Source of the DNA: Frankia sp. AiPa1
GTDB lineage: Bacteria > Actinomycetota > Actinomycetes > Frankiales > Frankiaceae
NCBI RefSeq assembly: GCF_023243075.1
Contig: NZ_JALKFZ020000125.1
Coordinates: 62,001 to 126,000, forward strand
Length of the DNA stretch: 64,000 nucleotides
Reading direction: 5' to 3'
Shown here: in pieces, positions 1 through 64,000 of the stretch
Numbering within the stretch: the first letter of the stretch is position 1
Layout: each line of letters begins with the position of its first letter
Made by a program: the position numbers and the translations under genes
Notes under the pieces: model-generated
What the model was told of the DNA's origin: nothing
What the model saw: only the letters and a program-made list of their open reading frames with translations
Databases searched by the model: none

Positions 1-934
1 GCACGCTGATGTCATCACTGAACGCCCGAGCCTGCCCAGCCGCCAGGTCGACCGCACGTAGGAATCCGGTAAGCCAAGCGCCGACGCCCGCCTGCGCCGC
101 ATCGCTATCGGGCGGGCCGTCATACCGAAACGCGGTCAGGCCGGCGACATAGGCGTCGGATCGCGTGAGCAGAACCAGGCTGACCGGCAGGACCCCCGTG
201 CGGATGAGCCCCCGCCGGGTCAGCACGGTGTGAATCAGGGCTCGGCCCACTCGGCCGTTGCCGTCGGTGAACGGATGGATGGTCTCGAACTGGGCATGCA
301 CCAGGCCGGCCTGGACCAGCGGCGCGTGCCCGGCCCCCGAGGCATACCGAGCGAGATCGTCGACCAGATCCGGCACCCGTTCCGGCGGCGGTGGCACGAA
401 CTCGGCGTCCAACGGATGCCAGTATCCACCGCCCAGCCAGTTCTGACTCACGCGCGGACCCGGCGGGTCCTGGTCAGGAAGCAGGGCCCGGTAGAGGCCC
501 ACGATCCCGTCGCTGGTCACCGCTGGTGCGGACGCGAGCGCGCCGCCGGCCTCGCGTAACGCGTTCACGTTGTTCGCGACCAACCGGGCGTTCGCCGAAA
601 ACCCACCCAAGGGCAGGCCCTCGACCTCGGCCAGCTCGACGAGCGCGAGCTGCTGCGGTGAAACCTGAAGGCCCTCGATCCGCGAGGAGGCGAGCGCCTC
701 GGAACGCAGGAGGAAGCGGGCGAGCCCCTCCAGCCCACGCGCGCCAGGACTGTCCGCAAGCGCACGCACGGACGCCTCCACCTGCGCGCACTGCGCGTCC
801 AGGTCCGCGTCTACCATCAGCGGCCGGCCCACCAGCGGATCGGGAAGATACGACCGATAGCTGCCCCCGCGGCGGTCCTGCCGGCCAGGAGCGCCCAGCA
901 CCGGCTCCCAGCGGCGCTCCTCGTAGCGGGCCAC
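1..934 (-). CDS. Fic family protein (partial, C-terminus beyond window)
   Basis: The minus frame is open from a GTG at 934 to the window edge. It carries an N-terminal Fic_N-like region and the Fic signature HPFTDGNGR at about residues 220-228. The family uses this motif to transfer AMP or another nucleotide moiety to target proteins; the His is catalytic. GGGAG lies about 7 bases before the GTG. The coding density and the complete motif suggest an active enzyme, but the end of the protein is not in the window. No antitoxin (Fic-inhibitory helix) gene is visible next to it. A 16-bp inverted repeat lies just upstream. Confidence 0.85.
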   Translation of the reverse strand, partial: MARYEERRWEPVLGAPGRQDRRGGSYRSYLPDPLVGRPLMVDADLDAQCAQVEASVRALADSPGARGLEGLARFLLRSEALASSRIEGLQVSPQQLALVELAEVEGLPLGGFSANARLVANNVNALREAGGALASAPAVTSDGIVGLYRALLPDQDPPGPRVSQNWLGGGYWHPLDAEFVPPPPERVPDLVDDLARYASGAGHAPLVQAGLVHAQFETIHPFTDGNGRVGRALIHTVLTRRGLIRTGVLPVSLVLLTRSDAYVAGLTAFRYDGPPDSDAAQAGVGAWLTGFLRAVDLAAGQARAFSDDISV

Positions 935-966
935 GCGTAAGCTCCCAACCTTTAACGATCAAGGCT

Positions 967-1000
967 GCCGTTAAACTCTAGGCACCTAGAGTTTAACGGC
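967..1000. promoter_or_regulatory. 16-bp perfect inverted repeat upstream of fic
   Basis: Arms 967-982 and 985-1000 are perfect reverse complements around a CA spacer, with an AT-rich centre (TTAAACTCTAGG). The repeat lies 33-66 bases upstream of the Fic start and 11 bases past the end of the SnoaL-like gene. The AT-rich palindrome and its distance from the start fit an operator. It could also end transcription of the SnoaL-like gene, although no T-run follows. Confidence 0.55.
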
Positions 1001-1010
1001 GTGGCGGCGG

Positions 1011-1424
1011 TCAGCCGGACAGAACGCCACCGAGTGGAGCCTGACGTGCCGTGATCTTCCGGTGGCTTATGCGCCAGCCGTGGTCGTCGCGGACGACGAC
1101 GTCGTCGTGTGTGACGCTGACGGTGGTGCCGTCGGCGTGGACTCCGATGCCCTTCGAGCGGGCGTGCACCTCGCCGCCGGGCTGTTCGTCCAGGACGAGG
1201 TTCGTGACGTGGTGCCCGACCGGATTGGCCTCGCCCACGGCGAGCGCGGCGGCCCGGATCGCCGCCACGCCGACCAGCGTCCCGTACCCGAAGTCGGAGA
1301 CGTCGTAGGTGACATCCGCGGTGAACAGGTCCACGATGCCCGCCAGGTCACCGGCGTCGATCAGGTGGCCGTACCGGTGGATCAGATCCGCGATGGCGAT
1401 CCGGTCGTCGGTGCTCAGGGTCAT
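1011..1424 (-). CDS. SnoaL-like / NTF2-fold domain protein
   Basis: A protein of about 137 residues from ATG 1424 (GGGAG lies 9 bases before it; an upstream GTG-type extension to 1469 has no site). It begins with a helix (DRIAIADLIHRYGHLIDAGD) followed by FTADVTYDV and a C-terminal GWRISHRKI. This is the usual pattern of SnoaL_4/NTF2-like cone-barrel proteins, which include small isomerases, cyclases and dehydratases as well as proteins of unknown activity. It is transcribed divergently from the TetR gene, which probably controls it. The substrate cannot be read from the sequence. Confidence 0.75.
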   Translation of the reverse strand: MTLSTDDRIAIADLIHRYGHLIDAGDLAGIVDLFTADVTYDVSDFGYGTLVGVAAIRAAALAVGEANPVGHHVTNLVLDEQPGGEVHARSKGIGVHADGTTVSVTHDDVVVRDDHGWRISHRKITARQAPLGGVLSG

Positions 1425-1454
1425 CTGCTGACTCTCCCATCCCGCGGCCATAAG

Positions 1455-1468
1455 TGGGGAGTTCCCCA
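1455..1468. promoter_or_regulatory. Palindrome between SnoaL-like gene and tetR
   Basis: TGGGGA-GT-TCCCCA sits in the divergent intergenic region, followed by AT-rich sequence (ATTTATAG). It is a candidate operator for the adjacent TetR-family regulator. The assignment rests on position and symmetry alone. Confidence 0.4.
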
Positions 1469-1537
1469 TTTATAGCTCGCACCATAATGGACGACGCATC
1501 CGGTCGGCAAGGATCCGGGAGCACCGCGAGGAGGTGA

Positions 1538-2143
1538 GTGACCGTGGCGCGTCCGCCCACAGCCGCGGCCGCCCCCGGCACCGGACGCCGGTTGCGGGCG
1601 GATGCCGCGCGCAACGCCGAGCTTCTGCTTCGGGCCGCGCGGGAGCTCTTCGACGAGCGAGGTCCGGAGGTGCCACTGGATGAGATCGCTCGCCGTGCCG
1701 GTGTCGGCAACGCCACGCTCTACCGGAACTTTCCCAGCCGCGGCGATCTGCTCATCGCCGTCTACTCCGACGAGGTCGACGAGCTGTGCGCGCAGGGGGC
1801 GGCCCTCCTCGACGCCTCGGCGCCCGAGGACGGCCTGTACGCCTGGCTGGACCTGTTCGCCGAGCATGTCGCGTCCAGGCGGCCACTCGCCGAGGCGGCG
1901 ATCGCGCAGGAGCCCGCCGAGCGGCGTGGGCAGTCCGCGCGGCACTGGCACGCCCGGATGCGCGCGACCACCGCGGCTCATCTGGCCCGTGCCCGCGAGG
2001 CCGGCACCGTGCGGCCCGAGCTCACCCCCGTCGACCTGCTCTCCCTCACCAGCGCCGCCGCTCTGGCCAGCACCGACCCGGCCGACGCGGTCCGGCTGAT
2101 CCGGGTCATGCGCCACGGCATCGAACCCGCTGGGAGTGGTTGA
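1538..2143 (+). CDS. TetR family transcriptional regulator
   Basis: A protein of 201 residues with an N-terminal TetR helix-turn-helix (about residues 25-70, including GVGNATLYRNFPSRGDLL) and a variable helical ligand-binding C-terminus. GAGGAGG at 1528-1534 allows GTG 1538 or, with better spacing, GTG 1544. It is divergent from the SnoaL-like gene across a short palindrome, so autoregulation and control of that neighbour are likely. The ligand is unknown. Confidence 0.9.
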   Translation: MTVARPPTAAAAPGTGRRLRADAARNAELLLRAARELFDERGPEVPLDEIARRAGVGNATLYRNFPSRGDLLIAVYSDEVDELCAQGAALLDASAPEDGLYAWLDLFAEHVASRRPLAEAAIAQEPAERRGQSARHWHARMRATTAAHLARAREAGTVRPELTPVDLLSLTSAAALASTDPADAVRLIRVMRHGIEPAGSG

Positions 2144-2177
2144 CCCTCCAGTCGGTGGAGACCCGAGGATCAACTCC

Positions 2178-3089
2178 ATGATGATCGGTCAGCTGGCGGC
2201 GCGCACCGGACTGCCGGTGCGGACGTTGCGGTTCTACGCCGATGCCGGTGTGCTGCCCGCGCTGGGACGCACACCGGCGGGTTACCGGCAGTTCGGGCCC
2301 GACGCCGTGGCGCGGGCCCGCCTGGTCCGCACCCTGCGCGAGCTCGGCATCGGGCTGGACGACATCAGGCGTGTGCTCGATGCCGAAACGTCCCTGCCGG
2401 CCCTCGTCGCCGAGCATGTCCGCGCGCTGGACGCCCAGATCCGCCTGCTGCGGCTGCGGCGTGCGGTGCTGCGCGCGTTCGGATCCACCCATTCCACCGG
2501 TTTCGAGGAGCTCGCCCGCATGACCGACCTGACCACGCTGACCGCCGAGCAGCGCCGGCGGATCGTCGACGACTATCTGGACGCCGTGTTCGGCGACGCC
2601 CCCGACCCGGTCGCCGACCGGCTGAGCATGGGCGCGCCCGAGCTGCCCGACGACCCGACCCCCGAGCAGGTAGCGGCCTGGCTGGAGATCGCCGAGTTGT
2701 TGCGCGACCCGGACTTCATCGCCACCAGCCGCCGGATGGCGCAACGGGCCCGGGCCGAGGGGCCGCAGCCGGACGTGGGGCAGTTCGACGTCGGCAAGGC
2801 GGTGGGTGCATTCGCCGGGCCAGCCGCCCGCGCCGCGGTCGACCCCGCCTCCGCCGAGGCCCTGGCGGTCGTCGAACGCCTCGAGGCTCTCGGCCCCACC
2901 CCGCCGGAGGATCGCCGCCAGGTCGCCGACCGCATCGAGGCCTTCACCGATCGTCGGGTCGGCCGTTACTGGACGCTCGTCGGCATCATCAATGGCTGGG
3001 CGCCCGGGCAGGCCCCCGACGACATCATCGACGCATGGGAGTGGTACGCCCAGGCCCTGCGCGCCCATGCCGCACAAGGATCCGCCTAA
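2178..3089 (+). CDS. MerR family transcriptional regulator
   Basis: A protein of 303 residues. It opens with MMIGQLAARTGLPVRTLRFY, the MerR DNA-binding helix-turn-helix, then the wing (GYRQFGPDAVARARLVR) and dimerisation helix. The long C-terminal helical region (about residues 110-300) is of a type seen in actinobacterial MerR proteins with an effector domain. ATG 2178 is preceded by GAGGA; the 14-residue upstream extension lacks a site. The gene starts 35 bases after tetR and may be cotranscribed with it. No metal-binding cysteines of the CueR/MerR type are evident, so a small-molecule effector is more likely than a metal. Confidence 0.85.
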   Translation: MMIGQLAARTGLPVRTLRFYADAGVLPALGRTPAGYRQFGPDAVARARLVRTLRELGIGLDDIRRVLDAETSLPALVAEHVRALDAQIRLLRLRRAVLRAFGSTHSTGFEELARMTDLTTLTAEQRRRIVDDYLDAVFGDAPDPVADRLSMGAPELPDDPTPEQVAAWLEIAELLRDPDFIATSRRMAQRARAEGPQPDVGQFDVGKAVGAFAGPAARAAVDPASAEALAVVERLEALGPTPPEDRRQVADRIEAFTDRRVGRYWTLVGIINGWAPGQAPDDIIDAWEWYAQALRAHAAQGSA

Positions 3090-3247
3090 CCGGCGAGCAT
3101 CGTCGTGAGCAGGCCGCGGGCGTGGTCGTCCGCATCCCTCATCGATGGCAGAACGGGCCCGGGAAGCGGATAGTCCGGCGGACACCTCATGGTAGTGTTC
3201 GTGCCGATCCCGGCCGATTCACCGCCCTGATTTCGGGATAGCGACCG

Positions 3248-3286
3248 AAAGGCCAGCATCGGCATACGTTGCCGATGCTGGCCTTT
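3248..3286. terminator. 17-bp perfect hairpin before the tyrosinase gene
   Basis: Arms 3248-3264 (AAAGGCCAGCATCGGCA) and 3270-3286 are perfectly complementary around a 5-base loop. The AAA/TTT ends make it look the same on both strands. It lies 159 bases past merR and 28 bases before the tyrosinase start. A bidirectional terminator isolating merR is the simplest reading; an attenuator in the tyrosinase leader is possible. Confidence 0.65.
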
Positions 3287-3313
3287 GCCAGATTCTTCGC
3301 AGGTGGGGTTACC

Positions 3314-4852
3314 GTGGCACAGACGCGTCGCAATGTGTGGGAGCTTGGCGGCGAGTGGGCCGACCCGATCCTCTGGTACGCCCGCGGGGTCGCCGCGATG
3401 CGGGCGCGACCCCTCGCCGACCCCACCAGCTGGCGTTTCTACGCCGGCATCCACGGGTTCGACCAGCAACTGTGGCGCGCGCTCGGCTACTTCACCTCCT
3501 CCGACCGGCTACCGAGCGATGCCCTGAGAAGGCGGTTCTGGGCCCAGTGCCAACATGGCAGTTGGTATTTTCTGCCGTGGCACCGCGGATATCTGCTCGC
3601 CTTCGAGCAGATCATCCGGGCCGCCGTGGTCAAGCTCGGCGGCCCGGCCGACTGGGCGTTGCCCTACTGGGACTATTTCAGACCGGGCCAGAACACGCTG
3701 CCGCCCGCCTTCGCCCGGCCCGACTGGCCGGACGGGGGAGACAATCCCCTGTTCGTACGGCCACGGTTCGGCCCGGCCGGCGACGGCACGGTGAACGTAC
3801 CCCTCGACAAGGTGAACGTGCGGGCTCTGAACGAACGTGCCTTCACCGGAGTGTCCAATGGCGGCAGTCCTGGTTTCGGCGGGGTTGACACGGGCTTCGC
3901 GCATTCCGGGCGGATCCCCGGCGGGCTGGAGAGCCAGCCGCACAACATGGTGCACGTCCTGGTCGGCGGCGACGACGGGAGCCTGCCGGGTGCGATGTCG
4001 GTACCCGACAGCGCCGGCCTCGACCCGATCTTCTGGCTGCACCACGCCAACATCGACCGGCTGTGGGAATCCTGGAACCGGTCCGCGCCGACCCATCGCG
4101 ATCCCACCGACGCCCACTGGACCGGCGGCCCGGCCGGGCGCGGCCAGCGGGCCTTCGCGATGCCGAAACCCGACGGCACTACCTGGACTTTCACACCCGC
4201 CGAGATGACCAGTCTCGCGGCCCTCGGGTACACCTACTCCGACCTGACACCGGCGATCGTCGCGGCGCCGCCCGCCGAACGGCTGGAGCGGCTCGGGATC
4301 ACTGCCCACACGGAAGGAGCACGGCGCTTGCCGGACGACACCGGTTCCGAGGACACCACGGTCGAGCTGGTCGGCGCCTCCGCCGGGCCGGTGCCGATCC
4401 GGGGCAGCGACGTGCGCGGCCACGTGCGGCTCGACTCGGGCATGCGGCGCAAGGTCACCGCCAGTCTCGCCCCGGGGCTTCGGGCCGCGGGCAGTCCCCC
4501 GGCGCCGGACCGCGTGTTCCTCAACCTCGAGAACATCCGCGGGCAGTCGGACACGGCCGCCTTCGACGTCTACCTCGGTGTGCCCGACGACGAGGACCCG
4601 ACCGCCTTTCCCGACCGGCTCGCCGGCAGTGTCGCACCGTTCGGCCTGCGCAAGGCCAGCACACCCGACCAGGAGCACGCGGGTCAGGGCCTCACCTTCG
4701 TCCTCGAGATCACGGACATCGTCGACCGGCTCCACCTCGGCAACTCGTTCGACGTCGACGCTCTGCCCGTCCGGATCGTGCCGATCAATCCGGTCCCGGA
4801 CGAGGCCGGCGTCAGCATCGGCCGGATCAGCGTCTTTCGCGGCGGCGTCTGA
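3314..4852 (+). CDS. Tyrosinase / polyphenol oxidase-like dicopper protein
   Basis: A protein of 512 residues from GTG 3314 (GGTGGGG just upstream; a longer TTG form would run through the hairpin). The type-3 copper site is complete. CuA histidines lie near 47, 81 and 90 (WYFLPWHRGYLLAFE). CuB histidines lie near 210, 214 and 244 (SQPHNMVH and DPIFWLHHANIDR). Such enzymes oxidise phenols or catechols to quinones with O2. The region from about 340 on (FLNLENIRGQ to SIGRISVFRGG) resembles the C-terminal beta domain found in plant-type polyphenol oxidases and related bacterial proteins. There is no signal peptide. The next gene, 14 bases on, encodes a Met/His-rich membrane protein, possibly its copper partner. 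Confidence 0.88.
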   Translation: MAQTRRNVWELGGEWADPILWYARGVAAMRARPLADPTSWRFYAGIHGFDQQLWRALGYFTSSDRLPSDALRRRFWAQCQHGSWYFLPWHRGYLLAFEQIIRAAVVKLGGPADWALPYWDYFRPGQNTLPPAFARPDWPDGGDNPLFVRPRFGPAGDGTVNVPLDKVNVRALNERAFTGVSNGGSPGFGGVDTGFAHSGRIPGGLESQPHNMVHVLVGGDDGSLPGAMSVPDSAGLDPIFWLHHANIDRLWESWNRSAPTHRDPTDAHWTGGPAGRGQRAFAMPKPDGTTWTFTPAEMTSLAALGYTYSDLTPAIVAAPPAERLERLGITAHTEGARRLPDDTGSEDTTVELVGASAGPVPIRGSDVRGHVRLDSGMRRKVTASLAPGLRAAGSPPAPDRVFLNLENIRGQSDTAAFDVYLGVPDDEDPTAFPDRLAGSVAPFGLRKASTPDQEHAGQGLTFVLEITDIVDRLHLGNSFDVDALPVRIVPINPVPDEAGVSIGRISVFRGGV

Positions 4853-4866
4853 ACCGGCCTCGGACG

Positions 4867-5844
4867 ATGAGATCCCAGGCACCGTCCGGGGCGACGCCCG
4901 AGGCCCGCCATCGTCGCCGCATCCGCGGGCCGGTACTGGCAGTCACGGCGATCGCGTGGGCGGCAACCCTCGCCATCCACGCGCTCATGTCCGGCTCGGG
5001 GCACTCCATGCACGGAGCGCCTGGTCCACACGACATGCGTGGCATGCACGCGATGCACGGCATGCCCGGCATGCCCGGCCCGGAGAACGGCCCGATCCTC
5101 GTCATCCTCGAAACCCATCCCGCGGACGCGATGGCGCCGGGGGACGCGTTCTCGGCGGAATCACTGTGGATGTTCCTGGTCTCCTGGCCGTTCATGCTGA
5201 CGGCCATGATGGCGCCGCTGCTGATTCCAGCCCTGCGTCATGTGTACGTGCGCAGCCTGCCCAGCCGCCGGCGGCGCACCCTGGCGCTGCTCACCGCGGC
5301 CTATGCGGCGATCTGGTCAGCCGGCGGGCTGATTCTCTTCGTGCTCGCCGGCGCGATTCTGGCAATCAGGCGATGGCTGTCGTTGTCGCCGAACGGCACA
5401 TTTTTTCCAGACAGCGCAGTTTTTCCGGACGATATGGTTGCCCTCGCAATCGGCGTCGTCGTGGCAGTGGCCTGGCAGTTCTCGCCGCTCAAACAGCGCT
5501 GCCTCAATCGCCATCACGCGCATCCGCCAATGGCCGCCTTCGGCCGCGATGCCGACGTCGCCGCGCTGCGATTCGGCGGCATGCACGCCTTCTGGTGTCT
5601 CGGGTCCTGCTGGGCGCTGATGCTGCTACCGCTTCTGTTCGACCGGTGGCATCTGGTCGCGATGGCTGTCGTCACGCTCTGGATCTGGGCCGAGGTCCTC
5701 GACCCTCCCGTGGCCCCGGCCTGGCGTCCACGTCTCCCGGTCACGGCCGCACGCCTCGTTTCCGCCGCCGCACGGCAGCGCTCCGTCACGCAGCTCTGCT
5801 GGGCCATCCGGGGCGACCGCGTCACCCCACCGACGCCGTCGTAA
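4867..5844 (+). CDS. DUF2182 family membrane protein, Met/His-rich loop
   Basis: A protein of 325 residues with a basic N-terminus and a first membrane segment (about 20-40). A striking extracytoplasmic loop follows, rich in Met and His (GHSMHG, HDMRGMHAMHGMPGMPG; about 40-70). Several more membrane helices include MFLVSWPFMLTAMMAPLLIPALR and a KQRCLNRHH segment, as in DUF2182 predicted metal-binding membrane proteins. It follows the tyrosinase by 14 bases and is probably cotranscribed. The Met/His motif resembles copper-binding loops, so a role in copper delivery to the tyrosinase is inferred. The molecular function of DUF2182 is not established as far as I know. Confidence 0.8.
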   Translation: MRSQAPSGATPEARHRRRIRGPVLAVTAIAWAATLAIHALMSGSGHSMHGAPGPHDMRGMHAMHGMPGMPGPENGPILVILETHPADAMAPGDAFSAESLWMFLVSWPFMLTAMMAPLLIPALRHVYVRSLPSRRRRTLALLTAAYAAIWSAGGLILFVLAGAILAIRRWLSLSPNGTFFPDSAVFPDDMVALAIGVVVAVAWQFSPLKQRCLNRHHAHPPMAAFGRDADVAALRFGGMHAFWCLGSCWALMLLPLLFDRWHLVAMAVVTLWIWAEVLDPPVAPAWRPRLPVTAARLVSAAARQRSVTQLCWAIRGDRVTPPTPS

Positions 5845-5915
5845 CGACCGCCGCACATATCGGCGGCGGCCAGGGCGGGTCCGATCACGGAGCGCCCACT
5901 CGGGTCGCGCGGCGG

Positions 5916-6860
5916 TCAGCTGGCCCTGCGCACGTCCGCGCAGCCGGATTCGTCCGGCAGCAGTGGCCGCAGGCTCACGCGCCAGCGCTTGCCGCCGGAT
6001 CTCCACGCGGTGGTGGTCACCGCCTGGCGCGCCGCGGCGGTCACCTTCGTTGCCGCGTCGCCCCGGGCCGTCACACAACTGAGTTCAGTGTCTGCGCGCA
6101 GTGGTTCTCCGGGCAGTGCCGGCCCTGGCCACGAACGCTCGGCCTGGCGCGGAAGGCCGTCGGCGCACAGCCCGCCCGGCTCGGTTCCTGCCAACGCGGT
6201 GGTGTCCGGGGAGGAGCAGGTGTCGGTCCACGGCGCGGCGATCGCGGCCACCGCGGCGGGCAGGTAGGTCGTTGATGTGCCGACCGCGCCCGCGCCCAGC
6301 GTCGCGGGCAGGTCGGTCAGCGCGTCATACAGGCTTCTGGCCGCCCGCCGCGCGGCCTGCTGGTGGGCGGTCAGCCCCGAGCCGTCCGATTCGAGCAACG
6401 CCGGTATCTCGGCCCTGGTGACGCCAGAAGCGGTGCGGATGGTGAAGCGGGTCGATGTGGCATCCGCGATGGGTGGCTGGCCGAAGTCCCGTTCGGTGCC
6501 GATGCCGGCCGCGACCGCCCGGTCGACGAGCCTGCGCACGTCCGCGACCGGGATCCGTCGAAGCTGGACGTTGGGCCAGGCCGGTGGCGGAGCGATCGCG
6601 ATCTGCGGGCCCTCGTCGATCACCTGCCCGTCCGCGTAGATGGCCACGATCGGCAGCCTGGTGAGCACCAGGTCCGCCGGCACGAAACCACCCGTCCGCT
6701 CCACCCGCACAGCCACCGTCGCGCCGCTGCCGGCGCCCCCTCCCGTAGCGCCCCCGCCGCGTGCTCCGTCCACTGTGGCCACGCCGGTTCCAGCACAGGC
6801 CGCGGTCGCAAGAACCATCGGCACGACGGCCATCAGCAGCCGAGCACCGCGCGTCATCAT
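5916..6860 (-). CDS. Predicted lipoprotein of unknown function
   Basis: About 314 residues from ATG 6860 (AAAAGG 8 bases upstream; ATG 6881 and 6866 are alternatives). The N-terminus is a lipoprotein signal (MMTRGARLLMAVVPM then LATAAC, the lipobox Cys). It is followed by a Gly/Ala-rich linker and a globular region with a few cysteines (DTCSSPD, GGLCADG, LSCVT, SGCAD) that could form disulfides outside the cell. I do not recognise a family. It stands alone, convergent with the DUF2182 gene and divergent from the HAD gene. Confidence 0.7.
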   Translation of the reverse strand: MMTRGARLLMAVVPMVLATAACAGTGVATVDGARGGGATGGGAGSGATVAVRVERTGGFVPADLVLTRLPIVAIYADGQVIDEGPQIAIAPPPAWPNVQLRRIPVADVRRLVDRAVAAGIGTERDFGQPPIADATSTRFTIRTASGVTRAEIPALLESDGSGLTAHQQAARRAARSLYDALTDLPATLGAGAVGTSTTYLPAAVAAIAAPWTDTCSSPDTTALAGTEPGGLCADGLPRQAERSWPGPALPGEPLRADTELSCVTARGDAATKVTAAARQAVTTTAWRSGGKRWRVSLRPLLPDESGCADVRRAS

Positions 6861-7028
6861 AGCCATGGCCTTTTGTAACATCTCTGGCGAGCAGAGCAGG
6901 CTCACGTCCCGTGACTGCTGCCCGCGGCACCGGTGCTCACCGGCCGAGCGACGTCCCTGACCAGCCCGCTCCCCCGCCGCGTGCCCCGACGGCCGCGAGT
7001 CACCCCGAAGTCCTGACCATACTAAGTT

Positions 7029-7736
7029 ATGCCACATGTCCAGGGCACCCAGCCGAGCTGGCCTCAGGCCATTCTGGTGGATTTCTACGGGACGGTCGTC
7101 GAGGAGGACGATCAGCTGATCTCGCAGATCTGCGTCGAGATCAGTGGCACCGCCAGCCAGCAGGTCGATCCGCGCACGGTCAGCGCGTACTGGTCGGCCC
7201 TGTTCTCGGACCTGTGCACGGCGTCCACGGGCCATTCCTTCATCACTCTGCGGACCCTGGAACGCCGGTCTCTCCAGGAGACGATCCGACGCTTCGGATC
7301 GTCAATGGACGAGGAAGCCCTGAGCGGGCGACTGTTCGCGTACTGGCAGCAGCCGACTCTGTTTCCTGACGCCACGGTGCTCCTGACCGAGATCACATGT
7401 CCGGTGTGCATCGTCTCGGACATCGACCGCGCCGACATCGAGGCGGCGATCAGCCAGCTCGGGATCCAGGTCGACCTGGTGGTGACGAGCGAGGACGCCC
7501 GCGCGTACAAGCCACGGCCGGAGCCGTTCCGACTCGCCCTTGGCCTGCTCGGGCTGACACCTGATCAGGTTCTGCACATCGGCGATTCACTGACCTGCGA
7601 CGTGGCCGGAGCCACCTCGCTTGGCATCCCGGCCATCTGGGTGAACCGAACCGGCCGGACCCGCCCGCCGCAGCAACGGATCATCCACGAGGTGCCGGAC
7701 CTGACCCCCGTCGTGGAAATCCTCGCCAGATCGTGA
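7029..7736 (+). CDS. HAD superfamily hydrolase
   Basis: A protein of 235 residues with the four HAD motifs: the nucleophile in LVDFYGTVVEE (D18), VSD near residue 120 (motif II), KPRPEPF near 160 (motif III lysine) and HIGDSLTCDVAGA near 180 (motif IV). The layout matches phosphatase/dehalogenase-type HAD proteins with a helical cap (about 25-100). Motif I has DFYGT in place of DxDGT, as in some dehalogenase-like members. No clear ribosome binding site precedes ATG 7029, so the start is uncertain. The substrate is not predictable. Confidence 0.85.
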   Translation: MPHVQGTQPSWPQAILVDFYGTVVEEDDQLISQICVEISGTASQQVDPRTVSAYWSALFSDLCTASTGHSFITLRTLERRSLQETIRRFGSSMDEEALSGRLFAYWQQPTLFPDATVLLTEITCPVCIVSDIDRADIEAAISQLGIQVDLVVTSEDARAYKPRPEPFRLALGLLGLTPDQVLHIGDSLTCDVAGATSLGIPAIWVNRTGRTRPPQQRIIHEVPDLTPVVEILARS

Positions 7737-8507
7737 CCGCCCACAACTGGCGATGACCTTCCGGCCGGGGCACCTGGCCGCGCCCCGATGCGGCCCGAGC
7801 CAATTCCCTCAGCCCTCGCGAGAAACCTGACCCAATGGCGGCAGCAATGTGCTGCATCTCACATACTTGCCCGTTCGAGCTTGGCCGTCACGCAGGGTCA
7901 CAGCCGGAGAAGGGGCTCCGCCCTGGGGCTGGCCGGCGTCAATGCACGCATGCGGCCGGTGCGGCTTTCCGCCACGTCAGCGCCCCCATGCCCGACTTCG
8001 TCAAGCACATGTCACACGCCTCAGCTTCCGTTCAACGGCTGGCGCCCACGGCTCGGGATACATGCTGCCTGCTCTCCGTGACGGCCGGACGAGCTCCCAA
8101 CTCACCCCGACGGGGATGATCCGACTTTACCGGGCGTTTGGCTGCGAAGCCACGCCAATCGCCTGGCACCGTTATTGATTGTTGAGCATATTTTCACGCG
8201 GGGGAGGTCGCCGCTCGTGGTGACAATCGGGCGAAGCTCGGGCGGAGGCGTCACACGGACGTTGCCATCGGCGAACATCGTTCGACCATGGTCAACGGCG
8301 CTCCAGGGCATCAAGGGCGACAGCCGGCCACCGGCCCGGGCGAGCCCGGGAAGTTCTCTGTTTATCACCGTATTGTATAGCCCTTTCCGCGGCGCCTCCT
8401 GACGCCGCGGAAGCATGCGGAAGCACCGGTGGGAGAATGGCCGGCCAGGTTTCCGTGCAATCGGGGGGCCGACATCTCGGATCCAATGAACCACCGCTGG
8501 AGGAGAC
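7737..8507. other. 770-bp stretch with no supported gene; hairpin near its end
   Basis: No frame on either strand has recognisable protein content. A hairpin CCGCGGCG / CGCCGCGG with an 8-base loop lies at 8387-8410, preceded by a T-rich stretch including TATTGTATAG at 8371-8380 that could be a -10 element. The region probably holds the promoter of the operon starting at 8508. Confidence 0.45.
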
Positions 8508-9179
8508 ATGACCCTACCAACGCTCCGCATACGTACGTCTATCTGTGCGAATCAGACGCATCGAGACGTCAGCGCCTGTGTCGAGGGGGGAGCAGACGCA
8601 ATAGGCGTACTCGTCCAGGTAAAGCACCGGGCCGAGGACGCGGTGGACTTGGCGAAGGCCGTGGAGCTGCTGAGCCGTGTTCCCCCGTATGTGGGTCGAT
8701 ACGCGGTCACGCACGCGACCACTGCCGACGAGATACTCGAGCTCGCCCGGCTGCCCATCGACACCATCCAGCTCCACGGTGATGTGGATCCCGGCGCAAT
8801 TCCCACTCTCCGCAACTCCGCACCACACATACGTCTCCTCAAGGCCGTCCACGTCACTGATGACTCCGCAGCTCCGGCCGGCGAACCATGGAGCTCGCTT
8901 GTAGATGGCCTGGTACTGGACTCGATAAACCTCCCGGAGAACAGAATTGGCGGCACCGGCCGCACCCACGACTGGTCGATCTCCGCAGGAATAGCAAAGG
9001 AGTCACTCATCCCGGTGATCCTTGCGGGAGGTCTCCGCCCGGAAAACGTCGGCGATGCTGTCCGGACAGTCCGACCCTGGGGGGTCAACGTCAACAGCGG
9101 GGTCGAGCAGAACGGAGCCAAAAATCGCGACCTGGTCAAAGGCTTTATATGGAGCGCGAATGCAGATATCCATAGATAG
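8508..9179 (+). CDS. Phosphoribosylanthranilate isomerase-like (TrpF-type) enzyme
   Basis: A protein of 223 residues with a strong GGAGGAGA site before ATG 8508. TrpF hallmarks are present: SICANQTHRDVSACVEGGAD (the catalytic Cys position of the canonical KICG motif), IQLHGD, LVLDS with the Asp, GGTGRTHDWS, ILAGGLRPENV and NVNSGVEQNG followed by KNRDLVKGF. TrpF isomerises N-phosphoribosyl anthranilate in tryptophan synthesis. Here the KICG and VGVF segments are altered, no trp genes are near, and the gene overlaps a membrane protein and precedes a methyltransferase. A specialised-metabolism paralogue is therefore more likely than housekeeping trpF. Confidence 0.75.
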   Translation: MTLPTLRIRTSICANQTHRDVSACVEGGADAIGVLVQVKHRAEDAVDLAKAVELLSRVPPYVGRYAVTHATTADEILELARLPIDTIQLHGDVDPGAIPTLRNSAPHIRLLKAVHVTDDSAAPAGEPWSSLVDGLVLDSINLPENRIGGTGRTHDWSISAGIAKESLIPVILAGGLRPENVGDAVRTVRPWGVNVNSGVEQNGAKNRDLVKGFIWSANADIHR

Positions 9180-10458
9180 AAGGATCGATCTGGCCTGCCG
9201 TTGGCTCGAAGAGGCCGAGTCTCCGGCCGGGGGCTGGGGCTGGGTGGCCGACGTCCTCCCCAACCCGCAGAATACGGCCGAGGTTGTAGTCGCACTCTCG
9301 CACGCAGGGAGGTCAGGCCGGGAACTCGAGCACCTTCTGGATGCACTGGCCGCATGGGAGGTCGTCTGGCCGGACGGCCGGCAATGGGTCTTCGACACGC
9401 CCATCGACCAGGCCTGGCGGCTGCGTGGCCTATGCCGGTTACCGAAGACGCGGACCCGTGATCAGCACATCAGCCGAACGCTTCGAGAGCTGCGAAGAAA
9501 GTTCACCGGGCGCGGCTGGTCCCTCGCGCCCAGCCGCAGCGAGTCCTCGTTCGCGACCGCGGTGGCCCTTGTCGCCGTCGGCGAGGTCTCCGTGCGTGAG
9601 GCGGTACCGGCCCTGGCGCGGCACTACCTGGCGGCCTGGCAGTGGCTCCTGGCAGATCTGAATCATCCCAGCAATCTGGACTGCACCATCGCACATACCT
9701 CCTGGGCGCTACTCGCGCTCTCGGAACCGGCTTTCTCAGAGTGGCGAGACGGCGCCTATCGGCGCGCGGTGAAGGCGGGCCTGCAACGGCTGATCGACGC
9801 GCTGGGCGGCCCGATCCCGGTAGAGGAGGAACAGTTCTCCCGCGGGCCGATCCGCGACAAATGGCGGCACCCCAATCTGGCTGTGGTCATTCAGGCGGTC
9901 CTGCGCATCGAACCCGCACAACTCTTCAATCCCTCGATTCGCCAGAATTTTGGCGAGCTGATGCGGCATCAACGTACCGGAGCCGCAGGCGAAGAGGGAG
10001 CATTTGCCCTTAACGAGGCGGGCCCGGCCACAACCTACTCCACCACGCATGGGATACAGACCATGGTCATGGTGAAGCAGGCATTCGCGCAGGCGTCACC
10101 GGGGGATGTTCTGGAGCTTTTCTGCCGGATCGACGGACGCCACCATACGGATGCCCAGAAGATCGCTCCAGCCTTTGGCGGGAACGCGATCATCATGAAC
10201 AGCACAGCCGGCCTGACCATCGGCATACTGTTCACTTTTGCGATCACGATGTTCGCCGCCTTCATGCTCGGCGGAGTCGTCCTCACCGACATCTCGCGTA
10301 AGGTTCTTGCCTGCGTTCTCATCTATTTTCTCGCGATCGGCTGGTACGGATACCTGGCCGCCCGACTGCCTCACACCCCGAATCGGAACATCGCACTGTC
10401 GATCTACGGCGCCGTCACCGCAGTTGCCCTGCCCATCGTCACATATCTCGTCACCTGA
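9160..10458 (+). CDS. Alpha-toroid (prenyltransferase/squalene-oxidase repeat-like) membrane protein
   Basis: A protein of 432 residues from ATG 9160 (GGAG 5 bases before), overlapping the TrpF-like gene by 20 bases. The first ~340 residues contain repeated helical units with aromatic motifs (GGWGWVADVLPNPQNTAEVV, TPIDQAWRLRGL, DCTIAHTSWALLAL, TTYSTTHGIQTMV) like the alpha/alpha barrels of terpene cyclases and protein prenyltransferase beta subunits. No DXDD motif is evident. Three C-terminal membrane helices follow (about 345-370, 378-400, 410-430). Its role in the operon is unknown; a membrane-anchored toroid could bind a prenyl or other hydrophobic substrate. Confidence 0.6.
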   Translation: MQISIDRRIDLACRWLEEAESPAGGWGWVADVLPNPQNTAEVVVALSHAGRSGRELEHLLDALAAWEVVWPDGRQWVFDTPIDQAWRLRGLCRLPKTRTRDQHISRTLRELRRKFTGRGWSLAPSRSESSFATAVALVAVGEVSVREAVPALARHYLAAWQWLLADLNHPSNLDCTIAHTSWALLALSEPAFSEWRDGAYRRAVKAGLQRLIDALGGPIPVEEEQFSRGPIRDKWRHPNLAVVIQAVLRIEPAQLFNPSIRQNFGELMRHQRTGAAGEEGAFALNEAGPATTYSTTHGIQTMVMVKQAFAQASPGDVLELFCRIDGRHHTDAQKIAPAFGGNAIIMNSTAGLTIGILFTFAITMFAAFMLGGVVLTDISRKVLACVLIYFLAIGWYGYLAARLPHTPNRNIALSIYGAVTAVALPIVTYLVT

Positions 10459-10467
10459 GGTTGCTGT

Positions 10468-11202
10468 ATGTCACTGCTCGAGAGATGGAAAAACCTCGCC
10501 GAGGACTGGTCCGCCTGGGCTCGCGACCCCGACCATGATTTCTATTTCTGGCATTTCAATCTCCCGTCACTCCTGCGGATGGTTCCGCCCGGGGCGAAGC
10601 GGGCACTCGACCTTGGCTGTGGCGAGGGCAGAGTGGGTAGGCACCTGCTCCGGGCCGGAGTCGACGTCGTCGGCCTGGACATCTCCCCACACCTGGTCAG
10701 CAAGGCCATGGACGGGGATCCACCGCTGCGGACGGTCCTCGCGGACGGAACCGACCTTCCGTTTCGGGACGCCGTTTTCGATCTGGTCATCGCCTCGATG
10801 TCCCTCCAGGACATCACCGATGCGCCGGGGGCCATCGCCGAAGCCAGCCGCGTCCTCGCACCCGGCGGCTCCCTGTGCCTCTCAGTCGTCCATCCGCTCT
10901 CCTCATGGCAGGCCATCTCATCCCAGCAGGACCACGCTCGTTCCAGCTACTTCGAGGAGAGGGATTACGACGAACACGTCCACATAGAGAACAGGTCGAT
11001 ACATCTGCACAGCGCGCACCGGACCGTCAGTAGCTATTTCCTGATGCTTACGGACGCCGGCCTCGTATGCGACTACATGGCCGAACCCAGGCCGAGCACC
11101 GCAATAGTGCAGAAGTATCCCGGCCTCGATGACATGCGGAATAATCCACGGTTTCTTCACATCCGGGGCCGCAAGATCGACCTTTCGACGACCGCGGTGT
11201 GA
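10468..11202 (+). CDS. Class I SAM-dependent methyltransferase
   Basis: A protein of 244 residues. Motif I is ALDLGCGEGRVGRHL (about 47-60), then VVGLDISPHLV, the acidic LADGTDLPFRDAVFDLVIASMSLQDI, and VLAPGGSLCLSVVHP, a Methyltransf_11-type fold. It starts 9 bases after the toroid membrane protein, so the three genes very probably form one operon. The acceptor substrate is not identifiable. The C-terminal half has several His/Asp residues (EERDYDEHVHIENRSIHLHSAH). Confidence 0.85.
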   Translation: MSLLERWKNLAEDWSAWARDPDHDFYFWHFNLPSLLRMVPPGAKRALDLGCGEGRVGRHLLRAGVDVVGLDISPHLVSKAMDGDPPLRTVLADGTDLPFRDAVFDLVIASMSLQDITDAPGAIAEASRVLAPGGSLCLSVVHPLSSWQAISSQQDHARSSYFEERDYDEHVHIENRSIHLHSAHRTVSSYFLMLTDAGLVCDYMAEPRPSTAIVQKYPGLDDMRNNPRFLHIRGRKIDLSTTAV

Positions 11203-11299
11203 CTCCTGCGAACTGTCCGCACACGGGCCCCGTCCCCGGCTCGAGACCCCGCGTCCAGCGCCAGCGCGACCGCGGTAGCACAAGTGCTATCCTGAGGGC

Positions 11300-11548
11300 A
11301 TGAACGAGATAGGGCTGCGTGAGGTGCGGCAGAACGCGAGCGAGCTGGTGCGGCGGGCCCAGGCCGGCGAGCGACTGACCATCACCGTCTCCGGTCGACC
11401 GGCAGCCGTTCTCGGTCCTGTAACCCTGCGCGCATGGCGGCGTTGGGACGATCTCGCGGAGGTCTTCGCCCTGCCGGCCGACGCCGACTGGCCCGGCGAT
11501 CGCGAACTCGTCGACAACACCCTGACAGACCCTTGGGAAGATCGATGA
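11300..11548 (+). CDS. Phd/YefM-type antitoxin (VapB-like)
   Basis: A protein of 82 residues with the Phd/YefM start MNEIGLREVRQNASELVRRAQAGE and LTITVSGRPAAVLGPV, the DNA-binding/dimerisation domain, and a C-terminal tail that would wrap the toxin. The stop overlaps the toxin start by four bases (ATGA). Such antitoxins repress their own promoter; a short repeat CGGTAGCACAAGTGCTATCCTG lies just upstream (GATAGCACTTGTGCTA-like symmetry at about 11274-11292). Confidence 0.85.
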   Translation: MNEIGLREVRQNASELVRRAQAGERLTITVSGRPAAVLGPVTLRAWRRWDDLAEVFALPADADWPGDRELVDNTLTDPWEDR

Positions 11549-11928
11549 ATCGTGGCGTCCTCGACACCAGCGTGCTGGTGGCCACCGATGTCCTCCCGAT
11601 CCCCGGCGAACTGGCGGTCAGCGCCATCAGCATCGCCGAACTCCAGTTCGGCGTTCTCGTCGCCAGGACACCCGAGGCCCGCGCGAACCGACTCGCCCGG
11701 CTCAGCGCACTCCAACGACGATTCGACCCGCTCCCGGTAGACGACGCCGTCGCCGACAGCTATGGACGACTGGCCGCCCGAGTCGTCGAAATCGGCCGTC
11801 AGCCACGGGCCCGGACGATGGACCTGCTGATCGCGGCGACGGCGCACGCTCACGGGGCCAGCGTCTACACCCGCAACGCCGCCGACCTCGCCGGCCTCGA
11901 AGATCTCATCACAATCGTGACGGTCTAG
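11545..11928 (+). CDS. PIN-domain toxin (VapC-type)
   Basis: A protein of 127 residues with the PIN acidic residues in GVLDTSVLVA (D near 6), SIAELQFGVL (E near 36), TMDLLIAATA and TRNAADLAGL. VapC toxins are Mg-dependent RNases. It is translationally coupled to the Phd-type antitoxin. A fragment very similar to residues ~75-96 (AARVVEIGRQPRARTMDLL) recurs at 52574-52636. Confidence 0.87.
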   Translation: MNRGVLDTSVLVATDVLPIPGELAVSAISIAELQFGVLVARTPEARANRLARLSALQRRFDPLPVDDAVADSYGRLAARVVEIGRQPRARTMDLLIAATAHAHGASVYTRNAADLAGLEDLITIVTV

Positions 11929-11975
11929 GCTTGGTCCGCGTGCAGTCCAGCCCGGCCGGATTGACCCAGCTCTTG

Positions 11976-12551
11976 TCAGCCGGCCCGCGCCTTGGCGGCG
12001 GCCTTCATCTGCTTCTTGTACTCGCGGACCTTGTCCCGGCTCTGCTGGTCGACGATGTCGGCAACCGAGAGGTAGCTGCCAGCCTCGCCGAAGGGCGCTG
12101 TGGCCTCGCGCCAGCCCGGAGCATCGACGTTGAGCTGCTTGCCGAGCAGCGCCACGAAGATCTTGGCCTTTTGCGTGCCGAAACCGGGCAGCGCCGCGAC
12201 CCGCTTCAGCAGTTCACGCCCATCCTTGGCAGTCGTCCACACCCGGGCGGCGTCACCGTCGTAGCTGTCGACGACGATCTGGCAAAGCTTCTGCGTCCGT
12301 TGCGCCATCGCCGCCGGGAACCGGTGCAGCGCGGGCTGGATCGAGAAGACCGCGGCCAGCTTCTCCGGATCCATCACCGCCAGGTCCGCCGGGTCCAACA
12401 AGCGGCCGAGCCGGCGGGTCAGCTCCAGCGGGGCCGCGAACGCCCGCTCCAGCGGGATCTGCTGATCCAGCACCATCCCGATCAGCAGCGCCAACGGGTC
12501 GTTCGTCAGCAGCTCGTCGGCCTCGTCGATCTGGCTTAGGTGAAGTCCCAC
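11976..12551 (-). CDS. HhH-GPD family base-excision DNA repair protein
   Basis: A protein of 191 residues from GTG 12551. The helix-hairpin-helix is at about 113-137 (LLKRVAALPGFGTQKAKIFVALLG), after a helical GPD-type domain. HhH-GPD proteins are DNA glycosylases, or inactive relatives, of base-excision repair; D143 in NVDAPGW could be the catalytic Asp. This is the only full-length copy in the window. Its first ~31 codons (ending at GMVLDQQ) and upstream bases recur eight more times downstream as partial copies in the same orientation. It appears to be the resident gene at one end of that array. It lies tail to tail with vapC. Confidence 0.85.
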   Translation of the reverse strand: MGLHLSQIDEADELLTNDPLALLIGMVLDQQIPLERAFAAPLELTRRLGRLLDPADLAVMDPEKLAAVFSIQPALHRFPAAMAQRTQKLCQIVVDSYDGDAARVWTTAKDGRELLKRVAALPGFGTQKAKIFVALLGKQLNVDAPGWREATAPFGEAGSYLSVADIVDQQSRDKVREYKKQMKAAAKARAG

Positions 12552-12572
12552 GCGAATACCGTAGTCGGCCGC
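12460..12572 (-). repeat. HhH-GPD 5'-end repeat, copy 1 (within the intact gene)
   Basis: This is the reference copy. It covers the first ~31 codons of the intact gene (to LDQQ) and about 20 upstream bases ending in CCGTAGTCGGCCGC (plus strand). Past LDQQ this copy continues as real glycosylase sequence (IPLERAF), while the other copies turn into a different arm. Confidence 0.9.
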
Positions 12573-12822
12573 AGAGCAGCAGCCGGCGGGCTACCGGTCA
12601 TACGGCCGGAGGGCAACCAGCGAGCACCTGTGGCGGTCGGGCTACCCAACAATGACGGGTCCCGCCGAGCAAGATCGTCACAACCGCCTTCGGATCGCCC
12701 CACCGTGTTCCCGCCGGTCATAGTCCGTCAGCCCCGACTGATCCCGCACTCGGGACGCTGGTGGTGCCGCTCACCGACCCGCAGGCCGTCCGCGAGACGC
12801 TGAACATGCCGCGGACACCCTG

Positions 12823-15800
12823 GTGTCCTTCTGGAACCGTCGCGACCAGGGAGACGAGCTCCACTACGACTTCACCGACCCGACGCTGGACACCGGATTC
12901 CTTGCGGATGTCTACGAGCGGCTCTCCGACTCCAGGCGAAAGGAGCATGCCCTCGTACCCACGCCTGACTTCGTGGCGGATCTCCTGCTCGACCTGACGC
13001 TCGATCCCGCGATCGAGGAGGTGGGACATGAGCATGTTCGGCTGATCGACCGAGTATGCGGCTCCGGGCAGTTCGTTCTGGGCGCCTTCGACCGCCTGTT
13101 CAGCGAGTGGAGCCGGGAGGCGCCTGAGCTTCCCGCAGGTCATCAGGTACGCCACGCCCTGGCAGCGGTGCACGGTGTGGATCTGCTCCCGTCGTCGGTC
13201 GCACTCACCCGATTTCGACTGTTCGTGACCGCGTTGCGCGCCAGTGGGGTTACCGGACCGGTCGATGTGGCGGACCTCGACTGGCCGCTCAACATCAGGG
13301 TCGGTGACTCGCTGCTCGGACCCGAGGGCCCGCGGGCAGACGAGATCGAGCAGACCCACGGGACGGGCTATCACGTTGTCGTAGGGAACCCGCCCTACCT
13401 CACCGTCCGGGATCGGGCCCTCAGCCACCGCCTCCGGGAGCGTTACTACACCTGCAGCGGATCGTTCCCGCTGGCGGTCCCCTACACACAGCGGTTCTTC
13501 CAACTGGCTCGTACGCCTGACGCCAACGGACGGGGCGCGGGCCACGTCGGCATCCTGACCTCGAACTCCTTCACGAAGCGGGAGTTCGGGCGACGGCTGG
13601 CCACGGAGTTCCTCGCCGAAGTGGTGACGCTGACCCACATCCTCGATGCGTCTGGCGCTTACATTCCCGGCCACGGCACCCCGACCGTTCTCCTTGTCGG
13701 CCGAAACCGGCGACCCGACGTGTCGCGGCCCATAGCCGTCGTGCTGGCCGAGCGCGGCGAACCCACACTGCCACCTGTACCTCGTGAGGGGCAGGTATGG
13801 CAGTCGATCCATCGACACGCACGTACGGCCGGCCTCTCCGATCGCTGGACGCGGTCCGTGAGCCTGGATCGGCGTGTCCTTCGCGAGTTTCCGTGGCAGT
13901 TGACCGACAGCACCGCGCGGGCTCTGATCGCCCGCATGTCCAGGCAATCCGTGCTGGGGGACGTCGCTACCCGCATCGGGTATTCGGCCATCACCGGTGC
14001 GGACGACGTCTTCATCGCACCGCCGGACGTCTTCCGCAGACTCGGGCCAGCGGAGGAGGGGGCCCTGGTCCGGATCACCACGGGCTCCGAGGTACGCGAC
14101 TGGGCCGTTCAGACCGACAGGACCGGCTTCTTCCCCCGACACGACGATCACAACGCCGAGGACATTCGCAGCTACCCGCGCATCCATGACCGGCTCTGGC
14201 CCTACCGAACGACCCTGCGGGAGCGCCGTGCCTTCGGCGCCCTGCACCGCGCCTCTGGGCGGCCCTGGTACGACTGGACGCAGATAGCGGCGCGGGCGGG
14301 CAGCGACGGACCCGCGATCATCTTCTCCTGGGTGGCAAGCCACAACCACTTCGCGCTGCAGCGCGGGCGCGTCATCGCGCTGCAGTCGGCGCCGGTCATC
14401 GAGCTTCCGGAGGATTCCACCCGAGCCCGGTACGTCTCCCTGGTCGGGCTCCTCAACAGCTCAGCCGCATGCTTCTGGTTGAAGCAGCACAGCCACAGCA
14501 AGGGATCCGGGCTGAGACAGGAAGGCGGCGGGGAGGCATGGCAGGAGTTCTATGAGTTCACCGGGGCCAGCCTCCGTAGCCTTCCTCTGCCCGATGATTT
14601 CACGACCTGGCAGTCGGGTCTCCTGGATGGGCTCGCTCAGGAGCGGACAGCCTGCGCTCCAGAAGCCGTCTGCGTCCCTGGAGCACCAACCGGGGCACGC
14701 CTGGCCGAGGCCCGACGCCGGTGGGAGAGCATCGGGCGAGAAATGGTCGCGATTCAGGAGGAGCTGGACTGGATGATGTATGCCCGATATGGCATTCTCC
14801 CAGAGCCCGGCGATACTCTTCTCGCTCCGACCGAGAGCATCCCACCGATCAGTCCGGGTGAGCGGGCGTTCGAGATCGTGCTGGCCAGGAGGGTCGCAGC
14901 ACGCGGGGAGAAGACGACCTGGTTCTCCCGCCATAGTTCGGCGCCGATCACCGAGATCCCCGACAGGTGGCCGGCCGCATACCGCGATGTCGTCGCCCGT
15001 CGAGTGGACGCGATCGAACGCAGCGACGATCTGTGCCTGCTGGAGAGGCCGGAGTTCAAGCGCCGGTGGCACAGCGACGGCTGGGACACGATGCAGGCCG
15101 GCGCGATGCGCCGGTGGCTGTTGGACCACTGCGAGACACGGCATCTCTGGTACGAGGATCGCGACGGGCCCCGTCACCCTCGACCACTTGCGATTGGTCG
15201 TCTGGCCAGACTCGTCCTGGCCGACCCCCAGGTGGTCGCGGTCGTGGCGCTCCTTGCGCCCGACCGAGACCCGGCCGAGGTCCTCACCGATCTTCTCGTC
15301 GAGGAGCACGTTCCATGCGCAGCGGCTATGCGGCATACTCCGACGGGTCTCGTGAAGCGGGCTGACTGGGAGATGGTCTGGGCGAACCAGCGCGCAGAGG
15401 ACGCCAGCGAGCCCAGTTTTCAGATGGCATCCATGATGCCACCGAAGTACACATCCGGAGATTTTCTGCGTCCAAGCTACTGGCGAATCCGTGGCAAATT
15501 CGACGTTCCCAACGAGCGTTTCATCTCCTACCCTCCCCTCGACCCACGCATGCCGGACCGAACCCTGATCGGATGGGCAGGCTGGGAAACAGCCGAACGA
15601 GCGCAGGTCCTAGCCGATCTCCTCGCGGCCGACGGGGTGGGTAGCGACCAGCGGTCGCGAAAAACGCCGTTCCTGAATGCCCTGCACGAGCTCCTTCCGT
15701 GGCTGGAAAACGCGTGGGGACAGCCAGGCCCCGCGTGCGAGTCCGCATCAGGCCTTCCATTCACCCAGTACTTCTCCAGGCTCCTTGAGGAAGGCGACGA

Positions 15801-15873
15801 AACCCTGGAGGATCTTCGGGCATGGCGCCCGGAGCCACCTCGTCGAGGAAGACCCCGGAAGATCCGAACTTGA
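12823..15873 (+). CDS. pglX: BREX-2-type PglX adenine methyltransferase, N-terminally truncated
   Basis: A protein of 1016 residues from GTG 12823. The frame is open back to a stop at 12739, giving a few more PglX-like residues (ADTLVSFW). It matches PglX from FTDP..TGFLADVYERLS onward: methyltransferase motif I at about 74-84 (LIDRVCGSGQF, where PglX usually has DPTCGSGHF), VHGVDLLPSSVALTRFRL, NPPY at 189-192, SNSFTKREFG and SGAYIPGHGTPTVLL. It ends in a long specificity/C-terminal region and a basic RRGRPRKIRT tail. PglX methylates adenine in phage-defence BREX-2 systems. The family usually has roughly 200 more N-terminal residues, and PglW, PglY, PglZ and BrxD are absent here. It is probably an orphan, perhaps cut at the repeat boundary. 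Confidence 0.8.
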   Translation: MSFWNRRDQGDELHYDFTDPTLDTGFLADVYERLSDSRRKEHALVPTPDFVADLLLDLTLDPAIEEVGHEHVRLIDRVCGSGQFVLGAFDRLFSEWSREAPELPAGHQVRHALAAVHGVDLLPSSVALTRFRLFVTALRASGVTGPVDVADLDWPLNIRVGDSLLGPEGPRADEIEQTHGTGYHVVVGNPPYLTVRDRALSHRLRERYYTCSGSFPLAVPYTQRFFQLARTPDANGRGAGHVGILTSNSFTKREFGRRLATEFLAEVVTLTHILDASGAYIPGHGTPTVLLVGRNRRPDVSRPIAVVLAERGEPTLPPVPREGQVWQSIHRHARTAGLSDRWTRSVSLDRRVLREFPWQLTDSTARALIARMSRQSVLGDVATRIGYSAITGADDVFIAPPDVFRRLGPAEEGALVRITTGSEVRDWAVQTDRTGFFPRHDDHNAEDIRSYPRIHDRLWPYRTTLRERRAFGALHRASGRPWYDWTQIAARAGSDGPAIIFSWVASHNHFALQRGRVIALQSAPVIELPEDSTRARYVSLVGLLNSSAACFWLKQHSHSKGSGLRQEGGGEAWQEFYEFTGASLRSLPLPDDFTTWQSGLLDGLAQERTACAPEAVCVPGAPTGARLAEARRRWESIGREMVAIQEELDWMMYARYGILPEPGDTLLAPTESIPPISPGERAFEIVLARRVAARGEKTTWFSRHSSAPITEIPDRWPAAYRDVVARRVDAIERSDDLCLLERPEFKRRWHSDGWDTMQAGAMRRWLLDHCETRHLWYEDRDGPRHPRPLAIGRLARLVLADPQVVAVVALLAPDRDPAEVLTDLLVEEHVPCAAAMRHTPTGLVKRADWEMVWANQRAEDASEPSFQMASMMPPKYTSGDFLRPSYWRIRGKFDVPNERFISYPPLDPRMPDRTLIGWAGWETAERAQVLADLLAADGVGSDQRSRKTPFLNALHELLPWLENAWGQPGPACESASGLPFTQYFSRLLEEGDETLEDLRAWRPEPPRRGRPRKIRT

Positions 15874-15947
15874 TCACGAGACCAGCCAAGGGCGGACGCA
15901 GGCTTCGTGACGACCCGCCAAAGCCCCCGGCCATCGGGCCACGGCGA

Positions 15948-16535
15948 TCAGATCGCCGTGTAGTCGGTGTAGTCCCGGCAGGTCGCGTAATCGTCGGTGT
16001 CCAGGTAGTGGCACCACGGAAGCTGCGAGTCGGGAAAGCGGAGTCGGCTCGTGCCCTTCCAACTCGCGACCTCCACATGGACACCAAGATCGCGGACGGC
16101 CTCCAGCGCCGGCACGAGGTCCGTGTCGCGGCTGAACAGGACGCCGATGTCGTAGGCATCCTCGCAGGCGAGACGCACGAAGTCCACGGCGAGGGCGACG
16201 TCGATGCCCTTCTCCTGCGCGGGCTCGGCCGGCCACGCCTTCGGGTAGCGGAGCTGCCGACGGACAACGACCACCCGCGGATCACGAGCCCAGCGGTCGG
16301 CCTGCCGGTCGCTGGCCCTCGCGGCCTCCGGCTGGTGATCGGGGCTGGGACGGCCACGGTAGACACGGACAGCCGCCAGCTCACCGCCGAGTCGTCGCCC
16401 ATCGACGATCCGCCGCGCCACGCGCACGGGATCCACATGTCCACGCTGGCCAGGCGTGCCGGAGGGCAGGAACCTGCTGCGCGCCGAGAGGTGGACGTTC
16501 TGGTAGTCGATGAAGACAGCGACTCGCGGGGGCAT
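15948..16535 (-). CDS. NYN domain protein (PIN-like ribonuclease fold)
   Basis: A protein of 195 residues with NYN/LabA-type motifs: RVAVFIDYQNVHLSAR (D10, N13), KGIDVALAVDFVRLA (two Asp) and LFSRDTDLVPALEAV. These acidic residues form the metal site of the predicted NYN nuclease. It is convergent with the PglX gene. A hairpin followed by T6 on the same strand lies 16-50 bases upstream of the ATG. A degraded copy of its residues ~17-80 occurs at 42790-42972. A role in RNA processing or defence is possible but inferred. Confidence 0.82.
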   Translation of the reverse strand: MPPRVAVFIDYQNVHLSARSRFLPSGTPGQRGHVDPVRVARRIVDGRRLGGELAAVRVYRGRPSPDHQPEAARASDRQADRWARDPRVVVVRRQLRYPKAWPAEPAQEKGIDVALAVDFVRLACEDAYDIGVLFSRDTDLVPALEAVRDLGVHVEVASWKGTSRLRFPDSQLPWCHYLDTDDYATCRDYTDYTAI

Positions 16536-16550
16536 GACGTAGCCGATCTA

Positions 16551-16585
16551 GAAAAAAGCCCCGCCAGTCCCGGAGGACGGCGGGG
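16551..16585 (-). terminator. Rho-independent terminator upstream of the NYN gene
   Basis: On the minus strand CCCCGCC...GGCGGGG (with a further GTCC/GGAC pairing and one bulge) is followed directly by T6. It ends minus-strand transcription coming from the 16.8-17.6 kb side, or acts as a leader attenuator for the NYN gene, whose ATG is 16 bases further on. Confidence 0.7.
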
Positions 16586-16658
16586 AGAAACTGAGTGCCA
16601 CGCTACTGGCTCAGGCTCCGGCCCGTCAAACGCACGCACGGTCGCTCACTGTGGTCCT

Positions 16659-16686
16659 TCACTCCGGCAGCCCCGAGCCGGAGTGA
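16659..16686. terminator. 10-bp hairpin (TCACTCCGGC / GCCGGAGTGA)
   Basis: A perfect 10-bp stem with an 8-base loop lies between the NYN leader and repeat copy 2. No T-run follows. It is terminator-like or an element end; its role is uncertain. Confidence 0.4.
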
Positions 16687-16696
16687 CACTACACGG

Positions 16697-16806
16697 GTCA
16701 GACATGCGCGGAATGTCGCATCCCGCTCCATCCTTCCGAAACTTGCTGGTCCAGCACCATCCCGATCAACAACGCCAACGGATCGTTCGTCAGCAGCTCG
16801 TCGGCC
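16697..16806 (-). repeat. HhH-GPD 5'-end repeat, copy 2 (with second arm)
   Basis: Plus-strand bases 16745-16806 match the glycosylase 5' end, then stop abruptly at GTCGGCCTAG, so the first codons and upstream part are missing. The left part 16697-16740 (GTCAGACATGCGCGGAATG then CCGCTCCATCCTTCCG) is the shared second arm also seen in copies 3 and 8. Read on the minus strand the frame stays open through LDQQVSEGWSGM. Confidence 0.9.
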
Positions 16807-16857
16807 TAGCCTCCTACCAGACACCTGACCAGCGAGCTGCGCGGCGTCGCCCAGTTG

Positions 16858-17615
16858 TCACGGCTCGACGGTGGTCTGGCCTTCGTCGTCGGTCAGGACG
16901 CGCAGGTCGCGTCGCATGTGCCCCGCGTCATTGTCGGCATCCGCGAGGTATTGGCAGCGATAGCCGGTGTCCGCCTTCTGACCCGTCGCTCCTATCTTGA
17001 CCAGGACGGCCGCTGGGATAACGTCGCAACGCGGGTCTTTCAGGGGAAAACCCGGCACCGCGGTCGCCAGCTTCCAGACCTGCTCGTAGACGTTCGTGGC
17101 CGTCAGGAGCGCGACGGAGGGCGGGGAGAAGCCGTAGGTGAGCCAGTCCGACCCGGGCGGGTCGTAGCCCCCCATGCCGACCGTCCAGTCGATCCGCAGG
17201 CCGTTGTACACGGTCGAGCAGTGGTTGGCCGCCTGGGGAACGGCGACGATCCGGTCGTTGTCGCAGCTGGCCTCGAGAGTGCCTCCCTCGGCGGCCATGG
17301 TGAGCGTCTTCCGGCGCAGTTCCGCGAGGATGGTTTGAAGAGTCGCGTCGCCGCCCCTGGACGGTTCCACCTCGGGTCGGCCATACCAGGCGGCGACGTA
17401 GCCGGGTTGTGGCCGGTTATCCGCACCGGGCGCGGTGGCCCACCCGGGATGGCCGGGGACGGACGCGAGCTCAGGCTGGCCGTCACCGCCCCGACGGGAG
17501 CCGTGGACGCCGAGCCGCCGCAGGCCCCGGCAAGGAACGCGATGCAAAGCAGCCCGGCGATGATTCCCGCGCGGCGGCCAGGCCACAGACGTCCATTCGT
17601 CACAGAACGGCACAC
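16858..17615 (-). pseudogene. Frameshifted lipoprotein gene
   Basis: One frame starts at about 17615 with MCRSVTNGRLWPGRR and a hydrophobic stretch ending in the lipobox LAGAC. The continuation (GYVAAWYGRPEVEPSRGG, then LRIDWTVGMGGYDPPGSDW, ending QTTVEP at 16858) lies in another frame. The switch occurs around 17400-17480. Either part alone is implausible, so I read one predicted exported lipoprotein broken by a frameshift. The mature part has several Cys residues. The family is not recognised. It sits alone between repeat copies 2 and 3. Confidence 0.6.
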
Positions 17616-17980
17616 CTGCCTAGTCTCCCACGCTTTGTCCGAGGCTCGAAGCCCTGCGTCACCGCATCAGCGCTGACGGCCCCTTCCAGCCCCGGCTGGG
17701 AGCCAAGACGACGCCAGCAGGAACGAGGTGCGGTTGGTACGCCGAGCCGTGACGTTCAGCGACACAATCACGGTGCGCACCTCAGCCTTATTGCGAAGCT
17801 GCTTGCGGTGCGAGCCTCGAGTGCCACCTCGCCAAAGCCTGCGCGACGCAATGCTCAGCGAACCTCCCGCAGAGCATCGGCCACGGCTGGCTCCAGGCGA
17901 GGAAGTTCTGAACGCACTATGACGGCTCTTCGCGCTTGCCCGGAGGTCGTGTTTGCTAGCTGACCGTCCGTGACCTGTCG

Positions 17981-18307
17981 TTGTGGCGGAGCGTGACGTG
18001 TCTGGGGCGGCAGGAGGGACGCACCCGCCCATCCGGAAAGATCGCGACTTGTCTAAGGTCCGTGATCGCCGGAAGAACGGGTGCGTCGTTGTTCGAGGAT
18101 ACGGCTGGTCGTGCGGTGGCGGCGGTGCTGGGGTTGCCGGGGTTCGTGGCCGAGGTGTTGGAGTTCGAGGCGGATGGTTCGGCGACGCTGCATGTGGCCA
18201 TCGGCAGCGTCGTGGGTCTGGCTGCGGGCGCCGCGGCGGCCCTGCGGGGACTGCGCCGGGCACAGCAGGCAGGGACGCACAGGGCCGACTCCCCCGTCGA
18301 GGACTGA
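17981..18307 (+). pseudogene. Short ORF, possible transposase N-terminal remnant
   Basis: A frame of 108 residues contains GRAVAAVLGLPGFVAEVLEFEADG, which resembles the N-terminal beginning of ISL3-type transposases, but no zinc-binding Cys pairs or catalytic region follow. It has no good start or ribosome binding site. It may equally be chance. The surrounding 17616-18584 region shows no other supported gene. Confidence 0.25.
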
Positions 18308-18584
18308 TCGTCCGGCACCCGCGGAATCCGCAGATCCAGATTTTTACGTTACAAGGTCAGACGAGTGTTACTTGACCCGTCTCGCTCCATCTTTCCGATA
18401 CTGGCTGGACCGTTGAGCATCGGCCTGGTCCTCACGGGCTTTGACCCGCAGCCGTGTTTCATGCGTGTTTCGTGCGAGGGCCGAGCGGTGCACCACGGCA
18501 GGCAGCACCGCACTCAGTGCCGCGTCCTCAACTGCCCATTCAGACCCGGATCGGACGCGCCACATCCACCCACTGCGCCAGGAG

Positions 18585-18743
18585 ATCAAGCACGCACGGA
18601 ACGTGCTATCCCACTCCGTCCTTCCGGAGTCTGCTGGTCGAGCACCATCCCGATCAGCAGCGCCAGCGGATCGTTGGTCAGCAGCATGTCCGCCTCGGCG
18701 ATCTGGCTCAGATGCAGTCCCACGCGACCACCGTAGCCGACCG
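18585..18743 (-). repeat. HhH-GPD 5'-end repeat, copy 3 (full two-arm form)
   Basis: The second arm is at 18585-18630 (CACGCACGGAACGTG then CCACTCCGTCCTTCCG). The glycosylase-derived part is at 18632-18725 and upstream bases to CCGTAGCCGACCGC at 18743. Translated on the minus strand it gives GLHLSQIAEADMLLTNDP then GMVLDQQTPEGRSG, an open frame with several synonymous changes from the intact gene. Confidence 0.9.
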
Positions 18744-18883
18744 CTCAGTAGCGGCCGTCGCGCTGCCGGGCGGATCTCCGTGCAGTCGGCGTCGTCCCGG
18801 AACACCTCGTAGACGCCCACCTCCGACCAATGATCAATAGCTGGGTGGGCGAGGGAGACGCGGACGGTCCGCTGGCGCATCGG

Positions 18884-20070
18884 CTAGCCGCCGTGGTGCG
18901 ATGGATCAGCCAGTCGCCACAGCGCGTTCCGGGATCGGGGCGCCCCTACCAACTCGGCCTGCCCGATCCGACGCAACCGCGCGAGCGTCTGGCGAGCTTG
19001 CTCGTCGGTAAGACCGGCCTGGCGAGCGATCTCGGCGCGGCTGACCGGTGTCCTGGTCAACACGGCCAGCACAAGGTCATTCTGTGTCCGGCCGCGGTCG
19101 AGCTGCTTCGTTGCCCGGCCGGCGTGGGGACTCAGCCGGTAGGTGGCGCCTCCCCGGTCTCCTTCCTGCACCAGCAAGCCGCGTGCGCGCAGTTCTTTGA
19201 GCTGCGTGGTCGCGGTTCGACTGTCCGCGACGCCGGTCGCACCCCGGTAGCTGACGTTGGTCAAGGTCTCCCCGCGTCGAGTGAGCGCCAGCGCGGTGAG
19301 CTGCGCACCCGTGAGTCCGGCGACGTTCAGCGTGGACAACCAGTCCCTGGTGTCCTCGTCGAGCAGCGCGTGATTGGGGATTGTGACGGTGAAGGTCGCG
19401 ATGTCGTCCTCGAAGACCGGTGGCTCCATGCCCGCCTCAGCGAGCGCCGCCCGGACACGCGCGATACCGGTGCCTCGGTTCTCGCACACTGTCCGGCCCG
19501 GATCAAGCGGGGTATCCTCCAGGATCTTGAGCAGGACAGAATTGCGCGATGACGGTGGCACTGTGCCGAGTCCAAGCTCTCGTAGACCCACTGGCCCGAA
19601 GAGTCCGCCCGGGTTCCGGATCTGCAATCGGTCAGGGTAGAGCTCTACCTGAATCTGGGCACCCTGGGCCGACGGTGAGTAGTCGCGGTGTACCAGACTG
19701 TTCACCAGAGTCTCCCGGAGCACCTCCTCGGGATACTCCCATTCATCAACGCGGAACAGTCCGGTGATAATGCCGCGCCGTTTCATGTGTCGTTTCAGGA
19801 TTCCTATAACATCGCGGACGATCACAGGTATCGGACCGTCTACGGAACGGTTATCCAGAAACCGCTCCCCGCGCGGCCCTGGCCGGGCCGGATCGGGCGT
19901 CGGGAAGACGACCACCGTGGCGTTCAGTTGCGGAAAGTACTGCTGCGGATAAATTCCGAATGCTACGACTGGGGCATGCCGCCCCTGGCCTTCTTGATCT
20001 CAAACTGATAGTTGTCGTTGCCGAGCCGAGCCAGGTCGCCGATCGTACGGGCCACTGTCTCGCGGTCCAT
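18884..20070 (-). pseudogene. AlbA_2 / RecG-like ATP-binding regulator, internal deletion
   Basis: It starts at ATG 20070 with MDRETVARTIGDLARLGN then YQFEIKKARGGMPQS, the beginning of an AlbA_2 domain, and hits a stop. It resumes at about 19962 in another frame with YPQQYFPQLNATVVVFPTPD. The rest is intact: WEYPEEVLRETLVNSLVHRDYSP (ATPase-like N motif), LQIRNPGGLFGPV, RGTGIARVR and C-terminal winged helices. Compared with the related gene at 20600-22414, about 200 codons are missing at the junction. The 3' part alone could still make a 343-residue protein from an internal start. Confidence 0.7.
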
Positions 20071-20270
20071 GACTCCCCATCAGGATGCCTTCAACGCATC
20101 AGGATGCAATCTTGGTACCACTCGGGCCGACTACCATGACCGACTACCATGAGCCCGATCCCGGCCCAGAGCGGGCATCCGCATGTTGGTGGGGACAACG
20201 GAGTCCGGTGACCGCCAGCCCGGCCAGACATCACGGCTCGGAGCCTGGGCCTACGACACCATTTCGCTCG

Positions 20271-20378
20271 TTCTTTCCGATATCCGCTGGTCCAGGACCA
20301 TGCCAACGAGGAGGGCAAGCGGGTCGTTGGTCAGCGGTTCGTCGGCCTCGTCGATCTGGCGCAGGTGCAGTCCCACGG
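20271..20378 (-). repeat. HhH-GPD 5'-end repeat, copy 4 (most diverged)
   Basis: Translated on the minus strand it reads GLHLRQIDEADEPLTNDP, ALLVGMVLDQ, RISERTSEMVS. It retains the TTCTTTCCGATA boundary on the left. The upstream part loses similarity right after GTCCCACG. Confidence 0.85.
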
Positions 20379-20599
20379 TCGATTTCCCTTCGGTAGCAAG
20401 CCAGACTCCCCGATCGTGCCCTGACGGGCGACAGTCGCCGGCTCGCCTACCCGCCCAAGGCCAATCACGGGCGGACGCACCCGGCTCCGCGTCAGCACCC
20501 GAGCACTGACACGTGGCGCGCCTAACGGAGCCTAGCAAGATCCCGAGAGCATTACAACATCGTGTTAGGCTTGCGTCAGGCTCTCTGGGAGGCTTCGGC

Positions 20600-22414
20600 A
20601 TGGACGCGGACGGGCTGGCCGAGATCGTTGTCTCGCTTCGCCGGATCGGTCGGGACGACGCAGGTCTCGAGGTCAAGCTGGCGTCGACCGACAAGTTGCC
20701 CAGTGAGACCATGCAGACACTATGCGCATTTGCGAACACTCCGGGCGGCGGCATCCTGATCTTGGGCCTCGACGAGGCGCGCGGGTTCGCGGCGACTGGC
20801 TGCGAGCATGCCGCGAAGCTCGCCGCCGACCTCGCGGGGCTGTGTCGGGACGGCCTCGTTCCGCCGCTCATGCCTCTGATCAGCCTTCCGGAGTTCGAGG
20901 ACCGGACCCTTGTCGTCGCCGAGGTACCGGAGCTCGACCCGGCAGACAAGCCCTGTTATCTCCGGGGCAAAGGGCAGCCAAACGGCTCGTACATCCGCAT
21001 CTCGGATGGGGATCATCGACTTACGTCGTACGAAGTAAGCCAACTGTTGATCAACCGAGGCCAGCCGAATTTCGACATGGAACCCGTCGAAGAAGCAGGC
21101 AGAGTCGATCTGCACGACGAACTCGTCGCGGACTATCTGCGGGACCTTCGCCGGTCCCGACCATCCTTGGCCCGCCGGGACGACGAAGATCTGCTTCGCC
21201 GCTGCGGAGTGCTGGTAAAGAGTGCGCTGGATGACCAGAGGCTCGTGCCGTCGCTGGGCGGACTGCTCGCACTGGGCCGGGATCCACAGGGTTTCGACTC
21301 ACTGCGCGGATGCGCGATCGCGGTGACCGCGTACCCTACACCCCGCAAGGGGGAGCCCGGTCCAGACGGCCAGCGATTCCTGGACGACAAGATACTTGAA
21401 GGCCCGGCGCCGACTCTTCTCGCAGAGGTCTTTGACGTTCTGTACGCCCGCATGAGCCGACGTGGAATAGTGGCGGGGATCGGCCGGGAAGATCGCTGGG
21501 AGTATCCGCTGGAGGCCCTTCGGGAGATTTTGGTAAATGCCGTGGCCCACCGGGACTACAGTCCAATGTCCCGGGGGACGCGCATCCATGTGGAGATGTA
21601 CCCCGATCGCCTTGAGGTAATTTCACCGGGCGGGCTCTTCGGGCCCGTCACCATCGACCGGCTAGGAGACGAGAGCATCGCATCCGCTCGTAACCGGGTT
21701 CTCGTCGACATCCTCGAGAATGTTCGTTTCCACCGCGATAAAAGGGCCCTGTGCGAGGGGCGGGCGACCGGTATTCCCACGGTTCTAAACAGCCTGCGCC
21801 AAGCTGGGCTCGTACCCCCGAGGTTCAAGGACAACATAAGCGACTTCCGAGTTATCATGCCAAACAGGACCTTGCTCGACGAGAGCACCCGGGCCTGGCT
21901 ACACTCGCTGGGTCAGCCGGGCATCTCTCCGACACAGGAAATGGCCCTTGCGGTGTTTCGGACTGGCCGGGCACTGACGAGCGATGAGTACCGCATCGAA
22001 CTCGCGGTAGACAGCAAGGTCGCTCGTCGAGAGCTGGGGGATCTTGTCCAACGAGGTCTGGTCAGAATGGTCAATCAGCGCCGATGGGCAAGGTACGTCC
22101 TTGATGACACGGCCGAGGATTCACACCCGACTCTTTTCTCTGAGCTCCTTGAGCACGAGCCGCGTCACCAACACGCGAGAGCCGTCCGCAACAAGGAAAT
22201 TCGTGAATCCGCCACACGGAAACAACGTGTTCTGGAACTCCTGGCCGTCGAGTCACCCCTGACCCGCGCGGAGATCGCCGTCCGCCTTTCCTTGGGCGAT
22301 CGGCAGGTTAGTTATGAGCTGACCAAGCTGATCGCCGAGGGACTGGTCGCCAGAACAACCGAAGCCTACAGCGACCCGAATGCCGCGTACCGCCTCACGA
22401 GCCCGCCGGCATGA
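20600..22414 (+). CDS. AlbA_2 domain / RecG-like ATP-binding transcriptional regulator
   Basis: A protein of 604 residues from ATG 20600 (GGGAGG 8 bases before; a 29-residue upstream extension has no site). The AlbA_2 domain is at about 1-130 (MQTLCAFANTPGGGILILGLDE). The middle region has WEYPLEALREILVNAVAHRDYSP and LEVISPGGLFGPV, followed by RATGIPTVL, as in RecG-C-like/GHKL-type ATP-binding proteins. Two C-terminal winged-helix units follow (about 440-500 and 540-600, LTRAEIAVRLSLGDRQVSYEL). Such proteins are annotated as putative DNA-binding regulators; the function is unproven. It is the intact relative of the broken gene at 18884-20070. Confidence 0.82.
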   Translation: MDADGLAEIVVSLRRIGRDDAGLEVKLASTDKLPSETMQTLCAFANTPGGGILILGLDEARGFAATGCEHAAKLAADLAGLCRDGLVPPLMPLISLPEFEDRTLVVAEVPELDPADKPCYLRGKGQPNGSYIRISDGDHRLTSYEVSQLLINRGQPNFDMEPVEEAGRVDLHDELVADYLRDLRRSRPSLARRDDEDLLRRCGVLVKSALDDQRLVPSLGGLLALGRDPQGFDSLRGCAIAVTAYPTPRKGEPGPDGQRFLDDKILEGPAPTLLAEVFDVLYARMSRRGIVAGIGREDRWEYPLEALREILVNAVAHRDYSPMSRGTRIHVEMYPDRLEVISPGGLFGPVTIDRLGDESIASARNRVLVDILENVRFHRDKRALCEGRATGIPTVLNSLRQAGLVPPRFKDNISDFRVIMPNRTLLDESTRAWLHSLGQPGISPTQEMALAVFRTGRALTSDEYRIELAVDSKVARRELGDLVQRGLVRMVNQRRWARYVLDDTAEDSHPTLFSELLEHEPRHQHARAVRNKEIRESATRKQRVLELLAVESPLTRAEIAVRLSLGDRQVSYELTKLIAEGLVARTTEAYSDPNAAYRLTSPPA

Positions 22415-22589
22415 GTTCCACACCATTTCTCGGAGCGGGCTGGCCTGATCGAGGAGCCGCGACGACGTGATCGCGATGATGTCGGGCTCGGGCCGTACCG
22501 CCGGGGAGGCGGTCCGGCCGCGGTTGCGGACTCGCTGGTGATCGTCGAACGGACCAGCCGCACATCTCTGGCTCGTGGCTATCGACCGG

Positions 22590-23509
22590 TCACAACCGGG
22601 TGCGCTCCGCGGAGCGGGCGTCCTGGACGAGCGTTCCGCTGTGGAGTACGCCCGCCATAGCGCGGTCGCGCCAAACGGCGGTGGAGTCGTAGAGCACGAC
22701 CTCGGTGTCGACGGTGGAGATCAGAACGCCGCTTCGGCTACGCGGCAGCCGTCCGCTGACGACGCCGTCGGCCCGGACGAAGAAAGACCCCCAGCAACTC
22801 TCCCGAGCGGAGGAGTTCGGACAACTGATCCAGACGTGGTTGGCTGCCGCCGCAGCGGTCATCATCGCTGGCATGGTGACGCCGGGATAGGTGGCACCGG
22901 GATTAAGTCGTTGTAGATCTTCCCCGACGGCGGAGCGGATGGCCGCCATTCTCGCAGACGTCATATTTGCGGCATGGTAGGAGTGGAAGACGACCTGGAC
23001 GTCGTGGCGCCGGTACTCGCGATATAACTCCGGGTACCGGTAGTCGTAGCAGATCAGCGCACCGCACCGGACCCGTTAATCGTGAAAATACTCGGGTGGT
23101 CACCCGGAGTGTAATGCGCCAGGTCGCCGGTGCGTTCTGCCGGATCGCCGGAGCAGAAGCGTTTATCGTATCGGTCGACGATGCTGCCGGTCGCATCGAT
23201 GACGTAAAGACTGTTATGCGGTTTGTGATCACCGGTCAGGCGGTGTGTCGAACCGAGCACGACCCACAATCGGAGCTGACCGGCCAGCGCCAGGATCTGC
23301 AGGGTGACACGTTCGAGCGACTCCCAGTCGAATCCCTCGTAGCTCGGGAAGTCCGCTCCTGCGTAGCCCGACAGGCATGCCTCCGGAAAGTGCGCGATAT
23401 CCGCCCCATGCTTCCGGGCGGACCGCATCTGACGCAGAATATATCGGCCGTTGCGCGTGACGTCGGCGTCCACCGGAAACTGACAGGTCGCCACCGTCAC
23501 TTCAGGCAC
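22590..23509 (-). pseudogene. Nitrilase superfamily (carbon-nitrogen hydrolase), frameshifted
   Basis: Begins VPEVTVATCQFPVDADVT (GTG 23509). It has the Glu of HFPEACLSGYAG and the Lys of VDRYDKRF. One-base slippage near 23065 moves the catalytic Cys block (ALICYDYRYPELYREY) and the rest (HAANMTSARMAAIRS to VWISCPNSSARESCWGSFF) to another frame, ending at 22590. All three members of the Glu-Lys-Cys triad are present, so the lesion looks recent or could be a sequencing error. The family hydrolyses amides, ureas or nitriles. Repeat copy 5 begins 85 bases upstream of the start. Confidence 0.75.
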
Positions 23510-23593
23510 GGCTTCGTGCCCTTGGCTGAGGATCCGGGTCCAGGTCCTCAGTACGACGTACCGATAGACACTCCCCAGCAGCACCTGGCCGGG

Positions 23594-23727
23594 CACTCCA
23601 TCTTTCCGATACCTGCTGGTCCAGAACCATCCCGATCAGCAGCGCCAACGGGTCGTTCGTCAGCAGCTCGTCCGCCTCGGTGACCTGGCTCAGGTGCAGT
23701 CCCACGACATCACCGTAGCCGACCGCG
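23594..23727 (-). repeat. HhH-GPD 5'-end repeat, copy 5
   Basis: The left boundary is CACTCCATCTTTCCGATACCTGC. The glycosylase-derived part reads GLHLSQVTEADELLTNDP then ALLIGMVLDQQVSERWS on the minus strand. Upstream bases run through CACCGTAGCCGACCGCG. This is the cleanest match to the consensus of the family. Confidence 0.92.
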
Positions 23728-23904
23728 CCGCGGCGGCCGACACGTCGCGGTCAGACCCCCGTGTGGTCGGGGTTCAGGTGCTGGTTCCGTTCTCCTGCCG
23801 CGGGATGATCCCTTCTAGCGGTCGGCGACAGGTCCACACCGACCACTGACCAGCCGAGCCCGGCGAACGCCGACGGCCTTGCCGCCCCCAACTACTACGC
23901 CATA

Positions 23905-23914
23905 CGATGCATCG
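23905..23914. promoter_or_regulatory. Palindrome CGATGCATCG at the PadR start
   Basis: A 10-bp perfect palindrome ends 1 base before ATG 23916 (MARFGRDD). If that is the true start, this is a natural autoregulatory site for the PadR protein. Position and symmetry are the only evidence. Confidence 0.35.
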
Positions 23915-24239
23915 CATGGCGAGATTCGGACGGGACGATGGCCTGGCCCGCTTCGGCGAGCCGGGAGTACTCGTCCTACTGTCACTGAGCGACGGTGCCA
24001 AACACGGCTACGCGATCACCGCTGACGTGTTGGAACAGACCGGGGTCCGACTCGGCCCCGGCACCCTGTACGGCTCGCTGACCAAACTGGTGGAACGCGG
24101 CCTGATCGCCGCACTGCCCAGGGATGATCGCCGCCGGCCCTATGAGATCACGGCGGCGGGAAGAGCGGCGTTGGCCACGCAGTTGGCGACCTGGTCCCGG
24201 GTCGTCCAGACCGGGCAGTCACGGCTGACCCAGGCATGA
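23907..24239 (+). CDS. PadR family transcriptional regulator
   Basis: A protein of 110 residues (107 from ATG 23916). The winged-helix domain includes GEPGVLVLLSLSDGAKHGYAI, LGPGTLYGSLTKLVERGLI and RPYEITAAGRAAL, typical of PadR. Its stop overlaps the start of the next gene (ATGA). PadR followed by small membrane proteins of unknown role is common in actinobacteria, and it probably represses its own operon. Confidence 0.87.
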   Translation: MHRMARFGRDDGLARFGEPGVLVLLSLSDGAKHGYAITADVLEQTGVRLGPGTLYGSLTKLVERGLIAALPRDDRRRPYEITAAGRAALATQLATWSRVVQTGQSRLTQA

Positions 24240-24595
24240 GGCGTCTCCTTCTCGTCCTGTGCCCCAGGCAGTGGCGGGCACGCTACGGCGACGAGTTCGC
24301 CTCGCTCCTCCAGGACACCCCACTGACCCTGGCCGCCGTCATCGACGTCCTGCGCCTCGTCCTGGGGCTCCATCACCAGGCCAGGCCGTGGCTCGCCCAG
24401 ATCGCCGGAGCGGTACTCACCACCGCCGCCATGGAAGCCGCTGCCGTACGGGCGGAACTGACCGACAACATCCTGTGGGCTCCGACCACCCCGTTGCGGG
24501 CGCTGGGCCTGGTCGCAGTCCTGATGCCGACCGCGTTGGTGGTCGGCTCCGCGATCATGCGCCGTGCCCGGCTCCGCGGAGACGAACCGGTGTGA
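24236..24595 (+). CDS. Membrane protein in PadR operon
   Basis: A protein of 119 residues beginning MRRLLLVLCPRQWRARYGDEFASLL, a prefix commonly seen in small proteins encoded next to padR. Two hydrophobic segments follow (about 55-80 and 85-108). Function unknown. It is coupled to padR and to the next gene by four-base overlaps. Confidence 0.7.
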   Translation: MRRLLLVLCPRQWRARYGDEFASLLQDTPLTLAAVIDVLRLVLGLHHQARPWLAQIAGAVLTTAAMEAAAVRAELTDNILWAPTTPLRALGLVAVLMPTALVVGSAIMRRARLRGDEPV

Positions 24596-24951
24596 CGGGA
24601 CTGGCCGTAGCCGCTGTGGTCGCCGCGGTCCTGATCACGGTGGGCCTGATCACGGCACGGCGACCCGCGCCACCGCCAGCCGCTGGCTGGGCCGCACGAC
24701 TACGGCGCTCGGCGATCTACCTTCTCCTTCTGGCGGCCGGCGCCGTTCTTGTCGCACGGGCCGGATACATCCTCGCCACCGAGCATCCCGGCGATCCGGA
24801 GACCTATCAACACGCCTGGGGCGGCCCGCACTACATCGGTTTCGTCATCGTGCACGTCGGCCCCGCCGTCCTCGTCCTGTTCCTGACCGGCCTGGCGCTG
24901 CGCCGCAGGCTGAGGGGACGTCGGCGAGCGGTCAGCCAGCAGCACGGGTGA
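24592..24951 (+). CDS. Small membrane protein, third gene of the PadR operon
   Basis: A protein of 119 residues from GTG 24592 overlapping the previous stop. Three membrane helices are predicted by eye (about 2-20, 38-60, 78-100), with an extracytoplasmic loop TEHPGDPETYQHAWGGPHYIG. No family is recognised. The tight coupling suggests that it works with the preceding membrane protein. Confidence 0.6.
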   Translation: MTGLAVAAVVAAVLITVGLITARRPAPPPAAGWAARLRRSAIYLLLLAAGAVLVARAGYILATEHPGDPETYQHAWGGPHYIGFVIVHVGPAVLVLFLTGLALRRRLRGRRRAVSQQHG

Positions 24952-25298
24952 CAGGAAGCCCGGGTGGACGACCTCGGAGCGGCGCTGATCCGCTTCCCGC
25001 AACGACTAATCGGCGCCCCTCCCCCCGCTCCGCATCTCGCCAGCGAGTCGGAGACTGCCGGCCCGTCAGACCGGCTTCGCCGCGACGAGGATCTGACTGG
25101 CCAGGAGGCCGGGCCTGGCTGCCATTCGCTCGTGCCGATCGGGTTCGTGTCCGTCAGCTCGGCCTGCCTGGCGGGCGACCGACCGTGAGCCGCAGCACCC
25201 GGACGGACCTCCAGAACACGACGTCGGATTTCCGCCAGCATTCGCCGGAGCAGCTGCTTTATGTTCGACAAAGAACACCGTCCCAAGACTTGGAGACA
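24952..25298. other. Gene-free stretch with a possible methyltransferase tail remnant
   Basis: Minus-strand bases around 25066-25130 encode RPGLLASQILVAAKPV followed by a stop. This resembles the last strand of many SAM methyltransferases, but nothing recognisable precedes it. It is best read as a degraded 3' end. The right part must hold the promoter of the SDR gene. Confidence 0.3.
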
Positions 25299-25301
25299 AT
25301 G

Positions 25302-26036
25302 ATGTCGAGCATAGCCCTCATCACCGGAGGAAACCGTGGCCTGGGTTTTGCGGCGGCCAGGTCCCTGGCCCGGAAAGGTGTCACAGTCATCGTCGGCGCG
25401 CGCCGCGAGTCGGCCGCCCGCGAGGCCGTCTGCGCGCTGCGCGACGAGGGTTTTTCAGCCGACTGGGTAAAACTTGAGGTCGCCGATGCGGCCACCGCGA
25501 AAACCGCCGCCGCCGTGGTCCGGGAGCGGTACGGCCGACTCGACGTACTGGTGAACAACGCGGGTATCTCACCCGAGGTCGTGACCGTCGGGATACACGA
25601 GTTCGGCGGTCCAGACATCTTCCGGCGTACATACGAGACAAATGTTTTCGGCCCGGTAACTGTAATCGAGGCTTTTCTTCCGCTACTACTCAGGAGCGAT
25701 GCCGGCCGGATCGTCAATGTGTCCTCGACGATGGGCTCGCTCACGGATCAAAACAATCCTATTTCCCCGTACCGCTCCTCGCTCCTGCCGGCCTACCGAA
25801 GCTCGAAGGCGGCATTGAACAGCATCACCGTTGAATTGGCGAAGAGCTTGAAGAATACTCCGATCAAGGTTACAACGGTATGCCCGGGATTCGCCCAGAC
25901 AGATCTGACTCCAATAAACAGGCAGGCACCGCTGACTGCCGACCAGGGCGCGCAGGTCGTGGTCACTGCGGCGATGCTGCCCGCGGACGCCGAATCGGGA
26001 ATGTTCATCGACGCCAACGGCCCGGTCGCGTGGTAG
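25302..26036 (+). CDS. Short-chain dehydrogenase/reductase
   Basis: A protein of 244 residues from ATG 25302 (GGAG 6 bases before; ATG 25299 is possible). The NAD(P) motif is GGNRGLGFAAA (about 8-18), then VLVNNAGIS, the Ser in VNVSSTMGSL and the YxxxK block AYRSSKAALNSITVE. The end FIDANGPVAW is typical of classical SDRs. The substrate is unknown. Two related but broken SDRs lie at 32303-32780 (minus) and 34832-35351 (plus); the latter shares the segment IVNVSSTMGSLTDQNNP almost word for word. Confidence 0.9.
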   Translation: MSSIALITGGNRGLGFAAARSLARKGVTVIVGARRESAAREAVCALRDEGFSADWVKLEVADAATAKTAAAVVRERYGRLDVLVNNAGISPEVVTVGIHEFGGPDIFRRTYETNVFGPVTVIEAFLPLLLRSDAGRIVNVSSTMGSLTDQNNPISPYRSSLLPAYRSSKAALNSITVELAKSLKNTPIKVTTVCPGFAQTDLTPINRQAPLTADQGAQVVVTAAMLPADAESGMFIDANGPVAW

Positions 26037-26388
26037 GTCACCAAAGCGCGTCGGGCGCTGACCGCCTGCCAGGGATCGGCTGTTCGGGCCCGCTTGGACG
26101 ACGAGACGACGCCGCGCCGGCCCTGCTCGTGTCATGAGCCCCGCGAGTTGGTGCGGGCGCCTCACAGCTCCGCGATCTGCCCGTCAGCGACCCGGATGAT
26201 TTCGATGAGTTCCGCGCGTAGGTCTGGCGCGGCCGCGCGCATGGCGAGCCATCGCTGTCGGATGCGCGCCCGCTTTCCTCTGCGAGCACACGCCAGGATC
26301 AGGGGCATCACAATGTCCGGGCAGACGCGACCGCCGCTAGGAAGTTTCGGCAGACCCGTTCCGGCATGTGGCTGCCTACGGTGGAATC
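26037..26388. other. Gene-free stretch with a SnoaL-like tail remnant
   Basis: Minus-strand bases from about 26260 down to a stop at 26162 encode APDLRAELIEIIRVADGQIAEL, similar to the end of SnoaL-like ester cyclases. The N-terminal part is missing. It is a probable gene remnant. Nothing else is supported here. Confidence 0.3.
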
Positions 26389-26781
26389 ATGCGCATCGAC
26401 GAGCGTCGCATTCCGCTATCGGATGCCCTGCGACCGTGGATCTCCAAGATCAGCGTCACGACGATTGCCGTGCACGCCGGAGCGCGGACGATCGCCGAGC
26501 CGCCGGATCACTCCGCCGCCCTGGCCCTACACGTGTCTTCCCGGGAGAGCACACCGACCTGGTCGTCATGGGACCGCGTACCCGGGCGCTCTACCATCTC
26601 GGTGAGCCGGGACCGTTCTGCGTCTCGACCCGGTCACGCCGCCTCGTTGCTGGGCCGGTCCGTGGCGGGCCTGCGCGATCGCGCCGTGCTGCTGAGCGAG
26701 CTGTGGGGCACGCCGGGCGCCCAGCTCGAGAGGGAACTCACCGGCGTCGGTTCCGATCCTGACGGAATCGACGAACGGTGA
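26389..26781 (+). pseudogene. AraC-family regulator N-terminal remnant, frameshifted
   Basis: ATG 26389 follows GGTGGA. The frame MRIDERRIPLSDALRPWISK then DHSAALALHV continues in a second frame (HTDLVVMGPRTRALYHLGEPGPF) and returns to the first (ASLLGRSVAGLRDRAVLLSELWGTPG). This is the pattern of the effector domain of AraC-type proteins, with frameshifts near 26540 and 26630. The C-terminal AraC helix-turn-helix is absent, so the gene is dead. Confidence 0.55.
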
Positions 26782-26835
26782 AGGCCGAGGCATCCTCCGG
26801 GGACTTCGGTGACTGAGAACCGCAGCGATCCAGCG

Positions 26836-27705
26836 TCAGCGCCCTTCGAGGACGGCACTTAGCCCTCTGGCGAACTGCGCGGGGCGTTCAATGGGCCCAA
26901 GATGACCGCCGGGAAACTCGTTCAGCGGAAGTTTGAGCCCGGTGGCAAGGGCCGCCGCGGCCCGGTAGGGAAGGTATCCACGGGAGCCGATGCCGGCGGC
27001 GGGGGCCAGTCGCCCGCCCGCCGCGCCGATCGCGGCCAGGTCGATCTCATGGGTGGCGAACGGGATCAGGATGTGCTCCAGGAAAAGCGGTTGGAGCTCG
27101 CCGAGCAGAGAGAGCAGCTCCAGTAGTTCCGGGGTGGGCGGCTCGGGGACGGTCTCGGCGTAGCCGCCAAGCCAGTCACCTGGATGACGCAGGTCCGGGA
27201 AGTGGCTGGCAGGCTCCAGGGCCGTCATGGCCTCGGTCATGAGCCGAGCCGCCTCAGCCATCCCTTGGGTGCGTGCGGCCGTCCGGACCGCTTCGAGCGC
27301 GTCGCGGTGGCGTCCGGCGTCCGGCAGCAGGCCGAGCGCCGGGGGCTCGTGGACGACTGCGCGACGGAGGTGCTCGGGATGGCGGGCCAGCAGTTCGAGG
27401 GTGGTGATGGCACCGGCGCTGAAGCCGAACACGGTCGGCGGCTCGTCGAAGAGCGCCTCGATGAGGGTGAGGGTGTCCTCGGCGTAGACCTTCGGGTTCA
27501 GATCGCCGCGCTCGGTTCCCGGTGGCGCCGACACCAGGCGGCTGGACATGGCGACGACACGGTAGTGGTCGGCCAGATGCGCGGCGAGCCCGTCGAGAAC
27601 TCCGGCATGGCCGGCGCCGCCGGGCAGGAGCAGCAGCGGGGGGCCGTCGCCGCGGTCACGGTAGTCGATGGGAGTGCCGTCCAGGGTCAGCGTTTGGGCG
27701 AGGAT
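26836..27705 (-). CDS. Alpha/beta hydrolase (possible ATC start)
   Basis: About 289 residues: LTLDGTPIDYRDRGDGPPLLLLPGGAGHAGVLD, nucleophile elbow GFSAGA (Ser near 100), and His in EFPGGHLGPIERP near the end. These make a standard alpha/beta-hydrolase triad. No ATG, GTG or TTG is placed properly. A strong AGGAGAG lies 7 bases before ATC at 27705, in frame and where homologues would start. Start-codon loss or use of a rare start should be considered. The gene follows tetR by 19 bases and is very probably its target operon. Confidence 0.78.
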   Translation of the reverse strand: MLAQTLTLDGTPIDYRDRGDGPPLLLLPGGAGHAGVLDGLAAHLADHYRVVAMSSRLVSAPPGTERGDLNPKVYAEDTLTLIEALFDEPPTVFGFSAGAITTLELLARHPEHLRRAVVHEPPALGLLPDAGRHRDALEAVRTAARTQGMAEAARLMTEAMTALEPASHFPDLRHPGDWLGGYAETVPEPPTPELLELLSLLGELQPLFLEHILIPFATHEIDLAAIGAAGGRLAPAAGIGSRGYLPYRAAAALATGLKLPLNEFPGGHLGPIERPAQFARGLSAVLEGR

Positions 27706-27724
27706 TGGTCTCTCCTGACAGGTT

Positions 27725-28294
27725 CTAGATCTTCGACCAGTTGGCCAGGGTGTGGTGGAGCAGGTCGACCGCCCGCCGCCACGAGGCGTCGACGCTGTGG
27801 TCAGCGGTGAAGCCACCGGTGGCCTCCAGGTCGCTGAAGCCGTGCAGGGTGCTGCGCAGCAGCCGGACCGCGTCGGTGGCCTCGGGTTCACGGAGGTCGT
27901 AGCCACGCAGCAGCGCGTAGCAGACCTCGACGATGCGTGCCACGCCTGCCGATGCGGCGAGCCCCATGGAGGACACGGGGTACCGGGTGGCCGCGTAGCG
28001 GCCGGGATGCCCGGTCGCCATTGCCCGGTAGGTATCAGCGAAGGCGACCAGGGCGTCGTAACGGGAGCGCCCCGCCACGGCCGCGCCCAGCGCGTCGGCC
28101 CATTCGGTGAGCGCGAGCAGCGCCACGCGCTCCTGCAGGTCGGCGAGGCTCCGAATGTGGGTGTAAAGGCTGGCATCGCGGACACCGAAGCGCCTCGCGA
28201 GCGCCGCCAGCGTCAGATTTTCGAAGCCGATCTCGTCGGCGAGGTCGGCGGCGGCGGACACCAGGGCGCCCGGAGTGATCCTCTCGCGGGACAT
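27725..28294 (-). CDS. TetR family regulator (TetR_C_33-like)
   Basis: A protein of 189 residues from ATG 28294 (GGGAG just before). The helix-turn-helix is FENLTLAALARRFGVRDASLYTHI (about 20-45). The C-terminus contains GFSDLEATGGFTADHSVDASW, a pattern of WHG/TetR_C_33-type regulators. It is cotranscribed with the hydrolase. CCTAA/TTAGG half-sites lie just upstream. Two pieces of a near-identical gene occur in the scar at 52637-52811. Confidence 0.88.
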   Translation of the reverse strand: MSRERITPGALVSAAADLADEIGFENLTLAALARRFGVRDASLYTHIRSLADLQERVALLALTEWADALGAAVAGRSRYDALVAFADTYRAMATGHPGRYAATRYPVSSMGLAASAGVARIVEVCYALLRGYDLREPEATDAVRLLRSTLHGFSDLEATGGFTADHSVDASWRRAVDLLHHTLANWSKI

Positions 28295-28301
28295 ACGGCT
28301 C

Positions 28302-28327
28302 CCTAACTTCCTTAGGTTCGACCCTAA
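28302..28327. promoter_or_regulatory. Overlapping CCTAA/TTAGG operator upstream of tetR
   Basis: The order is CCTAA (28302-28306), TTAGG (28312-28316), CCTAA (28323-28327), giving two overlapping inverted repeats with 5- and 6-base spacers, 8-33 bases upstream of the tetR ATG. An AT-rich stretch (TAATATACATAGG) follows. This is a good candidate for an autoregulatory TetR operator overlapping the promoter. Confidence 0.55.
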
Positions 28328-28470
28328 TATACATAGGACGACGGGTCCGACGGAAGCCGCCGCTACCGGATGGATCACGGCCGCGGATGTGACTGTCAGA
28401 GGCGTTCGATCAGCCGGTCGGGCCTGGTCAGTGGCGGCCACGCACCGGCCTGGGCCAGCGGGTCGGAAAA

Positions 28471-28570
28471 CTGCCGGTCCAGCACCACCCCGATCAGCAG
28501 CGCCAACGGGTCGTTCGTCAGCAGCTCGTCCGCCTCGGGGATCTGGCTCGGATGCAGTCCCATCCCACGG
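28471..28570 (-). repeat. HhH-GPD 5'-end repeat, copy 6
   Basis: Minus-strand translation is GLHPSQIPEADELLTNDP, ALLIGVVLDRQ, then FSDPLAQA. The left arm is not the CTTTCCG type of copies 2-5 and 8. Upstream similarity ends soon after CAGTCCCAT, although ACCGTCGCCGACC nearby may be the decayed remainder. Confidence 0.85.
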
Positions 28571-28782
28571 CACAACCGTCGCCGACCTCGTCTCGGCGAC
28601 CGTCGCGCCGCTGGCCGGACCGCCCTTTCATCGCAGGTGTCCGTCCGCTCGGAAGCCCTCCCCCTTCCCGATCATCCACCCCTGGGACGAGGACTGGTCG
28701 CCACGGTCTGCGCCCACGGTCGAGCCAGGAAGTCCGTCCAGGTGGGGATGACCGCGAGGTCAACGGACTGGATTCTTTTGCC

Positions 28783-29532
28783 ATGGGAATCTCACGAACG
28801 GCGGACGCGGTCGCGGCCGGCCAGGCCGGTGCGGCTATCACCGTCGAAGGGTTGGCAAAGCACTACGGCAGGTTCGCCGCCGTCGAGGACGTGTCGTTCA
28901 GCATTCGAAGCGGAGCCATCACCGGATTCTTCGGGCCCAATGGAGCCGGCAAGACCACGGTACTCAAGGTGATCAGCGGGCTTGCCCGGGGAAGTGCCGG
29001 GCGGGTTCTGGTGAACGGTCGTGAGGCACACGCGCGGGACGCGGGCGCCCTGGGCGCCTTCATCGAGCCCTGCGGCGCTCACCCAGGCCGCTCGGCACGC
29101 GCGCACCTTCGTTCGTTGGCGACCATGGCCGGGCTGCCGGGATCGCGGGTATCCGAGGTGCTGGCGCTGGTGGGCCTTGAGCAGGACGCGCGTCGCAGAG
29201 TCGGGAAGTACTCGCTCGGCATGCGCCAGCGGCTTGGTCTCGCGGCGGCGCTGCTCGCCGATCCGGACATCCTGGTGCTGGACGAGCCGACCAACGGGTT
29301 GGACCCGCAGGGGATCCGATGGCTGCGGACCCTGTTGCGGGAACGGGCCGACTCGGGCCGCACCGTCGTGCTGTCCAGCCACTCGCTGACCGAGGCCGAG
29401 CGGCTGGTCGACGATGTCGTCGTCATCCACCGGGGGCGCATCGCGCACCAGGCTCCGATGGGTGTGATCACCCATCGCGGATCAACGCTCGAGGACATCT
29501 TCCTTAGCCTGACCGGAGCGGAGGACGCGTGA
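28783..29532 (+). CDS. ABC transporter ATP-binding protein
   Basis: A protein of 249 residues. Walker A is GPNGAGKTT (51-59), signature YSLGMRQRLG, Walker B ILVLDEPTNGLDP, H-loop SSHSLTEAE. It starts at ATG 28783 (weak ribosome site). It resembles the exporter ATPases encoded with ABC-2 permeases and followed by a two-component system. It overlaps the permease gene by four bases. Confidence 0.92.
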   Translation: MGISRTADAVAAGQAGAAITVEGLAKHYGRFAAVEDVSFSIRSGAITGFFGPNGAGKTTVLKVISGLARGSAGRVLVNGREAHARDAGALGAFIEPCGAHPGRSARAHLRSLATMAGLPGSRVSEVLALVGLEQDARRRVGKYSLGMRQRLGLAAALLADPDILVLDEPTNGLDPQGIRWLRTLLRERADSGRTVVLSSHSLTEAERLVDDVVVIHRGRIAHQAPMGVITHRGSTLEDIFLSLTGAEDA

Positions 29533-30251
29533 GCCGGCTGGTCAGGGGTGAGCTGATCAAAATCGTGAGCACGCGCACGGCGCTGGCGTTCGCGGTGACC
29601 TCGGTCGCCCTCACGGCCACCAATGCGATGATCGTCGCGCTCGCGTCGGGGACGCTCGACGAGGTGGGAGAGAAGCAGGAGGCCCTGTCCGGTATGCCGA
29701 TCCTGTTGCTGCTGCTCGGGGCGGTCGGTGCCGCCGGTGAGTTCCGGCACCGCACCGCCGCGCCCGCGGCGCTCGCCTCGGGTGCCCCCCGGGAACGCCT
29801 GCTGCTCGCGCGGGCCACGGCGTACGCGATCACGGGCCTGGTCGTCGGCACGCTCATGGTCGCGGTCTCGCTGGGGGCGGGGCTGCCGCTTCTGGGCCGA
29901 CAGTCCGGGCCCGACCTGAGCGTCGGCGCGGTGACCGCAGTGGCGGTGGGTCTGCTGGGGTCGTCGGTGCTCGCGACGATGATCGGAGTCGCCGTCGGCG
30001 CGCTGCTTCGCAACCAGATCCTCGCGGCGGTCGGCGCGTTGATCCTGACCTTCGTCATGAACCCGCTGCTCGACCGTGCGTGGGAGGGCTCGTCGGACTA
30101 CACGCCGCTCGGCGCGGTGGCGGTGCTGACCCGCATGGTCCACGGGCCGGCCCGCATCTCCCTGGCCGCGGCGGCGATCGTCCTGGGCGCCTGGACGGTG
30201 GGGCTCATGGCCGCGGCGCTGGCCGGCGAACGTCGACGCGACCTGGCATGA
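29529..30251 (+). CDS. ABC-2 type transporter permease
   Basis: A protein of 240 residues with about six hydrophobic segments and the ABC-2 features VRGELIKIVSTRTALAF at the start and GEFRHRTAAPAALASGAPRERLLLARA in the first cytoplasmic loop. It is coupled by four-base overlaps to the ATPase upstream and the sensor kinase downstream. It is probably an exporter of a peptide, antibiotic or lipid; the substrate is unknown. Confidence 0.88.
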   Translation: MSRLVRGELIKIVSTRTALAFAVTSVALTATNAMIVALASGTLDEVGEKQEALSGMPILLLLLGAVGAAGEFRHRTAAPAALASGAPRERLLLARATAYAITGLVVGTLMVAVSLGAGLPLLGRQSGPDLSVGAVTAVAVGLLGSSVLATMIGVAVGALLRNQILAAVGALILTFVMNPLLDRAWEGSSDYTPLGAVAVLTRMVHGPARISLAAAAIVLGAWTVGLMAAALAGERRRDLA

Positions 30252-31462
30252 CCATCGAGGTGGCGGGCCTGCGGCGACTGCGGGCGCGCGCGGTGGCGGC
30301 CGCCCGCGTTCGTCGCACCGGGCGGGGCGACCGGTGGGACCGGCGCGCGCTCGGATTCGATCTCCTCGTCGCGGTGGCCGCCACGATCGCCGAGCTGAGC
30401 CTTCTCCTCAACGACGACCACACCACGCGGGTGTCGACCGTGCTGCTGGCGGTTTCGTCCGGCGGCGCGCTCATCGCGCGCCGCCGGGCCCCGTGGATGG
30501 TGCTCCTCGCGACGCTCGCGGCCGCCGGGGCTCTGGTGGCCACCGGCGACGCACCGGGCGGTGTGCCTGTCCTGGCGGCGCTGTTCACGATCGCTGAACG
30601 TGGCGACTGGCGCCGCGCGCTCGCCGCGCTCGCGCCCACCGCCGTGCTCCTGGCCCTGCTGTCGATCGTGTCCGTCCCGGTGACGGCGGGAGTGTGGGCG
30701 CTGGGCATGTATGCGCAGACCCGCCGCCGGTATGTCCGCGTCCTCGAGGAACGCGCCGATCGCCTCCGGCGTGAACAGGAGCAACTGGCCCGGATCGCGG
30801 TGCACGAGGAACGCGCGGCGATCGCCCGTGAGCTCCACGACATCGTCGCTCATTCGGTGACCGTGATGCTGCTCGGCGTGCGCGGCGCCCGCGACGTGCT
30901 GCGCACGTCGCCGGACCGGGCCGACGACACGTTGGCCCGGGTGGAGAAGAGCGGGGAGCAGAGCCTCGCGGAACTCCGCCGGATGCTGTCCGTGCTGCGC
31001 GCCCCGGGCACCCCCGCCGACTCCCGCCCCGCGCCCTCGCTGCGGGATCTGGAGGGGCTCGTTGCCGAGTACCGCGCCGCCGGGTTGCCCGTCGAGCTAC
31101 GGGTGACGGGGGAACCGATCTCGCTGCCCGACGGTGTGGAGTTGTCCGCCTACCGCATCCTCGAGGAGGCTCTGACCAATGCGGTGAAGCATGCGCGTCC
31201 CAGCCAGGTCCTGGTCGCCCTCTCCTATAGTGACCGAAGCCTTGACATGGAAGTGACCAACGACGGGACAGCCGCCGAGTCGGCGCGGGTTCCGATTCTC
31301 GGTGACACCTGGGATGCACCCGTGACCAACGACTCGGCTCGGCACGGCCTCATCGGGATGCGGGAACGGGCCTCGGTGCTTGGTGGCGAGGTGGAGTTCG
31401 GTCATCAGCGCGACGGCTGGTTCCGAGTCGCCGCCCGTCTCCCAGCGGGCGAGGGAACATGA
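30248..31462 (+). CDS. Sensor histidine kinase (HisKA_3 type)
   Basis: A protein of 404 residues from ATG 30248. Four to five N-terminal membrane segments (about 35-150) are followed by the dimerisation box IARELHDIVAHSVTVMLL with the phospho-accepting His. The HATPase domain has EEALTNAVKHA (N box) and GLIGMRERASVLGG (G box). It belongs to the NarL-partner class. It overlaps the permease gene and precedes its response regulator, forming an ATPase-permease-kinase-regulator operon. Confidence 0.92.
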   Translation: MTIEVAGLRRLRARAVAAARVRRTGRGDRWDRRALGFDLLVAVAATIAELSLLLNDDHTTRVSTVLLAVSSGGALIARRRAPWMVLLATLAAAGALVATGDAPGGVPVLAALFTIAERGDWRRALAALAPTAVLLALLSIVSVPVTAGVWALGMYAQTRRRYVRVLEERADRLRREQEQLARIAVHEERAAIARELHDIVAHSVTVMLLGVRGARDVLRTSPDRADDTLARVEKSGEQSLAELRRMLSVLRAPGTPADSRPAPSLRDLEGLVAEYRAAGLPVELRVTGEPISLPDGVELSAYRILEEALTNAVKHARPSQVLVALSYSDRSLDMEVTNDGTAAESARVPILGDTWDAPVTNDSARHGLIGMRERASVLGGEVEFGHQRDGWFRVAARLPAGEGT

Positions 31463-31508
31463 GCCTGGGCCACGCCGTCACGGCGACGCTCACGAGAGCG
31501 AGAATCGG

Positions 31509-32177
31509 TTGAGTATCCGCCTGCTGATCGTGGACGACCAGGAACTGATCCGGACCGGCCTGCGGCTGATGCTCGAGGCGCTGGACGACTTCGAGGTGGT
31601 CGGCGAGGCGGCGGACGGCCGGGAAGCACTCGCGCGCGCCGAGGAGCTGCGACCAGATGTCGTCCTGCTCGACATTCGCATGCCGCACATGGACGGTGTG
31701 GAGACCACCGCCCGCCTGACCGGCGGCGGGCTCACCCCACCCCCGCGCGTGCTCATCCTCACCACCTTCGACCTGGACGAGTACGTGTTCGGCGCGTTGC
31801 GCGCCGGAGCGGCCGGATTCCTGCTCAAGGACGCCTCCCGCGAGCGCCTGATCGAAGCGATCCGCGTCCTGCACGCCGGCGACGCGCTGCTTTCGCCCGC
31901 CATCACCAGGCGCCTGGTCGAGACCTTCGCGGCCTATACCCGCCCGCCGACGCCGCCCGGCCTGCTCGACGAACTGACGCCCCGCGAGCGCGAGGTGCTG
32001 GTACTGGTCGCCCGCGGTCTGTCGAACACCGAGATAGCCCGGCGTCTCGTCGTGACTGAGGCCACGGTGAAGAGCCACGTGGGTGCCGTCCTCACCAAGC
32101 TGAGGCTGCGAGACCGGGTCCAGGCCGTGGTGCTCGCGTACGAGAACGGCGTCGTCGTCGCCGGCGAGCCCGCCTGA
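31509..32177 (+). CDS. LuxR/NarL family response regulator
   Basis: A protein of 222 residues, probably from TTG 31509 (LSIRLLIVDDQ), with no longer credible start. The receiver domain has the phospho-acceptor Asp in VVLLDIRMPHMDG and Lys in FLLKDAS. The C-terminal LuxR helix-turn-helix is LTPREREVLVLVARGLSN then TVKSHVGAVLTKLRLRDRV. It is the partner of the upstream kinase and likely controls the ABC exporter operon. Confidence 0.92.
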   Translation: MSIRLLIVDDQELIRTGLRLMLEALDDFEVVGEAADGREALARAEELRPDVVLLDIRMPHMDGVETTARLTGGGLTPPPRVLILTTFDLDEYVFGALRAGAAGFLLKDASRERLIEAIRVLHAGDALLSPAITRRLVETFAAYTRPPTPPGLLDELTPREREVLVLVARGLSNTEIARRLVVTEATVKSHVGAVLTKLRLRDRVQAVVLAYENGVVVAGEPA

Positions 32178-32302
32178 CCGTAGCCGGCCACCGGAGATCA
32201 GCCGGCGCATGCCGGTCGGAGTCCACGGGCTGGCCGTCTGAAGGCCTGGTCCACGCTGACCAGGAGGCGAGTCCACGGGCCCGCCGGACGCCGCGCTCAC
32301 CC

Positions 32303-32780
32303 TCACCTCGCCAGCCGTACCGCGATCTCGGCTCCCTGGGCGGCGGTCCTGGTGGCGGGAAGGGACAGACGTCTGGTGAAGTCGGTCGCGCAGGCACCTG
32401 GCGCCACCGCGTTGACCAGGATGCCGTCGGCGGCGAGGGCCTTGGCGTACTGAACGGTGAGGGAGTTCAGCGCTGTCTTGGTTGTCGGGTAGGCCGCCGC
32501 GGCGGGCAGCTTGGACATGTAGTGGCCGGGATCTGTCATGTTGCCCAGCGACCCGACGCCGCTGGACACGTTGACAATGCGCCCAGCGGCGGATCGACGC
32601 AGCAGCGGCAGCAGCGCCTCGGTCACCATGACGACACCGAAAACGTTCGTCTCGAACACCGACCTGATCACGGCAAGATCGACGGCACCCGGCGCCTGCG
32701 CCGCGAGGTCTCCGGAGATTCCGGCATTGTTGACGAGTACGTCCAGCCGTCCGAACTGTTGGGTGACCTGGCCGGCTACC
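32303..32780 (-). pseudogene. SDR gene, 5'-truncated at repeat copy 7
   Basis: The readable frame starts inside the protein (GQVTQQFGRLDVLVNNAGIS). It has RIVNVSSGVGSLGNM, the catalytic region AAAYPTTKTALNSLTVQYAKA and ends early at EIAVRLAR. The NAD(P)-binding glycine motif and first ~80 residues are gone. The break coincides with the left edge of repeat copy 7, so the repeat junction cut this gene. The usual C-terminal tail is also missing. Confidence 0.85.
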
Positions 32781-32900
32781 CGATACCGGCTGGTCGAGAA
32801 CCATCCCGATCAGCAACGCCAACGGGTCGTTCGTCAGCAGCTCATCCGCTTCGTCGATCTGGCTCAGATGCAGACCCACGACCTCACCGTAGCCGACCGC
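32781..32900 (-). repeat. HhH-GPD 5'-end repeat, copy 7 (abuts a truncated SDR)
   Basis: Reads GLHLSQIDEADELLTNDP then ALLIGMVLDQPVS on the minus strand, and includes the upstream CACCGTAGCCGACCGC. To the left the shared second arm is replaced by SDR coding sequence directly after GATAC. This copy therefore sharply marks one junction. Confidence 0.92.
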
Positions 32901-33046
32901 CCAACCCGGACCGTTACGGCGCTCGCCACCTGGAAGGGACCGGGACGGACAAATACGGACTGAGGCGCTCCCGCCTGCTGGGCGTGGCAGAGCAGCTCGT
33001 GGAGGAGAGCCTGCGGATGGAACCGTCGTGACGTTCCAGCCGACGG

Positions 33047-34315
33047 TCACGGACCGAACAGCGCCAGCGGGACTACGACGACATCATCACGTCGACGGTA
33101 GGCGTGCTCCCCCGCGTAGATGACGAGGGCATCGATCAGATCTGTCCCGATTCGGTCGCGTAACCAGGTCAGGTGCCTGACGTCGGAATCCTCAACCCGG
33201 TCGGCCAACTTCACCTCGACCGCCAGCACGCGGCCGTCCGAGCGCTCGATTATCAGATCGACCTCATGGTCGTTGTTCTGGGTACGCAGGTGACCTACCC
33301 GGGCCTCGGCGGCCTCGGCGTAGGTATGGATGCTGAGCGCGGCGAGATGCTCGAACAGGGCCCCGAGTATCGTCCCCGCCGACAGGACGGTATTGCCCTG
33401 CTCGGCCCGCAGCAACGCGGAGCCGTCGAGTCCGAGCAGCCGCGCGGCCAGCGCGGGGTCCGCCAGGTGGTGCTTGGCGGAGCGGCCGAGCCGGTCGAGA
33501 TGGTTCCGGCTGGGAATCCACGGCGGGACCGCGTCGAGCAACCACAGTGACGACAGAGCGTCACGATAGGCAAGAGTGGTCTCCTTGGCTGGCTTGTTAC
33601 CCAGGCCGGGAGTCGCCGCATCCAGAATTTTCGAGTAGGCCGTCGTCGTCGACGTGGCGGCAGCGTAGGCCGCGAGCCAGGCGCGCAGCACCGTCGGGCG
33701 CCGGATCGGGTAACCCTGCTCAGGAAACTCACGTTGAACGACATTGTCCAGATACGCATCGAGTTCGGCTCGACGCACCCGCGGCGGCAGGCTGCGGATA
33801 GCGGGAAAGCCCGATGCCGTGATCTCCTCGACGTAGTCCGTCAACCGCACGGCGGTCGCACCCCCGACGTCGCCGTTTCCTTTGAGGAGCGCGGCGAGGC
33901 TCACAGTCGGCTCGTCGACGTCCCGCTCGGCCATGCTCAGCGGGCGCATCCGCAACGGCACGATACGCCCTGCGCCCGAGTGGACCACTGCCCCTCGGGG
34001 TGCGGAGCTGCCCGCGATGATGAAGTGACCGGCCGGCGAGCCCGCGTCGACCGCACGCCGCACGTGGTCCCACACCTCGGGAAGGCGCTGCCACTCGTCG
34101 ACCAGGACCGGCCCCGACAGCCGGGTCAGGACGGTCGGATCGGCGGCCACGATCTCACGCTGGCCGGGAAGACTGAGATCGATGATCGACTCTGCGCGCC
34201 GCATCGCGGTCGCGGTCTTGCCCACCGCCTTCGGCCCGTGGATCGACAGAGCGCGAAGGTGTGGCTGAAGTGTGTCCAGTGTGTCGTCGAGGACACGACG
34301 CCGATAGTCGACCAC
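33047..34315 (-). CDS. AAA/DUF4143 ATP-binding protein
   Basis: A protein of 422 residues from GTG 34315. Walker A is GPKAVGKT (27-34), Walker B GPVLVDEWQRLP, then HFIIAGSSAPRG (sensor-like), a central DUF4143 region (VVQREFPEQGYPIRRP to TTAYSKILDAATPG) and a C-terminal restriction-endonuclease-like fold motif (DHEVDLIIERSDGRVLAVEVKL). This AAA_14 plus DUF4143 layout is widespread on mobile DNA. The role is unproven, possibly defence or DNA binding. It is the only gene between repeat copies 7 and 8. Confidence 0.87.
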   Translation of the reverse strand: MVDYRRRVLDDTLDTLQPHLRALSIHGPKAVGKTATAMRRAESIIDLSLPGQREIVAADPTVLTRLSGPVLVDEWQRLPEVWDHVRRAVDAGSPAGHFIIAGSSAPRGAVVHSGAGRIVPLRMRPLSMAERDVDEPTVSLAALLKGNGDVGGATAVRLTDYVEEITASGFPAIRSLPPRVRRAELDAYLDNVVQREFPEQGYPIRRPTVLRAWLAAYAAATSTTTAYSKILDAATPGLGNKPAKETTLAYRDALSSLWLLDAVPPWIPSRNHLDRLGRSAKHHLADPALAARLLGLDGSALLRAEQGNTVLSAGTILGALFEHLAALSIHTYAEAAEARVGHLRTQNNDHEVDLIIERSDGRVLAVEVKLADRVEDSDVRHLTWLRDRIGTDLIDALVIYAGEHAYRRRDDVVVVPLALFGP

Positions 34316-34457
34316 ATCTCTACTCTACCAACGGCAGATGCTCTAGTCTTCCGATAGCAGGCTCACAGGTCTGCCGATCCGACCCCGCAGCCAGCCCCGC
34401 GGCGGAGGGCAGCGGGGGTACAAACGCGGTGCCGCAGACCAAAACCTGGCGCCACTT

Positions 34458-34590
34458 GTCAGATGGGTGCGGACCGTCCCGTCCCACTCCATCTTTCCGA
34501 GACTGGCTGGTCCAGCACCATGCCGATCAGCAGCTCGTCCGCCTCGTCGATCTGGCTCAGGTGCAGTCCCACGTCACCAAGGTAGCGGTG
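34458..34590 (-). repeat. HhH-GPD 5'-end repeat, copy 8 (two arms, 24-bp internal deletion)
   Basis: The second arm is at 34458-34500 (GTCAGATGGGTGCGG, then CCACTCCATCTTTCCGAG). The glycosylase part reads GLHLSQIDEADELL-IGMVLDQPVSERWSG: eight codons are lost between two CTGCTGA repeats, in frame. The upstream part is diverged after GTCCCACG. Confidence 0.9.
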
Positions 34591-34831
34591 CTTGGTGACG
34601 TGGGGCTGGACAGCACCGCCGGCGGGGGCCGGCGAGTGTCTCGACCGCCACACCTCCGAGCGCGGGGCAGCCTCGAACGGCGCTTCTTGATCACACTGGC
34701 GCGGGCGATCGGTAACCCCAGAGCCTCGACGACCAGGTAAGCCGCGAACGTGGCGTCGGAATCTCGCCAGACTTCCACTGTCGCAGCGGCCATACTTCAG
34801 GGAGACCATATAGACAGGAGTTTGCAGAACA

Positions 34832-35351
34832 ATGTCGAAAATTGTTCTCGTCACCGGCGGAAACCGCGGCCTGGGATTTTCGGCGGCCAAGGCCCTGGCC
34901 CGGTCCGGTGCCGTCGTCATTATCGGCGCACGCGGCGAAATCGCCGCACGTAAAGCCGTTGATGTACTGGATGAGGAGGGGCTCACCGCGGACTGGGTCG
35001 AGCTCGATGTCACCAACCCAGCGAGTGTGCGAGCCGCCGCGGAGATCATCTGGAACGTTACTGCCGACTCGATGTGCTGGTAAACAACGCGGGCATCCTG
35101 CCCGAGGCGACGGACATCGTGGAGCACGAGTTCGCCGACACGAACATCTTCCGCCAAACGTTCGAGACCAATACGTTTGGGCCGGTTACCGTGACGGAGA
35201 TTTTTCTGCCACTGCTACGCGAGAGCGCGCCGGTCGGATCGTCAACGTCTCGTCGACCATGGGCTCGCTCACCGACCAGAACAACCCTCTTTCGCCGTAC
35301 TACTCGATGCTCCTGCCGGCGTACCGAAGCTCGAAGGCCGCACTGAACTGA
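34832..35351 (+). pseudogene. SDR gene with two frameshifts and early stop
   Basis: The frame starts MSKIVLVTGGNRGLGFSAAK, shifts near 35055 into MLVNNAGILPEATDIV, shifts again near 35232 into GRIVNVSSTMGSLTDQNNP, and stops at YRSSKAALN. Content and order match the intact SDR at 25302-26036 closely, so it is a decayed paralogue or homologue acquired with the same kind of block. The C-terminal third is missing. A short minus-strand ORF just upstream (34557-34793, MAAATVEVWRDSDATFAAYL) is not recognised. Confidence 0.85.
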
Positions 35352-35375
35352 GGTGCCCCGTTTCTTCCGGACAGG

Positions 35376-35396
35376 GCCCCCTACTAGAATAGGGGC
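35376..35396. terminator. CCCCTA / TAGGGG hairpin between convergent remnants
   Basis: CCCCTA (35378-35383) and TAGGGG (35390-35395) pair around CTAGAA, between the SDR pseudogene and the minus-strand reading frame ending at 35448. It is a plausible bidirectional terminator or an IS end. The stem is short. Confidence 0.35.
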
Positions 35397-35447
35397 AGAC
35401 CGGAGGCAGGGCCCCGCGAAGATCGCCTATTGTTCCGATCTGTCACG

Positions 35448-35639
35448 TTAGGTAGCGAGGTATTTGAGGGCCCGGTGGCGGTCTCGGCCGATCGACTCGA
35501 CCATCTCTCTGATCTTGGTTACGCCGTGGATGCGGAGCAGGCTGAGCGCGAGATTGCGGAGTGCGGCGAGGTTGCGCGGCCCGTTTCCGGTGTGGGTTTG
35601 GCAAGAGTCCTCCTGCCAGGTGGTGTCGCGGATGTAGCG
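35448..35639 (-). mobile_element. C-terminal remnant of an ISAs1-like transposase
   Basis: The last ~63 codons of the minus frame (RDTTWQEDSCQTHTGNGPRN, LAALRNLALSLLRIHG, MVESIGRDRHRALKYL) look like the end of ISAs1/IS4-type DDE transposases, not of an antiporter. They are joined in frame to the antiporter sequence at about 35639. The catalytic part of the transposase is missing. Confidence 0.65.
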
Positions 35640-37090
35640 TTCGGCCTCGATCATGGCGCGTCGTACCCGGCCGAAGATGTCCGTCGGGCTCTCGGGGGAG
35701 ATCTGGTCGTCCGCGGGGATGTTCAGTGCCTTCAGGCTGTCCTCGCTGCGTTGCTTCCGGTCCTCGGCGGCTCTGCCGAGCCGTTCGGCGAGGAGATCGG
35801 GGATCGGCTCCCGCTCCTGGAGGGATCGCAGTGCCCGCAGGCCGGCCTCGGCCGCCGCGGCGCGGGCCCGGGCGCGCTCGCGCTGGCTCTCGTGGGCGTC
35901 GGGCCGTACTCCCAGCCGTCGCAGCAGTGGCCCGAAGGTCAGGCCCTGCACGACGAGGGTGAGCAGAACAGTGCTGTAGGCGCAGAACAGCAGCAGATCG
36001 CGATGTGGGAATCCGACGGCGTCGGTGGTCAGGGGCAGCGCGAACACGGCCGCGAGTGAGATCACGCCGCGCATCCCGGACCAGGACAGCGCCACGAGCT
36101 CGCGGCCGGACAGGTGAGGGTGCGGGGACAGGAAGCGCAGTCGCGGCGGGAGCAGGACGGGAACCAGCAGCCACAGCGCTCGGGCCAGGACCACGCCACC
36201 GATCGTCACCGCCGCCGCGGCCAGCACCGCACCCGGGGAATACTCCGCGACGGCGGGAACGACAGCGACGAACTGCTGGCCGATGAGCAGGAAGACGAAC
36301 CCTTCGAGCAGAAGGTCCACCAGGCGCCACACGGCGAGGGCGTGCAGCCGGCCGCGCCGGAGAGCAGCTGCCGGGACTGATGGCCCAGGACGAGTCCCGC
36401 GGTGACAACCGCGAGGACGCCGGAGGCATGCAGCGCCTCGGTCGGCAGGTAGGCGGCGAAGGGGGTCGCTAGGGCGACGGCCGTCTCGGCGACCGGCTCC
36501 TCGATCCGGCGGCGCAGCTGCCCGATGAGCCAGGCGACGGCGATCCCACCGACGACTCTGCCGAGGGCGGCTACCAGGAACTGTCCGATGACGAACGTGA
36601 CATCGAACCGCCTGCCGACGACCGCGGCCACAGCCACCGTGTAGAGGGTGAGCGCGGTCGCGTCGTTGAGCAGGCTCTCGCCCTCGATGACGGTTCGCAG
36701 CCGATGCGGCAGACCCACGCGCCGCCCGATGGACAGGGCCGATACAGCGTCCGGGGGCGCCAGCGCCGCGCCGAGAGCGCAGGCGGCGGCGAACGGCAGA
36801 CCCGGCACCACCGCGGCCAGAAGGCCACCGACAACCAGCGCCGTGACGACGACGAGCAGAACGGACAGTGACGCCACAGCTCGCAGATTCGCCCGGATCT
36901 CCAGCAGGCTCGAGCTCAGCCCGGCGGAGAACAGCAGCGGCGGGATGATCAGAACCAGAACGATGTCCGGCTCCAGCCTCATGTCCGGACCGGGCAGCAG
37001 GGTATAAATGGCGCTCGCGCCGACCAGAAGCACCGGGGCCGGTAGACCGAACCGCCCCGCGACCCTGTGGGGTGCCAGAACTGGGGCACC
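35640..37090 (-). pseudogene. CPA1-type Na+/H+ antiporter, frameshifted and truncated at both ends
   Basis: It starts inside the first helices (RVAGRFGLPAPVLLVGASAI), then LVLIIPPLLFSAGLSSSLLE, ALAPPDAVSALSIGRRVGLP and ESLLNDATALTLYTVA, the NhaP-like ion-binding region. A one-base loss near 36347 shifts the frame from HQSRQLLSGAA into LHALAVWRLVDLLLEGFVFL and WSGMRGVISLAAVFALPL. The N-terminus is lost next to the transposase at 37108 and the C-terminus is replaced by a transposase tail. The gene is not functional. Confidence 0.82.
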
Positions 37091-37107
37091 GGTGGTGACC
37101 TGGGGTT

Positions 37108-38128
<1,021 letters not shown>

Positions 38129-38159
38129 TCATGCCGACAGCCCCGTACGGCCGCATCGT

Positions 38160-38710
38160 CCCAGCTCACAGGCCCAGGCCGACTTCTGGCACCCCACACT
38201 TGCTGGTCGACGGCGCGCGGCCGTGTCGGCACCATCCTGGGGACAGGTGGTTCGTCGATGAGACCTACGTCAAGGTCGCCGGGCGGTGGACCGTACCTGT
38301 ACCGTGCGGTTGACCACCATGGCCAGGTCATCGACGTCCTCGCCAGCACCCGCCGCGACCAGGCCGCGGCACGCCGGTTCTTCACCGCGGCGCTGTCCGA
38401 CGGGCGCCGGGCGGTCGAGGTCACCACCGACAAGGCCCCCGTCTACCCAAGACTCTTCGACGAGCTGCTCCCCGAGGCCTGCCACGTCGACGCCGCGCGG
38501 GAGAACAACCGGATCGAAGCCGATCACAGCCGCCTGAAAGCCCGGCTCCGGCCGATGCGCGGCCTGAAACAGCTGGGGTCCGTTCAGACGATCAGCGCAG
38601 GTCATACACTCGTTCGGAACATTCGCCGCGGCCACTACGAACTCGCCATCGACACCGACCCGCACCTGCGGCTGGCAGCCGCGGTCACCGAGCTCGCCGC
38701 CGCCGTCTGA
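38160..38710 (+). mobile_element. IS6-family transposase pseudogene
   Basis: WFVDETYVKVAGRW is followed after a one-base shift near 38290 by YLYRAVDHHGQVIDVLAS, RRDQAAARRFF, EVTTDKAPVYPRLFDELLP, NNRIEADHSRLKARLRPMRG (the catalytic Glu region) and a normal C-terminus. The N-terminal helix-turn-helix part is missing or scrambled. IS6 elements move by replicative or Tn-like cointegration; this one is inactive. Confidence 0.85.
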
Positions 38711-38797
38711 CCGCCGATCATCGAGGCCGCTGGCATGCCCAGCTTCCCCGGAACGCAACAGCGCCCTTGCAGAGGGTCCGCCGGTAGACTCGTGGCT

Positions 38798-39025
38798 ATG
38801 ACCACCGTCAGCCGCATCACGGCCGACCCGGCCATCATGGCGGGCGCGCCGGCGATTCGCGGTACTCGGATCACCGTGTCCGCGGTGCTGGGCCAGCTCG
38901 CGGCTGGCTCGACGGTCGAGGAACTGCTCGCCGATTACCCGTCGCTCACACGCGACGACGTGCTCGCAGCTCTCGCGTTCGCTGCGGAGACAATGCCGCA
39001 AGAACGCCCGTTCATCGCCGCATGA
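38798..39025 (+). CDS. DUF433 family antitoxin
   Basis: A protein of 75 residues from ATG 38798: SRITADPAIMAGAPAIRGTRITVSAVL then SLTRDDVLAALAFAAE, the VapB-like DUF433 helix-turn-helix. The stop overlaps the next ATG by four bases. DUF433 next to DUF5615 is a recurrent predicted toxin-antitoxin pair. Unlike most of its surroundings, this pair is intact. Confidence 0.87.
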   Translation: MTTVSRITADPAIMAGAPAIRGTRITVSAVLGQLAAGSTVEELLADYPSLTRDDVLAALAFAAETMPQERPFIAA

Positions 39026-39390
39026 AGTTTCTCGTCGACGAGAACCTCTCACCGCGGGTCGCCGAACTGCTGCGTGACAAGGGCATCGACACGACGCACG
39101 TCCTCGAGCACAGGCTCGGCGGTTCCCCTGACACCGAGGTCAGCACGTTTGCCGTCACCGAGAGACGTTCGATCATCTCCGCCGATAGCGACTTCACCAC
39201 TCTGCTCGCGCTCAGCCGCGGCACCGCTCCCTCGCTCGTTCTGCTCCGGTCCGGCGACCGGCTCAAGCCCGACGCGCAAGCCGCCCTGTTGCTGGCGAAC
39301 CTGCCCGCACTGGAAGTCGATCTCGAACAGGGCGTCGTCGTTTCGCTCAGCACCACCCACGTGCGGGTCCGTCGACTCCCACTCCGCTGA
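39022..39390 (+). CDS. DUF5615 PIN-like toxin
   Basis: A protein of 122 residues beginning MKFLVDENLSPRVAELLRD, with THVLEHRLGGSPDTEV and ISADSDFTTLLA, the acidic residues of the PIN-like DUF5615/Mut7-C fold. The family is predicted to act as an RNase toxin neutralised by DUF433. It is translationally coupled to the antitoxin. Confidence 0.87.
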   Translation: MKFLVDENLSPRVAELLRDKGIDTTHVLEHRLGGSPDTEVSTFAVTERRSIISADSDFTTLLALSRGTAPSLVLLRSGDRLKPDAQAALLLANLPALEVDLEQGVVVSLSTTHVRVRRLPLR

Positions 39391-39668
39391 GTACTGCTAC
39401 CCCGATCTGGCCTGCGGTCTGCGTGCAGGTCCTGCACTAGGCTGCGATTGACTACTTAACGTAGTCGGGGCGCGTCTCTGCCCAGCAAGTTTGGGTATGT
39501 CTGTCATCCCGGGGCGTCATCGGCCGCGCCCCAGCGGTGTGTGCGCATTGTGTGCGCGGGTGCTCCGGCACGTCGCGACATCGGCTGGCACGTTCCGGCA
39601 TTGAAAACGCCCTGACCTCGGGTTTTGCGGCACGACGCAGCACGTTCCGGTGTGTTCAGATACGCGGT
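39391..39668. other. Gene-free stretch before a tRNA fragment
   Basis: No gene is supported. It contains GCGCATTGTGTGCGC (39543) and CTGACCTCGGGTTTTGCGG (39612-39630). Close variants recur on the other side of the tRNA fragment (39733-39751 and 39792-39806), suggesting duplications around an integration site. Confidence 0.4.
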
Positions 39669-39720
39669 GATCCGTCTTGTAATCGAGCGGTTAGGGGTTC
39701 GAGTCCCCTCGCCGGCTCCA
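39669..39720 (+). pseudogene. 3' half of a tRNA-Thr (anticodon TGT)
   Basis: Bases 39669-39720 contain an anticodon arm CCGTCTTGTAATCGAGCGG (anticodon at 39678-39680), the T-arm AGGGGTTCGAGTCCCCT and the acceptor 3' strand CGCCGGCTCCA with encoded CCA. The 5' half (acceptor strand, D-arm) is absent. Duplicated 3' tRNA ends are a classic footprint of integrases of genomic islands, so this is a likely att site remnant. Confidence 0.75.
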
Positions 39721-40285
39721 GAAAAATAGGCTCTGACCTGCGGTTTTGCAGAGTCAAAGATCATCTTTACAAGATCAAAATGGGTTTGTGAGCGCATTGT
39801 GAGCGCATTAGGCAGGTTCGCGCTCAGAACGATCATTGGCGGGGCGTCCCCTTTGGACGGCTGAGCCGGGATCCGCGGTCGCGACGCCACCCTTAAAACG
39901 GTTACGTTCCGTTACTATCGGCCTTCCCGGGGTGCTGGACTGCGGCAAGAACGGCGCGCGCCGGCTGGCGGTGGCCGGTCCGCCATCCCACCCCCATGTG
40001 AGGGAGGTTCCTAGGCCCGATGGCTTACCTGGACCCGAAAGGTGAAGGGGACGTTAGCATGCCATTGAAGCCGCAGCCGTGCTCTGGCGTCGGAGACGGG
40101 GTGCGCGCGGGGCCAGTGCGAGTAATCATTCAGTCCACTTGCGGAGAGCGCCGATTTTATGGTGGCGGTCGCGTTCCGTGATGGTTGTGGCCGGGTTGGA
40201 GTCGGTGGCGGGGTTGGCGTGATGTTGTCCGGGGTGGCCGGCGTGTCGGTGTGCGGGACCGGGCCGGGTCCGGTCTGATCGGTTC
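39721..40285. other. Gene-free stretch after the tRNA fragment
   Basis: No protein with family features is seen on either strand. The nearby minus frame with GAGEGTRTPN is a translation of the tRNA 3' end, not a gene. AT-rich TTAAAACGGTTACGTTCCG at about 39892 could hold a promoter. Confidence 0.4.
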
Positions 40286-40442
40286 GTGCCCGATCCGGAT
40301 GGCCCGTCGCACGATGCGCTGGCCGTGCTGGTCTGGCTGCAGGCACGGCGGATCGCCGCGCTGAGAGCACAGAACGCGGGCTTGGCCGCGGTCAACGCGG
40401 AGCTGTCCGCCTCCCATAAGGACCTGGCGGCCCGGCCGGCTA
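40286..40442 (+). mobile_element. IS66-type transposase N-terminal fragment (plus strand)
   Basis: PDPDGPSHDALAVLVWLQAR and RIAALRAQNAGLAAVNAEL resemble the N-terminal coiled coil of IS66-like transposases. The fragment ends where an opposite-strand fragment begins. No catalytic domain follows. Confidence 0.45.
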
Positions 40443-40790
40443 GCCAACCCGCTCCGACGCCTCGCGCCGCTCGGCCTTCCGCTTCTCCCTGGCCGCGATC
40501 GGGTCCTTCGACGGCGGCACGCAGGAGTTCGTGCTGTCCCGGGACAGCTGCCGGCGCAGGTCGGCGATCTCCAGTTCGAGTTCCGCGACCCGCCGCGCGG
40601 CCCGGTCCCGTTCGCGCGTACCGCGCCGAGTTCCGCTTGGTGCCGCGCGGCCGCGTCGTCCACGACTCGGCGCAGCCGCCCGTTGACCGACGCCAGCCGT
40701 TCGTTCGCCGCCAGCGACGCGGCCTGCCCGGCGGCGAGTTCCTCGATCCGCGCCTCGGCGGCCGCGAGACGCGACTCCCACGACGACGCT
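40443..40790 (-). mobile_element. IS66-type transposase N-terminal fragment (minus strand)
   Basis: The minus strand encodes RVAELELEIADLRRQLSRDS, TNSCVPPSKDPIAAREKR and KAERREASERV, the diagnostic IS66/TnpC N-terminal segment (normally followed by a zinc finger). Upstream codons are partly in another frame. It abuts the plus-strand fragment tail to tail and ends beside repeat copy 9. Confidence 0.65.
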
Positions 40791-40800
40791 CCAGGGCTAA

Positions 40801-40920
40801 CGCATGTGCTGGTCCAGCACCATCCCGATCAGCAGCGCCAATGGGTCGTTGGTCAGTAGCTCGTCCGCCTCGGCGATCTGACTCAGGTGCAGTCCCACGA
40901 CATGACCGTAGCCGACCGCG
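40801..40920 (-). repeat. HhH-GPD 5'-end repeat, copy 9 (most distal)
   Basis: Minus-strand translation GLHLSQIAEADELLTNDP, ALLIGMVLDQ, then HMR and a stop. The upstream part CATGACCGTAGCCGACCGCG is well kept. The left arm is lost right after CTGGTCC. It is the copy furthest from the intact gene. Confidence 0.92.
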
Positions 40921-40992
40921 ACGCGGTAGCCATCGCTGCACTCAGTCCTGGCCGTAGCCCCACGATCCCGTCAGGTTTCGTCGTCGTCCAGG

Positions 40993-41607
40993 TCAGGCAC
41001 CGACCGCGCGACGGTCAACAAAGATCCGGTCCAGATGATGATCAAGGATGGTCAGCGACGCTTCGGGGGTGTACAGGCCGACCAGGAGCGGTCCTACCAG
41101 CCCGTGCACAAGCCAGAACAGCGACGCGGCTTCCTGCTCAGGGTCGAGATCCGGGCGCAGGTGCCCGTCACGCTGAGCCGTGCGCAGGTGTTGAGCCGTG
41201 ACGTCGAGCAGCCCGCGTAGACCCTCGCGCAAGGCGAGCGCGTAGCTGGGATCGGCCGCGGCTCTGGAGTAGAACGCCACTGACACGGCGGCTTCGGCCC
41301 GGCTGTCCTCGTCGGTGGGCAGCAGTTCGGTCAGCACCGCACGAGCCAGCTCTCGCGGGGTGGCGTCCGGCTGACCCGCGATCCGCGCCTGAAGACGTCC
41401 CGCGACCCGGTCACGCATGTGGTCCAGCGCGAACAGCAGCATCTCGTCCTTGGTACGGAAGTAGTGCTGGACCATCCCCATCGACACCCCGGCCTCGGCC
41501 GCGACGTCACGCAGACTGATCGCCTCCACGCCACGGCTCGCCGTGACCCGGAACACAGCCTCCGCGATGCCGCGACGCCGCACGAGCGGGTCCACCCGCT
41601 TCGGCAC
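40993..41607 (-). CDS. TetR family regulator
   Basis: About 204 residues from GTG 41607 (GGAGGGG 6 bases before; GTG 41613 also possible). The helix-turn-helix is VEAISLRDVAAEAGVSMGMVQHYFRTKDEML. The C-terminal domain has the pattern of the BetI/TetR_C_6 type (LDPEQEAASLFWLVHGLVG). It is divergent from the alpha/beta hydrolase gene, with a repeated TGCATTGCCAAG motif between them; it probably represses both. Confidence 0.88.
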   Translation of the reverse strand: MPKRVDPLVRRRGIAEAVFRVTASRGVEAISLRDVAAEAGVSMGMVQHYFRTKDEMLLFALDHMRDRVAGRLQARIAGQPDATPRELARAVLTELLPTDEDSRAEAAVSVAFYSRAAADPSYALALREGLRGLLDVTAQHLRTAQRDGHLRPDLDPEQEAASLFWLVHGLVGPLLVGLYTPEASLTILDHHLDRIFVDRRAVGA

Positions 41608-41630
41608 GGACACCCCCTCCGAGATTTCAC

Positions 41631-41689
41631 AATGCATCTGCATTGCCAAGGGCGCCCCGCGCCCATAGCATGTCGGCTGCATTGCCAAG
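41631..41689. promoter_or_regulatory. Divergent promoter with palindrome and repeated TGCATTGCCAAG
   Basis: AATGCA-TC-TGCATT (41631-41644) is a perfect palindrome. The 12-mer TGCATTGCCAAG occurs at 41639-41650 and 41678-41689. They lie between the TetR and hydrolase starts and are natural TetR-binding candidates for the two divergent promoters. Confidence 0.5.
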
Positions 41690-41739
41690 CTAGCCGATGC
41701 GGCGGCGTCGACGACGTGCCAGGGATAGCGGAGGAGCCC

Positions 41740-42657
41740 GTGACCGTGTCATTTGCGCGCAACAGCGACGTCAGGATCGCCTACGAGACGTTCGGCTCGC
41801 CCGACGGAGTGCCACTGCTGCTGATCATGGGGTTGACCTTCCAGATGCCCTGGTGGCCGGACGGGTTCTGCCAGCACCTCGCCGACCGAGGATTCGCCGT
41901 CGCTCGTTTCGACAACCGCGACGCTGGCCTGTCGACCCACTTCCCCGCCCCGCGGCACGGCACGGTCGGGACGCTGCTGGGACGGCGAGGCCGCCCGGCC
42001 TACCGAATGGACGACATGGTCGCCGACGCGGTCGCCGTCCTGGACGCACTCCACTGGGACTCCGCCCATCTTCTGGGGGAGTCCCTGGGTGCCACGCTTG
42101 CCCAGCTGGTCACGATCCAGCATCCGGACCGGGTTCGCGGCCTCGTGTCCGCGATGGCCGGTGGTACCGGCGGCGCGGTCAGCAACCTGCGCAACGTGAA
42201 GATCGGCACCCTGTTCCGGCTGGCCAGCAAGCGGTACGACGACACACGCGACGGCGGTGTCCAGCGCCTTGTCGACACTTACATGATCATGTGTTCCGCG
42301 GCGCACCCCGTCGACAAGGCATGGGTGCGCGCCACCGCCGAGCTGTCGTGGGACCGCGACCACGACCCCGGCGCGACCGGCCGTCAACTCGCCGCGAGCC
42401 GCACCGCCGGCGACATCCGCGCCCAGCTACGACAGCTCCGAACACCCACCCTCGTGATCCACGGCGAGGACGATCCCTGGATTCGGCCGCGTGCCGCCCG
42501 CGAGCTCGCCGCGGCTATTCCCGACGCCCGCCTCATCACCTACCCCGGCATGGGACACGAGTTCCCCGAGCACCTGTGGTCCACCATCGCCCGCGACGTG
42601 TGGGAGACGACCACGCGGGATGCCGCGAGCCATGCCCGCGCGGCACCGCGACCCTGA
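41740..42657 (+). CDS. Alpha/beta hydrolase
   Basis: A protein of 305 residues from GTG 41740 (GGAGG 5 bases before). It has LLLIMGLTFQMPWWPDGF (oxyanion region), ARFDNRDAGLS, nucleophile elbow GESLGA, acid in HGEDDPWI and His in GMGHEFPE. This class of hydrolases hydrolyses esters or lactones; the exact substrate is not predictable. It is regulated, by inference, by the divergent TetR gene. Confidence 0.9.
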   Translation: MTVSFARNSDVRIAYETFGSPDGVPLLLIMGLTFQMPWWPDGFCQHLADRGFAVARFDNRDAGLSTHFPAPRHGTVGTLLGRRGRPAYRMDDMVADAVAVLDALHWDSAHLLGESLGATLAQLVTIQHPDRVRGLVSAMAGGTGGAVSNLRNVKIGTLFRLASKRYDDTRDGGVQRLVDTYMIMCSAAHPVDKAWVRATAELSWDRDHDPGATGRQLAASRTAGDIRAQLRQLRTPTLVIHGEDDPWIRPRAARELAAAIPDARLITYPGMGHEFPEHLWSTIARDVWETTTRDAASHARAAPRP

Positions 42658-42789
42658 AGCCGGACCAGTAAGCGATCAAGAAATGGTCGAGCGTCCGACG
42701 GCCACCGAAGACCTGACCAGCCTGACGCTGTACCGCAAGTCAGATCAGCGTGTAATCAGTGTCGTCGCGGCATGCCTCGTAGTCGTCGG

Positions 42790-42972
42790 CCTGTCGCTGG
42801 CCCTGGCAGCCGTCGGCTGATGGTCCGGGCTCGGACGGCCACGATAGACACGGACGGACGTCAACTCGCCGCCGAAGCGTCGACCGGCGACGATCCGCTC
42901 AGCCACCCGGCCAGGACCAACATGACCGTGGTGACGTGGCGCGTCGGCCGACTGGAACCTGCTTCGCGCCGA
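42790..42972 (-). pseudogene. NYN-domain gene fragment
   Basis: The minus frame encodes SARSRFQSADAPRHHGHVG, ERIVAGRRFGGELTSVRV and YRGRPSPDHQPTAARASDR, matching residues ~17-80 of the intact NYN protein at 15948-16535 at most positions. The conserved acidic motifs on both sides are missing. It is a dead internal piece. A 45-codon plus-strand ORF over 42684-42821 overlaps it and is not supported. Confidence 0.75.
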
Positions 42973-43130
42973 AACAGGGCACGCCGAGGACACGATCCTC
43001 CTCAGGTGAGACCAGCCGCGCCCGAATGAACACTCTCCGTGGTTTCACCGATCCGACCCCGCACGGTGCCAGCCAGCCGCGTTCCGGCCTGCCGCAGGTT
43101 CTGCCAGCAGATCTTGCTAGCATATTATGC

Positions 43131-43391
43131 ATGACCCGGACGATCACGCTTCGGCTTTCGAACGAGGCCTACGAGGCGGTCAAGCGGTACGCCGAGGCCG
43201 AGGACACGTCGATGAACGCCTGGGTCGAGGGCGTGCTCGACGCCGAGGACATGCGCCGACGCTGCGCCGCCCACGCCACCTGGGTGCGAGCGAACCCGGC
43301 AGTCGCCCACGCGGCCCTCGCCTTCGGTGAGGCCAACCAGCAGGCGCTCAGGACGGCCGGGCTGCCCAACCTGGCGGGCACCGCAGAATGA
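43131..43391 (+). CDS. Antitoxin of a MazF-like pair (ribbon-helix-helix type)
   Basis: A protein of 86 residues from ATG 43131: MTRTITLRLSNEAYEAVKRYAEAED then SMNAWVEGVLDAEDMR, the ribbon-helix-helix DNA-binding pattern, and a helical C-terminus. TATTAT lies at 43123-43128 immediately before the start, so a leaderless transcript or a promoter overlapping the start is likely. It is coupled to the toxin gene by ATGA. Confidence 0.78.
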   Translation: MTRTITLRLSNEAYEAVKRYAEAEDTSMNAWVEGVLDAEDMRRRCAAHATWVRANPAVAHAALAFGEANQQALRTAGLPNLAGTAE

Positions 43392-43699
43392 GATCGCCGC
43401 GGCGCGGCGAGATCTGGACCACCCGCACCGGACCGGCCCCCCAGGCGGTTCTGGTCATCAGCTCCACGGTCTACAACGAGATCGCCGACGAGCCGACCGT
43501 ACTGGTCGCGCTGGTCGTGGAACATGCCACCGACGAGGGATTCTGTGTCAGGCTCGGCGAGGGTCAGTGGGCCGTGATGGGCCTGGTCACGTTTGTGGCC
43601 AAGGCCACTCTGGACAAGTGCCTGCGCCAGGTCGACATCCAGACGCTCACCGACGCCAACACCATGCTTTTCAAGATCCTGGCCACGCCCGAACGCTGA
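43388..43699 (+). CDS. MazF/PemK-like toxin
   Basis: A protein of 103 residues with RRGEIWTTRTG at the N-terminus, QAVLVISSTVYNEI, and a C-terminal helix, the CcdB/PemK (MazF) beta-barrel pattern. MazF toxins are sequence-specific RNases. Overlap with the antitoxin gene by four bases supports an operon. Confidence 0.78.
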   Translation: MRSPRRGEIWTTRTGPAPQAVLVISSTVYNEIADEPTVLVALVVEHATDEGFCVRLGEGQWAVMGLVTFVAKATLDKCLRQVDIQTLTDANTMLFKILATPER

Positions 43700-43768
43700 C
43701 ATCTCACTCGTCCTTTCCGTGACCTGACGACTACCACCGGCAGCGAATGCGCTGGTCGCCGCATTGGC

Positions 43769-44791
43769 TCAGTCTTGGGGGATCCGCCAGCGCACGCCAT
43801 GCCCGGACAGGAATCCCAGGAACGACTCCGGGTCGAATGCCTGCGACGGCGCCAGAACACCGGCCTTCGCTCCGTCTGCCACCAGCCTCCGCGCAGCTTC
43901 CACGGCGATCACCGCGGTCTTCCCGTAGCCGTCCGTGCCCTCGACCTCGCCACGCGCGGTGCGTCCACCCGCCGTGACCGCCTCGACGGAGATCGTCCAC
44001 TTCGCCTGCCGCCGTTGCTCGTCGTCAGGTCCTTCCGGGAGCGAATCGATGACCGCGGCGTCGATCCCACCCTTGAGCTGGTCGAACGACCCGCCGAGGA
44101 GGCCTTCCATGCGCTCGACCGACACATGTCTCGGCACGGTCGCGACCGGCGGGAGGGCCGCCTTGCCCACCTCCACGACCTCCTGCGTGCCCGGGAAACG
44201 CCAGCTCAGGTGGCTTGCCTCCCCGTACCTCGTCCAGCCGCCGTTCTCGTAGCGCAGTGCGCCATCGAACAGCAGGTCCGGGTCAAGCGACCGCAGTGTT
44301 CCGCGGCTGAAGGCGCCGTCGCGGTACCAGAGGGCGGCCGTCATCACGTCCGCTGCCCCGATGGCCTCTCCCAGGAGATGGCTGATGAAATCGCTCGGGC
44401 CGCCGTCATCGGCCATCGCCGGCACGACCGTTACCCCAGCGTGGGTGGCGGCGTCGGCGAAGCTGTCGAAAACATCCTTGATGTACTGCTGCTCTCCGGC
44501 GGTGTCGACGTAGTGCGCTTCCGCGGCGATCGCGGCGCGCACGACCGGAGAGCCGAGTCGGGCGAACGGTCCGGCTGCGTTGACAACCGCATCCACGCCC
44601 CTGAACGCGGCCTCCAGTGTGTCCTGGTCGCCGATGTCGGCGATCCGGACCTCGAAACCGGTACGGGCCGAGGCCGCACGCAGCCGCTCGGAGTCGCGGC
44701 CGACGAGCACCGCGTCGATGCCGCGGCGGGCGAGTTCCGCGGCCACGAGGCGGCCGGTGAATCCGCTCGCGCCATTGAGTGCGATCTTCAT
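43769..44791 (-). CDS. Saccharopine dehydrogenase-like NAD(P)-binding protein
   Basis: A protein of 340 residues with the Rossmann motif GASGFTGRLVA (7-17), VGRDSERLRA, DAVVNAAGPFARLG and YVDTAGEQQYI, typical of the Sacchrp_dh_NADP family (also trans-acting enoyl reductase-like). The real substrate is often not saccharopine. It is divergent from an AraC regulator that probably controls it. Confidence 0.85.
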   Translation of the reverse strand: MKIALNGASGFTGRLVAAELARRGIDAVLVGRDSERLRAASARTGFEVRIADIGDQDTLEAAFRGVDAVVNAAGPFARLGSPVVRAAIAAEAHYVDTAGEQQYIKDVFDSFADAATHAGVTVVPAMADDGGPSDFISHLLGEAIGAADVMTAALWYRDGAFSRGTLRSLDPDLLFDGALRYENGGWTRYGEASHLSWRFPGTQEVVEVGKAALPPVATVPRHVSVERMEGLLGGSFDQLKGGIDAAVIDSLPEGPDDEQRRQAKWTISVEAVTAGGRTARGEVEGTDGYGKTAVIAVEAARRLVADGAKAGVLAPSQAFDPESFLGFLSGHGVRWRIPQD

Positions 44792-44923
44792 GTGGTCTCC
44801 CCGAGCTTCTCGGCGCTGTTGCCGAAATCGACCGTATGGCTGGCCATCGCGGACGATCCATGTCGAGGCGTCCCGTTCTCATGCCCGATCGTTCGGTTTC
44901 TGGACGCGAAGTAGGCTTCGGCC

Positions 44924-45838
44924 ATGGACGTGCTGAGCGACGCGGTCACGATGATGCGCAGCGGCCGTCCGCATTCGAACATCAGCCGGCTGCCGGCGCG
45001 CTGGGGTATGCGTTTCCCTCCGGCCGAGGGCGCGGGGTTCCACATCGTGCTTGTCGGCACCTGCTGGCTGTTGCGAGCGGGCAGCGAACCAGTCCGGCTC
45101 TCCGCTGGCGACATCGTGCTGCTGCCTCGCGAATCAGGGCATGCCCTTGCCGATGATCCCGACAGCCCGCTCACTGATTTCCGGATCGGTCCACGCGCGC
45201 ACGAGGACGAGCCGGGCACCAGCCGCATCGTCACCGAGCTGCTCTGTGGCGCCTACGTACTCGACCGGTCCCGCCCGCACCCACTGCTGGCGGAGCTGCC
45301 CGACGTCATTCACCTGCCCGCTCGGGTCGGGCACCACCCACGGCTGCGGGCCGCGATAGACCTGCTCGGCGCCGAACTCACCGCGCCGGGTGCGGGTGCG
45401 ACCGCGAGCGTGTCCGCGCTGCTGGACCTTCTGCTGCTCTACATGCTGCGCACCTGGTTCGACGATCAGTCGACCGGCTCGTCGACCGGCTGGCCCGCGG
45501 CGCTCGCGGACCCCGCGATCAGCACGGCGTTACACGTGATGCACGCCCAGCCGGAAGAGCCGTGGACCGTGCGTGAGCTCGGCGCGCGGGCCGGACTGTC
45601 CCGAACGGTGTTCGCGCAGCGGTTCACCACACTCGTCGGCAGGCCGCCGATGGCGTACCTGACCTGGTGGCGGATGACCGTGGCCGCGAGGCTGCTACGG
45701 GAGACCGACACCCCTCTGTCCAGCGTGGCCAGACGCTGCGGCTACTCGTCGGAGTTTGCCTTCGCCAAGACCTTCAAACGCGAGTTCGGCGTCGCGCCGG
45801 GTCACTTCCGGCGGCAACCGGAGGACACCGGCAGTTGA
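44924..45838 (+). CDS. AraC family transcriptional regulator
   Basis: A protein of 304 residues. N-terminal cupin_6-type effector domain (HIVLVGTCWLL, LSAGDIVLLPRESGHALAD) and C-terminal double helix-turn-helix (TVRELGARAGLSRTVFAQRF, LSSVARRCGYSSEFAFAKTF, FKREFGVAPGHFRR). The intergenic 130 bases to the divergent dehydrogenase gene should hold its binding site. 45839-46008 after it holds no supported gene. Confidence 0.92.
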   Translation: MDVLSDAVTMMRSGRPHSNISRLPARWGMRFPPAEGAGFHIVLVGTCWLLRAGSEPVRLSAGDIVLLPRESGHALADDPDSPLTDFRIGPRAHEDEPGTSRIVTELLCGAYVLDRSRPHPLLAELPDVIHLPARVGHHPRLRAAIDLLGAELTAPGAGATASVSALLDLLLLYMLRTWFDDQSTGSSTGWPAALADPAISTALHVMHAQPEEPWTVRELGARAGLSRTVFAQRFTTLVGRPPMAYLTWWRMTVAARLLRETDTPLSSVARRCGYSSEFAFAKTFKREFGVAPGHFRRQPEDTGS

Positions 45839-46008
45839 CAGGAGCGGGCTGCCGAAGCCGACCGCGTCGCGGCAGCGGGCGCAAGCGCGCCGTCCCGACC
45901 CGGCGCGGGCACCGGCATCAGCAGGACCGATCTGAAGGTACGCGGCGGGTTGCCCGGGACGGTCCCGCGGCCGAGCCGAATCAGTCGCTACAGGATCGCG
46001 AGGACGTG

Positions 46009-46494
46009 TCAGATCGGCTCGACGACAATGTCCGCGCGGTCGAGTGTGGCGGTGTAGGCGGCTATGTCGTCTGGGTCGCTGGTGAGGATCTGGGCCGGAC
46101 CGTGAAGAGCGGCCGCTATGACGACCAGGGCGTCGATGACGTCCGGCCGCTTCTTCGTCGGAAGCCTGGCCTCGGCGAGCATGACCCCTGCCCGTTTATA
46201 CGAGTCGAGGGTGAAGGTTTTCGCGCAGGCGACGCAGCCGGCGGGAACGCTCGCCGCGCCGCGTATGGGTGGCGCGCTCTCCCGAGTCTGCGGCACGGTG
46301 CAGTCCTTCAGGTACTGGCTGAAGGCGTGTACCGCCTTCGGGTCCGGTCGCCACGCCTGGGCAAGAACCGGACCGATGACAACCGGCCGGTGCGGCGCCG
46401 CGCGTAGGCCATGGTGTAGCAGCCGCGCCGCCGAGCTGTCTCGCAGGAGCGCCACGAGCATCCCGGCGTCATAGACGACGGTACGGGCGATCAT
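46009..46494 (-). CDS. PIN-domain-like toxin
   Basis: A protein of 161 residues with PIN-like acidic positions: VVYDAGMLVALLRD at the N-terminus, DVIDALVVIAAAL, and ILTSDPDDIAAYTA at the C-terminus. It has a CxxC (GCVACAKTF) not typical of the family. Its start overlaps the stop of the upstream antitoxin-like gene by four bases. Predicted RNase toxin. Confidence 0.8.
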   Translation of the reverse strand: MIARTVVYDAGMLVALLRDSSAARLLHHGLRAAPHRPVVIGPVLAQAWRPDPKAVHAFSQYLKDCTVPQTRESAPPIRGAASVPAGCVACAKTFTLDSYKRAGVMLAEARLPTKKRPDVIDALVVIAAALHGPAQILTSDPDDIAAYTATLDRADIVVEPI

Positions 46495-46874
46495 GCGACG
46501 CCCGCGGCGTCCGATCCAAGCGCACTGGCCAGGACCCGGTGGACGAGGGCCTGCTCGTCCGCGGTCAGGGCGTCGAACGAAGGCAGGTCCGCCTCGGGGA
46601 CGTCGCCAGTCTGCTCAAAGGCTGCCTGGTTGCGTGCATCCAGTGCCGCGAAGGTCGCCGTGGCGGCATCGTCACGCGCCATCTGCGCGACGGCCGCCGC
46701 GATCATGTAGGCGGACACATCCATACCGGCCGCCTCGGCGTGCATCCTGATAGCGGTCTGGACGTCCGAGGCCGTCGAGATCGTGAACCGAATGTTCGCT
46801 ATGCCATCATCGTAACACAGCGTATTACGCTGTCGCGGCCGGGTCGCGTTCACCCAGTCCGGGCTGCCAGGCAT
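46491..46874 (-). CDS. Antitoxin partner of the PIN protein
   Basis: The conserved part is IRFTISTASDVQTAIRMHAEAAGMDVSAYMIAAA, a ribbon-helix-helix-like DNA-binding segment, followed by a C-terminal tail rich in acidic residues. The frame is open to 46874, but the codons before IRF look like promoter DNA. No ATG or GTG lies in frame near the expected start; ATG ATG occurs there one base out of frame. Either the start is rare or a base was lost. Confidence 0.65.
   Translation of the reverse strand: MPGSPDWVNATRPRQRNTLCYDDGIANIRFTISTASDVQTAIRMHAEAAGMDVSAYMIAAAVAQMARDDAATATFAALDARNQAAFEQTGDVPEADLPSFDALTADEQALVHRVLASALGSDAAGVA
46811..46829. promoter_or_regulatory. Inverted repeat CGTAA...TTACG at the antitoxin promoter
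   Basis: CGTAACACAGCGTATTACG has 5-bp arms within an AT-rich stretch just upstream of the antitoxin coding segment. It is a likely autoregulatory site of the antitoxin-toxin pair. Confidence 0.45.
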
Positions 46875-47106
46875 CCGCGTGGATCGGCGAGGTGATCGTG
46901 CTGCTGGCCGACGTCTGCCAGGGAGCGTTCCAGCCTTGCGTGGACGACGACCGGCAACGTCGCACTCCCACGGCCTTGATCATATTGAACGATCGGACCG
47001 CGACTGATTCCGGTCAGGGACGAGGGAGTCGATCGCAGGCGGAGGGACAAGCACCTGTGGCAGCGGATTCGAGCATGTCGGCCAACTCACGCCGCTCACC
47101 CGGTCG

Positions 47107-48054
47107 TCAGCCCACGCGCACGATGGCCTTGCCCAGGATCTCGCCACCGGCCAGCTTCGCGACCCCGGCCCCGAGATCCGCGAGATCATATTCGGCGGTG
47201 ATGTCCAGCCGTACCCGGCCGCCAGCCAGCAGTTCGAGGGCGCGGCGGGCACTGTTGGCCAACCGCTCGGGATGGGTCTGGCCGAGCAAGCTGCTGTTGT
47301 ACGTGATCAGGGACTTGCCTTCGGCCAGGAGATCGTTGGTCGAGACCAGCGTCGGCTCATAGCTGCTGATGTTGCCGTAGACCACGAGTCTGCCGTGCGG
47401 CGCGAGATGACTCAGGTTCGTCTCGCGGGTGCGGCCGCCGACCGGGTCGAGGATCACATCGAAGTGTCCGTCCGCAAGCGTCGTGGGGAACTCCGCGCGG
47501 CTATGGATCTGGTCGTAGCCGAGGCGGGCGGCGTACGCCGCGCGGTCGGCACTGCCCACGACGCCGACGACGCGGCCGGCTCCCGCCAGCCTCGCGAACT
47601 GCACGGCCAGGCTGCCGACCCCGCCGGCGGCGGCATGGATCAGGACGTCGTCCCCGGACCGCACCCGACCGACCGTGTTGATCAGGTCATAGGCCGTCGG
47701 CGCGGCCCAGCCGAGACCTGCGGCAGTGCGGAGCGAGAGGTCTCCAATGCTCAGTGCGAGAGCGGCCGGCGCGACGACCACCTCGGCGTAGGCGCCGGCG
47801 GTCGTCAGCGCGATGACCGGTTCACCGACCCGGAACGTCTCGACACCCTCCCCGACTGCCTCGACATGACCCGAAACCTCGAAGCCGGGGACGAGCGGCC
47901 GCGCCGAGGGGAAGTGACCGTCCCGCAGCAGCACATCCCCCCATTGGATGCCCGCGTAGGCGACCCTGATCGCGACCTCGCCGGGACCGGGAGTGGGCTC
48001 GTCGACCTCCGCGAGCCGATAGCGATCGTCGACGTCCAGCACGACTGCCTTCAC
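47107..48054 (-). CDS. Quinone oxidoreductase-type medium-chain dehydrogenase
   Basis: A protein of 315 residues. The N-terminal GroES-like domain has EPTPGPGEVAIRVAYAGIQWGD and PGFEVSGHVEAVGEGV. The Rossmann domain has HAAAGGVGSLAVQFARLAGA. Zinc ligands of alcohol dehydrogenases are absent, as in NADPH:quinone oxidoreductases. It is divergent from a MarR regulator across a 7-bp-arm palindrome, its probable control site. Confidence 0.88.
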   Translation of the reverse strand: MKAVVLDVDDRYRLAEVDEPTPGPGEVAIRVAYAGIQWGDVLLRDGHFPSARPLVPGFEVSGHVEAVGEGVETFRVGEPVIALTTAGAYAEVVVAPAALALSIGDLSLRTAAGLGWAAPTAYDLINTVGRVRSGDDVLIHAAAGGVGSLAVQFARLAGAGRVVGVVGSADRAAYAARLGYDQIHSRAEFPTTLADGHFDVILDPVGGRTRETNLSHLAPHGRLVVYGNISSYEPTLVSTNDLLAEGKSLITYNSSLLGQTHPERLANSARRALELLAGGRVRLDITAEYDLADLGAGVAKLAGGEILGKAIVRVG

Positions 48055-48103
48055 GTACCATACCCCTTAGTTGACCCAGTTACCTGACACTCGCAGGCTA
48101 GCC

Positions 48104-48136
48104 TGACTCAGGATGCTGAGTCAACACAGATATCTG
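48104..48136. promoter_or_regulatory. MarR operator candidates
   Basis: TGACTCA-GGATGC-TGAGTCA (48104-48123) and the 10-bp palindrome CAGATATCTG (48127-48136) lie 20-52 bases before the marR GTG and beside the divergent oxidoreductase promoter. MarR proteins bind such palindromes in divergent promoters. Confidence 0.6.
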
Positions 48137-48155
48137 ATATAGATGGGGGCATGCG

Positions 48156-48608
48156 GTGGATATTCCAGCCGAGGAGTACCTCTGTGCCCGGATCCGGCAG
48201 GCCGAGCGGGCGCTGATGGCACACCACGAGGCGGTCCTGCGCGGTTACGGCCTGACAATGACCCAGTACGCGGTGCTGCTGACCCTGTCGCGGTCGGATG
48301 GCCTGTCCGGCGCCCAGCTCGCCCGTGCCTGCGGCGTCACGCAGCAGACCATGGCCAGCGTGCTGACCAACATGGAGGCGAAGGACCTTGTCCACCGCGA
48401 GGCGTCCCCGGTGCACGCCAAGGTGCAGATCACGACACTGACGGACGCGGGCGAAACCCAACTGGAGCGCGCCTACCAGGAGGTCATCGTCCTGGAACGC
48501 GCCCTCACGGCGTCGTTCTCACCCGCTGAGCACGCTTCGTTCTGCGCTCTGTTGGAGCGGGCCACCAGCGTCCTTGTCGACCAGACGCCCGCGGTCAGAT
48601 CCCGTTGA
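48156..48608 (+). CDS. MarR family regulator
   Basis: A protein of 150 residues from GTG 48156 (GGGGG 8 bases before). The winged helix is LTMTQYAVLLTLSRSDGLSGAQLARACGVTQQTM followed by MEAKDLVHREASPVHAK. It has a Cys near the N-terminus (EYLCARIRQAE), as in some redox-responsive MarR proteins such as OhrR/HypR types. That fits its pairing with a quinone oxidoreductase, but the sensing mechanism is inferred. Confidence 0.88.
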   Translation: MDIPAEEYLCARIRQAERALMAHHEAVLRGYGLTMTQYAVLLTLSRSDGLSGAQLARACGVTQQTMASVLTNMEAKDLVHREASPVHAKVQITTLTDAGETQLERAYQEVIVLERALTASFSPAEHASFCALLERATSVLVDQTPAVRSR

Positions 48609-48633
48609 ACCCAGCGCCACCCTTCCTTTCCGG

Positions 48634-50979
48634 TTACTCGTTGCGCGCGGTTTCAGGGCCGGTGCTGCGCGCGAGCAGCGGCATGGTCGAGGCGACAACA
48701 GCGAGGGACGCGACGAGTCCGGCGAGGACGAGCAGGTAGTACCCGACCCCGGGCAGGTGGAGTGTCTCGGACAGCTGTCCACGCAGGAACAGCTGTGCGG
48801 CGAGCAGGCCGATGCCCGCCGCGACGGCAGCGGCGACGACCAGCGGGACAGCCGCTTCGAGGGCGATGACCCGCCGCAGTACCGCTAGTGGCACTCCGGT
48901 GAGGCGGAGCAGGCTGAATGGCCGCCGGCGATCGGCGAGGCCACCGACGATGCTGACGGCCAGGCCGCAGCCGGCGACGGGCAGCCCGGCGAAGATCACG
49001 ACGTTCGCCAGCCTGCGGTAGCTGTCGAGCTGCTGCGCGTTGCGTGCGTCGAACTCGGTGAGGGTCTGCGGGGCAAACGGTCTCGGGTAGGCCAGGTCGA
49101 GGACGGTTCGGACCCGCTCGACCGCCGCGCTCGAGCCGTCCGTCGCGACGACGATCGAGTCGAGCGGAAGCCGCCCGAGCTCCGCGCCGGATACGGCGAC
49201 CGTCGGCCAGCGGGTGTCGGACATGGGCGATGCCCCATGGACGAGCCCGCCACCGAAGACGGTATTGATCATCGCGAAACCGGCGCCGGCCGAGCAGCGG
49301 CCAAGGACCGGGACGCGGGCAAGCTCCGCGCAGGAGACGATGCCTGGCGGTGGGTACAAGCTCGGATCGAAAACCGGCGCGCGGCGGATCAGCGTCACCC
49401 CGGCAACACCTGGGATCGAGGTCAGCGCCCGCCAGGTCGCGGTGGGGACCGATGTAGCCGAGCTCGTTGGCCCCGACGGACCGTTGTCGAACTCGCGGAC
49501 GATGGTGGAGCGACGAGCCGCGACAGCGCCGGCCCTGCCGCCGTTGTAAGCCGCGATCGTCGTGACCACCCCGATGGCGCACGTGCTGACGAACAGGGCG
49601 AGGACCAGCCCACTGATGGCGCGGAACCCTGCGTGCGGGTTGTCGGCGAGACGGCGGGCGGCGATGAGGGTCGCGGGCCGCCGGGCCCGTCCGGCCATCA
49701 GGCGGGCGCAGAGCATGGTCAGCCAAGGCCCGGCGGCGACCAACCCGACCATGGTCAGCAGGATGCCGGTCAGGAAGGCGGCGGCCTGCAGGTTCGTGCT
49801 GGTATCGGAGTTCGCGCCGATGTCGGCGACGTACCCGCAGTAGCCGAGTTCACCGAGACCGGCCGCCAACGGGATCACCCGCCAGGCACGGGGCGGTCGC
49901 GGGGTGACGCGCCTGGCGACGCCCAGCGGGGAGATGCTCACCCGACGCAGGGCCACACGAGCCGCCACGGCGGCCGCAGCCGGAATGCCGACGGCGACGA
50001 GCAACACGTCCGGAATGCTCAGCGCCAGGTCTTCGGTAAAGAACAGCTGGCCAGTTAACGGTATCCGGGCCAAGGGCGGACGCGCCGCATAGAACAGGCC
50101 GAAGCCGCCGGCGACGCCGGCGAACGCCGCCATGCTCGATTCAACGGCTGAGATCACCGAAATCTGCCGCGGCGTCGCACCGATCAGCCGCATCGCGGCG
50201 AAACGTTGTTCCCGGCGCGCGGCGGACAACCGCGTCGCGCCGGCAATGAAGATAAGAATAGGGAACAGCAACGCGGCGATCACCACGGAGAGAATGAGCG
50301 TCATGCCATTGGAATTGATGCCGATGCCGAGCGCGCAGGTGCCTGTGCAGTCCGCGGGTGTGGTGGTGCTGATGGCGGTGACCTGCCCGACATCATCCTG
50401 CTGGGAAAGATCGGCGGCGCTGTGGCCGACAATGACGATCAGTGAGTTCGGCGCGGGCAGCGCGGCCGAGCCGATCAGGCCGACCAGACTGCCGGGAAAT
50501 CGGTCACCGAGCTGTGCGGCCGGCGTGCCGCGCAGCAGCGTCGCCAGAGCAGGTGAGGCGTAGAACTGCCCCGGTCCCGGCAGCCGCGCGATGCCCGGCG
50601 GCGCCGGGGAGCGGGGGCCGGTGGCTGCTACGTCGACCCGCCCGATCTCCCGGCCCTGGAAGTAGTCGGCGCGCAGTCGCCACCACAGGGGATCGCTCGT
50701 GCCTGCGAGGCTCGCGGCCGATGACGCTGACGGCGGCGAGGACGACGGGAACGACGGGGCGGACCGGCCGGAGGCCATGAACGCGGTGGGCGCGTTCGAC
50801 CCGGAGAAGGCGGTCTCCAGCCAGGCATACCGGGAGTTCTGCGTGTCGACCGCGTTGAGGCTGGCCATGGTGGTCAACAGCAGGGCCGCCCCGACCGCCA
50901 CCCCGACCGCGATGAGGGCGAGCCGGCTGACGGCCTCCCGGCCGCCGGCCACCGCGAGTCGCAGGCCCAGCCGAATCAT
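48634..50979 (-). CDS. FtsX-like ABC transporter permease
   Basis: A protein of 781 residues with an N-terminal membrane helix (about 20-42), a large extracytoplasmic domain, three to four helices around 235-340 (LSVVIAALLFPILIFIAGATRLSAARREQRFAAMRLIGATP, the FtsX motif), a second set near 400-480, and a final group near 660-770. The duplicated MacB/FtsX layout suits mechanotransmission or lipid/peptide export. It overlaps the upstream ATPase gene by four bases. Confidence 0.85.
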   Translation of the reverse strand: MIRLGLRLAVAGGREAVSRLALIAVGVAVGAALLLTTMASLNAVDTQNSRYAWLETAFSGSNAPTAFMASGRSAPSFPSSSPPSASSAASLAGTSDPLWWRLRADYFQGREIGRVDVAATGPRSPAPPGIARLPGPGQFYASPALATLLRGTPAAQLGDRFPGSLVGLIGSAALPAPNSLIVIVGHSAADLSQQDDVGQVTAISTTTPADCTGTCALGIGINSNGMTLILSVVIAALLFPILIFIAGATRLSAARREQRFAAMRLIGATPRQISVISAVESSMAAFAGVAGGFGLFYAARPPLARIPLTGQLFFTEDLALSIPDVLLVAVGIPAAAAVAARVALRRVSISPLGVARRVTPRPPRAWRVIPLAAGLGELGYCGYVADIGANSDTSTNLQAAAFLTGILLTMVGLVAAGPWLTMLCARLMAGRARRPATLIAARRLADNPHAGFRAISGLVLALFVSTCAIGVVTTIAAYNGGRAGAVAARRSTIVREFDNGPSGPTSSATSVPTATWRALTSIPGVAGVTLIRRAPVFDPSLYPPPGIVSCAELARVPVLGRCSAGAGFAMINTVFGGGLVHGASPMSDTRWPTVAVSGAELGRLPLDSIVVATDGSSAAVERVRTVLDLAYPRPFAPQTLTEFDARNAQQLDSYRRLANVVIFAGLPVAGCGLAVSIVGGLADRRRPFSLLRLTGVPLAVLRRVIALEAAVPLVVAAAVAAGIGLLAAQLFLRGQLSETLHLPGVGYYLLVLAGLVASLAVVASTMPLLARSTGPETARNE

Positions 50980-51695
50980 GGGATCAACTCGCCGGATGTG
51001 ACCTTGCCGTCCCGCACCATGATCTCCCGATCAGCGTAGGCGGCGACCCGAGGGTCGTGGGTGACCAGAACGACGCTCGTATTTTGCTCACGAGCCGCGA
51101 CGACCAGCAGATCCATCACCCGCTCGCCAGTGAGCGAGTCCAGTGACCCGGTCGGCTCGTCCGCGAACAGCACTTCCGGATCGGTGACCAGACCCCGGGC
51201 CAACGCGACCCGCTGGGCCTGCCCGCCGGACAACTCACCGCAGCGCCGGCGTTCCAGCCCCGCCAGGTCAAGCCGTTCCAGCCAGCCGCGGGCTCGGCTC
51301 ACGGCATCAGCCCGGCGAGTGCCCTTCAGTAGCAGGGGCAGCGCGATGTTCTCCTCGACGCTGAGCTCCGGCACGAGCTGGCCGAACTGGAAGACGAAGC
51401 CGAACCGGTCGCGCCGCATCCCCGTGCGGACGTTCTCCCCCAGGTAGTCGATTCGCCGACCGGCGAAGCGGATCTCTCCAGTATCCGGAAGGAGGATGCC
51501 GGCCAGGCAGTGCAGCAACGTCGACTTGCCGGACCCGCTCGGCCCCATCACCGCGAGGATCTCGCCGGTGGCCACCGACATGCTCGCCCCTCTCAGCGCC
51601 GGTGTCTGCCCGAACGACAGCGAGACCTCGCGCGCCTCCAGCACGCGCGCTGCGGCTGGCTGGTCCGACCCGGCGCTACTCGACGAGGTGCTCAC
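50976..51695 (-). CDS. ABC transporter ATP-binding protein (LolD/MacB-type)
   Basis: A protein of 239 residues: Walker A GPSGSGKST, Q-loop FGFVFQFGQLVPEL, signature LSGGQAQRVALARGL, Walker B EVLFADEPTGSLD, and H-loop LVTHDPRV. It overlaps padR upstream and the permease downstream, so the three genes form a PadR-ATPase-permease operon common in actinobacteria. Confidence 0.93.
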   Translation of the reverse strand: MSTSSSSAGSDQPAAARVLEAREVSLSFGQTPALRGASMSVATGEILAVMGPSGSGKSTLLHCLAGILLPDTGEIRFAGRRIDYLGENVRTGMRRDRFGFVFQFGQLVPELSVEENIALPLLLKGTRRADAVSRARGWLERLDLAGLERRRCGELSGGQAQRVALARGLVTDPEVLFADEPTGSLDSLTGERVMDLLVVAAREQNTSVVLVTHDPRVAAYADREIMVRDGKVTSGELIP

Positions 51696-52216
51696 GGCGT
51701 GACGACCTTCGCCAGCGCGCCCAGCCGAGCCGAGGTCAGTTCGATCCAGCGAAGATCGGCTTCCAGATGGAACATGCCGTGGTCGGCGAGCAGCGCGTCG
51801 ACCAGGGTCCCGGTGCGCTTGAGCTCGGCTAGTTCCCGCATTCGGCGCATGTGGGCGGCCCGCTGCGCATCGAGGTACGCCTCGGCCGAGCGCCCCGACA
51901 TCAGGGCGAGCACCACCTTGACGAACAGGACCGTCTGTAGATGGGGCTCGGCGTCGACCGGCGTCGCGAGCCAGGTTTCGATGTCGCTGACGCCCTGCTC
52001 GGTGATGACGTAGCGCTTGCGGTCCGGCCCGGCGCCGGGCTCGGCCTCAGCGGCTATCACCCTCCCGTCCCGGGCGAGGCGCGCCAAGGTCGCGTACACC
52101 TGGCCGAATGGCAGCGGCTTCCCTCGGCCGAAGAACGTGTCGTAGTCGCGTTTGAGGTCATACCCGTGGCTCGGCTCTCGTTCCAGCAGCCCCAGCAGGG
52201 CCAGCGAAACACTCAT
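51692..52216 (-). CDS. PadR family regulator of the ABC operon
   Basis: A protein of 174 residues. The winged helix contains LALLGLLEREPSHGYDLKRDYDTFFG, PLPFGQVYATLARLARDGRVI and KRYVITEQGVSDIETWL, then a C-terminal dimerisation helix (PadR_C). First gene of the operon; an AT-rich palindrome lies directly before its start. Confidence 0.92.
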   Translation of the reverse strand: MSVSLALLGLLEREPSHGYDLKRDYDTFFGRGKPLPFGQVYATLARLARDGRVIAAEAEPGAGPDRKRYVITEQGVSDIETWLATPVDAEPHLQTVLFVKVVLALMSGRSAEAYLDAQRAAHMRRMRELAELKRTGTLVDALLADHGMFHLEADLRWIELTSARLGALAKVVTP

Positions 52217-52218
52217 GG

Positions 52219-52246
52219 CGCGAACTATACACTAAGCGTATACGCG
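52219..52246. promoter_or_regulatory. PadR operator candidate
   Basis: CGCG-AAC-TATAC-ACTAAGC-GTATA-CGCG: nested inverted arms TATAC/GTATA (52226-52230, 52238-52242) and CGCG/CGCG, 3-30 bases upstream of the padR ATG. PadR proteins typically bind ATAC-type palindromes in their own promoter. Confidence 0.6.
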
Positions 52247-52252
52247 AAGGTA

Positions 52253-52573
52253 ATAGGCCGCCGAGCTCGGACACTCGATGATCGTCGATCATTGGTAGCG
52301 CACGCGCTAGTGCGCCGACCGCGATCGTTCCCGGGCCGCGGGTGCGTGGTCCACGATCGTCGCCGCAGTTACTCCAAGTGGCCGACCTTATGTCTGATTT
52401 GTCGGTCGGTTGTGGGGGTGGAAGGGCTGCCGTGGTCCGAGTTACCGGTTTCGTGTCCGGTTTGCCCTACCAGAACGACCCATCGGCGGCCCGCGATGCG
52501 ATCAATGGGGTCGAGGGTGAGCACGTGCGGTGACGCCGGTCGTTTCACCACCGCCAACGTTCGTGGACGGCGC
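52253..52573. other. Gene-free stretch with a 15-bp palindrome
   Basis: ATGATCG-T-CGATCAT lies at 52278-52292. No coding sequence with family features is seen; reading frames here give no recognisable motif. The palindrome could be an operator or a recombination site. Confidence 0.4.
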
Positions 52574-52636
52574 ACTAGTGGCGGCCCGAGTCGTCGACAT
52601 CGGTCGCCACCCACGGGCGCGGACGATGGACCTGCT
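52574..52636 (+). pseudogene. vapC fragment in a chimeric scar
   Basis: The 63 bases encode LVAARVVDIGRHPRARTMDLL, nearly the same as residues ~75-96 of the intact VapC at 11545-11928, both as protein and as DNA. They end exactly where a tetR fragment begins. Confidence 0.8.
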
Positions 52637-52811
52637 GTGGCCTCCAGGTCGCTGAAGCCGTGCAAAGTGCTGTGCAGCAACCGGACCGCGTCGGTGGCGG
52701 CGAACGCGACCAGTGCGTCGGCCCATTCGGCGAGCGCGAGCAGCGCCACCCGCTCCCGCAGGTCGACGAGGCCCCGGACGTGGGTGTACAGGCTCGCGTC
52801 GCGGACACCAC
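52637..52811 (-). pseudogene. tetR fragments fused to the vapC fragment
   Basis: Minus-strand pieces match the tetR at 27725-28294: LLRSTLHGFSDLEAT-like at 52637-52697 and the AFA / ALLALAEWADAL / DASLYTHVRGLVDLRER-like pieces at 52700-52811. Two internal segments of the intact gene are missing. It is a decayed relative, not a working regulator. 52812-52955 has no other supported gene. Confidence 0.78.
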
Positions 52812-52955
52812 AGAGCTCGACCGACCACGGTCACCGCGGGCCTCCACTGTGGGCGGCGGGAACTTTCACCCCGTGAAACTGGAAGCTTCGTTGGCGCACG
52901 CCCTTGGCGGCATGCTGGCCCAGCAGTCCGGACCCACCTCCGAAAGGAGCCCGTC

Positions 52956-53606
52956 ATGCTCAGTCTCAGCGCCGACGAGGTGCTGTCCACTACCAGGGCG
53001 GTACGCCATCGGCTGGACTTCTCTCGGCCGGTCCCCTGGCGGCTGATCGAGGAGTGCGCCGACCTCGCGGTGCAGGCCCCGACCGGCCGCAACCGACAGC
53101 GTTGGCACTTCGTCGTGGTCACCGATGCGAAGCGCCGAGCCGCCCTGGCGGACGTGTTCCGTCGCGCCGTCGCCGTCGTGGATCCCGGCGTGAGCCCACT
53201 GAGTCACCGCGATGTGCAGCGGATGACCATGGACGGCCGCTCAATGGCACGGATGGTGAGCGGCTTCCAACACCTGTACGACAATATTCACCGCGTGCCC
53301 GCCATCGTGGTGCCGTGCGTCGAGGGCCGGACGGACGGCGCCTCCGCGCTCGCTCAGTCGATGGCGTGGGGATCCATCCTGCCGGCGGTGTGGAGCTTCA
53401 TGCTCGCCGCGCGGGCCCGAGGGCTGGGAACCGTGTGGACCACCGCCCAGGGGCCGTTGGAACGGGAGATGGCGCAGGTCCTGGGAGTCCCGTACGACGA
53501 GGTGATGTTGGCCGCGTTCATCCCGCTCGCTTTCACCCTGGGCACAGATTTCCAGCCTGCGCCACGGGTTCCTCGCGATCAGGTGCTCCATCGCGATCGC
53601 TGGTAG
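52956..53606 (+). CDS. Nitroreductase family protein
   Basis: A protein of 216 residues from ATG 52956 (GAAAGGAG 7 bases before). FMN-binding features are TTRAVRHRLDFSRPVP and QAPTGRNRQRWHFVVVTD (N-terminal), MAWGSILPAVWSFMLAARARGLGTVWTT (central) and LGVPYDEVMLAAFIPLAFTLG (C-terminal). Such enzymes reduce nitro groups, quinones or related compounds with NAD(P)H. The gene stands alone. Confidence 0.9.
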   Translation: MLSLSADEVLSTTRAVRHRLDFSRPVPWRLIEECADLAVQAPTGRNRQRWHFVVVTDAKRRAALADVFRRAVAVVDPGVSPLSHRDVQRMTMDGRSMARMVSGFQHLYDNIHRVPAIVVPCVEGRTDGASALAQSMAWGSILPAVWSFMLAARARGLGTVWTTAQGPLEREMAQVLGVPYDEVMLAAFIPLAFTLGTDFQPAPRVPRDQVLHRDRW

Positions 53607-53610
53607 CGAG

Positions 53611-53641
53611 GGTGAAGTCCCACGCGAACACCGGCGCGGCC
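53611..53641 (-). repeat. Short partial copy of the HhH-GPD start region
   Basis: GGTGAAGTCCCACGCGAA (53611-53628) is identical to 12539-12556 around the glycosylase start codon, and the next bases (CACCGGCGCGGCCGG) resemble its upstream region. The coding body of the repeat is absent. It could be a last trace of another copy or coincidence; the exact 18-base match favours relatedness. Confidence 0.5.
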
Positions 53642-53759
53642 GGGCTGCTGCCGAGACTGTCCTGCACCGCACACCGGCGAAGCCCGTCGGGCGGTCGCGA
53701 GTGTGTGCACGCTCTCGATCGCGTGCTCGACGGATCCTGCTGCGTCATAAGCGGCGCGG

Positions 53760-55202
53760 TTACTCGGATGGCGGTAGGTCGCGCTGTGGGCCGCCGGTTG
53801 CGGCTTTGTTCAGGTCCGCGCGGGTGAGGAGAGCGGTCGCGCGGCCGTCGCGCAGGACGATCACGGCGGGGTGAGAGCCCAGGGCGGTCAGCGCCGCGGA
53901 GACCGTCGACCCGACGCCCACGGTCGGCAGCGGGGCCGCGAGGTGATCGGACACCGGGCTTGCCGGATCGATCCGGCCGGCGGACAGCGCCGCCCGAAGC
54001 GCGCCGAGGTCGAGCGAGCCCAGAATCTCGGTGGAGTTGATGCCGTGCCGCCGCTCGGGGCGAGCAAGCACCACCGGGACGACCTTCGTCGACAGGATGG
54101 CCGCGGCGGAGCCGGCCGTGGTCGTTGTGGAGACGGTGACCAGGCCGGTCCGCCGATCGGGGAGGCTGTCGAACACCTGACGCGCTGTCGGTTCGGCTCC
54201 CGCCGCATCGTCGACGTCCGGCTGCTCCAGGAAGCCGGTCCGCACCATCCAGTCGTCGCTGAACACCGTCGACAGATAGGAGCGGCCCGAGTCGGGCAGG
54301 AGCACCACGACGAGGTCATCCGGGCCGAGCGTGCGGGCCACCCGCAGCGCGGCGGCGGTGGCGGTGCCCGACGACGGGCCGGCGAGCAGGCCCTCCTCCC
54401 GGGCCAGCAGCCGGGTGGTCAGCAGCGAGTCCCGGTCCGGGATCTGTTCGAACCGGTCGACCACTTCGGGGTGGTATGCCTGCGGCCAGCGGTCCTCGTC
54501 GGTCTGAGGGTGGACGAAGCGGCCGATACTCTCCACGAAGTACGCGCTACCCTCACCACCGGAATAGGCCGATGTCCTCGGGTCGGCGGCGACGACGGTG
54601 ATCTTCCCGCCCGATGCCTCCTTGAGAAACCGACCCGCGCCGCTGATCGTGCCCCCCGTGCCGATACCGGCCACGAAATGAGTCACTCGGCCCTCGGTCT
54701 GCTGCCAGATCTCCGGCCCCGTCGTGTGCAGGTGGGCGGCCGGGTTCGCCTGGTTGTCGTACTGGTTCGCGAACCAGGCCCCGGGAGTCTCCTCCGCCAC
54801 GCGGCGCATCACCCGTTCCAGGTGGTCCGGGTGCTGTTTGGGGAGTCTGGTGGCGGCGCGCACGACCTCGGCGCCATAGGCCCGCAGGATCGCGGACTTC
54901 TCCGGGGCCGACCGGTCGGACACACCGACAATCACCCGGTACCCCCTCCGCCGACCGATGATCGCCAGGCCGATCCCGGTGTTGCCCGAGGTTGCCTCGA
55001 CAATCGTCCCGCCTGGTTGCAGCAGCCCGTCCTGCTCGGCCTGGCGCACCATCGACAGGGCCGCGCGGTCCTTCACACTGCCGCCGATGTTGAGGAACTC
55101 CACCTTCGCGTAGAGCGGTGCCGCGAGTCCGGCGCCGAGCCGGCCGAGGCGGATCAGGGGAGTACCGCCGATTGCGTCCGGCAGCGAGATGGGGCCGTTC
55201 AC
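53760..55202 (-). CDS. Cystathionine beta-synthase-like PLP enzyme with CBS domains
   Basis: A protein of 480 residues. The PLP-binding Lys is K44 in NIGGSVKDRAALSM, the substrate loop is ATSGNTGIGLA, and the phosphate loop GIGTGGTISGAG. The C-terminal region (about 335-465) has two CBS motifs, the second ending AVIVLRDGRATALLTRADL. This domain order is that of cystathionine beta-synthase / cysteine synthase-type enzymes. It is the second gene after a GNAT acetyltransferase (four-base overlap). Confidence 0.88.
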   Translation of the reverse strand: MNGPISLPDAIGGTPLIRLGRLGAGLAAPLYAKVEFLNIGGSVKDRAALSMVRQAEQDGLLQPGGTIVEATSGNTGIGLAIIGRRRGYRVIVGVSDRSAPEKSAILRAYGAEVVRAATRLPKQHPDHLERVMRRVAEETPGAWFANQYDNQANPAAHLHTTGPEIWQQTEGRVTHFVAGIGTGGTISGAGRFLKEASGGKITVVAADPRTSAYSGGEGSAYFVESIGRFVHPQTDEDRWPQAYHPEVVDRFEQIPDRDSLLTTRLLAREEGLLAGPSSGTATAAALRVARTLGPDDLVVVLLPDSGRSYLSTVFSDDWMVRTGFLEQPDVDDAAGAEPTARQVFDSLPDRRTGLVTVSTTTTAGSAAAILSTKVVPVVLARPERRHGINSTEILGSLDLGALRAALSAGRIDPASPVSDHLAAPLPTVGVGSTVSAALTALGSHPAVIVLRDGRATALLTRADLNKAATGGPQRDLPPSE

Positions 55203-55702
55203 GAAGCCCGGGCCTCGCCGGCAGCGGCGATGATCTTCTCGTAGCAGCGGGAGTATGTCAGCTCCTCGTACGGCGCGAAGATCGGGATGCGGTTGTATCC
55301 GGCCCTGGTGTACATCCGCTCCGCGTCCGGTTGCCGGTCCCCGGTCTGCAGGATGATCCGGCCCCCGCCGAGCCCGTGCGCCACCTGTTCGACCGCCGTC
55401 AGCAGCGGGCCCGACGTCCCTCGGCCACGGTGCGAGGGAACGACGTACATGCGCTTGAGCTCCAGGTCGCCGCGCAGCCAGCGCAACGCCGCGTGCCCGA
55501 CCGGCAGCCCCTCGACGGTGTAGGCGACACCGGTGTAGACAACCGTCTCCCCCACGATCGCCCGCTCACCCGGCGGTGGCCGATGGGCGAGCCGGTCCGC
55601 GTAGCGAAGTCGCATCTCCGCGCCCATCGCGTCCCGTAGGGCGGCCGCCACCGGGTCGTCCCAGGAGACGGCCTCAACCCGGATCACCGGTTCGGGTGCC
55701 AC
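55199..55702 (-). CDS. GNAT family N-acetyltransferase
   Basis: A protein of 167 residues with the acetyl-CoA loop ELKRMYVVPSHRGRGTSGPLL (R-x-x-G-x-G/A type) and AERMYTRAGYNRIPIF at the C-terminus. It overlaps the CBS-like gene by four bases, suggesting related roles in sulfur amino-acid or thiol metabolism; this is inferred. 55703-55855 upstream has no gene and should carry the operon promoter. Confidence 0.87.
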   Translation of the reverse strand: MAPEPVIRVEAVSWDDPVAAALRDAMGAEMRLRYADRLAHRPPPGERAIVGETVVYTGVAYTVEGLPVGHAALRWLRGDLELKRMYVVPSHRGRGTSGPLLTAVEQVAHGLGGGRIILQTGDRQPDAERMYTRAGYNRIPIFAPYEELTYSRCYEKIIAAAGEARAS

Positions 55703-55855
55703 ATCTGGCTCCAGGAGATGCGGGCCGCACGCCGGCCGTGCGCGCCGAGGCCTCCAGTATTTCCCACTACTCGACGGGAGAGGTGAATTTCGCCATCGCG
55801 CCGCGAACGACCATGCGCGCGGCGGGCGAGAAGCCCCCGATCGGCGCTGGAGCGT

Positions 55856-56779
55856 TCAACCGGTCTGGGTCCCGGCGAGGACCGGATCGATGATGTGTTC
55901 CACCAGCCAACTCACGGGACGCCCGCCCAGCAGTGCGGCCAGGACGATATGAGTGACTCCGGCATCGATCATTTCGAGCAACTGGGCGCGGGCCTGGGCG
56001 GGTGCGGCTGGGTCGTCACAACGGATGATTGTCTGCATCGAACGGATGATCTCGTCCGGGTCCCGCCCAATCTCGGCGCAGTGGGACCTGAGAACGTCGT
56101 CGCGCTGCCGAAAACGCTCCGACGGAAGGCCCGGGTAGTTCCAGATATCGGCATGTTCGGCGACGATACGCAGCACCTGGTCACCCGAGCCGCCGATCAG
56201 TATCGGGGGGTGAGGCTTCTGCATCGGCCTGGGCGCGCAGACCGCTCCCTTCAGGCGGATGACCGGACCGTCATGGTCGAATGGTTCCGCTTCGGTCCAC
56301 ATCCGGCGAATGATTGCGCATGATTCGGCGAGGTCGCGGACAGCCTGACCGGGCGAGACCAGGGGCACACCGTATGCCTCGAACTCACGTTCCGCGGGGT
56401 TCGTGCCGAACGCCCGCACGGTGGGGTCTTCGGCCGGCAACCGGCTGCCGCCGGTGCCGATGCCGAAATCGAGCCGGCCGTCGGCGATGACGTCGACGGT
56501 GGCGGCCATCTTCGCCAGCAGCGTCGGTGAGCGAAGCCGGTTGCTGGTGACGATGACCCCCAGGCGCAGCCGTTCCGTCTGGGCCGCCAGCGCGGCGAGC
56601 AGCGTCCATGCCTCCAGTGCATCCGCGGCCACATCACCCCGCAGCGGCACCATGTGATCCCACAGCCAGGCGTGCTCGAAGGCCGGCAGCTGGTCCGCCT
56701 CCCGCCAGATCGCCTGGATCTCCCGATAGCTGTTGCCCATCTGGCTGGTCTTGATACCGAAACTCACCGTTCGCCGCAT
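55856..56779 (-). CDS. LLM class F420-dependent oxidoreductase-like
   Basis: A protein of 307 residues from ATG 56779 (GGAAGG 6 bases before; a 12-residue extension to 56815 lacks support). It has FEHAWLWDHMVPL, LRLGVIVTSNRLRSPTLLAKMAATVD, FGIGTGGSR and PPILIGGSGDQVLRIVAEHADIWN, a bacterial luciferase-like TIM barrel with F420 or flavin. It is divergent from a MarR gene, with a 9-bp-arm palindrome between them. Confidence 0.9.
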   Translation of the reverse strand: MRRTVSFGIKTSQMGNSYREIQAIWREADQLPAFEHAWLWDHMVPLRGDVAADALEAWTLLAALAAQTERLRLGVIVTSNRLRSPTLLAKMAATVDVIADGRLDFGIGTGGSRLPAEDPTVRAFGTNPAEREFEAYGVPLVSPGQAVRDLAESCAIIRRMWTEAEPFDHDGPVIRLKGAVCAPRPMQKPHPPILIGGSGDQVLRIVAEHADIWNYPGLPSERFRQRDDVLRSHCAEIGRDPDEIIRSMQTIIRCDDPAAPAQARAQLLEMIDAGVTHIVLAALLGGRPVSWLVEHIIDPVLAGTQTG

Positions 56780-56832
56780 GATCGCCTTCCCATCCTCTTT
56801 CAGGATCAGTCCCACAGATCTTCAGTCTATCG

Positions 56833-56855
56833 GATCGTCAGCTCGACTGACGATC
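56833..56855. promoter_or_regulatory. MarR operator: GATCGTCAG-CTCGA-CTGACGATC
   Basis: A perfect 9-bp inverted repeat with a 5-base spacer lies midway between the divergent LLM oxidoreductase and marR genes, 24 bases before the marR GTG. It is the most convincing operator in the window. Confidence 0.75.
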
Positions 56856-56878
56856 TGCCATGCGGATACGATGGGAGG

Positions 56879-57379
56879 GTGGCCAGGCAGTCCTTCACCC
56901 GGGACTCGGCACGCCTCGGTCCCCCGGCCCCGCTGGCCGACAGGCTCGGGTACCTGCTCAAGCACGCCCAGCTCCGGCTCGCTGACCTCGGCGCTTCGGC
57001 GCTGGCGCCGTTCGGGATCAACGGACGCGAATGCGCCGTCCTCCTCGTGATTGACGACGCTCCCCCGCTGTCACAGCTCGAACTCGCCCGCCGGATGGAG
57101 ATCGACCGCACCACGATGGTGGCGTTGATCGACGAGCTGGAGGCCAAGGCGCTCCTCGCGCGCCACCCGGATCCGCGGGACCGCCGCCGCAACGTCGTCA
57201 CCCTCACCGATTCCGGCCGGACCACGTTGCGCGAGGCCCGCAGCGCCCACGACCACGCCGAGGAGCGATTCCTGGACGGGTTGTCCGAACAGGACTCCGC
57301 GCACCTCAAGCGCATTCTGCGTGCAGTCATCTATCCCGCGCCCGATGGCAGGGGACCCGGTCGGACGTCGGAACACTAA
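56879..57379 (+). CDS. MarR family regulator
   Basis: A protein of 166 residues from GTG 56879. The winged helix contains GINGRECAVLLVIDDAPPLSQLELARRMEIDRTTMVALIDEL and DPRDRRRNVVTLTDSGR. The start overlaps a GGGAGG sequence, so translation may begin nearby. It probably controls itself and the divergent oxidoreductase through the palindrome at 56833-56855. Confidence 0.9.
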   Translation: MARQSFTRDSARLGPPAPLADRLGYLLKHAQLRLADLGASALAPFGINGRECAVLLVIDDAPPLSQLELARRMEIDRTTMVALIDELEAKALLARHPDPRDRRRNVVTLTDSGRTTLREARSAHDHAEERFLDGLSEQDSAHLKRILRAVIYPAPDGRGPGRTSEH

Positions 57380-57689
57380 ACGATCAGGCACGCAGGGCCG
57401 CCAGAGACTCCGCCGGGGCGAGCCTCCGGCGGCCCGCCTCCTTCGTGCGTGACGACCGCGGTCAGCCGGGCAGTTCGCCCCATGGAGATCATGCCAATCG
57501 GTCGAGCGCGCATCGCGCGGGTTCGTATCTGCGACGCGCCCATACAGGTCGCCCGCAGACCTCCGTCATCGCCGTAGGCGACCTCGCCGCGGTGGCGAGC
57601 GAGATCCCGCCATCCCATGCACAGATGTCAGTCGATGCTCTAGTGTCACTCACTGACATGTATTCATCGGATGACAGAGGATGGTCGTG
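57380..57689. other. Intergenic stretch with TGTCAGT...ACTGACA arms
   Basis: No gene is supported. TGTCAGT (57626-57632) and ACTGACA (57652-57658) form distant inverted arms just before the MFS gene, and GTGTCACTCACTGACA contains a second near-repeat. They may bind the TetR protein encoded downstream of the transporter. Confidence 0.4.
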
Positions 57690-59366
57690 ATGGATCGAAA
57701 GTGGTGGGCGCTGGCCGGCGTCGCGGTAGCTGTCTTCGCCGTCGGCGTGGACGGAACGGTGCTGTCGGTGGCGCTACCGACACTCGCACCGAAGCTGCAT
57801 GCCTCGGCCACGGATCTGGCGTGGTTCTCCTCGGCGTATCTGCTGACCTGGGCTGCCGCGCTGCTGCCGCTGGGCGCGCTGGGCGACCGGTACGGACGGC
57901 GCCAGGTTATGGTCATCTCTCTGGCCGTCTTCGGGGCCGCCTCGGCCTGGGCTGCCTGGTCGGGCTCCGCGGGTATGTTCATCGCCGCGCGCGCGGTGGG
58001 CGGAATCGCCGGGGCCGGCATCGTCGCCATGGCCATGTCGGCGGTCACGGTGATGTTCGAACAGGACGAGCGTCCCCGGGCGTTCGGCGTGTGGGCGGGC
58101 GTGAACTTCCTGGCTCTGCCTACCGGGCCGATCCTGGGCGGCTGGTTGCTCGACCGGTTCTGGTGGGGCTGGGTCTTCCTCATCAACGTGCCGGTCGTGG
58201 TGATCGCACTGGCCGCCGTGGTGACACTGGTACCGGAGTCCCGCGGATCCAACCGGGGCCGGCTCGATCTCGCGGGGATGGTTCTGTTCGGCGGCGGGCT
58301 GGCCGGGCTGGTCTACGGGTTCACCGAGGCCGGCACCCGCGGCTGGACCTCGGCGGTCGTGATCGCAGCCCTCGCCGCGGGCACGCTTGTGCTGATCGCC
58401 TTCGCCGTCTGGCAGCGTCGCCTGGGCCGCCGCCCGGCCATGGCGCCGGCAGCGACTCCGGTGACGGAACCGTTGGTCGACGTCGGCCTGTTCCGCATCC
58501 CCGAGTACGTCTGGGGCACGGTGCTGGCCTTCCTGGGCTCGCTGGTGATGGTCGGGGTGCTGTTCACACTGCCGCAGTACTTCCAGGCCGTGCTCGGGGT
58601 GGACTCGATCGGCTCGGGTCTGCGGTTGCTCCCCCTGCTCGGCGGACTCGCCTTCGGCGCGATCGGAGCCGAGCCGCTCGCGAAGGCGATCCGCCCCAAG
58701 GCGGTGCTGGCCGGCGGCTTCGCCGTGCTGGGCGCGGGCCTGGTGCTCGGGTCGGGTACGAGCGCATCGAGCGGTCTCGGGTTCCTGTCCGTGTGGACGC
58801 CGATCACCGGGCTCGGGCTGGGCATGGTGGTCGCCACGGCCACCGCCGCCGCCCTCGGGCGCATCCCCGTCGCCCGTGCCGGTGTCGCCTCGGCCCTCAA
58901 CCAGGCGTTGCAGGACGCCGGCAGTCCGTTCGGTGCCGCCGTGCTCGGCACCGCCGCGCTCGCCAGCTACCGCTCCCACCTTGACCTCACCGGGCTCACC
59001 CCGGCCCAGGCCCGCGTCGCGCGCGGCGGGGTCTTCGACGGCACCGCGCTGGCGGGCCAGGTCCACTCCCCGGCCCTGCTGGCCGGTGTCCGCTCGGCGT
59101 TCGTCGACGGCTTCGACACCGCCCTGCTCGTCTGCGGTGGGATAGCGTTCGCCGGGGCACTTCTGGCACTGCTGCTGTTTCCGCAACGGGCGACCCTCGC
59201 CTCGCCCGAGGCTGCTGGCGCTGACGCCGATGTCAGCGTCGGGGATGCCAGCGACGGGGATGCCAGCGTCGGTGCCGCCGAACCGCCCACATGGTCGCCG
59301 GTGTCGCGGCAGTCGGATGTCAGCCAGACGGGACAGCGAGGCAATGCCGGAAACAGCACGTGGTGA
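57690..59366 (+). CDS. MFS transporter, DHA2 (14-TMS) drug-efflux type
   Basis: A protein of 558 residues from ATG 57690 (AGAGG 9 bases before; ATG 57681 is also in frame). It has VGVDGTVLSVALPTLAPKL (motif D1-like), LGALGDRYGRRQVMV (motif A), LPTGPILGGWLLDRFWWGWVFLINVP (motif C, antiporter signature). Fourteen hydrophobic segments are followed by an acidic repeat-rich tail (DADVSVGDASDGDASVGA). It exports drugs or metabolites with H+. The tetR gene starts inside its last codons. Confidence 0.92.
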   Translation: MDRKWWALAGVAVAVFAVGVDGTVLSVALPTLAPKLHASATDLAWFSSAYLLTWAAALLPLGALGDRYGRRQVMVISLAVFGAASAWAAWSGSAGMFIAARAVGGIAGAGIVAMAMSAVTVMFEQDERPRAFGVWAGVNFLALPTGPILGGWLLDRFWWGWVFLINVPVVVIALAAVVTLVPESRGSNRGRLDLAGMVLFGGGLAGLVYGFTEAGTRGWTSAVVIAALAAGTLVLIAFAVWQRRLGRRPAMAPAATPVTEPLVDVGLFRIPEYVWGTVLAFLGSLVMVGVLFTLPQYFQAVLGVDSIGSGLRLLPLLGGLAFGAIGAEPLAKAIRPKAVLAGGFAVLGAGLVLGSGTSASSGLGFLSVWTPITGLGLGMVVATATAAALGRIPVARAGVASALNQALQDAGSPFGAAVLGTAALASYRSHLDLTGLTPAQARVARGGVFDGTALAGQVHSPALLAGVRSAFVDGFDTALLVCGGIAFAGALLALLLFPQRATLASPEAAGADADVSVGDASDGDASVGAAEPPTWSPVSRQSDVSQTGQRGNAGNSTW

Positions 59367-60018
59367 TGCTCCGACGGAAGGGAGCGCGTCGTTGGCGCAG
59401 GAGCGGCCGTCGTGGCGCCAGACGCAGACCATCGCGCTCAAACGGGAGATCCAGTCGACCGCCCTGCGGCTGTTCACCGAACGCGGCTACACCGAGACGA
59501 CGGTCGCCATGATCGCCGAAGAGGTCGGGGTCGCGCAGCGGACCTGTTTCCGGCACTTCCCGGCCAAGCCCGACATAGTCCTGTGGGACGCGACCGACTA
59601 CGACCTGCTCACTCACTTCCGGGCCCGTCCCGTCGGCGAGGGCGTGATCACGGCCTTTCGCGAGGCCCTGCGTGCCGGCTACGCCACCCTGAGCCCCGAA
59701 CAGCGAGTCCTGGACAAGCACCGCACCGAGCTCATCGCCGCGATACCCGAGGTCCGCGCGGCGCACCTGGATCACCTCACCTCCGCCCTGCACGAGTTCA
59801 CCGCGGCCGTGGCTGAACGCGCCGGACGAGAGGCGGACGACCCCGACGTCATCGCGGTCAGCGGCGCCATCATCGGCATCATGATGATCAGCCAACTCGA
59901 CCGGCCCAGACCACCCGCGTCATCCGCGCCATCCGCGCCACCCGCGCCGCGCGGGGACCCGGTCGCCGCGATCGACGACGCCCTGGCCCGACTGCGACGA
60001 GGATTCGGCGCACTCTGA
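59344..60018 (+). CDS. TetR family regulator of the MFS gene
   Basis: About 224 residues from ATG 59344, overlapping the transporter gene by 23 bases (TTG 59392 possible). The helix-turn-helix is YTETTVAMIAEEVGVAQRTCFRHFPAKPDIVL. The tail is Pro/Ala-rich. Coupling with the MFS gene indicates that it controls efflux in response to the exported compound. 60019-60214 after it has no gene. Confidence 0.9.
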   Translation: MPETARGDAPTEGSASLAQERPSWRQTQTIALKREIQSTALRLFTERGYTETTVAMIAEEVGVAQRTCFRHFPAKPDIVLWDATDYDLLTHFRARPVGEGVITAFREALRAGYATLSPEQRVLDKHRTELIAAIPEVRAAHLDHLTSALHEFTAAVAERAGREADDPDVIAVSGAIIGIMMISQLDRPRPPASSAPSAPPAPRGDPVAAIDDALARLRRGFGAL

Positions 60019-60214
60019 CCGGGAACGGCACCAGTGGAACCGCCGGGCCAGCGGTAGTCCAGATCGCTGGCCAGCTGGAATCCTGGGGTCACTCGTATCG
60101 GCGACCGTCCGAGCAGGCCGATCCGGTTCACGCCGTCCCAGCCGACTCCAAAGGAACGCCGCAGGGTGCGCCTCGGCATCCCACTCACTGATAGACATCG
60201 CGACGTCGGCCGGG

Positions 60215-60973
60215 TCATCGACGGCTGTCCACACCCGGAACTCCCTGACAGTGCGGCGGCTGCCCCACGGGCCGCAGACCGCCGCTGATGGTCAGTGCCG
60301 CCCTGACGATCAGCGGCACGGCGCGGCGCGCCTGGGCCGCCGAGCGCGCCGTCACGGCGAGGGCGGCCGCGGGGCCCTGGCCGGCGAGCGGGTCCACCGG
60401 GACGGCCACCTCGTTCTCGCCGAGATGCCACTCCTCCCACGCGCTCGCGGGCGCACCGGCCCGGATCGCGGCCAGCTGCCGGTTCAGCGCTCCAGGCGCG
60501 GTGAGCGTGTACGGCGTGAGGCGAGCCAGGTCGGTCAGCACCTGCCTGCGGCGAGAATCCGGCAGGTGGGCGAGCAGGGCCTTGCCGGCCGCGGTGGCGT
60601 GCGGGGGCAGGCTCGTTCCCGGGCGCAGGGCGGTCCCGACACCGTCCACGACGACGAGACTGTTACCGTCCAGCGCGGCAAGCAGCACCGGAAGCCCCGT
60701 CACCCGATTCAGACCGTCGAGAGCGGGGCGGCCGAGATCCACCAGCCGGCGCCGACAGGGGGCCTGCCCGCCCAGCGTCCACAGCCGGCTTCCCAGCCGA
60801 TAGGAGCCATCGGACTGCCGCTCCAGAGCGCCCCAGGCCACCAGCTCACGCACCAGCCGCAGTGCCGTCGGCAGCGGCAGATCAGCCCGCTGCGCGATCA
60901 CGGTCAGGCGCAGGCTGGGCGTCCCGTCCGCGAACGCGTCCAGGACCGAGAGTGCTCTGCCCAGCACCGACAC
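60215..60973 (-). CDS. IclR family regulator
   Basis: A protein of 252 residues from GTG 60973 (GAGGAGG 6-7 bases before; a longer ATG form begins at 61000). The N-terminal winged helix is VLGRALSVLDAFADG, LRLTVIAQRADLPLPTALRLVREL. The C-terminal effector domain has LPPHATAAGKALLAHLP and the EVAVPVDPLAGQGPAAALAV segment. Possibly controls the divergent LLM oxidoreductase gene. The 265-bp gap 61001-61265 contains no gene. Confidence 0.9.
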   Translation of the reverse strand: MSVLGRALSVLDAFADGTPSLRLTVIAQRADLPLPTALRLVRELVAWGALERQSDGSYRLGSRLWTLGGQAPCRRRLVDLGRPALDGLNRVTGLPVLLAALDGNSLVVVDGVGTALRPGTSLPPHATAAGKALLAHLPDSRRRQVLTDLARLTPYTLTAPGALNRQLAAIRAGAPASAWEEWHLGENEVAVPVDPLAGQGPAAALAVTARSAAQARRAVPLIVRAALTISGGLRPVGQPPHCQGVPGVDSRR

Positions 60974-61265
60974 CGGATGTCCTCCTCGCCAGGGGAGCAC
61001 TGACTTTCATTACGTGAAAGCCGACGTTTTGGGTTCCCGAAGGATCGAGGCGAACCTGGGGTCAGATCTTCACAGCCGCCCCTGAAGGGAGCCACCCGGT
61101 GCCCACATCCACCCATGACGAGCCGCCTGGCGGAACCGGAACCGGTGCCACAGGCCGCACCCGATCGCACCACACCGGCAATGGGCCTCGGCGCAATCCC
61201 CACCCGGTCATCATAGGGCGCTGTCGCGTGCGCCCAGGGTCCGTGAACCACGGCGGTGCCCACCG

Positions 61266-62198
61266 ATGATCCCGCTCGGACTGGCACTCGAGCTGCCCGC
61301 CGCGGACGGCCCCAACGCGGTGGACGACCTCGTCACCCGCGCCCGCGCGGTCGCGGACGCCGGACTGGCGTCGCTGTGGCTCGGACAGGTCTACGACGTC
61401 GACGCGCTGACCGCCCTCGCCCTCATCGGGCGGGAGGTCCCGCGGCTCGCGCTGGGAACGGCCGTGACGACCATCCACTCCCGACATCCGATCGCCATGT
61501 CCAGCCAGGCGCAGACGACCCAGGCCGCGGTCGGCGGACGTCTGCGCCTCGGCCTCGGCGTCGGCCACCGCGCCACCGTCGAACAGCGCTATGGCCTGCG
61601 CTTCGACCGGCCGGCCCACCGGATGCGCGAATACCTTGCCGCTCTCCGTCCCCTCCTCGACACCGGCACGGTCACCTTCCACGGGCAAGAGGTGACCGCG
61701 GACACCGCGGGGTGGTCCGCCCGGGTCGCCGGGGCCACTCCGCCTCCCCCGCTGCTGCTCGCGGCGCTCGGCCCCGCCATGCTGCGGGTCTGCGGCGAGC
61801 TGACCGACGGGACTATCACCTGGCTGGCCGGGCCGCGCACGATCGCCGAGCACATCGTGCCCGCACTGTCCGCCGGCGCCGGCGGACAGCATCGGGACAT
61901 CGTCGCCAGTCTGCCGATCTGCGTGACCAACGCACCGGATGAGGCCCGCGACCGCGCGGCGACCAACCTCGCGTTCTTCGAAGCAGTCCCGTCCTACCGG
62001 TCGGTCCTCGACCGCGAGAACGCGAGGTCGTCAGCCGACGTCGCGATTGTCGGCGACGAGCGGGCCGTCGAGAAGGAGCTGACCCGGCTGGCCGATGCCG
62101 GCGCCACCCACTTCGTCGCCAATCTGTCCGGAATCACGACGCCCGAGGAACGCACCCGCACCATCGCCCTGCTGGGATCGCTGTCCGCCCGGTGCTGA
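61266..62198 (+). CDS. F420-dependent LLM oxidoreductase
   Basis: A protein of 310 residues: LASLWLGQVYDVDALTALALIGREVPRLALGTAV, HPIAMSSQAQTTQAAVGGRLRLGLGVGH and LLLAALGPAMLRVCGELTDGTITWLAG. These fit the luciferase-like family of actinobacterial F420-linked oxidoreductases (TIGR03564-like). The substrate is unknown. It is unrelated in sequence detail to the LLM protein at 55856-56779. Confidence 0.88.
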   Translation: MIPLGLALELPAADGPNAVDDLVTRARAVADAGLASLWLGQVYDVDALTALALIGREVPRLALGTAVTTIHSRHPIAMSSQAQTTQAAVGGRLRLGLGVGHRATVEQRYGLRFDRPAHRMREYLAALRPLLDTGTVTFHGQEVTADTAGWSARVAGATPPPPLLLAALGPAMLRVCGELTDGTITWLAGPRTIAEHIVPALSAGAGGQHRDIVASLPICVTNAPDEARDRAATNLAFFEAVPSYRSVLDRENARSSADVAIVGDERAVEKELTRLADAGATHFVANLSGITTPEERTRTIALLGSLSARC

Positions 62199-62228
62199 CC
62201 GTGAGGGCGGCGTGTTCTCGCCTTGGGG

Positions 62229-62251
62229 CAACAGGTGATGCGCCCCGGTTT
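62229..62251 (+). repeat. 23-bp direct repeat, left copy, flanking vapBC
   Basis: CAACAGGTGATGCGCCCCGG then TTT, identical to 63187-63209. The two copies bracket 935 bases that contain essentially only the vapBC pair and its promoter. Confidence 0.9.
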
Positions 62252-62387
62252 CCCTGGCCCGGCTACGACGAGGGGTTCGGCACCCTCTGACGCCTCACGA
62301 CAACTACTCCGCAGCCCGACGGCGAGCCCGGTGGCTGGGTTCGTACACGTTACCAACAGGATCACAATCCGACGCCATCCGGACGTG

Positions 62388-62411
62388 ATTCTGACGTTAG
62401 AATGACGTCAT
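62388..62411. promoter_or_regulatory. vapBC operator/promoter palindromes
   Basis: ATTCT-GACGTT-AGAAT (62388-62403) and ATGACGTCAT (62402-62411) lie directly on the antitoxin start. Overlap with the start codon suggests autoregulation by the VapB-VapC complex and perhaps a leaderless transcript. Confidence 0.6.
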
Positions 62412-62679
62412 GGGCGCGGCGGAAGAGATCACAAGCAACCTCACCGTCCGGGCGCTCCCCGCTCGGGTGCGCACCACTCTGGCCGCGCGCGCGAAGGCGC
62501 GCAGGCAGTCGCTGAACGCCTATGTGCTCGACGTTCTCAGTCGCGAAGCGACGACTCCGACGATGGAGGAGGTGCTCGCCGACATCGATGGTGCTCGCGC
62601 CTCCGTCGGGCTCACCACAGACGACGCGGTCGCCGCCGTACGCACGGTCCGCGACGCGGAGGAGCCGCGGTGGGGCTGA
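62410..62679 (+). CDS. vapB: FitA/VapB-type ribbon-helix-helix antitoxin
   Basis: A protein of 89 residues: SNLTVRALPARVRTTLAARAKARRQSLNAYVLDVLSRE, the FitA-like ribbon-helix-helix, then a toxin-binding tail. It overlaps the toxin gene by 10 bases. The gene pair lies inside a pair of 23-bp direct repeats. Confidence 0.87.
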   Translation: MGAAEEITSNLTVRALPARVRTTLAARAKARRQSLNAYVLDVLSREATTPTMEEVLADIDGARASVGLTTDDAVAAVRTVRDAEEPRWG

Positions 62680-63077
62680 TCGTTGTGGACGCGTCCGTGA
62701 TTGTCGATCTGCTCGTCGGCGACGACAGCCCACGGCGCAAGGCGGCGAGGGATCGGATGGCCGGCGCCAACGTCTCCTACGCCCCCGCCCACCTGGACAT
62801 TGAGGTCATCTCGGCGCTTCGTGGCCTGGTCAGACGTACGAGCGGTCTGGCTGGGCACGCCCCGAGTCTCATCGCCAACCTCATTCGCCTGCCCATCCGC
62901 CGCGAGCCGCTCGCCGGGCCGACCGCCCATCGCGTCTGGGAACTACGAGAGAACATGACGGCCTACGATGCCGGTTATGTCGCACTGGCCGAACGGATCG
63001 ACGCCGTCCTGCTGACCTGCGACGCCAAATATGCCGCCACGGCTGGCCCGCGCTGCGCCATCGAACTGATCGCATAA
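62670..63077 (+). CDS. vapC: VapC-type PIN toxin
   Basis: A protein of 135 residues from GTG 62670: IVVDASVIVDLLVGDD (first Asp), HLDIEVISALRGLVRR (Glu), TAYDAGYVALAERID and LLTCDAKYA (Asp residues). Standard PIN/VapC RNase toxin. It is translationally coupled to vapB. Confidence 0.9.
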   Translation: MGLIVVDASVIVDLLVGDDSPRRKAARDRMAGANVSYAPAHLDIEVISALRGLVRRTSGLAGHAPSLIANLIRLPIRREPLAGPTAHRVWELRENMTAYDAGYVALAERIDAVLLTCDAKYAATAGPRCAIELIA

Positions 63078-63186
63078 TCGCCAGCTTCACATCCGACGTG
63101 CACGGCACAACAGGCATAAATGCCGATCAGTTGGCCGGCAGCGACCACACCGCGATGTCCGACGTTGACCTGACCTCGCTTTGGAT

Positions 63187-63209
63187 CAACAGGTGATGCG
63201 CCCCGGTTT
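63187..63209 (+). repeat. 23-bp direct repeat, right copy, flanking vapBC
   Basis: Identical to 62229-62251. Just to the right a second short tandem repeat (ACGGACGAGGCCTCA twice, about 63241-63270) is present. 63078-63287 has no gene. Confidence 0.9.
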
Positions 63210-63287
63210 GCTGACGGCGTTGCCGGCCGGGCGGTAGGGCGACGGACGAGGCCTCAACGGACGAGGCCTCATCGGTGGCCTGGCGGG

Positions 63288-64000
63288 TCACGCGGGCCGG
63301 TGCGCGGGGAGAGCCCCGGCGAGGACGGTTCCGAGGAGCATGGCCACGGTCGCGACAAGGACGGCCGTCGGCGCGCCGTGGCCGGCCGCGACCGCGGTAA
63401 GCGCGGCCAGCCCGATGGCGTTTCCCAGGCTGAGGGTCGTGGAGGCCAGGCCGTTCGCGACGCCCTGCTGGTCAGCGGCCACCCCCATGCCCGCCGCGAT
63501 CCACATGCCGGTCCAGACGACACCCTGCCCAAAGCCGGAGACGATGAGCCCGGGCACGGCGACGAGGATGCCGGCCTGGTGCTCGAAGGCAACGGCAAGC
63601 AGCGCGGTTCCGGGGATGCCGACGGCAAAGCCGATCAACAACGCCGCCCGCGCGCCGATCCGGGTGACGAGATGTTCGCCGGCCTGGGTGCCGGCCGCGA
63701 TCGATGCCGACGGGATGAGGAACACCAGGCCGGTCCGCAGCGGGGAAAGCCCATGGGTGTCCTGGAACAGCACGGTGAGGAAGTACGGCAGCACACCGAA
63801 GGTGGCCATGTAGGCAAACGTGATCGCCGCGGCGATCCCGGTCGACCGGTTCGTCAGCAATGTGGCCGGCAGCAGCGGGTCCGAGCCGCGTCGTTCCAGA
63901 ACCATGAAACAGCCGAACAGGGCGGCCGCGCAGCCGAGGGCCGCCCCGACCGCCGGGTCAGTCCAGCCGCCGATCGGCCCCTGGACCAGGGCGTAGACCA
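63288..64000 (-). CDS. MFS transporter (partial, N-terminus beyond window)
   Basis: The last ~237 residues of a drug-efflux type MFS protein: LLPATLLTNRSTGIAAAITF, MATFGVLPYFLTVLFQDTHGLSPLRTGLVFL, and ANGLASTTLSLGNAIGLAALTAVA. Hydrophobic segments match the second half of a 14-helix DHA2 transporter. The start lies past the right edge. Confidence 0.88.
   Translation of the reverse strand, partial: VYALVQGPIGGWTDPAVGAALGCAAALFGCFMVLERRGSDPLLPATLLTNRSTGIAAAITFAYMATFGVLPYFLTVLFQDTHGLSPLRTGLVFLIPSASIAAGTQAGEHLVTRIGARAALLIGFAVGIPGTALLAVAFEHQAGILVAVPGLIVSGFGQGVVWTGMWIAAGMGVAADQQGVANGLASTTLSLGNAIGLAALTAVAAGHGAPTAVLVATVAMLLGTVLAGALPAHRPA

Follow-up and report, generated by a model that had tools for sequence, protein, structure and literature searches.

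The locus examined here raises the question of what a short operon does in Frankia sp. AiPa1, when it joins a relative of phosphoribosylanthranilate (PRA) isomerase (TrpF), a membrane protein with a terpene-cyclase-like fold and a methyltransferase. The window, that is the whole stretch of DNA that was analysed, comprises 64,000 nucleotides of this genome. The original prediction described the three genes as a tightly coupled operon of a small biosynthetic pathway that could not be matched to a known one. We found no description of a module of TrpF-like and toroid genes in the literature searched either, and no known pathway fits it.

Organization and conservation of the operon

As predicted, three open reading frames occupy positions 8508-11202 on the forward strand. 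The gene for a putative (beta/alpha)8 isomerase of the TrpF type (8508..9179, +) is followed by that for a membrane toroid protein (9160..10458, +), which starts at the ATG at 9160 with GGAG just upstream, and the two coding sequences overlap by 20 bases (9160..9179, +). The toroid stop codon ends at 10458, and after a 9-base gap a class I SAM-dependent methyltransferase gene begins with the ATG at 10468 (10468..11202, +). The gene order and the 20-base overlap are identical in Frankia sp. R82, where the TrpF-like, toroid and methyltransferase proteins are 84, 88 and 86% identical to those of the window. The dN/dS values between the two Frankia copies were 0.19, 0.10 and 0.14, respectively. 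This indicates that all three genes are real and under purifying selection (omega 0.10-0.19). The coupling of the three genes exceeds chance, since their order and overlap are kept in Frankia R82, an 11-base overlap is found in Nesterenkonia alba, and the dN/dS values are low. The GC content of the operon (62.9% vs. 68.3% for the window) is among the lowest 2% of equal-sized stretches, which fits acquisition. A HAD hydrolase gene lying upstream (7029-7736) was considered as a pathway phosphatase and rejected, as nothing equivalent lies close to the pair in relatives, including Frankia R82.

TrpF-like protein

The first gene product matched the PRAI family (PF00697) at 1.1e-29, well over the Pfam cut-off. 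Its best NCBIfam score was 125 bits, compared with 215 bits for the TrpF equivalog cut-off, and it stayed under all cut-offs of this kind. The structural model (pLDDT 85.7) was most similar to TrpF of T. maritima (1nsj), with Z of 26.0, 2.0 Å over 202 residues and 30% identity, and other barrels scored lower. The barrel anticipated in the original prediction was thus borne out. Cys7 and Asp126 of the T. maritima enzyme, which we take to be the base and the acid of catalysis, correspond to Cys13 and Asp138 of the window protein. Both residues are kept, as are the phosphate loops.

The difference lies in the column of T. maritima Arg36, which is Arg in the three canonical TrpF sequences aligned and Asp in every member of the TrpF-like clade (Asp44 in the window protein); Arg36 and Asp44 were matched by a sequence alignment that spans a two-residue insertion. 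This insertion, near the Arg36 position, produces an H-x2-E-D loop in most clade members. In simulations, the arginine (R36) was essential for introducing TrpF activity and shielded the charge around the anthranilate carboxylate, and R36 itself seldom touched PRA (PMC9088769). The best-supported biochemical claim for this operon, as read from the alignment, is that the TrpF-like enzyme probably has an altered specificity, which agrees with the altered PRA isomerase of the original prediction. In the tree, canonical TrpF is separate from the TrpF-like sequences of Frankia and Nesterenkonia, which form one group (100/99), and long branches leave the deeper joins unsure.

Several other TrpF homologues were observed. 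The genome of the window carries a second TrpF-like gene (L009:7793-8557; G000:C5), which is 73% identical to the first and has no toroid gene adjacent to it. A further homologue, present at three loci (L077-L079, e.g., L078:7066-13968), has Ala at the Cys7 position and Asp at the Arg36 position. Its gene is coupled to one for uracil phosphoribosyltransferase, and after these come a single-module NRPS containing a tautomerase domain and a gene resembling indigoidine synthase A. This locus resembles the minimycin cluster (PMC8724604), and TrpF seems to have been drawn into specialised metabolism here on a separate occasion. A third, more divergent PF00697 set, consisting of two short stretches in the same frame, occurs in many Nocardia genomes (e.g., G805, G783 and G770).

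Relation to tryptophan synthesis

No trp genes were recognised near the operon among the window ORFs that were scanned, as originally predicted. The genome encodes PriA, which scored over the TIGR01919 cut-off; tryptophan synthesis should therefore not need the TrpF-like gene of the window. The original prediction had named, as telling against it, the case that this gene were the only trpF of its genome; it is not the only trpF-like gene there, for the 73% identical paralogue exists, and PriA is present. The trpF gene is missing from most Actinomycetota genomes, with PriA compensating (PMC13055916), and PF00697 had no match in 48 of the 150 Nocardia genomes. The module of TrpF-like and toroid genes is probably part of an uncharacterised pathway rather than of tryptophan synthesis.

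Membrane toroid protein

The AlphaFold2 model of the second protein (pLDDT 79.4, low at ~320-350) has an alpha/alpha toroid at residues 1-314. Together with hydropathy, it places three C-terminal membrane helices at about 349-431, in accordance with the terpene-cyclase-like membrane toroid first proposed. The nearest folds were squalene-hopene cyclase (2sqc, Z 25.9 over 271 residues) and MstE (Z 22.0). Cellobiose 2-epimerases and GH76 enzymes were close behind (Z 22-23), and GH76 was at the top of the Foldseek list. The window protein alone gave no Pfam match, and its NCBIfam match was sub-threshold. When 40 relatives were compared with Pfam, 14 of them weakly matched Prenyltrans and 10 weakly matched SQHop_cyclase_C (best 0.0019). 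These signals, weak as they are, would favour the squalene-cyclase/prenyltransferase superfamily.

No conserved columns corresponding to the DxDD acid motif were found in the 40 toroid sequences, in which a single invariant Asp83 remains. The other invariant residues are W26, W28, D31, N35, P36, Q37, E41, F78, W86 and R89 in the first part of the protein, and E224, W235, H237, C322, H328, D331 and N347 further on. The invariant N-P-Q was considered as a replacement of DxDD and rejected, as hhalign aligns it with a different helix of squalene-hopene cyclase; the helix order of the toroid puts P-I-D83 nearer to DxDD than N-P-Q. Toroid paralogues without an adjacent TrpF-like gene were seen in Nocardia (L100:5301-6680 and L101:5477-6778), the latter with N-A-M-S where others have N-P-Q-N. 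A link to hopanoid side-chain synthesis was dropped, as linked genes were absent and, to our knowledge, Nocardia is not a hopanoid maker.

Distribution and genomic contexts

Among the 12 other Frankia genomes searched, the toroid gene was present in one. A pattern scan of about 85,000 species yielded 54 toroid loci, in Frankia R82, Nesterenkonia alba and Nocardia. The genome-neighbourhood search that had been suggested as a check showed that in 45 of these 54 loci, and likewise in the window, a TrpF-like gene and the toroid gene are no more than about 2 kb apart. In Nesterenkonia alba, the TrpF-like gene precedes the toroid gene, with the 11-base overlap mentioned above, and a divergent methyltransferase (~26-31% identity) accompanies them. 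Most Nocardia loci show a convergent arrangement of the TrpF-like and toroid genes, the latter followed by an EamA permease gene whose start often overlaps the toroid stop. The neighbours of the toroid loci include PlsC-like genes in 16 loci (Nocardia) and a GT9 gene in 8, with other sites elsewhere, and the pair occurs in at least three genomic contexts. Phylum-wide searches with a single toroid sequence and with a profile (396 genomes each) gave no convincing relative outside Frankia and Nocardia. One match (G089; 2e-7) spans 82 positions, and a 31% match in G023 lies within an integrase-like ORF and was discarded as a false positive. The toroid searches found no relatives in plasmids or viral contigs.

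Co-occurrence was analysed in 150 Nocardia genomes, of which 55 have full-length or near-full toroid matches; in 47 of these 55, the toroid gene has a PF00697 gene no more than 4 kb away. TrpF-like genes (bit score 60-116) were separated by score from canonical-type TrpF (over 116). The presence of the former is associated with that of the toroid (48/7/21/74 for both, toroid only, TrpF-like only and neither; odds ratio 24, Fisher p 3e-15, shared ancestry uncorrected), whereas canonical-type TrpF shows no association (p 0.67, likewise uncorrected for shared ancestry). The partnership is strong but not obligatory, because about 21 Nocardia genomes carry TrpF-like genes of the same clade but no toroid, toroid paralogues are found that lack TrpF, and the toroid gene of the Nocardia genome G809 is in pieces. 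The first two findings also mean that the two proteins need not share a pathway. In G809 (L098), as in G868 (L099), also a Nocardia, the fragmented toroid gene stands beside an apparently intact TrpF-like gene, which suggests a separate function for the TrpF-like protein.

Methyltransferase and permease

The product of the third gene matched Methyltransf_11 at 1.1e-21 and contains a SAM-binding motif of the GxGxG type (LDLGCGEGR), as expected of the predicted SAM methyltransferase. It is kept in Frankia R82 and, distantly, in Nesterenkonia alba, and the family is common elsewhere: relatives at 1e-25 were present in 69 of 148 Nocardia genomes. None of these relatives stands beside the TrpF-like/toroid pair in the Nocardia loci, and the EamA permease is found there instead. 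The methyltransferase was therefore rejected as a core member, its family being common in Nocardia yet never beside the pair. Most likely, the methyltransferase and the permease are interchangeable accessories, and methylation and export would be variable end steps.

Given the variation of the third gene, the locus is better described as a core of two genes to which exchangeable accessories are added than as the three-enzyme operon of the original prediction. The TrpF-like/toroid pair is the conserved unit. Variation of the other genes in homologous loci had also been named as evidence against that prediction; it was found for the third gene, while the toroid gene stays linked to the TrpF-like gene in most loci.

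Proposed pathway

We tentatively favour the reading that the operon supplies the two core proteins, TrpF-like enzyme and membrane toroid, of an uncharacterised pathway, either of biosynthesis or of modification, which has travelled as a cassette. It is quite possible, though by no means assured, that this core combines an Amadori-type isomerase for a substrate other than the anthranilate compound with a membrane-anchored cyclase-fold protein for a lipid-linked intermediate, served by interchangeable accessories. Because its catalytic residues and phosphate loops are retained, the TrpF-like enzyme would act on a phosphoribosyl amine: with the Cys/Asp pair and the phosphate loops, it may convert an N-(5-phosphoribosyl) amine, or a compound much like it, by an aldose-ketose isomerisation. 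The aglycone would not be anthranilate, as the anthranilate-linked arginine is now Asp in a His/Glu/Asp loop. The fold and the membrane anchor of the toroid suggest that its substrate is a lipid or an isoprenoid. Three helices would hold the protein in the membrane, and its terpene-cyclase-type cavity, which lacks DxDD, may bind or process a lipid- or isoprenoid-linked intermediate. The accessories would then finish the product, by the methyltransferase in Frankia and Nesterenkonia and by the EamA permease, presumably an exporter, in Nocardia. All of these proteins would act in one pathway and in this order, and the product may be sugar- or prenyl-linked, as first suggested. The main gap is that no genes making the N-phosphoribosyl amine or the isoprenoid substrate were found linked to the module.

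A more specific version is that TrpF enzymes of a neofunctionalised clade act as isomerases of a new N-(5-phosphoribosyl) amine and hand it on to the membrane-anchored, DxDD-less protein of terpene-cyclase fold. The outcome in Frankia, Nocardia and Nesterenkonia would be ribulosyl- or isoprenoid-linked metabolites of a class not known before. We regard this version as rather speculative and would not expect it to hold in full. Most actinomycetes have lost trpF because PriA covers its step; a separate TrpF clade with the specificity arginine changed to aspartate looks like natural enzyme repurposing. Its partner, a cyclase-fold toroid with membrane helices and without DxDD, has no Pfam assignment. 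Together, the two proteins mark a pathway that may be missed by genome-mining tools keyed to known core enzymes.

Alternative explanations

The toroid could instead be a catalytically active class II cyclase of a single domain, comparable to MstE, that makes terpenes or meroterpenoids. Asp83, with which the second inner helix starts, would be the general acid, and the product would be a methylated or exported terpenoid to which the TrpF-like enzyme supplies another part. The squalene-hopene cyclases as best fold matches, the Z of 22 to MstE and the invariance of Asp83 in 40 sequences argue for it; we nevertheless consider it unlikely, given that a conserved DxDD is absent, that Ile or Val precedes Asp83 and that no isoprenoid synthase is linked. 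The similarity to cellobiose 2-epimerases and GH76, first in the Foldseek list, and the invariance of W235, H237, E224 and R89 would also accord with a role in sugar conversion, the alpha/alpha barrel being similar to an epimerase or a glycosidase and acting on the sugar isomerised by the TrpF-like enzyme. Both the highest structural Z and the sequence signals, though weak, indicate the prenyltransferase/squalene-cyclase superfamily, and such a sugar-active role appears very improbable.

The TrpF-like protein might also be a working PRA isomerase gained by transfer as a tryptophan backup to PriA, with the toroid beside it by accident. The retained fold, Cys7, Asp126, phosphate loops and high PF00697 score are what such an enzyme would have. 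Asp at the Arg36 position across the whole clade, a score under all TrpF equivalog cut-offs and a strong linkage to the toroid that holds in several genera and contexts and is absent for canonical-type TrpF make this distinctly unlikely. The surroundings raise another alternative. A Phd/YefM antitoxin and PIN toxin pair and a 1016-aa Eco57I/DUF7008 protein like BREX PglX are encoded at 11300-15873, and two HATPase_c_4 proteins, one with a Schlafen AlbA_2 domain, on opposite strands at 18887-22411. No further BREX genes were recognised with the PglX-like gene among the window ORFs scanned. The Phd/PIN pair and PglX-like methylase, the low GC content and the patchy distribution could mean that the module serves conflict or defence, as a mobile cassette within a genomic island, and is not a biosynthetic unit. 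PADLOC gave no match to the two core proteins, and the matches of the third gene, to two models (best mad2, 3.8e-18), were confined to their methyltransferase stretch. The long-standing position next to core genes such as PlsC, seen in 16 Nocardia loci, the kept catalytic residues of a metabolic-type isomerase and the failure to find a viral copy render a defence role highly doubtful.

Comparison with known systems

The two-protein core has partial counterparts in known systems. With TrpF of T. maritima (1nsj/1lbm), the window protein shares the barrel fold, the catalytic Cys and Asp and the phosphate loops; it differs in the Asp at the Arg36 position, the two-residue insertion with its H-x2-E-D loop, the sub-cut-off score and a location away from trp genes. 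PriA, a bifunctional HisA/TrpF enzyme, carries the PRA isomerase activity in most actinomycetes and is present in the window genome, but it belongs to PF00977, lies in the his locus and is not the window gene. Squalene-hopene cyclase and MstE have the same alpha/alpha toroid fold as the second protein, which differs in the lack of DxDD, in its single toroid domain with three C-terminal membrane helices and in having no Pfam assignment. AdeK, a PriA homologue of the adechlorin cluster, belongs to the HisA/PriA family and is located in a nucleoside-antibiotic cluster, and the text of its paper does not name Frankia, Nocardia or Nesterenkonia (PMC13055916). As is proposed here for the TrpF-like protein, it is an actinomycete phosphoribosyl isomerase of His/Trp synthesis that has been recruited out of primary metabolism (PMC13055916).
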